A stretch of DNA of 23,120 nt, taken from positions 1 through 23,120 of IMG/VR virus record IMGVR_UViG_3300028190_000002, one strand, 5' to 3'. Every line of letters begins with the position of its first letter. Positions within the stretch are counted from its first letter, which is position 1. The notes beneath the pieces were generated by a model. That model was given only the letters and a program-made list of their open reading frames with translations, searched no databases and was not told the DNA's origin. Shown in pieces: positions 1 to 23,120 of this stretch. Origin of the DNA: a virus. Both the position numbers and the translations under genes were made by a program.

Positions 1-167
1 TTATATATGCTAAAATCTTGGGGAAACGATTCTTCAATGTTTGCAATCGCCAAAATGTTTTTCATATTCGAGATAGTCTCTAACTTATCTCCTGCTTTAA
101 CTCTAATACCCGAGTTAATGGTCGAGAAATTTTTAAAGATACTCCTCGTATTATCACTTATTTTCAT
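1..167 (-). CDS. gp45: Sliding clamp gp45, N-terminal fragment (runs off window)
   Basis: The reverse frame opens at ATG 167-165 and stays open to the window edge, giving about 55 residues. It begins MKISDNTRSI and contains ISNMKNILAIANIEESFP, which closely resembles the start of T4 gp45, the trimeric DNA polymerase clamp. In T4 gp45 also acts as the mobile enhancer of late transcription together with gp55, which is encoded in this window. The start overlaps the end of the DUF3310 gene by 14 nt, suggesting coupled translation. The C-terminal part lies outside the window, so integrity cannot be judged. Confidence 0.9.
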   Translation of the reverse strand, partial: MKISDNTRSIFKNFSTINSGIRVKAGDKLETISNMKNILAIANIEESFPQDFSIY

Positions 168-462
168 CACTGTTAGCCTCCTGTAGCTTTTTATCATGAA
201 CATATAACATCATTAATGCATAGTGTAAAACCTTCATTAAATCAGCTCGATCACAACCATTCTTTTTACCATATCGTTGTGCATACTTTAAGACATTCCC
301 TATGCAGAATCCCTCTCCATGACCACTATCGATTATAAACTCTGTAGCTTGAAACTTATCCAAACTATAGTGTTGGTTATATGTGTTATCGATATAAGAA
401 GAGAGCTCCGTTAGAAGCTCTTCCTCATTATATTTGTATTCGATCTTATTCCTTTTGAACAT
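154..462 (-). CDS. DUF3310-like small protein
   Basis: This 102-aa protein has the DUF3310 pattern: an HY pair at residues 31-32, a GN..KY..RYGKKNG block at about 54-69, and a DL.K..HYALMML helix at about 74-86. DUF3310 proteins are widespread in phages and have no firmly established function; a link to nucleotide metabolism has been suggested but is not shown by this sequence. It lies between the CobS-like gene and gp45 and overlaps gp45 by 14 nt. No Shine-Dalgarno sequence precedes its ATG; instead a TATAAT box lies 10 nt upstream. The family call is fairly sure, the role unknown. Confidence 0.75.
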   Translation of the reverse strand: MFKRNKIEYKYNEEELLTELSSYIDNTYNQHYSLDKFQATEFIIDSGHGEGFCIGNVLKYAQRYGKKNGCDRADLMKVLHYALMMLYVHDKKLQEANSDENK

Positions 463-472
463 TTATATAACT

Positions 473-478
473 ATTATA
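473..478 (-). promoter_or_regulatory. TATAAT box just upstream of the DUF3310 gene
   Basis: On the minus strand a perfect TATAAT followed by AGTTATATAA leads directly into the ATG at 462. No good TTGACA lies 16-18 bp upstream, so this may be an extended or activator-dependent -10 box or chance in AT-rich DNA. A short palindrome, CAAAC-AG-GTTTG (484-495), lies just upstream and could be an operator, but that is speculation. Confidence 0.35.
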
Positions 479-509
479 CATGGCAAACCTGTTTGTGAAT
501 AGATGCTTT

Positions 510-1808
510 TTATAATTCAACATCATTTTCGTCATCAGAAAGATCATCGTCGATGATCGGTGCATTAGGATCAAAATCTACTGCATTCAAGTCAACTCCA
601 GCATCAATCTTGGAGTAGAGATCAAGAATACTATTTCTAGTTTCTTCATCGAATCTTGAAATACACATTGAGATTGATTTGAGTTTGTCATCAAACATTC
701 TGAAAGCATTCACGATGTGAACCAAACGTCTAGTTGTTACAACATCGTCGATGGCACCCTCGTAATAAGTTTTTCTGATAATGTCTGCCCAGTCAACAAG
801 TTTTTTGCAAAACTCTTCATCAACTGCACCAGTCAATTCCATTTCTTTGTGAAGGATTTTGACCTCAGTTTTGATTGGTGGATATTCTTGCATCATTGTG
901 ATTGCAAATCTTTCCAACATGGCTTCGTTCATGATTTGAGTCCCGATGAACTTTCCATCTTCTGAACCTTGCCCTTTAGTGTTTGCAGTAGCAAGAACTG
1001 TAAATCCTGCTTTAGGAGTTACCCATTCACCAGTTTTCTTGATTAAGTATCCTTTACCCTCAAGAACTGATTGCATACACATGAGTTTGTTAGAACCCAA
1101 GTCAACTTCATCAAGAAGAAGGACTGCGCCTTTTCTCATTGCTTTGATCACTGGGCCTTCTCTGAAACAAATGTTTCCATTTATGAGAGTGTGTCCGCCC
1201 ATCAGATCATCTTCATCAGTTTCGATGGTGATGTTGACCCTGTAAAGTTCTCTTTTGAGAGCAGCACAAGTCTGTTCGACCATCAAAGTTTTACCATTAC
1301 CACTCAAACCAGTTACAAAAACTGGGAAGAAGATTTTGGATTTTATGATTTTTTTGACATCTTTGTAATGTCCAAATGGAACGTAGTTGACCATTTTCTC
1401 AGGAATAATTTTTACTCCCTCATCCAACAAGTTAACACTGGTTGCAGCTGCAACTGGCATATTCATTGGAGCTGCTGTAGCAGGAATTGCAACACCAGCA
1501 GGAACTTCTTGTTTAATAGGAATCGGCACTACCGTATCTCCACCTTGTGAGTAACCACCATTATAACCACCCAAAACTTGAGTAAGATTAAAGACAACAC
1601 CGTTGCCGTCAACTTCTTTTTCTTTGAATGGATATTTTGAACTTTTGATCCAGTAAGGAAGATAACCATCGGTCGCGTCCTTAATTTCTGATCTTGAAAA
1701 CGTTGTCTGATTAGGATAAGCACCTATCAGAATATCGAGAACTTCCGTCCTATCAGGCGATAGTGGAAAGTCTTTTCCGTTTACTAAGATTGTTTTTGTT
1801 TTTTTCAC
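510..1808 (-). CDS. cobS: CobS/MoxR-like AAA+ ATPase
   Basis: The 432-aa product is a MoxR/CobS-type AAA+ ATPase. Residues 1-130 form a poorly conserved N-terminal part with an Ala/Pro/Val-rich linker (about 90-125). The ATPase core has Walker A GLSGNGKT (167-174), Walker B AVLLLDEVD (about 228-236), a sensor-1 ATANT (273-277) and an arginine-finger-like LERF (298-301). The tail is acidic. CobS is the ATPase subunit of aerobic cobaltochelatase, and marine T4-like phages often carry such genes under that name. MoxR ATPases more generally pair with VWA proteins as chaperones, and a CobT-like VWA protein is encoded just upstream. No CobN is seen here, so a cobalamin role is not proven. The start is GTG at 1808, chosen because AGGAGA lies 4 nt upstream. 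A sigma70-type promoter precedes it. Confidence 0.85.
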   Translation of the reverse strand: MKKTKTILVNGKDFPLSPDRTEVLDILIGAYPNQTTFSRSEIKDATDGYLPYWIKSSKYPFKEKEVDGNGVVFNLTQVLGGYNGGYSQGGDTVVPIPIKQEVPAGVAIPATAAPMNMPVAAATSVNLLDEGVKIIPEKMVNYVPFGHYKDVKKIIKSKIFFPVFVTGLSGNGKTLMVEQTCAALKRELYRVNITIETDEDDLMGGHTLINGNICFREGPVIKAMRKGAVLLLDEVDLGSNKLMCMQSVLEGKGYLIKKTGEWVTPKAGFTVLATANTKGQGSEDGKFIGTQIMNEAMLERFAITMMQEYPPIKTEVKILHKEMELTGAVDEEFCKKLVDWADIIRKTYYEGAIDDVVTTRRLVHIVNAFRMFDDKLKSISMCISRFDEETRNSILDLYSKIDAGVDLNAVDFDPNAPIIDDDLSDDENDVEL

Positions 1809-1842
1809 GTGGTCTCCTCTATATCTCTCATCTTATATAGCT

Positions 1843-1872
1843 ATTATCTCAAATTGCTGGGGGCGCTGTCAA
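1843..1872 (-). promoter_or_regulatory. Sigma70-type early promoter for cobS-like gene (P1)
   Basis: Minus strand: TTGACA (1872-1867), 18-bp spacer starting GCGCCC, then GATAAT (1848-1843). The expected start of transcription near 1836 leaves a leader of about 28 nt holding the AGGAGA ribosome site. The -35 is preceded by AGGCC and lies only 5 nt past the stop codon of the upstream gene. The same extended motif recurs at 4660 and 4930. Confidence 0.8.
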
Positions 1873-1876
1873 GGCC

Positions 1877-2125
1877 TCATTTACATGGGAGCAGTTTTGC
1901 CCCAATTTTCTTTTGCTGTTTCGCATTCAATTTACCGCCATTATTAACCCAAATTCTAAATGCAAAACATTCGACCGCTTCCTCAGCGCATTTTGACTGT
2001 CTAGGACAATCATATCTCACGCAGGGAGAAGGGCCAACATCCATAACTGCATCGGCAAACTTGGAATAATTGCTGTTAAAAGAATGGTAATATGCGGGAT
2101 CAACCCTTAATGGTTCTCGCTTCAT
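1877..2125 (-). CDS. Cysteine-rich 82-aa hypothetical protein
   Basis: I do not recognise this 82-aa protein. Its centre holds four regularly spaced cysteines, C35-x4-C40-x5-C46-x6-C53, with a fifth at C81; such a cluster could bind zinc or an Fe-S centre, which is inference. The C-terminal third is basic (KQQKKIGAK). The start at 2125 is set by GGAGG 9 nt upstream and by a TAATG overlap with the stop codon of the 28-aa ORF before it, implying translational coupling. It sits between the CobT-like and CobS-like genes, so it may belong to the same functional module. It reads as a real gene, because its ribosome site, spacing and coupling are all good. Confidence 0.75.
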   Translation of the reverse strand: MKREPLRVDPAYYHSFNSNYSKFADAVMDVGPSPCVRYDCPRQSKCAEEAVECFAFRIWVNNGGKLNAKQQKKIGAKLLPCK

Positions 2126-2211
2126 TATGCCATACCTCCGTAATCGTCATTATTCACTATTATATAAATTAACATACCGATGATGAGCAAATAAAAAATT
2201 GTAGTCATCAT
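2125..2211 (-). CDS. 28-aa membrane microprotein between cobT-like and Cys4 genes
   Basis: A tiny ORF, MMTTIFYLLIIGMLIYIIV followed by NNDDYGGMA, fills the gap between the CobT-like gene and the 82-aa gene exactly. Its ATG overlaps the CobT stop (ATGA at 2208-2211) and its TAA overlaps the next ATG (TAATG at 2123-2127). Residues 4-19 form one hydrophobic helix followed by a polar, acidic tail, as in single-pass phage microproteins. A second ATG at 2208 would give 27 aa. No strong ribosome site is visible, so translation would depend on coupling to the CobT-like gene. The perfect fit at both ends is the main evidence that it is coding; function is unknown. Confidence 0.6.
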   Translation of the reverse strand: MMTTIFYLLIIGMLIYIIVNNDDYGGMA

Positions 2212-4628
2212 GCGATCTCTTTAATAAATTCGTTAGTCAAAAATCTTGAAGTAGTTTTTGATCTTTGGTTTCTTTTGAAAGCTGCCAACACTCTTACTTT
2301 TTTTGCATCGATGTATTCATCATCAAGTGCGTCTTCACCAGCTATTCCCAGTTTGTTAGCAGCAGTTAAGAACAGTTTGTTGTATCCGTGGATTTTAACA
2401 ACCTCACCGTCTTTTCTAATTCTTTTCCACATTGCTTTGTAGTCAAAGTATTCATCTGGCTTTCTTATGTAATAATAAAGGTTGTAGAGAGCACTTTTAC
2501 CACCAAGGCAAAAATATCCAGTCACACTTACACCAGTTTCTTCTGACAACCAGTGTAAAAGATTTTGTGTTTTCGAGAATTCTGAATGTTCAGTTGCTGT
2601 CTCGTAAGGATAAACTTTTCTAGAGTAAGGATCAATCAAATCTCTTTCGTATTTTGCACCCCATCTATCGCCAGTGTCTTTTTCTAGTAAATCTTTTTGA
2701 GAACTTCTATCTCTGCTCTCAGCATCATCCATTCTTAAAAGATCACTTTCATGAGAATACCCATCAGTGATTACAGTCAAAATTGATTTTTCGATTCCAT
2801 ATTCTCTATTGAACTCAGGAAGCATTTTTCTTAAAGCAAGTAATGTGTGATTTAATGGTGTTCCACCCAGTGAATATGAGTAAGGGGCCATTCTATCAGG
2901 AAGATCAATATACCCACCTTGATGCGGGTCAATGTATTCAAATCCGTCAAACCACTTGTTCCACTTGTCTATATGTTTGTAGAATTTTCTACCGTAACCA
3001 TGATCTGAAAAGTAATTGTTCCAAAGAGAAGACATGTTATCGAACATTTCTAAATATTCTTTTGGTCTCATCTTGTCGCTGAAAATTTCAACCAAACTTC
3101 CGCACTCTGAACCTGAGTTTTCTTCTTTATCGTCTCTTCTCAAACAATCTGAGAACAAATAAATTCTGAAAGGTATCTGAACTTTTCTGCAGAACTCAGC
3201 AAGAACAAATGCTTGTTCTAATAAATCTCCGACTTCTTTGTAAATTGAACCACTCCAATCCAGTAGGACGGTGATTCCGTGATTCTTACCATCAGGTAAG
3301 TAAGTAACTCTTTTGAAAACATCATCAACTATTTGATATTTTGCAAGTCTGTTCATGTCAAGTTCACCAGTTTTTGCGGTGAAAGCTTTCGCAGCTCTTT
3401 TTGCAGTCTGTTTCATTTCAAACTCTTTTGCCATGTGTGCAACGAGTTTTCTGTTTTTTGCTTGATGTCTTTTTCTAGTAAAGACTGCTCTTTCTTTACC
3501 TGTTTTTTTATCTGTATAACGATCTTCGTCAGTCCAAAATTTATGCCAGTCAGCAAGAACTCTTTTATAAGGATAAAGAACTGAATCTAGGTTTTTGTAA
3601 TCTTTGAATTTGTCAGTCAAGTTAATTTGTGTTCTGACTAATGGTTTTTCTTCTATGAATAATTCTTCATTGTTATGAGCATTGTGTTCTGTTATTGCTT
3701 CTCTTGCTCCAGTTTGATCATCATAGTCACCTGAGAATTTACCACCCTCTTGGCCACCGAGACCTTTTTGAGGATTATCAGATTCTTCATTACCGTCTTG
3801 ATCACCCTCACCATCAGCATCATCGTCAGTGTCAGAAGCTTCATCAGTAGATTCACCCTCTTCTTTAGGATCAGGAAGTTTATCTTCGTTTTCTTCGTCC
3901 CAAATGTCATCACTTACTGGACTACCAAATGAATCAACTTCTTCTTCGCCATCACCCTCTTCAGCTTCAACTTCCATAGATTCAAAATCATCTTCATCGA
4001 AATCAGGATCATCAGGGCCGGGAATATATGTCTGTGGGACTAAAGCTTCATCATGGTCACTTCTTTTTTCGTTATCTTTAGACCATTCATAAATTGCTTG
4101 AGAACATTCAACAACGTCGTTCCACGTGGAACAGTTTCTTGCCCAGTTTAAAAAATCGTGTTCTTCATCAGACCATTCAAGATGAATTTTTGATCCAACT
4201 TTGGTCTGTAAATTGATCTTATCAATTAGTGAAAGTTCTTTGAGATTTCTACCTTTAAGTCCGAAGAAATCTCTTCCCATTAAATCGTTGTAACCACCGT
4301 AGAAGGATTTTCTCAGGCCGGGATATTTGTTCTTGATTGCTTTTTCAATCCTAACATCCTCAATAACGTTGAGATACCCTTTAAGTGTTCTATTGTTTTC
4401 TAATGCATCATGTAGTCCCTCTGCTGGGGTATTCAATGCATGGCCAACTTCATGTCCCATAAAGAGATCATAAAGTGCGGGGGAGAGATCGTCCTTAAAA
4501 GTAGGACAACACAAAACTCTATTCTTTACGTCGAAATACGCAGTAGGAACCTTTTTATGAACGATGGTAAGATTTTCACTTGCCATCAATTTTGCAAGGT
4601 TGTCTTTTTGTGTTCTTATTTGATTCAT
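2208..4628 (-). CDS. cobT: CobT-like protein: HExxH metallopeptidase-like domain plus VWA domain
   Basis: The 806-aa product starts with a peptidase-like domain bearing HEVGH (59-63) and a downstream NVIEDVRIE (88-95) that could supply the third zinc ligand. Residues about 205-300 are a very acidic Asp/Glu linker. A C-terminal von Willebrand A domain has the MIDAS motif DWSGS (457-461), a later GGTP and VITDGYS. CobT subunits of cobaltochelatase share the acidic linker plus VWA layout and partner with CobS-type ATPases; the CobS-like gene lies downstream. The intact HExxH suggests protein handling or cleavage rather than only metal insertion, which is inference. No Shine-Dalgarno sequence is visible; the ATG lies 7 nt from a -10 box, so the mRNA may be leaderless. 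Confidence is high for the domains, low for the substrate. Confidence 0.85.
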   Translation of the reverse strand: MNQIRTQKDNLAKLMASENLTIVHKKVPTAYFDVKNRVLCCPTFKDDLSPALYDLFMGHEVGHALNTPAEGLHDALENNRTLKGYLNVIEDVRIEKAIKNKYPGLRKSFYGGYNDLMGRDFFGLKGRNLKELSLIDKINLQTKVGSKIHLEWSDEEHDFLNWARNCSTWNDVVECSQAIYEWSKDNEKRSDHDEALVPQTYIPGPDDPDFDEDDFESMEVEAEEGDGEEEVDSFGSPVSDDIWDEENEDKLPDPKEEGESTDEASDTDDDADGEGDQDGNEESDNPQKGLGGQEGGKFSGDYDDQTGAREAITEHNAHNNEELFIEEKPLVRTQINLTDKFKDYKNLDSVLYPYKRVLADWHKFWTDEDRYTDKKTGKERAVFTRKRHQAKNRKLVAHMAKEFEMKQTAKRAAKAFTAKTGELDMNRLAKYQIVDDVFKRVTYLPDGKNHGITVLLDWSGSIYKEVGDLLEQAFVLAEFCRKVQIPFRIYLFSDCLRRDDKEENSGSECGSLVEIFSDKMRPKEYLEMFDNMSSLWNNYFSDHGYGRKFYKHIDKWNKWFDGFEYIDPHQGGYIDLPDRMAPYSYSLGGTPLNHTLLALRKMLPEFNREYGIEKSILTVITDGYSHESDLLRMDDAESRDRSSQKDLLEKDTGDRWGAKYERDLIDPYSRKVYPYETATEHSEFSKTQNLLHWLSEETGVSVTGYFCLGGKSALYNLYYYIRKPDEYFDYKAMWKRIRKDGEVVKIHGYNKLFLTAANKLGIAGEDALDDEYIDAKKVRVLAAFKRNQRSKTTSRFLTNEFIKEIA

Positions 4629-4635
4629 TATGTAT

Positions 4636-4665
4636 ATGCTAACAGTTTGCCGTGGGCATTGTCAA
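4636..4665 (-). promoter_or_regulatory. Sigma70-type early promoter for cobT-like gene (P2)
   Basis: Minus strand: TTGACA (4665-4660), an 18-bp spacer starting ATGCCC, then TAGCAT (4641-4636), a weak -10 box. The expected start falls at about 4628-4630, on or next to the ATG. The -35 lies directly after the stop codon of the 71-aa gene. The upstream AGCC and the spacer GCCC...GC match P1 and P3. Confidence 0.65.
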
Positions 4666-4668
4666 GGC

Positions 4669-4884
4669 TTACCAAGGACAATCAGGTAGTTCTAAAAATC
4701 TTTTCTCGACCAGTTTATCGACAACAAAGTCTCTATCTGTCAAGGCAACCCTTTCATCAAAAGAGTCACAAAGTCCAGTAGTCATGATACCACCGTCCAA
4801 TTCTCTAAGAATTGAGCCAGTATTCATTTCTAATACGTCGTCGAGAATTCTATCTTTTGCAATTTCATTCATTAAATTTGACAT
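4669..4884 (-). CDS. 71-aa hypothetical protein, early
   Basis: I do not recognise this protein. The start at 4884 (MSNLMNEIAKDR) is preferred over an in-frame ATG at 4935, because GGAGA lies 5 nt upstream and because the longer version would begin inside the promoter. It is a small, acidic, probably soluble protein ending LELPDCPW, with no membrane segment. It has its own consensus early promoter and is followed immediately by the promoter of the CobT-like gene. Early expression and small size fit a host-takeover or regulatory role, but the sequence shows nothing specific. Confidence 0.65.
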   Translation of the reverse strand: MSNLMNEIAKDRILDDVLEMNTGSILRELDGGIMTTGLCDSFDERVALTDRDFVVDKLVEKRFLELPDCPW

Positions 4885-4905
4885 ATTTTCTCCATTTCTT
4901 ATACC

Positions 4906-4935
4906 ATTATAGTATAAAGCGGAGGGCACTGTCAA
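4906..4935 (-). promoter_or_regulatory. Consensus sigma70-type early promoter (P3)
   Basis: Minus strand: perfect TTGACA (4935-4930), 18-bp spacer starting GTGCCC, perfect TATAAT (4911-4906). The predicted start near 4899 gives a leader of about 15 nt containing GGAGA. This is the strongest promoter visible in the window. The -35 is flanked by AGGCC, part of a small GGCCT-CTC-AGGCC inverted repeat just after the end of the 2OG oxygenase gene. Confidence 0.85.
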
Positions 4936-4948
4936 GGCCTGAGAGGCC

Positions 4949-5641
4949 CTATTTGTTTGAAACTGAGGCTATTCCGGCTGGAATATTTTTTGGAGCGTCG
5001 GCGATCTTGGTTGAGATTTCATTCAGCTCGATGTTTTTGACTACACCATCTGGCAACATTCTCTCTTGATTGGTGGTGAACCAAAAAGCTACTGTGTAGC
5101 GGTAGTTTCTACGTATTTTAAACACACCATGAGGGATGTAGATTCCTTGGAATAGCAATCCACTTCCTGCTGCTGGTTTGACTTGTTGGCCGAATGGATA
5201 CTGCTCACACGGTGGAAAGTAGGTCTCACCACCTGAGTAATCGTCGTTTAGATACAGAATACAAGTCCATTCACGAGAAGGATTCTCGTCTACGTTATTT
5301 TCTTTGAATTCGTCGTTGGAATATGTGTCTAGATGTGGGTCTTGAAGACCACCCAAATGCCATCTAGCAATGCTTATCATTTCAGGCCAGACAACCTGAT
5401 CAGATATCTTCCTTATCTCACCAATAAGAGTGAAATACATTCTTTGAATGTCTTCACGAATCGCCCTATTGCTGATGTGAATATATCGAATACCCACATA
5501 ATCTTTTTCGCTACCAACGCTTTCTAGGTGTCTATGCTGTTGATACCACTGAATCAGCCCCTGTCGACGTTCCTCGGACAGAAGATTCTCCACCATCGTG
5601 TGTTTGTATACTTCGATGTTTGGCTGCTTGTCTTCTTTCAT
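4949..5641 (-). CDS. 2OG-Fe(II) oxygenase, prolyl-4-hydroxylase-like
   Basis: The 230-aa protein carries the double-stranded beta-helix signature of Fe(II)/2-oxoglutarate dioxygenases: HLD (H103, D105), the distal histidine in IPHGVFKI (H171), and an arginine in RYTVAFWF (R181) to bind 2-oxoglutarate. The block YLNDDYSGGETYFP (130-143) is typical of prolyl-4-hydroxylase-type enzymes. Substrates of phage members are unknown. The start is uncertain: ATG 5641 overlaps the deformylase gene by 110 nt, and the next ATG at 5596 still overlaps. Neither has a clear ribosome site, but residues 10-30 already look domain-like, so the overlap is probably real. Confidence 0.82.
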   Translation of the reverse strand: MKEDKQPNIEVYKHTMVENLLSEERRQGLIQWYQQHRHLESVGSEKDYVGIRYIHISNRAIREDIQRMYFTLIGEIRKISDQVVWPEMISIARWHLGGLQDPHLDTYSNDEFKENNVDENPSREWTCILYLNDDYSGGETYFPPCEQYPFGQQVKPAAGSGLLFQGIYIPHGVFKIRRNYRYTVAFWFTTNQERMLPDGVVKNIELNEISTKIADAPKNIPAGIASVSNK

Positions 5642-6143
5642 AATCTAATCGTTTTCTTCGTTCTTTTGGTCGTGCTTTTATAGCTCGTTCTATCTTTAAT
5701 TGTGACGCACGTTGGAGAAATAAAATACCATTAAGATGATCTATTTCATGTTGAGCACATCTTGCACCCATTCCATCCATCATTAATATCTGTTCTTCAC
5801 CACTGCTATCTGTGAATGTAAATTCAATGTTTTTTGGACGCTTTATCATTAAGTATATATCGGGGAATGAAAGGCAGCCTTCTCGCATCAACTCTGTTTC
5901 CTGAGATAGTCTCTTGATTTCGGGATTAAAGAATGCCATGGTTCCTTTATCAGCTGTTCTCATCACAAAAACCCTGTATGGTAAGCCTACTTGATTTGCG
6001 GATAAACCTAATCCACCCCATTTTTCAATAAGATCACCAAGATTCTTTTCTATTACTTTAGGGTCTTCAGGCGGATTATTAAAGTCGAACTCATCAGGTG
6101 GTGTTCGCAAAACCTTTGAAGCTTCTTCTACTAACTTATACAT
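5532..6143 (-). CDS. def: Peptide deformylase
   Basis: All three deformylase motifs are present: GLGLSANQ (44-51), EGCLS (88-92; C90 is the metal ligand) and HEIDH (132-136). The enzyme removes the N-formyl group from new proteins; T4-like marine phages and cyanophages often encode one. The body ends around residue 165, after which a basic stretch (KARPKERRKRLDYERR) and a Ser/Thr/Gly-rich tail follow. Residues from about 168 to 203 are read through the start of the 2OG oxygenase gene in another frame, so the tail is probably an overprinted addition. GGTAGG precedes the start, which follows the 18-aa ORF by 1 nt. Confidence 0.93.
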   Translation of the reverse strand: MYKLVEEASKVLRTPPDEFDFNNPPEDPKVIEKNLGDLIEKWGGLGLSANQVGLPYRVFVMRTADKGTMAFFNPEIKRLSQETELMREGCLSFPDIYLMIKRPKNIEFTFTDSSGEEQILMMDGMGARCAQHEIDHLNGILFLQRASQLKIERAIKARPKERRKRLDYERRQAAKHRSIQTHDGGESSVRGTSTGADSVVSTA

Positions 6144-6144
6144 C

Positions 6145-6201
6145 CTACCAAAACACTAGAAGGAAGACTATCAAATATACAACCAATACAAAAATATCCA
6201 T
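6145..6201 (-). CDS. 18-aa hydrophobic microprotein upstream of deformylase
   Basis: A minus-strand ORF encodes MDIFVLVVYLIVFLLVFW and stops with TAG one base before the deformylase ATG. It has one of the best ribosome sites in the window, AAAGGAGA 4 nt from the ATG, although the gap it fills is under 70 nt. The product would be almost entirely one transmembrane helix. Possible roles are a membrane peptide or a leader ORF coupling translation into the deformylase gene. No homology can be judged at this length, so it rests on ribosome site, spacing and composition. Confidence 0.55.
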   Translation of the reverse strand: MDIFVLVVYLIVFLLVFW

Positions 6202-6210
6202 GATTCTCCT

Positions 6211-7581
6211 TTATTTCTTAAGTAAGCCGTTATATTTTACTGAAAGGTTATAGAATTGTCCTAACTTATGTCCTAAACCTGTCTTGTTTGTTCTTACTGT
6301 CATCTGCATGATGATTACATCTTTATTAGATTTTAGATGTAAAAACCAATTCTGTTTTGATGCTTTACTAGCTTCTGCTTTAATGAATTTAACTACTGGG
6401 AGAAATACTCCTAATTCATCGTCATCTGTTACCTGTTCGTATGACTTTCCAATACCTTTAATAACCTTGGTAGGAACATCAGGAGCGTCTCTAAGAATTG
6501 CAGTCTTAATGTATTGCATTGACGCATCTTTACTCTGATTAAATAAGTCAATCAATGTCTGCCTAATGATCTCTAGCTGGACGTTATAGAGTCTTTCATA
6601 CTCAGTCTTATTAGTTCTCTCTAATTGCTTTAGAACGTCATATGAGGCCTTTCTACCCGACTTGCTATCATATGTTTTTGCATCAGGCATACCTTCTATC
6701 TTTGAATATACTTCTTTATATAATTTCTGAGATAGTTTAGGAACCTGATTTCCTTTTTTCATTGTCTGAAATATTGGATTAACGTAGGTGTTGAGTTTAG
6801 GTTCAGTTGATTTCTTTCCACCAGCCTTTAATGATGTGCCTAAGATTTGCTTGTCTGCAAACTGTATGAATATGTCGCCGGGATGGTTTTTGGGAACACC
6901 ACTTGGTTTAGCACGATAACCCCAGTATACTTGTTTAACTGGTTTTAATTTGTTCTCATCAGTAATATACTTGTGTATTCCTATTGCATTTTGCATCTTC
7001 TCATCAAATTTAGATGAATCTTCTGCTTTTGCAACCGTGTCTTTGGCTGCTTGTCTATCGCTGGCAGCGACACATTTAAACTTATCTACGTCCTGTTTTA
7101 ACAACCAATCATAAAATGATGGAACTGATTTTGGTTTATGTTTCTTTTCCCATGCCATACAGGGAAACAATTCAGTGATACTTGAGTTGAGTGTGGTCTC
7201 ACCCATACCACCTGATTTAGGTTTAAATAAAAATATGACATTTTGACCATCTTCGAAGTTGTCTAGGAAAATTGGGTCAAAACTAGATTTTGAACTTCCT
7301 CTAATCTCATGCTGAATTCCAGCGTCCTTTAGATTTTTTTCCAATTCATCCCTGTCACTAGCTCTATCGGCTCCCCTAATAAGAAAAACTGTTGTTCTAG
7401 AATTGGAAGACTTATGTCTAGCTATTTCAAATTCACTATAGACATCTTTGGGAAATGCTGTAAGTTGAACCTCTTCAATAAGGTCATCTATTCTAGCTAA
7501 ATCAATAGTTGGGGTCTTTAAAGGTATACCCTCGAAAGTTATGGTTCCGAGTTTATACGTGATTTCTGAAAAAGTTTTCAT
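6211..7581 (-). CDS. 456-aa unknown protein, possible PD-(D/E)XK-like nuclease
   Basis: I cannot name this 456-aa protein. The middle holds PGDIFIQFADK followed by ILGTSLKAGGKK (235-257), a layout like the PGD...(E/S)xK active site of PD-(D/E)XK nucleases with SLK in place of ExK. An upstream block, GETTLNSSITELFP (127-140), could supply the helical glutamate. These are pattern resemblances, not proof. The ends are rich in Lys. It follows gp46 by 11 nt and precedes the deformylase, so it probably shares the recombination operon. No Shine-Dalgarno is seen; a late-type AATAAATA box lies 5 nt before the ATG. Confidence 0.7.
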   Translation of the reverse strand: MKTFSEITYKLGTITFEGIPLKTPTIDLARIDDLIEEVQLTAFPKDVYSEFEIARHKSSNSRTTVFLIRGADRASDRDELEKNLKDAGIQHEIRGSSKSSFDPIFLDNFEDGQNVIFLFKPKSGGMGETTLNSSITELFPCMAWEKKHKPKSVPSFYDWLLKQDVDKFKCVAASDRQAAKDTVAKAEDSSKFDEKMQNAIGIHKYITDENKLKPVKQVYWGYRAKPSGVPKNHPGDIFIQFADKQILGTSLKAGGKKSTEPKLNTYVNPIFQTMKKGNQVPKLSQKLYKEVYSKIEGMPDAKTYDSKSGRKASYDVLKQLERTNKTEYERLYNVQLEIIRQTLIDLFNQSKDASMQYIKTAILRDAPDVPTKVIKGIGKSYEQVTDDDELGVFLPVVKFIKAEASKASKQNWFLHLKSNKDVIIMQMTVRTNKTGLGHKLGQFYNLSVKYNGLLKK

Positions 7582-7586
7582 ACTAC

Positions 7587-7594
7587 TATTTATT
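7587..7594 (-). promoter_or_regulatory. Late-type promoter box AATAAATA before the 456-aa gene
   Basis: Minus-strand AATAAATA lies 5 nt upstream of the ATG at 7581 and overlaps the stop codon of gp46. It differs from the T4 late consensus TATAAATA in the first base. If used, transcription would start at or next to the ATG. The same 5-nt spacing occurs before gp20. Confidence 0.4.
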
Positions 7595-9308
7595 ATTCGG
7601 CGAGTCTCGAAAAGTTCTTATGTTTCTCAAAACGTAACACATCATCAAATTTATCATACAAAGAATCTCCTTTATGACTTATAATAAATGCATTAGTCTT
7701 TTCTGTCAAGGTGTTTAACAGCTTTAAAAAATCATTCACTCCAGCTTCATCCAGTGAACTATCGAACACTTCATCTAATATCAATAGATTAGTATTTACA
7801 CTATTCTTCATTCGAGCAATGGCTCTCCATGTAAACAATAATGCAAGATCAATTCTCATCTTTTCACCCTGTGAGAAGTTTTCATATTTAAATTCGTCTC
7901 TAAATCTAGACCTAATGGTTTCATCGAACCCTTCATCCAATTCAAAACCAACATAAAATTCTAACTGTGCTAGATGTTTGTTGATTAGTTTATTCATAAT
8001 CGGAACATATTGTTTGATGATTTTTTCTTTAACCCCTTGGTCACGCAAAAGCATTGTTGCAATTTCTAAATAATGACCGTGTTCTGATAAGTTTTTCTTT
8101 TTAGAATGCAGAATATCTAATGACGTTTCGTTTTCTTCTATCCTTTCATGGGCATCTGTAGAACCCTCAGCCTCTTCCTCTAATTCTTCAATGTTTCCTT
8201 TGATCTTTTCTACGAACATTTGATTAGAAACTATTTCTGTCTGTGTGATTCCTACCTCTTTTTGAATAGTTTCAATTTGTTCTTGTATGTCAGTTATTGC
8301 TTCTAATCGATTGTTGACTTCTTGAATCGTTTGGCCGATTGATATGATAGCCTTCTTGATCTCTGTCGCCTTCGCAGTCCGTTCTGCAAGGTGCTCTTTT
8401 TTATGTTTTTCATCTAATCCTTGTTTACAAGTTGGACACTCATCATTTTCTTCATAGAATTTGATGTCTTTATTAGCCTTCTTACGTGCTATTTCGAGTT
8501 GATTTTCCAACTCTAAAGTTTCTTTAAGTCTTACTTTTTGTGAATCTCTATCTTTAATAGTAGTTTGTTTCTTAGCTACAGTTGTAGTTTTCTTCTCTAC
8601 ATTACCTAAAAGCTTTTGAATGTTTGTTTGAGTTTGTTTTATAGTAGCCTGATATTTTGTTATCTTTTGATCTCTATTCTCACGCAATGCATTAAGTTGT
8701 TCATTCAGACCACTGATTCTTTCTTCTAAGATATCAATCCCATGTTCATTGTCCTTTATATCTACAACATGATTGTTCTTTTTCTTACGGAGTATTTGCA
8801 TCATTGTGCTGAAGATTGTTATGTCTAAAAGGTCTTCTACAAGTCTACGTCTATCTTTTGCTCTTAATTGCATGAAGGGAGTAAAGTTAGCTGATCCTAA
8901 TATTGCAACCTGAGTAAATGAACGATAACTCATTTTAAGAATATTCTTTTCTAAATGTTCTTGGTAATCACGGACTGATGCATCTTGATTAACCATTTTA
9001 TCATTAACATATAATTCAAATTTATTTGGTCTGGCCCCACGGACTATTTTGTATTCCTTTTTTCCAATAGTAAAATCTAGTTCTACTATTAAGTCTCTTC
9101 CATTAATAGAGTTGACCAATAGGTCTTTCTTTAAATTTCTAAAACCCCGACCATAGAGCGCAAAGCAAAGTGCATCTAATAGAGTTGATTTTCCACTACC
9201 GTTCTCACCTAGAATTAGCGTAGTCTGATGGTCATCAAGAACCATTTGTGTAAAACGATTTCCTGACGACAATAAATTTTTATATCGTATCTCGTTAAAA
9301 AAGATCAT
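7593..9308 (-). CDS. gp46: gp46 recombination endonuclease subunit (Rad50/SbcC-like)
   Basis: The 571-aa protein is the SMC-like ATPase subunit of the gp46/gp47 complex that resects DNA ends and feeds recombination-dependent replication. It shows Walker A GENGSGKS (34-41), a long coiled coil interrupted by a zinc hook CPTC (291-294), then an ABC signature SQGEKMR and Walker B LLILDEVFD in the C-terminal part. Length is close to T4 gp46 (560). Its ATG overlaps the gp47 stop (ATGA), so the two subunits are translationally coupled. Intact. Confidence 0.96.
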   Translation of the reverse strand: MIFFNEIRYKNLLSSGNRFTQMVLDDHQTTLILGENGSGKSTLLDALCFALYGRGFRNLKKDLLVNSINGRDLIVELDFTIGKKEYKIVRGARPNKFELYVNDKMVNQDASVRDYQEHLEKNILKMSYRSFTQVAILGSANFTPFMQLRAKDRRRLVEDLLDITIFSTMMQILRKKKNNHVVDIKDNEHGIDILEERISGLNEQLNALRENRDQKITKYQATIKQTQTNIQKLLGNVEKKTTTVAKKQTTIKDRDSQKVRLKETLELENQLEIARKKANKDIKFYEENDECPTCKQGLDEKHKKEHLAERTAKATEIKKAIISIGQTIQEVNNRLEAITDIQEQIETIQKEVGITQTEIVSNQMFVEKIKGNIEELEEEAEGSTDAHERIEENETSLDILHSKKKNLSEHGHYLEIATMLLRDQGVKEKIIKQYVPIMNKLINKHLAQLEFYVGFELDEGFDETIRSRFRDEFKYENFSQGEKMRIDLALLFTWRAIARMKNSVNTNLLILDEVFDSSLDEAGVNDFLKLLNTLTEKTNAFIISHKGDSLYDKFDDVLRFEKHKNFSRLAE

Positions 9309-10369
9309 AGGTAAGTATGTTCATCCAAGGCTTCTTGATACAATGTAGTCATTAAAGCCTGCAATTCTTTTTTCTTTCCTTGGATTTCCAATCCATCAAT
9401 ATAGGTGTTCAATATAGTTAATGTATCTTCTACATTCTCTACGTCATCATCCATAAAATCCATGTGTTTGTTGTCATCCACAATGGATACGTGAATTGGA
9501 TTAGCTGCATAAACTTTATCACAATACTGATCAAACCAATATGGATTGTCTTTATCAACCACTATAATTTTAACAAACTTGTTAGTAAATTGTTCGTAAT
9601 CTATCTCTTGTATCGCTTCAAAGTCCAAATCTTTATCATCATAAAACGCCTTTTCGAACATCTTAATCGGGTTATGAACAGGTATCATTTCTGTGGTTTC
9701 TGTATCAAAGATATGAAAATATTTCTCATCACCATAATCCATCCACGTGAACTGCATTTGAGCTCCTAGATATATGATATTGTGTAATGCTGTTTTGTGG
9801 TGATAATGACCACTATAAACTTTATCAAATCTTTTTACATATGAATGATCCAGTCCATTATGACACATCACCTGTGGATTCATCATTGCACCTTCAAATT
9901 CAAAATGACCCATACAGGTAGCTGCTTCAGCAGACAATAGAAACTCTACGGAATCTGCATAATTCTCAGGATTAATCCATGGAACTAAGGCGAGATTGTA
10001 TCCATCGTATTCTTTAACTATTGGTTCGGAGTAAACAGTAATGTTCTTATGATTGAACAACAATAGATCAGGTGCATTTACATCATGTGTATTCTTATAA
10101 TACGTATCATGATTGCCTATCACTAAATCCATATGGATATTTCTCTCCAACATGGGTTCAATAAAATGTTCTCTGTTTGCTTTCAACGACGCAAAATTTA
10201 TATACTTACGCCTATCAAAATAATCACCTAAATGAATGATATCTGTAATACCATGTTCATCTAGATAAGGGAAAAAGATTTCGTTATAAAAACGACCTTG
10301 ATACTTAGCCATTTCTAACATATCTCCACGAACACCCGCATGAGTGTCGTTTAATATTGCTATTTTCAT
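9305..10369 (-). CDS. gp47: gp47 recombination nuclease subunit (Mre11/SbcD-like)
   Basis: This 354-aa protein has the calcineurin-like phosphoesterase motifs of Mre11 family nucleases: D8-x-H10 in LNDTH, GDYFDRR (48-54), GNHD (85-88) and GHYHH (187-191). It is the nuclease partner of gp46. Length is close to T4 gp47 (339). It overlaps gp55 and gp46 by 4 nt each through ATGA junctions, placing sigma factor and nuclease in one operon. The acidic segment DDDVENVED near the C terminus is outside the catalytic core. All active-site motifs appear intact. Confidence 0.96.
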   Translation of the reverse strand: MKIAILNDTHAGVRGDMLEMAKYQGRFYNEIFFPYLDEHGITDIIHLGDYFDRRKYINFASLKANREHFIEPMLERNIHMDLVIGNHDTYYKNTHDVNAPDLLLFNHKNITVYSEPIVKEYDGYNLALVPWINPENYADSVEFLLSAEAATCMGHFEFEGAMMNPQVMCHNGLDHSYVKRFDKVYSGHYHHKTALHNIIYLGAQMQFTWMDYGDEKYFHIFDTETTEMIPVHNPIKMFEKAFYDDKDLDFEAIQEIDYEQFTNKFVKIIVVDKDNPYWFDQYCDKVYAANPIHVSIVDDNKHMDFMDDDVENVEDTLTILNTYIDGLEIQGKKKELQALMTTLYQEALDEHTYL

Positions 10370-10917
10370 TTAGTAAATTGGTCTAAGTTCTTTTTACTTT
10401 TTGGGGTTGTTTTCCTTTTAGACTTTCGAGGTTCATATTCTACTCTGTTCATATGTTCTTGCATCCATTCAACGTTTGTATTAGTTAACGTGGGATCATA
10501 TTCACCGTCAATAGTTGTATAAGCATCCATTGTAATGTTTGCAGCTTCGATTTGTTTTTGTTTAATAAAAACCTGCTTCTTCTCCTTTTGAATTCTTCGA
10601 AGGAAAGCGTAGTAACATATTTGGGTAATGTATGCGAATGCATTATTTGACTTTTCACGTTTAAAATTTCTGATGTATTGAATACAATTCTCGATTGCAT
10701 CACAAATCATTTCATCCCTATAAGTATAGTTGATGAAATTTGGCCGAGTAGATAGTCGAGTTGCAATCTTATAGATACACTCTCCTATGTATTCAGTCAT
10801 TCTAGGTGGTTCTTCACCCTTCTCTTTTGCAAGAACAACTGATTCGTTATAATTTGCGACAGCTTCAGTAAACTCTTTATTGTTTACATAATGCTCGGGT
10901 TTCTTTTTTTGAGTCAT
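10366..10917 (-). CDS. gp55: gp55, late-promoter sigma factor
   Basis: This 183-aa protein matches T4 gp55 (185 aa) in its YVNNKEF start (10-16) and the central NAFAYITQICYYAFLRRI.KEKK block (92-114), which corresponds to the region-2-like part that recognises the TATAAATA late promoter box. The C-terminal 20 residues are Lys/Arg/Ser-rich. In T4, gp55 works with gp33 and the gp45 clamp; gp45 lies at the left end of this window, gp33 was not seen. It overlaps gp47 by 4 nt. No Shine-Dalgarno is visible; a TATAAT box lies 7 nt before the ATG, so a leaderless transcript is possible. Confidence 0.93.
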   Translation of the reverse strand: MTQKKKPEHYVNNKEFTEAVANYNESVVLAKEKGEEPPRMTEYIGECIYKIATRLSTRPNFINYTYRDEMICDAIENCIQYIRNFKREKSNNAFAYITQICYYAFLRRIQKEKKQVFIKQKQIEAANITMDAYTTIDGEYDPTLTNTNVEWMQEHMNRVEYEPRKSKRKTTPKSKKNLDQFTK

Positions 10918-10924
10918 AGTAGCT

Positions 10925-10930
10925 ATTATA
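10925..10930 (-). promoter_or_regulatory. TATAAT box 7 nt upstream of gp55 start
   Basis: Minus strand reads TATAAT, AGCTACT, ATG. The TATAATAGCT context matches that of the plus-strand promoter at 15703 and resembles that before cobS. No good -35 is seen 17-18 bp upstream (best about 3/6), so an activator or an extended -10 would be needed. Confidence 0.45.
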
Positions 10931-10977
10931 CCCTAATTTCCTAGTAATGGAAGGGGCTTTTTAGTATCTCTTAATAG

Positions 10978-10985
10978 TATTTATT
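10978..10985 (-). promoter_or_regulatory. Late-type box AATAAATA upstream of gp55
   Basis: Minus-strand AATAAATA lies about 60 nt before the gp55 start, in the 160-nt gap after the 64-aa gene. It is one base off TATAAATA. It could provide late expression of gp55-gp47-gp46. Confidence 0.35.
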
Positions 10986-10999
10986 GGCGTGATAAAGTT

Positions 11000-11019
11000 G
11001 GGCTTTTATCTAAAAACCC
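11000..11019 (-). terminator. Hairpin between 64-aa gene and gp55
   Basis: Minus strand forms GGGTTTTT-AGAT-AAAAGCCC: three G-C pairs, one G-T wobble and four A-T pairs with a 4-nt loop. The following bases (AACTTTATC) are not a clean T run, so termination is uncertain. The rest of the 10918-11077 gap holds no ORF of note. Confidence 0.35.
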
Positions 11020-11077
11020 ACTTGTGTTATCTAAGATGATATGATAAAATAAATATGACCCAAAGGGGAACAGTATA

Positions 11078-11272
11078 TTAGAATACTACTACTCCTATCA
11101 TATAACCACTTAAGAAACAGAGTCCTGCTAACATTGGGTTAGCTTTACTGAACTCCCATATTCTTTTTCCATAATCTTTTGCAAATTCCCATGTATCTTT
11201 AATCTCATTTGTCTCATATTTTTCAGATGTTCGTTTTTCCCGAATGTTATATATTCGATCTCTTTGTGACAT
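11078..11272 (-). CDS. 64-aa small membrane protein
   Basis: I do not recognise this protein. Residues 1-42 are charged and amphipathic (MSQRDRIYNIREKRTSEKYE, then DTWEFAKDYGKRIWEFSKAN); residues 45-64 form one hydrophobic helix ending at the C terminus (LAGLCFLSGYMIGVVVF). A tail-anchored topology with the charged part in the cytoplasm is likely. It follows the 55-aa membrane protein closely and precedes gp55. No strong ribosome site is visible, which weakens the start choice. Confidence 0.6.
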   Translation of the reverse strand: MSQRDRIYNIREKRTSEKYETNEIKDTWEFAKDYGKRIWEFSKANPMLAGLCFLSGYMIGVVVF

Positions 11273-11297
11273 TTTGCATTCAATGCCACATCATTTT

Positions 11298-11305
11298 TAT
11301 TTATC
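11298..11305 (-). promoter_or_regulatory. Late-type box GATAAATA before the 64-aa gene
   Basis: Minus-strand GATAAATA lies about 25 nt upstream of the ATG at 11272 and overlaps the stop of the 55-aa gene. It is one mismatch from TATAAATA. Weak evidence, given the AT-rich background. Confidence 0.25.
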
Positions 11306-11471
11306 AGTGAGCAGCTGCTAGGCACATTAAAACGCCTGGCACTGCGACGGGAAGAGCTATTAGTGTGGAGAACTCTACTACTTCACAGGCACGCTTATAA
11401 GGGGCAGTTCCTTTTAGGTCTTCGAATCTTTGACTGATGCTCTTCGCAATATTTAAAATTGCTGTGGTCAT
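11304..11471 (-). CDS. 55-aa small membrane protein
   Basis: The chosen start at 11471 (MTTAILNIAKSISQRF) has GAGGG 3 nt upstream. A longer version of 113 aa would begin inside the upstream Sm-like gene and its extra part looks like out-of-frame noise. The 55-aa product has an amphipathic N-terminal half and a hydrophobic C-terminal stretch (TLIALPVAVPGVLMCLAAA), so it is likely membrane associated. It is followed by another small membrane protein of 64 aa. A holin-like or membrane-remodelling role would be speculation. Confidence 0.6.
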   Translation of the reverse strand: MTTAILNIAKSISQRFEDLKGTAPYKRACEVVEFSTLIALPVAVPGVLMCLAAAH

Positions 11472-11498
11472 CGTCCCTCTAAAAATATATTTAAACAA

Positions 11499-11520
11499 GT
11501 GTATTATATTACTAATACAC
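11499..11520 (-). terminator. AT-rich inverted repeat between Sm-like and 55-aa genes
   Basis: A perfect 8-bp inverted repeat, GTGTATTA and TAATACAC, with a 6-nt loop, followed on the minus strand by TTGTTTAAATATATTTTT. It could terminate the UvsY-UvsW operon or structure the leader of the 55-aa gene. A 12-bp palindrome AGTATATATACT lies just upstream at about 11527. Confidence 0.3.
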
Positions 11521-11547
11521 ATAGTATATATACTGAGGATCAACCTG

Positions 11548-12090
11548 TTAGTGTAATTTCTCTTTTGGGGGGCGTTGGGCAAACTCAAATTCTGCATACT
11601 CTTCATCAAATTCTTCTTCGTCATTCTCTTCCATAAATTCTTCAAAGCGTTCCAAGTCTCTCATTTCTCTTCTTGAGATAGGCCCGCCTGTTTGTTCTAT
11701 TAAAGATTTGATTGCCTGATCCATATATTCCTTGCTCATGATCGGGTCTTTATTTGTTAGTGGAATGTTGCCTTCTTCAATCATCTTAAACCATTGTGAT
11801 GACGCTTCGTCATAGAAAGGAACGTATTGTTTGTTCATTTTATTTCTATGGACAAGATGATCAAAAGGAATAATAACTGACGTATCAGAAGTCATCGGGG
11901 CGTAGGGAAAAAATGTAGCAAGTGTGTTCCTTTTCATTGGAAGCATTCTTAACTGACAAATCATAGGTAAGGTAACCTCTACACCTTGTTTGGTGTCTCG
12001 GGTCATTCCCACAATTTCCAAACCAGTTTTAAGTTTTAAAACTTCGTAATCTTGTGGTGTTGTTCTGAGTAGGTCTTTTGTAGTTGCCAT
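11548..12090 (-). CDS. Sm-like (LSm) fold protein with acidic tail
   Basis: The 180-aa protein begins with a compact beta-rich region (about 14-95) resembling an Sm fold: YEVLKLKTGLEIVGMTRD, GVEVTLPM, then a PYAPMTSD.SVIIPFDH segment. Phage-borne Sm-like proteins are known in marine T4-like phages; the assignment here is by pattern only. Residues about 145-172 are very acidic (EEFMEENDEEEFDEEY). Its ATG overlaps the UvsW stop (TAATG), so it is coupled to the helicase. An RNA-binding or helicase-partner role is possible but unproven. Confidence 0.65.
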   Translation of the reverse strand: MATTKDLLRTTPQDYEVLKLKTGLEIVGMTRDTKQGVEVTLPMICQLRMLPMKRNTLATFFPYAPMTSDTSVIIPFDHLVHRNKMNKQYVPFYDEASSQWFKMIEEGNIPLTNKDPIMSKEYMDQAIKSLIEQTGGPISRREMRDLERFEEFMEENDEEEFDEEYAEFEFAQRPPKEKLH

Positions 12091-13496
12091 TACTTTAAGT
12101 CGAATTGTTTGATCTCATAAGGAAAATTCTCCTCGTTGTAGATATTTATACGATCCTTACAGTGCTTGAGAGTATAATTATCGTTCTGTAAATCATCCGC
12201 TATATCAAACAATCTCATAGAATCCTTACCTTCAACCTTTCTTAGGCCTCTCCCAATGGATTGTAGATTTCTAATTCTTGACTTGGATGGTGATGCAAAG
12301 ACTATATTATCAATCTTTTTAATGTTCACACCAGTAGAAAATGTTCCATAGGAAGCTAGAATAACGTCGTTCTTTTTAGTCTCTACAATTTCTCTGACCT
12401 TCTCTCTATCTTCCGTATCTGTTCCACCATACACATAATGTAAAGATTTAGGTATTCTCTTAAACATTTTTTGTTGTAATACGACACCATGTTTCTCTAC
12501 GAACTGAAACAACACAAGAGTATTGCCTTTAAGACTATAAGTTAAATTACAAATAAAGTCGTTCCTACTATCACAGCCCACTAAGTAATCCATTTCATCT
12601 TTATAGGTCATCTTCTTTTGTTTAGTATGACGTAGTATGACACAATCAATATCAATATTTGCAATCGTGCCAGCTTCCATCAACTCTGAGGAAGATACAA
12701 CTTTTTTAACGGGGCCGAACAGGCCTTCCAGCTGAAGTCTGTGGACTTCATTACTGTCTAATGTTCCTGTTGTTCCAAACCTTAATGCAGTAGTCTTCAT
12801 CTTCTCAAGGATGCCTTTAAGTGTTTGTGCTTTAAACAAGTGTGCTTCATCACCCACAACCATGTCAAATGATTGTATAACATCTTTAGGAGCTCTACTT
12901 AATGATTGCCATGTAGTAATAGTAATAGGTGCATCAAACACTTCTTGTCCATGATAAATTTTACACATCTTGCCTTTATGACCATAGTCTATAAAATCTT
13001 TATACATCTGTTCTACTAAAGCGGTAGTAGGAACAATTATAACTGTCTTCTTATCATAGTATCTTGCCAACATATAGATGATAAGAGATTTACCACTTGC
13101 AGTTGGTGACACCAATAGTTGTCTACCATATTTGATTGCATCTAGAAATGCTTCTAATTGGTAATCTCTTGGTGCAAATGGTAGTTTAAGAGACTTTGCA
13201 AACTCTTCTAAATTTTTGAGTTCATTCCTTTCTCCAATAACATCCTGTATCCCCTCAATATCATATCCACGCTCTCTACAGAACTCATCGACATAAGGAA
13301 GTAAACCAATATAAACTCTATGGGTTTTTATTGAAAACAGGTAAACCTTACCATCCCAATACTTGTTGCGATATGATGGCATGAACTTTGCATTTGGAAC
13401 TGCAAAGGAAAAGAATTCATGCAAGTCTTTGGCTAGGCCATCATCACATTCGACATGCATGAAGACATCGTCAACTTTCGAAACTATGATTTTCAT
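12090..13496 (-). CDS. uvsW: UvsW helicase
   Basis: This superfamily 2 helicase has 468 residues from the chosen start MKIIVSKVDD. Motifs: DYQ (111-113), Walker A PTASGKS (131-137), DEAH (216-219), FGTTGT (240-245) and QSIGRGLRK near the C terminus. T4 UvsW rewinds and branch-migrates DNA, unwinds R-loops and helps switch from origin- to recombination-dependent replication. The N-terminal FFSF, N.KYWDGK resembles the T4 protein's substrate-binding domain. An upstream GTG or TTG would add 10 residues overlapping the previous gene; the ATG at 13496, 2 nt after that stop, is preferred. Confidence 0.93.
   Translation of the reverse strand: MKIIVSKVDDVFMHVECDDGLAKDLHEFFSFAVPNAKFMPSYRNKYWDGKVYLFSIKTHRVYIGLLPYVDEFCRERGYDIEGIQDVIGERNELKNLEEFAKSLKLPFAPRDYQLEAFLDAIKYGRQLLVSPTASGKSLIIYMLARYYDKKTVIIVPTTALVEQMYKDFIDYGHKGKMCKIYHGQEVFDAPITITTWQSLSRAPKDVIQSFDMVVGDEAHLFKAQTLKGILEKMKTTALRFGTTGTLDSNEVHRLQLEGLFGPVKKVVSSSELMEAGTIANIDIDCVILRHTKQKKMTYKDEMDYLVGCDSRNDFICNLTYSLKGNTLVLFQFVEKHGVVLQQKMFKRIPKSLHYVYGGTDTEDREKVREIVETKKNDVILASYGTFSTGVNIKKIDNIVFASPSKSRIRNLQSIGRGLRKVEGKDSMRLFDIADDLQNDNYTLKHCKDRINIYNEENFPYEIKQFDLK
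12143..12150 (-). promoter_or_regulatory. Possible internal late promoter at the end of uvsW
   Basis: A perfect TATAAATA on the minus strand lies inside the last part of UvsW, about 50 nt before the Sm-like gene. It could boost late expression of that gene, or be chance within coding sequence. Confidence 0.3.
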
Positions 13497-13498
13497 TA

Positions 13499-14170
13499 TC
13501 AGACAAGAGGGTAGCCACAAAACCAAGTGATGAAGGACTTACGTGTCCCACTTATTATAGGTGTTACTTGGTGATGCACCCACGCAGGGAAAACCATTAG
13601 ACTTCCCTTTTCTTTAGCGGAGAATGGAATGGTGTGTATAAAATCATCGATTTTTAAATAACCGTCACTGAGCTTAATTCTATTAAAAACAGGCTCGGAT
13701 TCTATCCACTCAAACCATCCACCTTCATAATCATCGGGATCAGATAACTGAACACATGTGCTGATCTTTCTTTGCATACCGTTATCATAAAGATTAGGAG
13801 TAGCATCAGTGTGCCATGTGTAGAAATCTCCACTAAATTTATCTTTACTTTCTTCATATATGGTATACTGGCCGGGCTCCATGTATTCGATATTGTAATT
13901 CCAACCACATGATTGTTTGGCTTCCATAGTTCCAGCCCATAACTTATCATGAAGATTCTGTGGAAGTTCGTTTGGTTCTATCCATGCGTTAGTCGCTTGT
14001 CTAATTCTATCGTCAGTATTTCCAGTTTGGGTTTCTGCATCGGGATCAGTCACACTTGGGCCGATCTTGCTGGTCTGTATAGTTTTTCTACCCGCAAGAG
14101 CTTCTATCTGACCTATTTCTTGTTCATTGAAATACTTTGGAATTAAATATATGTAACTATTGTAAAGCAT
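13499..14170 (-). CDS. 2OG-Fe(II) oxygenase, PKHD/PiuC-like
   Basis: The 223-aa protein has WHTD (H120, D122), the distal histidine in WVHHQV (H199 or H200) and an arginine in GTRKSF (R210), the Fe(II)/2-oxoglutarate site of the dioxygenase superfamily. The block RKISTCVQLSDPDDYEGGWFEW (134-155) is typical of PKHD-type hydroxylases. It is different from the other oxygenase at 4949-5641. It lies between a 39-aa membrane peptide (TAATG overlap) and UvsW, so it is made with the recombination proteins. AGGTG precedes the start. Substrate unknown. Confidence 0.85.
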   Translation of the reverse strand: MLYNSYIYLIPKYFNEQEIGQIEALAGRKTIQTSKIGPSVTDPDAETQTGNTDDRIRQATNAWIEPNELPQNLHDKLWAGTMEAKQSCGWNYNIEYMEPGQYTIYEESKDKFSGDFYTWHTDATPNLYDNGMQRKISTCVQLSDPDDYEGGWFEWIESEPVFNRIKLSDGYLKIDDFIHTIPFSAKEKGSLMVFPAWVHHQVTPIISGTRKSFITWFCGYPLV

Positions 14171-14289
14171 TATACACCTAAAAATCCAAAAATTTCTTTA
14201 GCAAACATAAAAATAAATGCCACACCTACAACAGCACCCATATAAATCAATGCTGGGTCATCCCAAGGAAATGGGTCTTTTTTACTCAT
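14170..14289 (-). CDS. 39-aa membrane microprotein between uvsY and the oxygenase
   Basis: The ORF begins MSKKDPFPWDDPALIYMG, has one hydrophobic segment from about residue 14 to 37, and ends GFLGV. It is missing from a 60-aa length cutoff but fits the gap exactly: the ATG overlaps the UvsY stop (ATGA) and its TAA overlaps the next ATG (TAATG). AGGAC lies just upstream. In T4 the uvsY-uvsW interval also holds very small ORFs (uvsY.-1, uvsY.-2); homology to these cannot be judged from memory. Confidence 0.7.
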   Translation of the reverse strand: MSKKDPFPWDDPALIYMGAVVGVAFIFMFAKEIFGFLGV

Positions 14290-14729
14290 TGTCCTGCCAT
14301 GAATTTACGCCAGTCAATAGTATTCTTGATTGTTTGGTGACGCCAAGTAATATTGGTCAAGCAGTCTTTTAGAAAGTTCACTGTGATATTCACATATTCC
14401 TGTTGAGCATTAGCTTTCTGTAGATCAGGGTCTGCGTTAAAGAAAATTTGCATATCATTTTTAAGGATTTTTAATCCATCGAATGGATCATCTTCCCATC
14501 CTTTTTCTTTAATTGTTTCTTCATCCATCTTACCATTAAACCACAACCACTTATCTTTCAATAAAGTATTGTATCTGTAGGATAGATTTTTTTGCTTAAT
14601 GATATTATCAGTAAGAAGCTCTGAGTATTTTGCGTGTAGTTTCGGGATTTCTAAAGAGGATTTATCAAGTTCGATATCATCGATCTCACAATCTTTCTTC
14701 CATTCTTCTTTTAGCTCATCTAAATTCAT
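14286..14729 (-). CDS. uvsY: UvsY recombination mediator
   Basis: The 147-aa protein matches T4 UvsY (137 aa) in its start (MNLDELKEEWKKDCEIDDIELD against the T4 pattern of a leucine/glutamate helix, KKD and ID) and in the ending that leads to W-R-K-F-M-A-G-Q, like F-E-A-G-K in T4. UvsY loads UvsX recombinase on gp32-coated single-stranded DNA. It is mostly helical and charged. A TATAAT box (14736-14741) lies 6 nt before the ATG and a TATAAATA late box 25 nt before; no clear Shine-Dalgarno is seen. UvsX itself is outside the window. Confidence 0.85.
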   Translation of the reverse strand: MNLDELKEEWKKDCEIDDIELDKSSLEIPKLHAKYSELLTDNIIKQKNLSYRYNTLLKDKWLWFNGKMDEETIKEKGWEDDPFDGLKILKNDMQIFFNADPDLQKANAQQEYVNITVNFLKDCLTNITWRHQTIKNTIDWRKFMAGQ

Positions 14730-14754
14730 ACTTTAATTATACCACTAATAGTAG

Positions 14755-14762
14755 TATTTATA
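14755..14762 (-). promoter_or_regulatory. Late promoter TATAAATA before uvsY
   Basis: A perfect minus-strand TATAAATA followed by CTACTATTAG lies in the gap between the tube-fold gene (ends 14772) and UvsY. Transcription would start about 20 nt before the ATG. A separate TATAAT box at 14736-14741 may allow earlier expression. Confidence 0.65.
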
Positions 14763-14771
14763 TAGATGGTT

Positions 14772-15305
14772 TTAGGAAGTAGTTTCGATATCGTAGTAGG
14801 TAAATCTGAATTCAACCGTTGCTACAGCAGGTTCTCCATCTGCACCACTCTCCAGTTCTAATCCACTAAGGGATATAGGGAATGCATCATGGAACCTAAA
14901 ATATCGATTTGGTATGTTCTTATTGGTATTAGTGATCAAGGTAATGTCGGAATATTGCTGTAGCAGGCCTGTAGCACCGCTGCTAACGCCTGTTGTTGTG
15001 CTAGTTGACCCAGTGAATGACTTGAAATCAGAAGACTTGTGAATGGGAATGATTGCATTCATCCAATCATATATCTCTTTAAAGTTTGCAAGGTCTTCAT
15101 CTACCAAAAAGGTTACATTCAAAGATTCGAAGACCACTTTGTCGCCGGGAAAATATGCATCTAGACCAAGGCCAGCCGGCTGAACTGCTTCAGAAAACGT
15201 CAGGCCGGGAATATTTACAGTCTTGATAAAGTATTCTACAGTTGGAACTTTATCAATAAGAAGTCTGAAATTGTTTCTATTGAGTATGGATTTATTAATT
15301 GCCAT
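14772..15305 (-). CDS. Tail-tube-fold structural protein
   Basis: The 177-aa protein resembles the gp19/gp48/gp54 tail tube fold of T4-like phages: NRNNFRLLIDKVP (9-21), VNIPGLTF, a strand pair around FESLNVTFLVDEDL (about 59-72), the helix NFKEIYDWMN (74-83), and ending GLELESGADGEPAVATVEFRF, a C-terminal beta strand. A Ser/Thr/Gly loop interrupts the middle. It is a paralogue in fold of gp19 (22145-22642). Location beside UvsY rather than the tail genes makes a baseplate or tube-initiator role plausible, but the exact T4 counterpart is not clear. Confidence 0.65.
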   Translation of the reverse strand: MAINKSILNRNNFRLLIDKVPTVEYFIKTVNIPGLTFSEAVQPAGLGLDAYFPGDKVVFESLNVTFLVDEDLANFKEIYDWMNAIIPIHKSSDFKSFTGSTSTTTGVSSGATGLLQQYSDITLITNTNKNIPNRYFRFHDAFPISLSGLELESGADGEPAVATVEFRFTYYDIETTS

Positions 15306-15308
15306 TAT

Positions 15309-15464
15309 TTACACTACTCCGTGCTTTAACACGTATTGTTTCTTCAACCAATCGTGATATTTGGTTCCGTATTCTTCTAATGTATAGGTTGTTGCTAGGT
15401 GATCCATTGTTTCATCACAGTGATCTAACCACATCCTAGATATAAATGATTCTAAATTTGGCAT
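15309..15464 (-). CDS. 51-aa small hypothetical protein
   Basis: The ORF starts MPNLESFISRMWLDHCDE and ends VLKHGVV. It has GGGAG close to the ATG, its ATG overlaps the stop of the 52-aa gene before it (TAATG at 15462-15466), and the tube-fold gene starts 3 nt after its stop. The product is soluble, with many aromatic, His and acidic residues, and no membrane segment. I do not recognise it. Spacing and ribosome site make it a convincing gene below usual length cutoffs. Confidence 0.7.
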   Translation of the reverse strand: MPNLESFISRMWLDHCDETMDHLATTYTLEEYGTKYHDWLKKQYVLKHGVV

Positions 15465-15622
15465 TATCTCCCTTGTCCCCTGTATGCTTTGTGTGACCGT
15501 TTTTTATCTTTATTCATCGTAGAAGTGCTGATCTTGGTTCTTCGTCCACGCCCACCAGCTCCTTGAGACGTGCATTTTTTGCTTGCCCATTGTCTTTTTC
15601 GTGAAGTACCCCATATCGGCAT
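15464..15622 (-). CDS. 52-aa basic small protein
   Basis: The ORF starts MPIWGTSRKRQWASKKC and ends KAYRGQGR; it is Lys/Arg/Gly/Ser-rich and probably nucleic-acid-binding or disordered. AGGA lies 9 nt upstream, and the stop overlaps the 51-aa start (TAATG). A YRGQGR-like ending is familiar to me from small proteins of marine T4-like phages, without a known role. A 39-aa ORF in another frame covers part of the same stretch but lacks the coupling. It is the first gene of the recombination operon, behind a late box at 15648-15655. Confidence 0.65.
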   Translation of the reverse strand: MPIWGTSRKRQWASKKCTSQGAGGRGRRTKISTSTMNKDKKRSHKAYRGQGR

Positions 15623-15647
15623 CAATCATTCCTGTCTATCATATATC

Positions 15648-15655
15648 TATTTATA
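15648..15655 (-). promoter_or_regulatory. Late promoter TATAAATA for the UvsY/UvsW operon
   Basis: A perfect minus-strand TATAAATA lies 25 nt upstream of the 52-aa start. It is back to back with the sigma70-type promoter at 15679-15708 on the plus strand, making a divergent early/late promoter region. Confidence 0.7.
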
Positions 15656-15678
15656 TTGCTAATCAGTCTAAAAAAACC

Positions 15679-15708
15679 TTGACTTTGGCCCTTGCGATAG
15701 CCTATAAT
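15679..15708 (+). promoter_or_regulatory. Sigma70-type early promoter for the plus-strand cassette (P4)
   Basis: TTGACT (15679-15684), 18-bp spacer, perfect TATAAT (15703-15708). The spacer contains GGCCC and GC, echoing P1-P3. Two ATGs follow at 15713 and 15716; the predicted start of transcription (about 15714-15716) falls on them, so the mRNA would be leaderless. Confidence 0.75.
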
Positions 15709-15712
15709 AGCT

Positions 15713-16003
15713 ATGATGAAAAAAGAAACGAGAAATGAAATGGAAGCAGGTGAATTCACCTTTACAGTGTGGCTCCGACGATGGGACAATGGACGTTCTA
15801 TCACGACTTGGATTGTGGCTCGCGACGAAGACGATGCCCAATTTCAGGCCAACATGGTTCGAGAGGTATGGCAACTCAAAGGTCTTATCCAACTCGACGG
15901 GCCTGAACAAGCAGAAATGTGGGAAGACTTCGTTGACTTCGATGACCTCTGTCGAGACTTCCTTCATGAAGTTGGGATTCGTGAAGTTGAGGAGGTTGCG
16001 TAA
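15713..16003 (+). CDS. 96-aa acidic hypothetical protein (plus-strand cassette)
   Basis: I do not recognise this protein. It is acidic and Trp-rich, with FTFTVWLRRWDNGR near the start and WIVARDEDDAQFQANMV in the middle; the strand-helix layout suggests a small globular fold. The real start may be the second ATG (15716, MKKETRN), because the promoter start point lies there and no Shine-Dalgarno precedes either ATG. By my count its GC content is about 48%, clearly above its neighbours, which hints at acquisition from elsewhere. It is one of only two plus-strand genes here; its TAA overlaps the next ATG (TAATG). Confidence 0.7.
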   Translation: MMKKETRNEMEAGEFTFTVWLRRWDNGRSITTWIVARDEDDAQFQANMVREVWQLKGLIQLDGPEQAEMWEDFVDFDDLCRDFLHEVGIREVEEVA

Positions 16004-16338
16004 TGAACATTGTTGACGTTGTCGAATTTCTCAAAGACCAAGATGATATGGACATGTTAAACGAATTCTGTCATGAGTTCAATTACATCATGCAAGAAAA
16101 ACGTGAAGCCATTAGTCTTAATAAAAAAACCAAAATTAATTGTGGTGATATAGTCAAGGTCAACATGGGGCCCTTGGAAGGATACGTTGAAATGTATGTT
16201 AAAAAATTAAACCCCAAAAAAGCCGTTTGTCAACGAGGTAATAAGGTTGGGAAAATGGTAAATTACACTGTTCCATATGAAATGATTTCAGAAGTTGTAT
16301 CATCGGTTAGAACGGGAAATCAAGGAGAACGATTCTAA
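16003..16338 (+). CDS. 111-aa protein with KOW/SH3-like segment
   Basis: The N-terminal part (1-40) is helical and acidic. Residues about 45-95 (INCGDIVKVNMGPLEGYVEMYV, KKAVCQRG, YTVPYEMIS) resemble an SH3-like or KOW-type beta barrel, found in RNA-binding and transcription factors; this is pattern resemblance only. GAGGAGG lies 8 nt upstream of the ATG, which overlaps the stop of the 96-aa gene. A role in transcription or translation control early in infection is possible. It is closed by the hairpin at 16345-16364. Confidence 0.7.
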   Translation: MNIVDVVEFLKDQDDMDMLNEFCHEFNYIMQEKREAISLNKKTKINCGDIVKVNMGPLEGYVEMYVKKLNPKKAVCQRGNKVGKMVNYTVPYEMISEVVSSVRTGNQGERF

Positions 16339-16344
16339 CCAAAA

Positions 16345-16364
16345 CGGGGGGCTTCCACCCCCCG
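16345..16364. terminator. G/C hairpin between convergent genes
   Basis: CGGGGGG-CTTCCA-CCCCCCG: a 7-bp all-G/C stem with a 6-nt loop, between the plus-strand cassette and the minus-strand 72-aa gene. Minus-strand reading is followed by TTTT; plus-strand by CCTTAATTTATT. It probably stops transcription both ways. Confidence 0.7.
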
Positions 16365-16371
16365 CCTTAAT

Positions 16372-16590
16372 TTATTCCTGTTCTTTCACAAATTCATTGA
16401 ATTGTTTTGCAACTTGAATAACATCACCAACAAGAACTTGCCTTTCGGGAAATCCTTTTTTATTGTCGGGATGATTATCGTTATGCAAGTAGACAGCGTC
16501 ATACTCTCTTTGAATGTTTGATTCAATGAGTGATTGTGCTTGATTCAGTAAGTCGGCTCTGATTTCGAACCCTGATTTGCCTGTAGCCAT
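16372..16590 (-). CDS. 72-aa conserved small protein downstream of gp23
   Basis: The protein starts MATGKSGFEIRADLLNQAQ and is a soluble, helical, charged protein. FEIRADLL.QA is a pattern I associate with small proteins of marine T4-like phages of unknown function; I cannot name it further. GGAGG lies 5 nt upstream. It has its own late promoter (16643-16650) and is separated from gp23 by a strong terminator, so it is made late but independently of the capsid gene. Confidence 0.7.
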   Translation of the reverse strand: MATGKSGFEIRADLLNQAQSLIESNIQREYDAVYLHNDNHPDNKKGFPERQVLVGDVIQVAKQFNEFVKEQE

Positions 16591-16600
16591 GATATCCTCC

Positions 16601-16618
16601 AGTGTGTGTATGTGTGTG
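16601..16618 (-). repeat. CA-dinucleotide stretch in the 72-aa gene leader
   Basis: The minus strand reads CACACACATACACACACT just before GGAGG of the 72-aa gene. It is a short, nearly pure CA repeat in an otherwise non-repetitive leader. It would be unstructured and could help ribosome access. Confidence 0.6.
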
Positions 16619-16642
16619 GGTTGTCTACGACTTCCCTGATTA

Positions 16643-16650
16643 TATTTATA
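16643..16650 (-). promoter_or_regulatory. Late promoter TATAAATA for the 72-aa gene
   Basis: A perfect minus-strand TATAAATA lies directly after the T run of the gp23 terminator and about 52 nt before the ATG at 16590. This terminator-promoter pair resets transcription between gp23 and the small gene. Confidence 0.75.
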
Positions 16651-16656
16651 GCAAAA

Positions 16657-16684
16657 AAAAGAGGGTCTCGAAAGACCCTCTTTT
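16657..16684 (-). terminator. Strong intrinsic terminator after gp23
   Basis: A perfect 12-bp stem (AAAAGAGGGTCT with AGACCCTCTTTT) closes a TTCG tetraloop on the minus strand and runs into eight T. It lies 25 nt past the gp23 stop. UUCG loops are common in T4 terminators. Confidence 0.9.
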
Positions 16685-16709
16685 AGCTTTGAACTTGAAT
16701 CAAATTATA

Positions 16710-18020
16710 TTACAGAATGTTGCTAACAACCATTTTCCTGTAGTATTGATTTGTTGCAGCGGTAGCAAGGCCGTCAGACGGGGCGCTTCCAACGAATGGA
16801 TTTGAAACCATTCCGTATCGAGTTTTGAACCCGATCTTAGGTTGGAAAGTGTTTTCACCAACCGCACGAACCATTTGCAATGGAACGTATGGGCAGTAGA
16901 AAAGACCCGCGTCATATGGATTACTTCCTCTGTATCCAACAGTCATGTAGTCAACACCAGCATATGGGTCAACATAGACTTTAACTCGTCCGTTAAGAAC
17001 ACCAGCAAATGTATTGCCTGTGTCATCAACGTTTAAGTTAGTAGAAAGAGCAGGAGCGTAATCTAATACACCCGCCATTGACAATGCAGAAGCTACATCA
17101 GAAGAGCAAAGAATGAAATTCCCTTTTCCTCTACGTGTTTCTTTTGCGATTGTGTTGCTTTCTCTTTCGATTTGGAACAACAAACCCTTGAATTTTTCAA
17201 CTGACCATCTACCGTTGGCATCAACATCTAAGTTGAATGTTCCAGCAGTGGATGTAGCAGCAGCACCAACCTTAGCTTGAATGTTAACATTTCTGATAAC
17301 TTCACGGTTGATTTCTGCTAATATTTCAGATGAAAGAATATTTGCTAATTCAGATTCTGCGTCAAGACCGTGGATTGCTTTGAGGTCTTGTGCAAGTTCT
17401 AAAGTATATTCAGCTTTAAGTGCTCTGGACTTTGCTGTGACAGTAGCTTTCTCTATTGTGAAAGCCATTTGTGCGAAACCATTTGATGCTTCAACATCAC
17501 CTAATGCTTCAGCAGCTGCAGTGGTCATACCACTACCAGTTGTATCCGCATAGGATGGTGAACTTGTATCAAAAGGATCACTAATATCGTCTGAACCAAG
17601 ACCATCCGCAGTTCCTTGAGCAGCACTGGAGAAACCAGTCCTTGCTTCGTTGAAAAGAGCTTCTGATTTAGATTCTCTTCCTACTGATGGATAATCGTTA
17701 TATCTTGCTTTCATAGCAAAGATAAGTCCAGTTGGGCCTGTCATCGGTTGAACACCGCAAATGTCGTATGCAACGAGATTTGGCATAGCTCTACGAACTA
17801 ATGAGATCAAAATTGGATCCCAGTTAGCTATTGCAGAACTTCCAGTAGCATTTAAAGGTGCAGCTTCTTCCAAGGTTGAGCGATCTTCGTTGAGTGCTTT
17901 CTCTTGGTTTTCTAGGATTACTGCTGTGACCGCGCGCTTGTAGCTGTCTTCGATCTTAGGTAGATCGGAGTGCTCTAGAATCGGCGCCCACTTTTCCTGT
18001 AAGTTTTCGGATAAAAACAT
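16710..18020 (-). CDS. gp23: Major capsid protein gp23
   Basis: The 436-aa protein matches T4 gp23: MFLSENLQEKW at the start, RRAMPNLVAYDICGVQPMTGPTG (about 76-98, diagnostic), and a HK97-fold body. It is shorter than T4 gp23 (521), as in marine relatives. A likely gp21 cleavage site lies at LEE|AA (residues 50-54), agreeing with the T4 pattern of cutting after LxE/IxE near residue 65. GAGGAAA precedes the ATG. It follows gp22 by 17 nt and no late box lies in that gap, so it probably uses the gp22 promoter, and it ends at a strong terminator. Confidence 0.97.
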   Translation of the reverse strand: MFLSENLQEKWAPILEHSDLPKIEDSYKRAVTAVILENQEKALNEDRSTLEEAAPLNATGSSAIANWDPILISLVRRAMPNLVAYDICGVQPMTGPTGLIFAMKARYNDYPSVGRESKSEALFNEARTGFSSAAQGTADGLGSDDISDPFDTSSPSYADTTGSGMTTAAAEALGDVEASNGFAQMAFTIEKATVTAKSRALKAEYTLELAQDLKAIHGLDAESELANILSSEILAEINREVIRNVNIQAKVGAAATSTAGTFNLDVDANGRWSVEKFKGLLFQIERESNTIAKETRRGKGNFILCSSDVASALSMAGVLDYAPALSTNLNVDDTGNTFAGVLNGRVKVYVDPYAGVDYMTVGYRGSNPYDAGLFYCPYVPLQMVRAVGENTFQPKIGFKTRYGMVSNPFVGSAPSDGLATAATNQYYRKMVVSNIL

Positions 18021-18037
18021 AAGGTATTTCCTCTAAA

Positions 18038-19399
18038 TTATAATGGGTTTAGTTTACTAATTGCTTCAGAATACCTAGCAATGGAGGGATCAAGAACTGG
18101 TGATTTACTTTCGTCATCAAAAGTTCCGCTTCCTTCCTCTACTTGGGTATCTGTCGCGACTTCATCACTACCAACACTAAAGTATGCTTCTTTGACTTCG
18201 CCGATTTTGTCTGCAAAATCTTCGTTATCTGTAAAGTCTACTCCAGCTGCTAGTGATTCCATCTTCTCTTTTTGTGATTCAGATAAGTCTTCGCAGGCTT
18301 CTCTAATCACGTTGCCTCTCTTGAGGGAATCAATCTCTTCGGTAACGTCCATATTTTTTTGGACTTCACTGTCAAGTTTTTGTTCCATCTCGTCGAGACG
18401 ATTTGCGAGTTCATCAATAACGTTGTACTTGTCCTCGGGAACTTCAACATAATGTTCTACGAACAATGTTTTAAGTCCCTCGATGAAGTTTTCGGTCATT
18501 TCTGATCTCAAACCTCTCTCTATTGCGAGTTCGTTTTCTTTCGTCCACTCTTCAGCACAATAAGTTAAGTATTTGTCAACGCCTTCCGTAAGGTCGACTT
18601 TAACAGTCTCAACTGAGGTTTTAAGTTCTTCGGAATACTGTTCATCAAGTTGATTTTTAATCTCAGAGACTTTAGAAGTCACTGCAGCCTTAAAAATTGT
18701 TTTTGCTTTTTCAGTATTCTCGTCGGATAATTCGAGTGCTTCTGAGATTTTCTCTAGGTCGTCATCTATTTCGATCTCAATTAGCTCTTGTTCTACTTCA
18801 GCAGAATTTTCCTCGTCAACAGATTCGTCTTCTTTAGACTCTTCTTCTTTGACTTCTTCCTTAATACTGGTTACGAATTTAGCAACTGCTTTTTCGTCCA
18901 TTTGTTTAAGGGCTTCTACTATCTTTCTTGCGACTTCTGCTTTCGTCAAGGACTCGTCATATTCGTCTTCGTTCAAACCTTTAAAAATTGATTGAACGTC
19001 TTCTTTAGACATTTCTTTCAATTTGTTGACTACAGCCTTGATGTGTTCCATTTTTGAAACGGTCGCATCTTCTTCGGAGTCTTCGCCTTCTTTAAGCTTA
19101 TCTCCTTTTTCAGGCGCTGGTGCATTTTTCTTAGCTGGATTACCTTCATTAGAAGGGACATCCTTTGCAGCTTTGTTTACTGATGCAACAGCTTTGTCAA
19201 CAGGATTTTCCTCAGGTTTAACGACGTCGCCTTTTCCTGACTCGATTTTCTCTTCGTCAGACGAACCTTGCTTTATTGCAGATTTGTCACCTTTCTCCGC
19301 ACCTTTCTCAGGGCCCTTAGATGCTTCTTCAACCGTTCCAGTATCAGAATCAACTACCGCTTCCTCGGTGGTTTCTAGGTTATCTTTTAACTCTGCCAT
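18038..19399 (-). CDS. gp22: Prohead core scaffold gp22
   Basis: Position between gp21 and gp23 and its composition identify this 453-aa protein as the scaffold: a very acidic, low-complexity N-terminal half (about 1-115, Glu/Lys/Ser/Gly) and a long helical, coiled-coil-like C-terminal part. It forms the core around which gp23 assembles and is degraded by gp21. It is much longer than T4 gp22 (269). Two similar helical blocks (IKAVVNKLKEMSKEDVQSI and ARKIVEALKQMDEKAVAKF) hint at an internal repeat. AGGAG lies 7 nt before the ATG and a late promoter lies at 19438-19445. Confidence 0.88.
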   Translation of the reverse strand: MAELKDNLETTEEAVVDSDTGTVEEASKGPEKGAEKGDKSAIKQGSSDEEKIESGKGDVVKPEENPVDKAVASVNKAAKDVPSNEGNPAKKNAPAPEKGDKLKEGEDSEEDATVSKMEHIKAVVNKLKEMSKEDVQSIFKGLNEDEYDESLTKAEVARKIVEALKQMDEKAVAKFVTSIKEEVKEEESKEDESVDEENSAEVEQELIEIEIDDDLEKISEALELSDENTEKAKTIFKAAVTSKVSEIKNQLDEQYSEELKTSVETVKVDLTEGVDKYLTYCAEEWTKENELAIERGLRSEMTENFIEGLKTLFVEHYVEVPEDKYNVIDELANRLDEMEQKLDSEVQKNMDVTEEIDSLKRGNVIREACEDLSESQKEKMESLAAGVDFTDNEDFADKIGEVKEAYFSVGSDEVATDTQVEEGSGTFDDESKSPVLDPSIARYSEAISKLNPL

Positions 19400-19437
19400 G
19401 CTTTTCTCCTGTTTGAGTTATTTTTCATTTACTGTTT

Positions 19438-19445
19438 TATTTATA
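19438..19445 (-). promoter_or_regulatory. Late promoter TATAAATA for gp22-gp23
   Basis: A perfect minus-strand TATAAATA lies about 38 nt upstream of the gp22 ATG, just after the gp21 stop. The leader carries AGGAGAAAAGC before the ATG. It probably drives the heavily expressed scaffold and capsid genes. Confidence 0.8.
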
Positions 19446-19447
19446 TG

Positions 19448-20101
19448 TTATAGGTTCCCAACAAACCTTTTCCATAGATTTAATTTATGTTCTTCCAGTT
19501 TATTGAGTTTCACACTCTTCAATTCACGTTGCATTTGGTCTACATTGTGTGCTTTTAACACACCATTTGTATATAACCACTCTACACCCTCATAAATGCC
19601 TTCTACAAAGGCTTCGGGAGCAGAAGGGTCTGCAACTATATCAGCAGCGGTTGCTAACTGAAAGTCATCCTTTACAAGTTGAGAGTCTCCTTTCTGTTCT
19701 AAGGAACCTAATCCTCTTGAAGAAACTCCTAACTTAGCACCGTCATCGATCAAACTTTTAACAATTTCACCGTTTGGTGTGCTTAAAATCTTTGCTCGTC
19801 CCACGTAATTATCACCATCTTCCGTTAATGTAGTGATCATATGGGACACTTTGTCTAGATTAATCGTCGGCCCTTCGGGATGTCCTAACTCTCCGAATGC
19901 ACGATCTTTATCTATAAATTCTTTTTGATACCGCTTTACCTCTTTCTGCATGATCTCTTTAGGGTAAATACGTCCGTTGCGGTTCTTTATTTCCGCTTGC
20001 ATGAAAATGCCTTCGATAAAATATTCTTTTTTACCTTTCTCGTTGGCTTCTACTATTACAGGTGTAACACCGTAATCGTTAAATTCTGAAATTAATTTCA
20101 T
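19448..20101 (-). CDS. gp21: Prohead protease gp21
   Basis: The 217-aa protein is the phage prohead maturation protease: RNGRIYP (41-47), the catalytic histidine in GELGHPEG (H74) and the serine in GVSSRGLG (S127/S128). It cleaves gp23, gp22 and other head proteins after LxE/IxE sites. Length matches T4 gp21 (212). It overlaps the gp68-like gene by 23 nt. The start MKLISEFNDYG is typical for the family. Followed by the gp22 late promoter. Confidence 0.95.
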   Translation of the reverse strand: MKLISEFNDYGVTPVIVEANEKGKKEYFIEGIFMQAEIKNRNGRIYPKEIMQKEVKRYQKEFIDKDRAFGELGHPEGPTINLDKVSHMITTLTEDGDNYVGRAKILSTPNGEIVKSLIDDGAKLGVSSRGLGSLEQKGDSQLVKDDFQLATAADIVADPSAPEAFVEGIYEGVEWLYTNGVLKAHNVDQMQRELKSVKLNKLEEHKLNLWKRFVGNL

Positions 20102-20381
20102 TTGCTATTTCCTCTAAATCTAAGTTATCTTCCTCAGACATTTGTTGCATAACCTTTTTCACGTCTTTCATTTCTTTTTCTGCAGTTTTCATGTTCTTCC
20201 ATGGTTCTCCTAAGCTATCACCATTCAAAAAAACATGAACCTTTCCTCGGTATTCACTGTAGACTATGTCTACCTTCTTACCACCCGCCTTTACTGAATC
20301 TCTCTTAACCTCTTTGTGACCACTAGGCAATTTAAATTTTGCCTCATATAAGTCACGTGAGACATCAGCAAAGGATTTCAT
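20079..20381 (-). CDS. gp68: gp68-like prohead core protein
   Basis: The product has 100 residues from ATG 20381 (MKSFADVSRDLYEAKF), which overlaps the stop of the preceding gene (TAATG) with GAAGG upstream. An ORF extending 15 residues further would run into that gene and is not preferred. It is basic in the first half and ends with an acidic helix (MSEEDNLDLEEIANEI). Assignment to gp68 rests on position between gp67-like and gp21; sequence match to T4 gp68 (141 aa) is not visible. The stop lies 23 nt inside gp21. Confidence 0.65.
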   Translation of the reverse strand: MKSFADVSRDLYEAKFKLPSGHKEVKRDSVKAGGKKVDIVYSEYRGKVHVFLNGDSLGEPWKNMKTAEKEMKDVKKVMQQMSEEDNLDLEEIANEINFRI

Positions 20382-20563
20382 TAGGCTTCGCCTTCTTTTT
20401 CCTGTGTTGGTTCTTTGTTCAACCAATCAACAGAAGCCTCTACCCTCTTCATATCAACTACTTCCGCAGCTTTCTCTTTGATACCATCATGAATAGACGC
20501 CTTAGCTTTCTCAAGCTGACCAGCTTCTATTTCATCTACTATCTGTCTTCCTATTTCACTCAT
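20381..20563 (-). CDS. gp67: gp67-like prohead core protein
   Basis: The 60-aa protein (MSEIGRQIVDEIEAGQLEKA at the start) is helical and acidic, with the position and size expected for the small prohead core protein gp67 (T4: 80 aa, cut to internal peptides). It is tied to gp20 and the gp68-like gene by TAATG overlaps on both sides. The call is mostly from gene order. Confidence 0.65.
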   Translation of the reverse strand: MSEIGRQIVDEIEAGQLEKAKASIHDGIKEKAAEVVDMKRVEASVDWLNKEPTQEKEGEA

Positions 20564-22104
20564 TAAAATCCTCCGAATCCATTTTCATCATCTTCACCAC
20601 CCTCATCATCGGCACCTTCGTCCTTAATTTGGGCATCAATACTTTTTATATCTTCTTCTGTCTGTCTTAGTATATACTTCCTAATATATTCATGTGAGAA
20701 GTATTTACCGATATAATCCGTTACCTGTGAAAGAGTGTCTATCCTCTCTCTCAAAATCTCTGCTTCCTTCAACTCCGTAAAGTGGTTGTCGGTAGCAAAA
20801 TCGAAAAGTACGTTGTCTTTGAAACTATTATCAAATTCATCGCCCGTTACGATTTCCTTAAGTATTAACTGAGTCCTTAAGATATCAGTAAACACTCGTG
20901 CAAACTTCTTTTGAAGTCTGTTGGTGAACTTATTAAATTTAAGTTCATCCCTGTTTATCTCAGAAGCCCGACCCATGTTAAATCCATTGTCTGCTTCCAT
21001 TCTACTCGAAGGCACACTTAATGACTGATATAGTTTCTTTTTAAAGTATTCTATATCGTCTATGTCTCCAAGATTCATTCCGCCTGGCAGAGTAGTTATC
21101 TCTGTCCCACGACCACCTTCTCTTCGAGGTAGCCAAAAATCTTCTAACATCGACATGTGTTTACGATCATCCTTGATCTCACCAGTATCCGCGTTATATA
21201 CAAGCTTATTCTTATACTTGTGCATAACATCAGCAAGATACTGTTCTGCCTTTGCCTTTGGAAGGTTTCCTACATCTATGTAAAAAATCCTTCTTTCGGG
21301 AGCTCTTGAAATCCTATAGATAACAAGGGCATCTTCCATCATTGATAACTGATTTGCAGTCTTCAATGCCTTATGCAAATACCCGATTACAACATTTTTA
21401 GTGTAGTCAAGTAACCCTGAGGTAGTATATGTTACTGCTTCAGGTGCAATTTTAACAGTAGCACCATCCGAGGCACCACTCTTATCAAAACCTTTATCGT
21501 TAAAAACGTAAAACTCTTCTACTTTGACAACTCTTTCTACTCCAGTCTTGTTGTCCCGATCCTTTTCAACGTTCCTAACTTTCTTTATTTTAAGTGGATC
21601 GACCGCTCTAAGGTCTATTATACCCACTTTAGGGCGTTTGCTATCAACGACCTTGTGGAAGTAAATCCTTCCATCAACGTACCACTTTCTAAATATTTCA
21701 TGAGAGTTCTGATTGAACTTCATTAGAGATAAGATGTGACTAAACTCGTCTTGTATCTTGTTCTTGATACTTTCAGAGAGCTTAACATCTCTGAGATCGA
21801 GTGTCACTATTCTATCTGCACTATCCGAAGTGATACACTCATTTATAATGTCTTCTATTGCCGAATCACATTCTGGCACCAAAGACACTTCTCGGTATCT
21901 TCGAATGAGTTCTGCCTCATTCTTGATACCACCTTCCATATCGACGTAAGCACCATATGCTCCACCTGATATGAAACCTGTCTGTTGTTGAATGACAGGA
22001 GTTCCGTCATCATCAACTGGAGGAACGAACGAAACTGCATTCGTTACCTCTGTATTTCTTAACTCGGCTTTTTTCCGAGATATTTCGAACCCGAATATAT
22101 CCAT
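20563..22104 (-). CDS. gp20: Portal vertex protein gp20
   Basis: The 513-aa protein matches T4 gp20 (524 aa): SGGAYGAYVDMEGGIK (46-61), EAELIRRYRE, PECDSAIEDIINE, the SRAPERRIFYIDVGNLPK segment and NGFNMGRASEI. It forms the 12-mer at the capsid vertex through which DNA enters. The C terminus is acidic (DDEGGEDDENGFGGF). No Shine-Dalgarno is present; the ATG lies 5 nt after a TATAAATA box, so initiation is either leaderless or from upstream transcripts. Overlaps the gp67-like gene by TAATG. Confidence 0.96.
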   Translation of the reverse strand: MDIFGFEISRKKAELRNTEVTNAVSFVPPVDDDGTPVIQQQTGFISGGAYGAYVDMEGGIKNEAELIRRYREVSLVPECDSAIEDIINECITSDSADRIVTLDLRDVKLSESIKNKIQDEFSHILSLMKFNQNSHEIFRKWYVDGRIYFHKVVDSKRPKVGIIDLRAVDPLKIKKVRNVEKDRDNKTGVERVVKVEEFYVFNDKGFDKSGASDGATVKIAPEAVTYTTSGLLDYTKNVVIGYLHKALKTANQLSMMEDALVIYRISRAPERRIFYIDVGNLPKAKAEQYLADVMHKYKNKLVYNADTGEIKDDRKHMSMLEDFWLPRREGGRGTEITTLPGGMNLGDIDDIEYFKKKLYQSLSVPSSRMEADNGFNMGRASEINRDELKFNKFTNRLQKKFARVFTDILRTQLILKEIVTGDEFDNSFKDNVLFDFATDNHFTELKEAEILRERIDTLSQVTDYIGKYFSHEYIRKYILRQTEEDIKSIDAQIKDEGADDEGGEDDENGFGGF

Positions 22105-22109
22105 ACTAT

Positions 22110-22117
22110 TATTTATA
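22110..22117 (-). promoter_or_regulatory. Late promoter TATAAATA embedded at the gp20 start
   Basis: A perfect minus-strand TATAAATA, followed by ATAGT and then the ATG of gp20. The start of transcription would coincide with the start codon. It overlaps the hairpin at 22116-22135. Confidence 0.65.
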
Positions 22118-22135
22118 TACTCCCAGCGGAGTATA
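22116..22135. terminator. Hairpin between gp19 and gp20 overlapping the late promoter
   Basis: TATACTCC-CAGC-GGAGTATA, a perfect 8-bp stem with a 4-nt loop, 9 nt after the gp19 stop. It lacks a T run, so it may stabilise the gp19 mRNA 3' end or act as a regulatory structure rather than a classic terminator. Confidence 0.5.
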
Positions 22136-22144
22136 ATTCACTTT

Positions 22145-22642
22145 TTAAACTGTTCTTTCCCAGTGAGAGTATGAAAACTCCACTGTGAATTCTTCTAATG
22201 CATCTACTGTTTCGTAGCTTAATTCGATATTTCCGATATTCAACGGGAACATGTTAAAGAACTCGTATCTCGCTAGAGTCGAGTCATCTTTACCTAATTG
22301 TTCCACAAAGGCTCTTGAGAGTAAGTAATCAGTTGTTGACATACCAACTCCACTATCCATTTGTTGGATATCAGTCTGCCAAGCTTCTAACCCAGCTCTT
22401 GCTGAGAAGTCTGCATCATTGATAATGGTCACTGACCAGTTCTCAAATGTTCTGTCTCCAGCTAACTTAAGGATTGAACCTCTAAAGTTGACTGGAACTT
22501 CCCCTATGACCGCAGAAGGAATACTTGCTCCTTTACAAAGGAATTCTATATTATTCCCTGCTCTTGGTAAGAAGACTTTGAATCGGTTGGCTCGAGGGCC
22601 ACCATCGATCAGTTGTGCTTTAAATTCGTCTATAGTTGCCAT
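22145..22642 (-). CDS. gp19: Tail tube protein gp19
   Basis: The 165-aa protein matches T4 gp19 (163 aa): GDRTFENWSVTIIND (62-76; T4 has GDRTFDDWTVTVMND), a C-terminal NIGNIELSYETVDALEEFTVEFSYSHWE and a PSAVIGEVPVNFRG segment. It polymerises into the inner tail tube. AGGAGA lies 5 nt before the ATG, and the gene follows gp18 by 10 nt, as in T4. Confidence 0.95.
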   Translation of the reverse strand: MATIDEFKAQLIDGGPRANRFKVFLPRAGNNIEFLCKGASIPSAVIGEVPVNFRGSILKLAGDRTFENWSVTIINDADFSARAGLEAWQTDIQQMDSGVGMSTTDYLLSRAFVEQLGKDDSTLARYEFFNMFPLNIGNIELSYETVDALEEFTVEFSYSHWERTV

Positions 22643-22652
22643 TTAATTCTCC

Positions 22653-23120
22653 TTACACTGCTCCGTAAATTTCACTGAACTCTACTCCTGACCTTGCAGC
22701 CACGAAGTTCAATGTTATAAAGTTAATACTTCTAGCAGGTTTGACAAAAATCGAACATACAAATTCATTTCTATCAATCACAGTATCAGTGTTGTTTGTT
22801 TCATCACATAATACTGAGAAATCTACTACCCCTCTTCTATTCTTAACATCCCTTAAGAAAGGTTCTACCATTGCTCTAAACTGAGCTCTTGTGAATGCAT
22901 CATTGAATTCAAAGAGTTGTGCTTTTGCAGCAGTTGCTATTGCTTTCTCTAATACGATGAACAACCTTCTAACATTGATTCTATCGAATGCAGATGGTGT
23001 TGTCTGTGCTGTTTTATCACCGTATAGTAATGTTCCTTGTCCTGCGAATGTGACTATTGGATTGATTCTTGCACTATAAAGGTCGTCTCTTGAAGACTGG
23101 CCGGGATTAAATGCAAGTTT
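22653..23120 (-). CDS. gp18: Tail sheath protein gp18, C-terminal fragment
   Basis: The frame is open from the stop at 22653 to the window edge, giving 155 residues. It contains LLYGDKT, PSAFDRINVRRLF and VIDRNEFV followed by KPARSINFITLNFVA, all matching the C-terminal domain of T4 gp18, the contractile tail sheath. The N-terminal part lies beyond the window. A TTG at 22964 could be misread as a start, but upstream codons continue the homologous domain, so it is internal. Confidence 0.95.
   Translation of the reverse strand, partial: KLAFNPGQSSRDDLYSARINPIVTFAGQGTLLYGDKTAQTTPSAFDRINVRRLFIVLEKAIATAAKAQLFEFNDAFTRAQFRAMVEPFLRDVKNRRGVVDFSVLCDETNNTDTVIDRNEFVCSIFVKPARSINFITLNFVAARSGVEFSEIYGAV

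Follow-up and report, generated by a model that had tools for sequence, protein, structure and literature searches.

A conserved AAA+/VWA gene pair of marine T4-like phages with the architecture of a metallopeptidase-bearing remodelling machine

Described MoxR-VWA systems and the phage locus

The idea of a MoxR ATPase paired with a vWA-metallopeptidase is already known from phages. Such a pair was described in group 2.2 jumbo phages, where a role in assembly was proposed by analogy with Acidianus two-tailed virus, the cyanophages being placed in group 2.1 (PMC7824862). A viral pair was also named 'cobST', and its peptidase label was called mistaken (PMC8651126). The published readings clash, with an assembly chaperone-peptidase on the one side (PMC7824862) and hijacking of CobN on the other (PMC8651126). 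Databases usually assign the pair to vitamin B12 synthesis, and viral ecologists widely count the AAA+ gene, which belongs to the core set of marine cyanophages, among the genes for this vitamin. The sequence evidence presented here points instead to an ATP-driven machine for remodelling or cutting proteins. The grounds for choosing between the two published readings are an invariant zinc motif, the fold, the failure of curated models, the promoters and the site in a replication block.

The window analysed is a stretch of 23,120 nucleotides of a viral record (IMGVR_UViG_3300028190_000002), and all features given below lie on its minus strand. The HExxH/VWA gene (2208..4628) encodes 806 aa, in which an acidic linker lies between a zincin domain (HExxH) and a MIDAS-bearing VWA domain, and corresponds to phrog_459 'peptidase' and cyanophage T4-GC 146. 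It is followed by an ORF for a hydrophobic peptide of 28 aa (2125..2211), by the gene of an 82-aa Cys4 protein (1877..2125) and by the AAA+ ATPase gene (510..1808), which has a GTG start and encodes a MoxR/CobS-type protein of 432 aa with an N-terminal extension of ~130 aa. These coordinates agree with the initial annotation, in which the four ORFs were proposed as one undescribed functional unit. That proposal has to be revised in both respects. This architecture is already on record for jumbo phages (PMC7824862), and the viral pair has been published under the name cobST (PMC8651126). Conservation extends to three genes in the window's clade and to two elsewhere.

The order gp46 - HExxH/VWA - AAA+ - gp45 is nearly universal in marine T4-like phages. 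The VWA gene is followed by the AAA+ gene in 138/139 testable contigs, gp46 lies upstream of the cassette in 105/110 and gp45 downstream of it in 123/131. In Melnitz both genes are missing while the surrounding block is kept, and this joint absence, with the adjacency seen in the contigs, indicates joint inheritance of the pair. The SAR11 phages HTVC008M and Mosig carry both genes. Among relatives the proposed gene order was thus recovered for the VWA, AAA+ and, in the window's clade, Cys4 genes, but not for the 28-aa peptide: other loci have no gene or an unrelated small gene at its site, and it is probably outside the module. No Rfam family was matched in the window.

The Cys4 gene is new as a third conserved gene. 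It is present at 68/68 loci of the window's clade and is confined to the cassette (70/70 and 76/76). The window protein has five Cys, of which C35, C40, C46 and C53 are invariant, so the name given to it in the initial annotation describes the invariant set and not the full count. Searches of PHROG, Pfam and PDB with this protein gave no convincing family, and tblastn against annotated phages gave no match. In the window's clade it is predicted to be, probably, a zinc-binding adaptor.

Domains of the two large proteins

The N-terminal part of the 806-aa protein (residues ~1-195, 4044..4628) was assigned as a zincin-like metallopeptidase domain from an AlphaFold2 model and fold matches. It contains the HEVGH motif (residues 59-63, 4440..4454) and, downstream, NVIEDVRIE (residues 87-95, 4344..4370). 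The alignment of diverse phage relatives shows no substitution of H59, E60, H63, N87, E90, D91 or R93 (91/91), against a mean column identity of 52% across the domain. Therefore, the HExxH, already noted as intact in the initial annotation, is no chance pentamer. E90, the conserved downstream Glu expected of a gluzincin, is likely the third zinc ligand. Residues 1-197 fold alone when modelled separately (pLDDT 85.3), and the helices carrying HExxH (50-66) and E90 (80-101) are both predicted with high confidence. The closest solved folds are minigluzincins and M48, M56 and ArdC-type zincins. Jannalysin, a minigluzincin, was matched with a Foldseek probability of 1.00 and E 0.035, and ZMPSTE24, ArdC, BlaR1 and BepA gave Z 6-6.5 (best Z 6.5). 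These scores are modest, yet the top matches are nearly all zincins; solved CobT structures exist, and none was among the fold matches listed. The whole protein matches phrog_459 at E 2.7e-152. These data argue against the view that the peptidase label is an error (PMC8651126), although handing on a metal, instead of proteolysis, could be the purpose of the invariant site.

The acidic linker (residues ~197-300, 3729..4040) is disordered in the model, with pLDDT <50 at residues 197-299. It leads to a helical linker and the VWA domain (residues ~373-806, 2211..3512). The MIDAS is complete (DxSxS-T-D: D457-x-S459-x-S461, T590 and D622), and its residues are invariant in 91/91 relatives, as expected of a VWA partner. 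The VWA folds of NorD and of the midasin MIDAS domain were matched at Z 14-15. Searched against PDB sequences, the VWA profile gave only chance matches, mostly of low complexity. A zincin domain is not known in NorD or midasin.

The AAA+ core of the 432-aa protein (residues ~157-400, 609..1340) is of the AAA_5 type (E 1.2e-17) and has the motifs of MoxR-pair ATPases intact in the alignment: Walker A GLSGNGKT, Walker B LLLDEVD, sensor 1 ATANT, ERF and sensor 2 TRR. Its profile match to phrog_249 'porphyrin biosynthesis' has E 7e-112. Solved relatives are midasin, CobS and NorQ. Profile matches, motifs and folds thus uphold the metallopeptidase-VWA plus MoxR architecture first read from the sequence.

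Promoters, proposed mechanism and alternative functions

Consensus matching predicted a sigma70-type promoter just before the VWA gene (TTGACA-18-TAGCAT, 4636..4665) and another before the AAA+ gene (TTGACA-18-GATAAT, 1843..1872). Such motifs are conserved ahead of both large genes; loci within a single clade do not count as independent observations. The late-promoter motif TATAAATA was absent upstream of either gene (50 and 47 unique upstream regions), whereas the window has it at gp20, gp22 and further genes. This difference from late genes agrees with the early placement in the initial annotation and lends indirect support to early timing; early expression would also be compatible with a late role. 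A transcriptome paper on pelagiphages (PMC12753301) makes no mention of HTVC008M, myophages or CobS.

We consider it fairly probable that these genes encode a MoxR-type AAA+ machine with a metallopeptidase-bearing VWA partner, and no cobaltochelatase. The AAA+ protein would form a hexameric ring, the VWA domain would dock onto it, and a target would be presented via the MIDAS. ATP hydrolysis would then twist the VWA and N-terminal zincin domains against each other, a twisting mode published for NorQ-NorD (PMC13036017), and the bound protein would be remodelled and then cut, or just remodelled. In the window's clade, the Cys4 adaptor would probably pick the target or pass it on. Transcription would proceed from the sigma70-type promoters within the replication/recombination block. 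These promoters and this block make it probable that the target is either a host protein or one of the phage's own replication/transcription proteins, and no part of the virion. More tentatively, this core machine of marine T4-like phages may be an ATP-driven, target-selective metalloprotease, guided by the Cys4 protein in some lineages, which early in infection acts, by cleavage or remodelling, on a replication/transcription complex of host or phage; the 'cobS' that marine viral surveys count as a vitamin B12 gene would then be its motor. If the AAA+ protein does drive a remodelling machine that bears a peptidase, 'cobS' counts are no measure of B12 metabolism, and the study of an abundant phage function has been neglected.

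The pair could instead help to assemble virions, as a chaperone that has its own processing peptidase; this was proposed for the group 2.2 jumbo phages (PMC7824862). The architecture is identical, MoxR-VWA pairs serve the assembly of multiprotein complexes, and hsp20 and prohead protease genes are present in the cassette-bearing genomes. However, the pair lies apart from the head and tail genes, between gp46 and gp45, it lacks the late-promoter motif of gp20 and gp22, and Melnitz forms a T4-like virion without it. We regard this function as rather unlikely.

Replacement of the host CobS and CobT by the phage pair, which with host CobN would raise cobalamin output during infection (PMC8651126), seems improbable. 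The AAA+ core does resemble CobS (solved CobS, E 1e-22), but midasin is the stronger match. Against the curated CobS equivalog model TIGR01650 (cut-off 558.55 bits), the window ATPase scored 82.1 bits and genuine CobS 558.0. The CobS_N domain (PF12556), present in genuine CobS L277, is absent in the window ATPase. The CobT models TIGR01651, PF06213 and PF11775 did not match the window proteins, while genuine CobT reached 864 bits, and HHalign of the 806-aa family with CobT gave only 56% over 80 columns. HExxH, invariant in the phage proteins, is found in 0/34 genuine CobT. CobN, which was not in view in the initial annotation either, is present in 0/18 phage records, including the complete HTVC008M, Mosig, S-PM2 and P-SSM2. 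Its absence is not decisive, because about half of the sampled CobT-bearing alphaproteobacterial genomes show no CobN either (of 142 genomes, some incomplete, 107 have CobT and 55 have CobN), and cyanobacterial hosts could supply it, since CobN is present in Synechococcus bin G018. A B12-independent class I ribonucleotide reductase scored over the cut-off in 7/8 pair-bearing phage records, and no B12-dependent NrdJ did so in the pair-bearing phages examined. SAR11, host of two pair-bearing phages, is not known to synthesize B12; a literature search found no explicit statement on this, and the SAM-V riboswitch, used as a marker for SAR11 genomes, gave three weak matches only. On the available tests, in which the curated CobS and CobT models both failed, the pair is not a cobaltochelatase. 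In a separate search for anti-phage defence, PADLOC gave no match for the window proteins.

Very doubtful, finally, is a NorQD-like chaperone function, in which the pair would supply a phage metalloenzyme with iron or another metal and HExxH would be a metal relay and no peptidase. NorQD and CobNST are metal-insertion machines, and genes for Fe(II)/2OG oxygenase and peptide deformylase often lie near the cassette. However, those enzymes are usually loaded with iron without a dedicated AAA+ machine, the cassette is constant while its neighbours vary, and zincin peptidases have this fold and this order of motifs.

Comparison with known systems

The jumbo-phage pair (ASV44728/ASV44729) also comes from T4-related phages and, by its described architecture, likewise has a MoxR AAA+ gene beside a vWA fused to an N-terminal metallopeptidase (PMC7824862). 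It belongs to phages of mostly gammaproteobacterial hosts, whereas the window pair belongs to the marine cyanophage/pelagiphage line, with its fixed site between gp46 and gp45 and, in one clade, the Cys4 gene. The cyanophage 'peptidase' (T4-GC 146) and 'cobS' (T4-GC 150) and the viral 'cobST' (PMC8651126) are identical to the window pair in families and gene order. The window proteins show ~30% (VWA) and ~60% (AAA+ core) identity to those of cyanophages, and the Cys4 gene is extra in the window's clade. The published readings of these families are B12-related, and the window data argue against them.

CobNST shares with the phage pair a MoxR-class AAA+ ATPase and a VWA partner, and the AAA+ cores have a remote common ancestry; the phage system differs in its zinc motif and in the missing CobN, CobS_N and CobT matches and low CobS score given above. 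NorQ-NorD (PMC13036017) and midasin/Rea1 combine an AAA+ ring with a MIDAS-bearing VWA domain and provide the closest solved VWA folds. Conjugative plasmids and other mobile elements encode a 'VWA domain-containing protein' with a zincin domain (HExxH and NIIEDxRIE), a VWA domain and an AAA+ gene nearby. Their similarity to the phage proteins is only remote, the AAA+ gene lies upstream and the other genes of the cluster differ. These mobile-element proteins bridge the CobT N-terminal domain (Pfam CobT, E 1.9e-12) to the phage zincin domain (HHalign 98.8%, with a residue alignment), and through them the two domains probably share a common ancestry.

Conservation and neighbourhood of the gene pair

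The window derives from a T4-like phage (a 23,120-base viral record) whose closest isolates by portal protein are the OM43 phage Melnitz (57%) and the SAR11 phage Mosig (56%). Four minus-strand ORFs follow one another in transcription order: an HExxH/VWA protein of 806 aa (2208-4628), a hydrophobic ORF of 28 aa (2125-2211), a Cys-rich protein of 82 aa, Cys4 (1877-2125), and an AAA+ protein of 432 aa (510-1808). In PHROGs, the VWA protein is assigned to phrog_459 'peptidase' (E 2.7e-152) and the AAA+ protein to phrog_249 'porphyrin biosynthesis' (E 7e-112).

The comparison covered 198 viral loci, divided into three groups. H59, E60, H63, N87, E90, D91 and R93 are identical in 91/91 diverse relatives of the VWA protein, as are the MIDAS residues D457, S459, S461, T590 and D622, whereas mean column identity is 52% in the HExxH domain and 35% over the whole protein. 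In 138 of the 139 contigs of sufficient length, the VWA gene is followed by the AAA+ gene. In the sole exception, a 136-kb contig (L117), the 4 kb downstream of the VWA gene contain no AAA+ partner. The pair lies between gp46 upstream (105/110) and gp45 downstream (123/131). Among annotated phages, numbers of VWA and AAA+ genes, compared as totals per host-name group and not record by record, are equal: Synechococcus 365/365, Cyanophage 61/61, Prochlorococcus 24/24 and Pelagibacter 3/3. Joint gain or loss of the two genes fits the genome of Melnitz (EXVC044M), because neither was found genome-wide while the block gp46 ... peptide deformylase ... DUF3310 - gp45 is retained. Melnitz, the closest isolate by portal, lacks the pair and is a natural comparison for function.

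The initial annotation had suggested that the four genes could be one unit. The order VWA-Cys4-AAA+ holds in 68/68 loci of the window's clade; the 28-aa peptide is not conserved. Scanning with a Cys4 profile placed the VWA gene upstream in 70/70 testable cases and the AAA+ gene downstream in 76/76. The invariant residues of Cys4 include four Cys and an A-F-R-x-W-x-N motif; no convincing relatives were found in PHROG, Pfam or PDB, and tblastn against 50,697 phage records gave no match.

Other features of the window were observed. The peptide deformylase (5532-6143, minus strand), a gene also present in the DNA-metabolism operon of pelagimyophages (PMC7029224), carries an additional C-terminal extension, about 50 aa long and mainly basic. 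Between it and gp46 lies a 456-aa phrog_2496 protein of unknown function (6211-7581, minus strand; E 1.5e-111). Two plus-strand ORFs of 96 and 111 aa (15713-16003 and 16003-16338) occur within the otherwise minus-strand late-gene region.

A zincin-like domain and its relation to CobT

The full-length model of the VWA protein has a pLDDT of 76. Its VWA domain matches the midasin/Rea1 MIDAS best among solved structures (Z 15.3, 224 aligned, rmsd 3.8), and NorD VWA gives Z 14.8 (225 aligned, rmsd 4.1). Modelled alone (pLDDT 85), the N-terminal domain resembles minigluzincins (Foldseek probability 1.00, E 0.035) and further zincin peptidases, namely ArdC, BlaR1, IrrE/PprI, ZMPSTE24 and BepA. Scores are modest (best Z 6.5) but the class is consistent, and the model places HExxH and E90 on two helices of high confidence, as expected for a zincin. 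Viral models with this domain include phage and haloarchaeal-virus proteins labelled CobT-like or VWFA.

By the sequence tests applied, the phage pair is not a cobaltochelatase. Against the curated CobS equivalog, whose cut-off is 558.55 bits, the AAA+ protein reaches 82 bits; it also lacks the CobS_N domain, and the VWA protein does not match CobT models. CobN, not seen in the initial annotation, was found in none of the 18 phage records searched; taken alone this proves little, because about half of CobT-bearing alphaproteobacterial genomes likewise show none (CobT in 107 and CobN in 55 of 142 genomes, drafts included). Cellular CobST without CobN may be common and have another role. The usual rationale of B12 boosting is weak, since class I ribonucleotide reductase is above cut-off in 7/8 records tested and B12-dependent NrdJ in 0/17.

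Scanning bacterial genomes with the phage profile recovered phage contigs and a mobile-element family with HExxH/NIIEDxRIE, VWA and an adjoining AAA+ gene; proteins resembling these were found in 1,895 plasmid records, of which 1,510 are conjugative. HHalign links the mobile-element zincin domain to that of the phages (98.8%, E 4.5e-17), and the mobile-element domain also matches Pfam CobT (E 1.9e-12, spanning the N-terminal domain). Genuine CobT has RGxADALALRL at the HExxH position of these relatives, retains E-Q-A-R-C-E at that of E-D-x-R-I-E, and has HExxH in 0/34 sequences. The simplest reading of the alignment is that an active zincin was the ancestor of CobT, or that the two have a common ancestor, and that CobT lost a metal site which phages would have retained under strict selection. 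These sequences accordingly do not support the statement that phage cobT was 'mistakenly annotated as a peptidase' (PMC8651126). In an Azospirillum mobile-element relative (L239/L285), HEAGGH (HExxxH) replaces HExxH, and the site is possibly inactive or altered.

Promoters and timing

TTGACA-18-TATACT-like promoters precede both genes (4636-4665 and 1843-1872, minus strand) and occur in the upstream regions of loci L001-L080. Exact TTGACA is present in 46/50 unique sequences upstream of the VWA gene and 40/47 upstream of the AAA+ gene, and promoter scores reach at least 10/12 in 43/50 and 39/47, compared with 2.6-2.7% of shuffled sequences. The T4 late-promoter-like motif TATAAATA is found in 0/50 and 0/47. 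Its exact occurrences in the window (12143, 14755, 15648, 16643, 19438 and 22110, minus strand) are all on the coding strand (6/6), and five of the six precede a gene, such as gp20 or gp22, by no more than 60 nt. A similar promoter site lies ahead of the VWA gene in HTVC008M and Mosig; under the same rule S-PM2 and P-SSM2 show none. Consensus matches in related sequences support early or middle expression of the pair, probably through host-type sigma70. The 18-nt spacer is dominant. In many cases about 6 nt separate the end of the -10 box from the start codon, so that the resulting mRNAs would be almost leaderless.

Proposed mechanism and comparison with known systems

In NorQD, a VWA finger is inserted into the pore of the AAA+ ring, and the linker to the N-terminal domain is stretched as ATP drives rotation (PMC13036017). 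By analogy, the phage AAA+ ring would form a complex with its VWA partner and act on it; a target bound at the MIDAS would be remodelled and then offered to the zincin domain, which may bind zinc and cleave it, with Cys4 as a putative adaptor.

The metallopeptidase-VWA plus MoxR architecture was recognized correctly in the initial annotation, though it is not new, because such a pair is already reported in group 2.2 jumbo phages, where virion assembly with processing was proposed (PMC7824862). New here are its locking into the replication block of the marine cyanophage/pelagiphage line, the invariant zinc motif that sets the phage proteins apart from CobT, a third gene specific to one clade, and promoters whose motifs point to early or middle expression.
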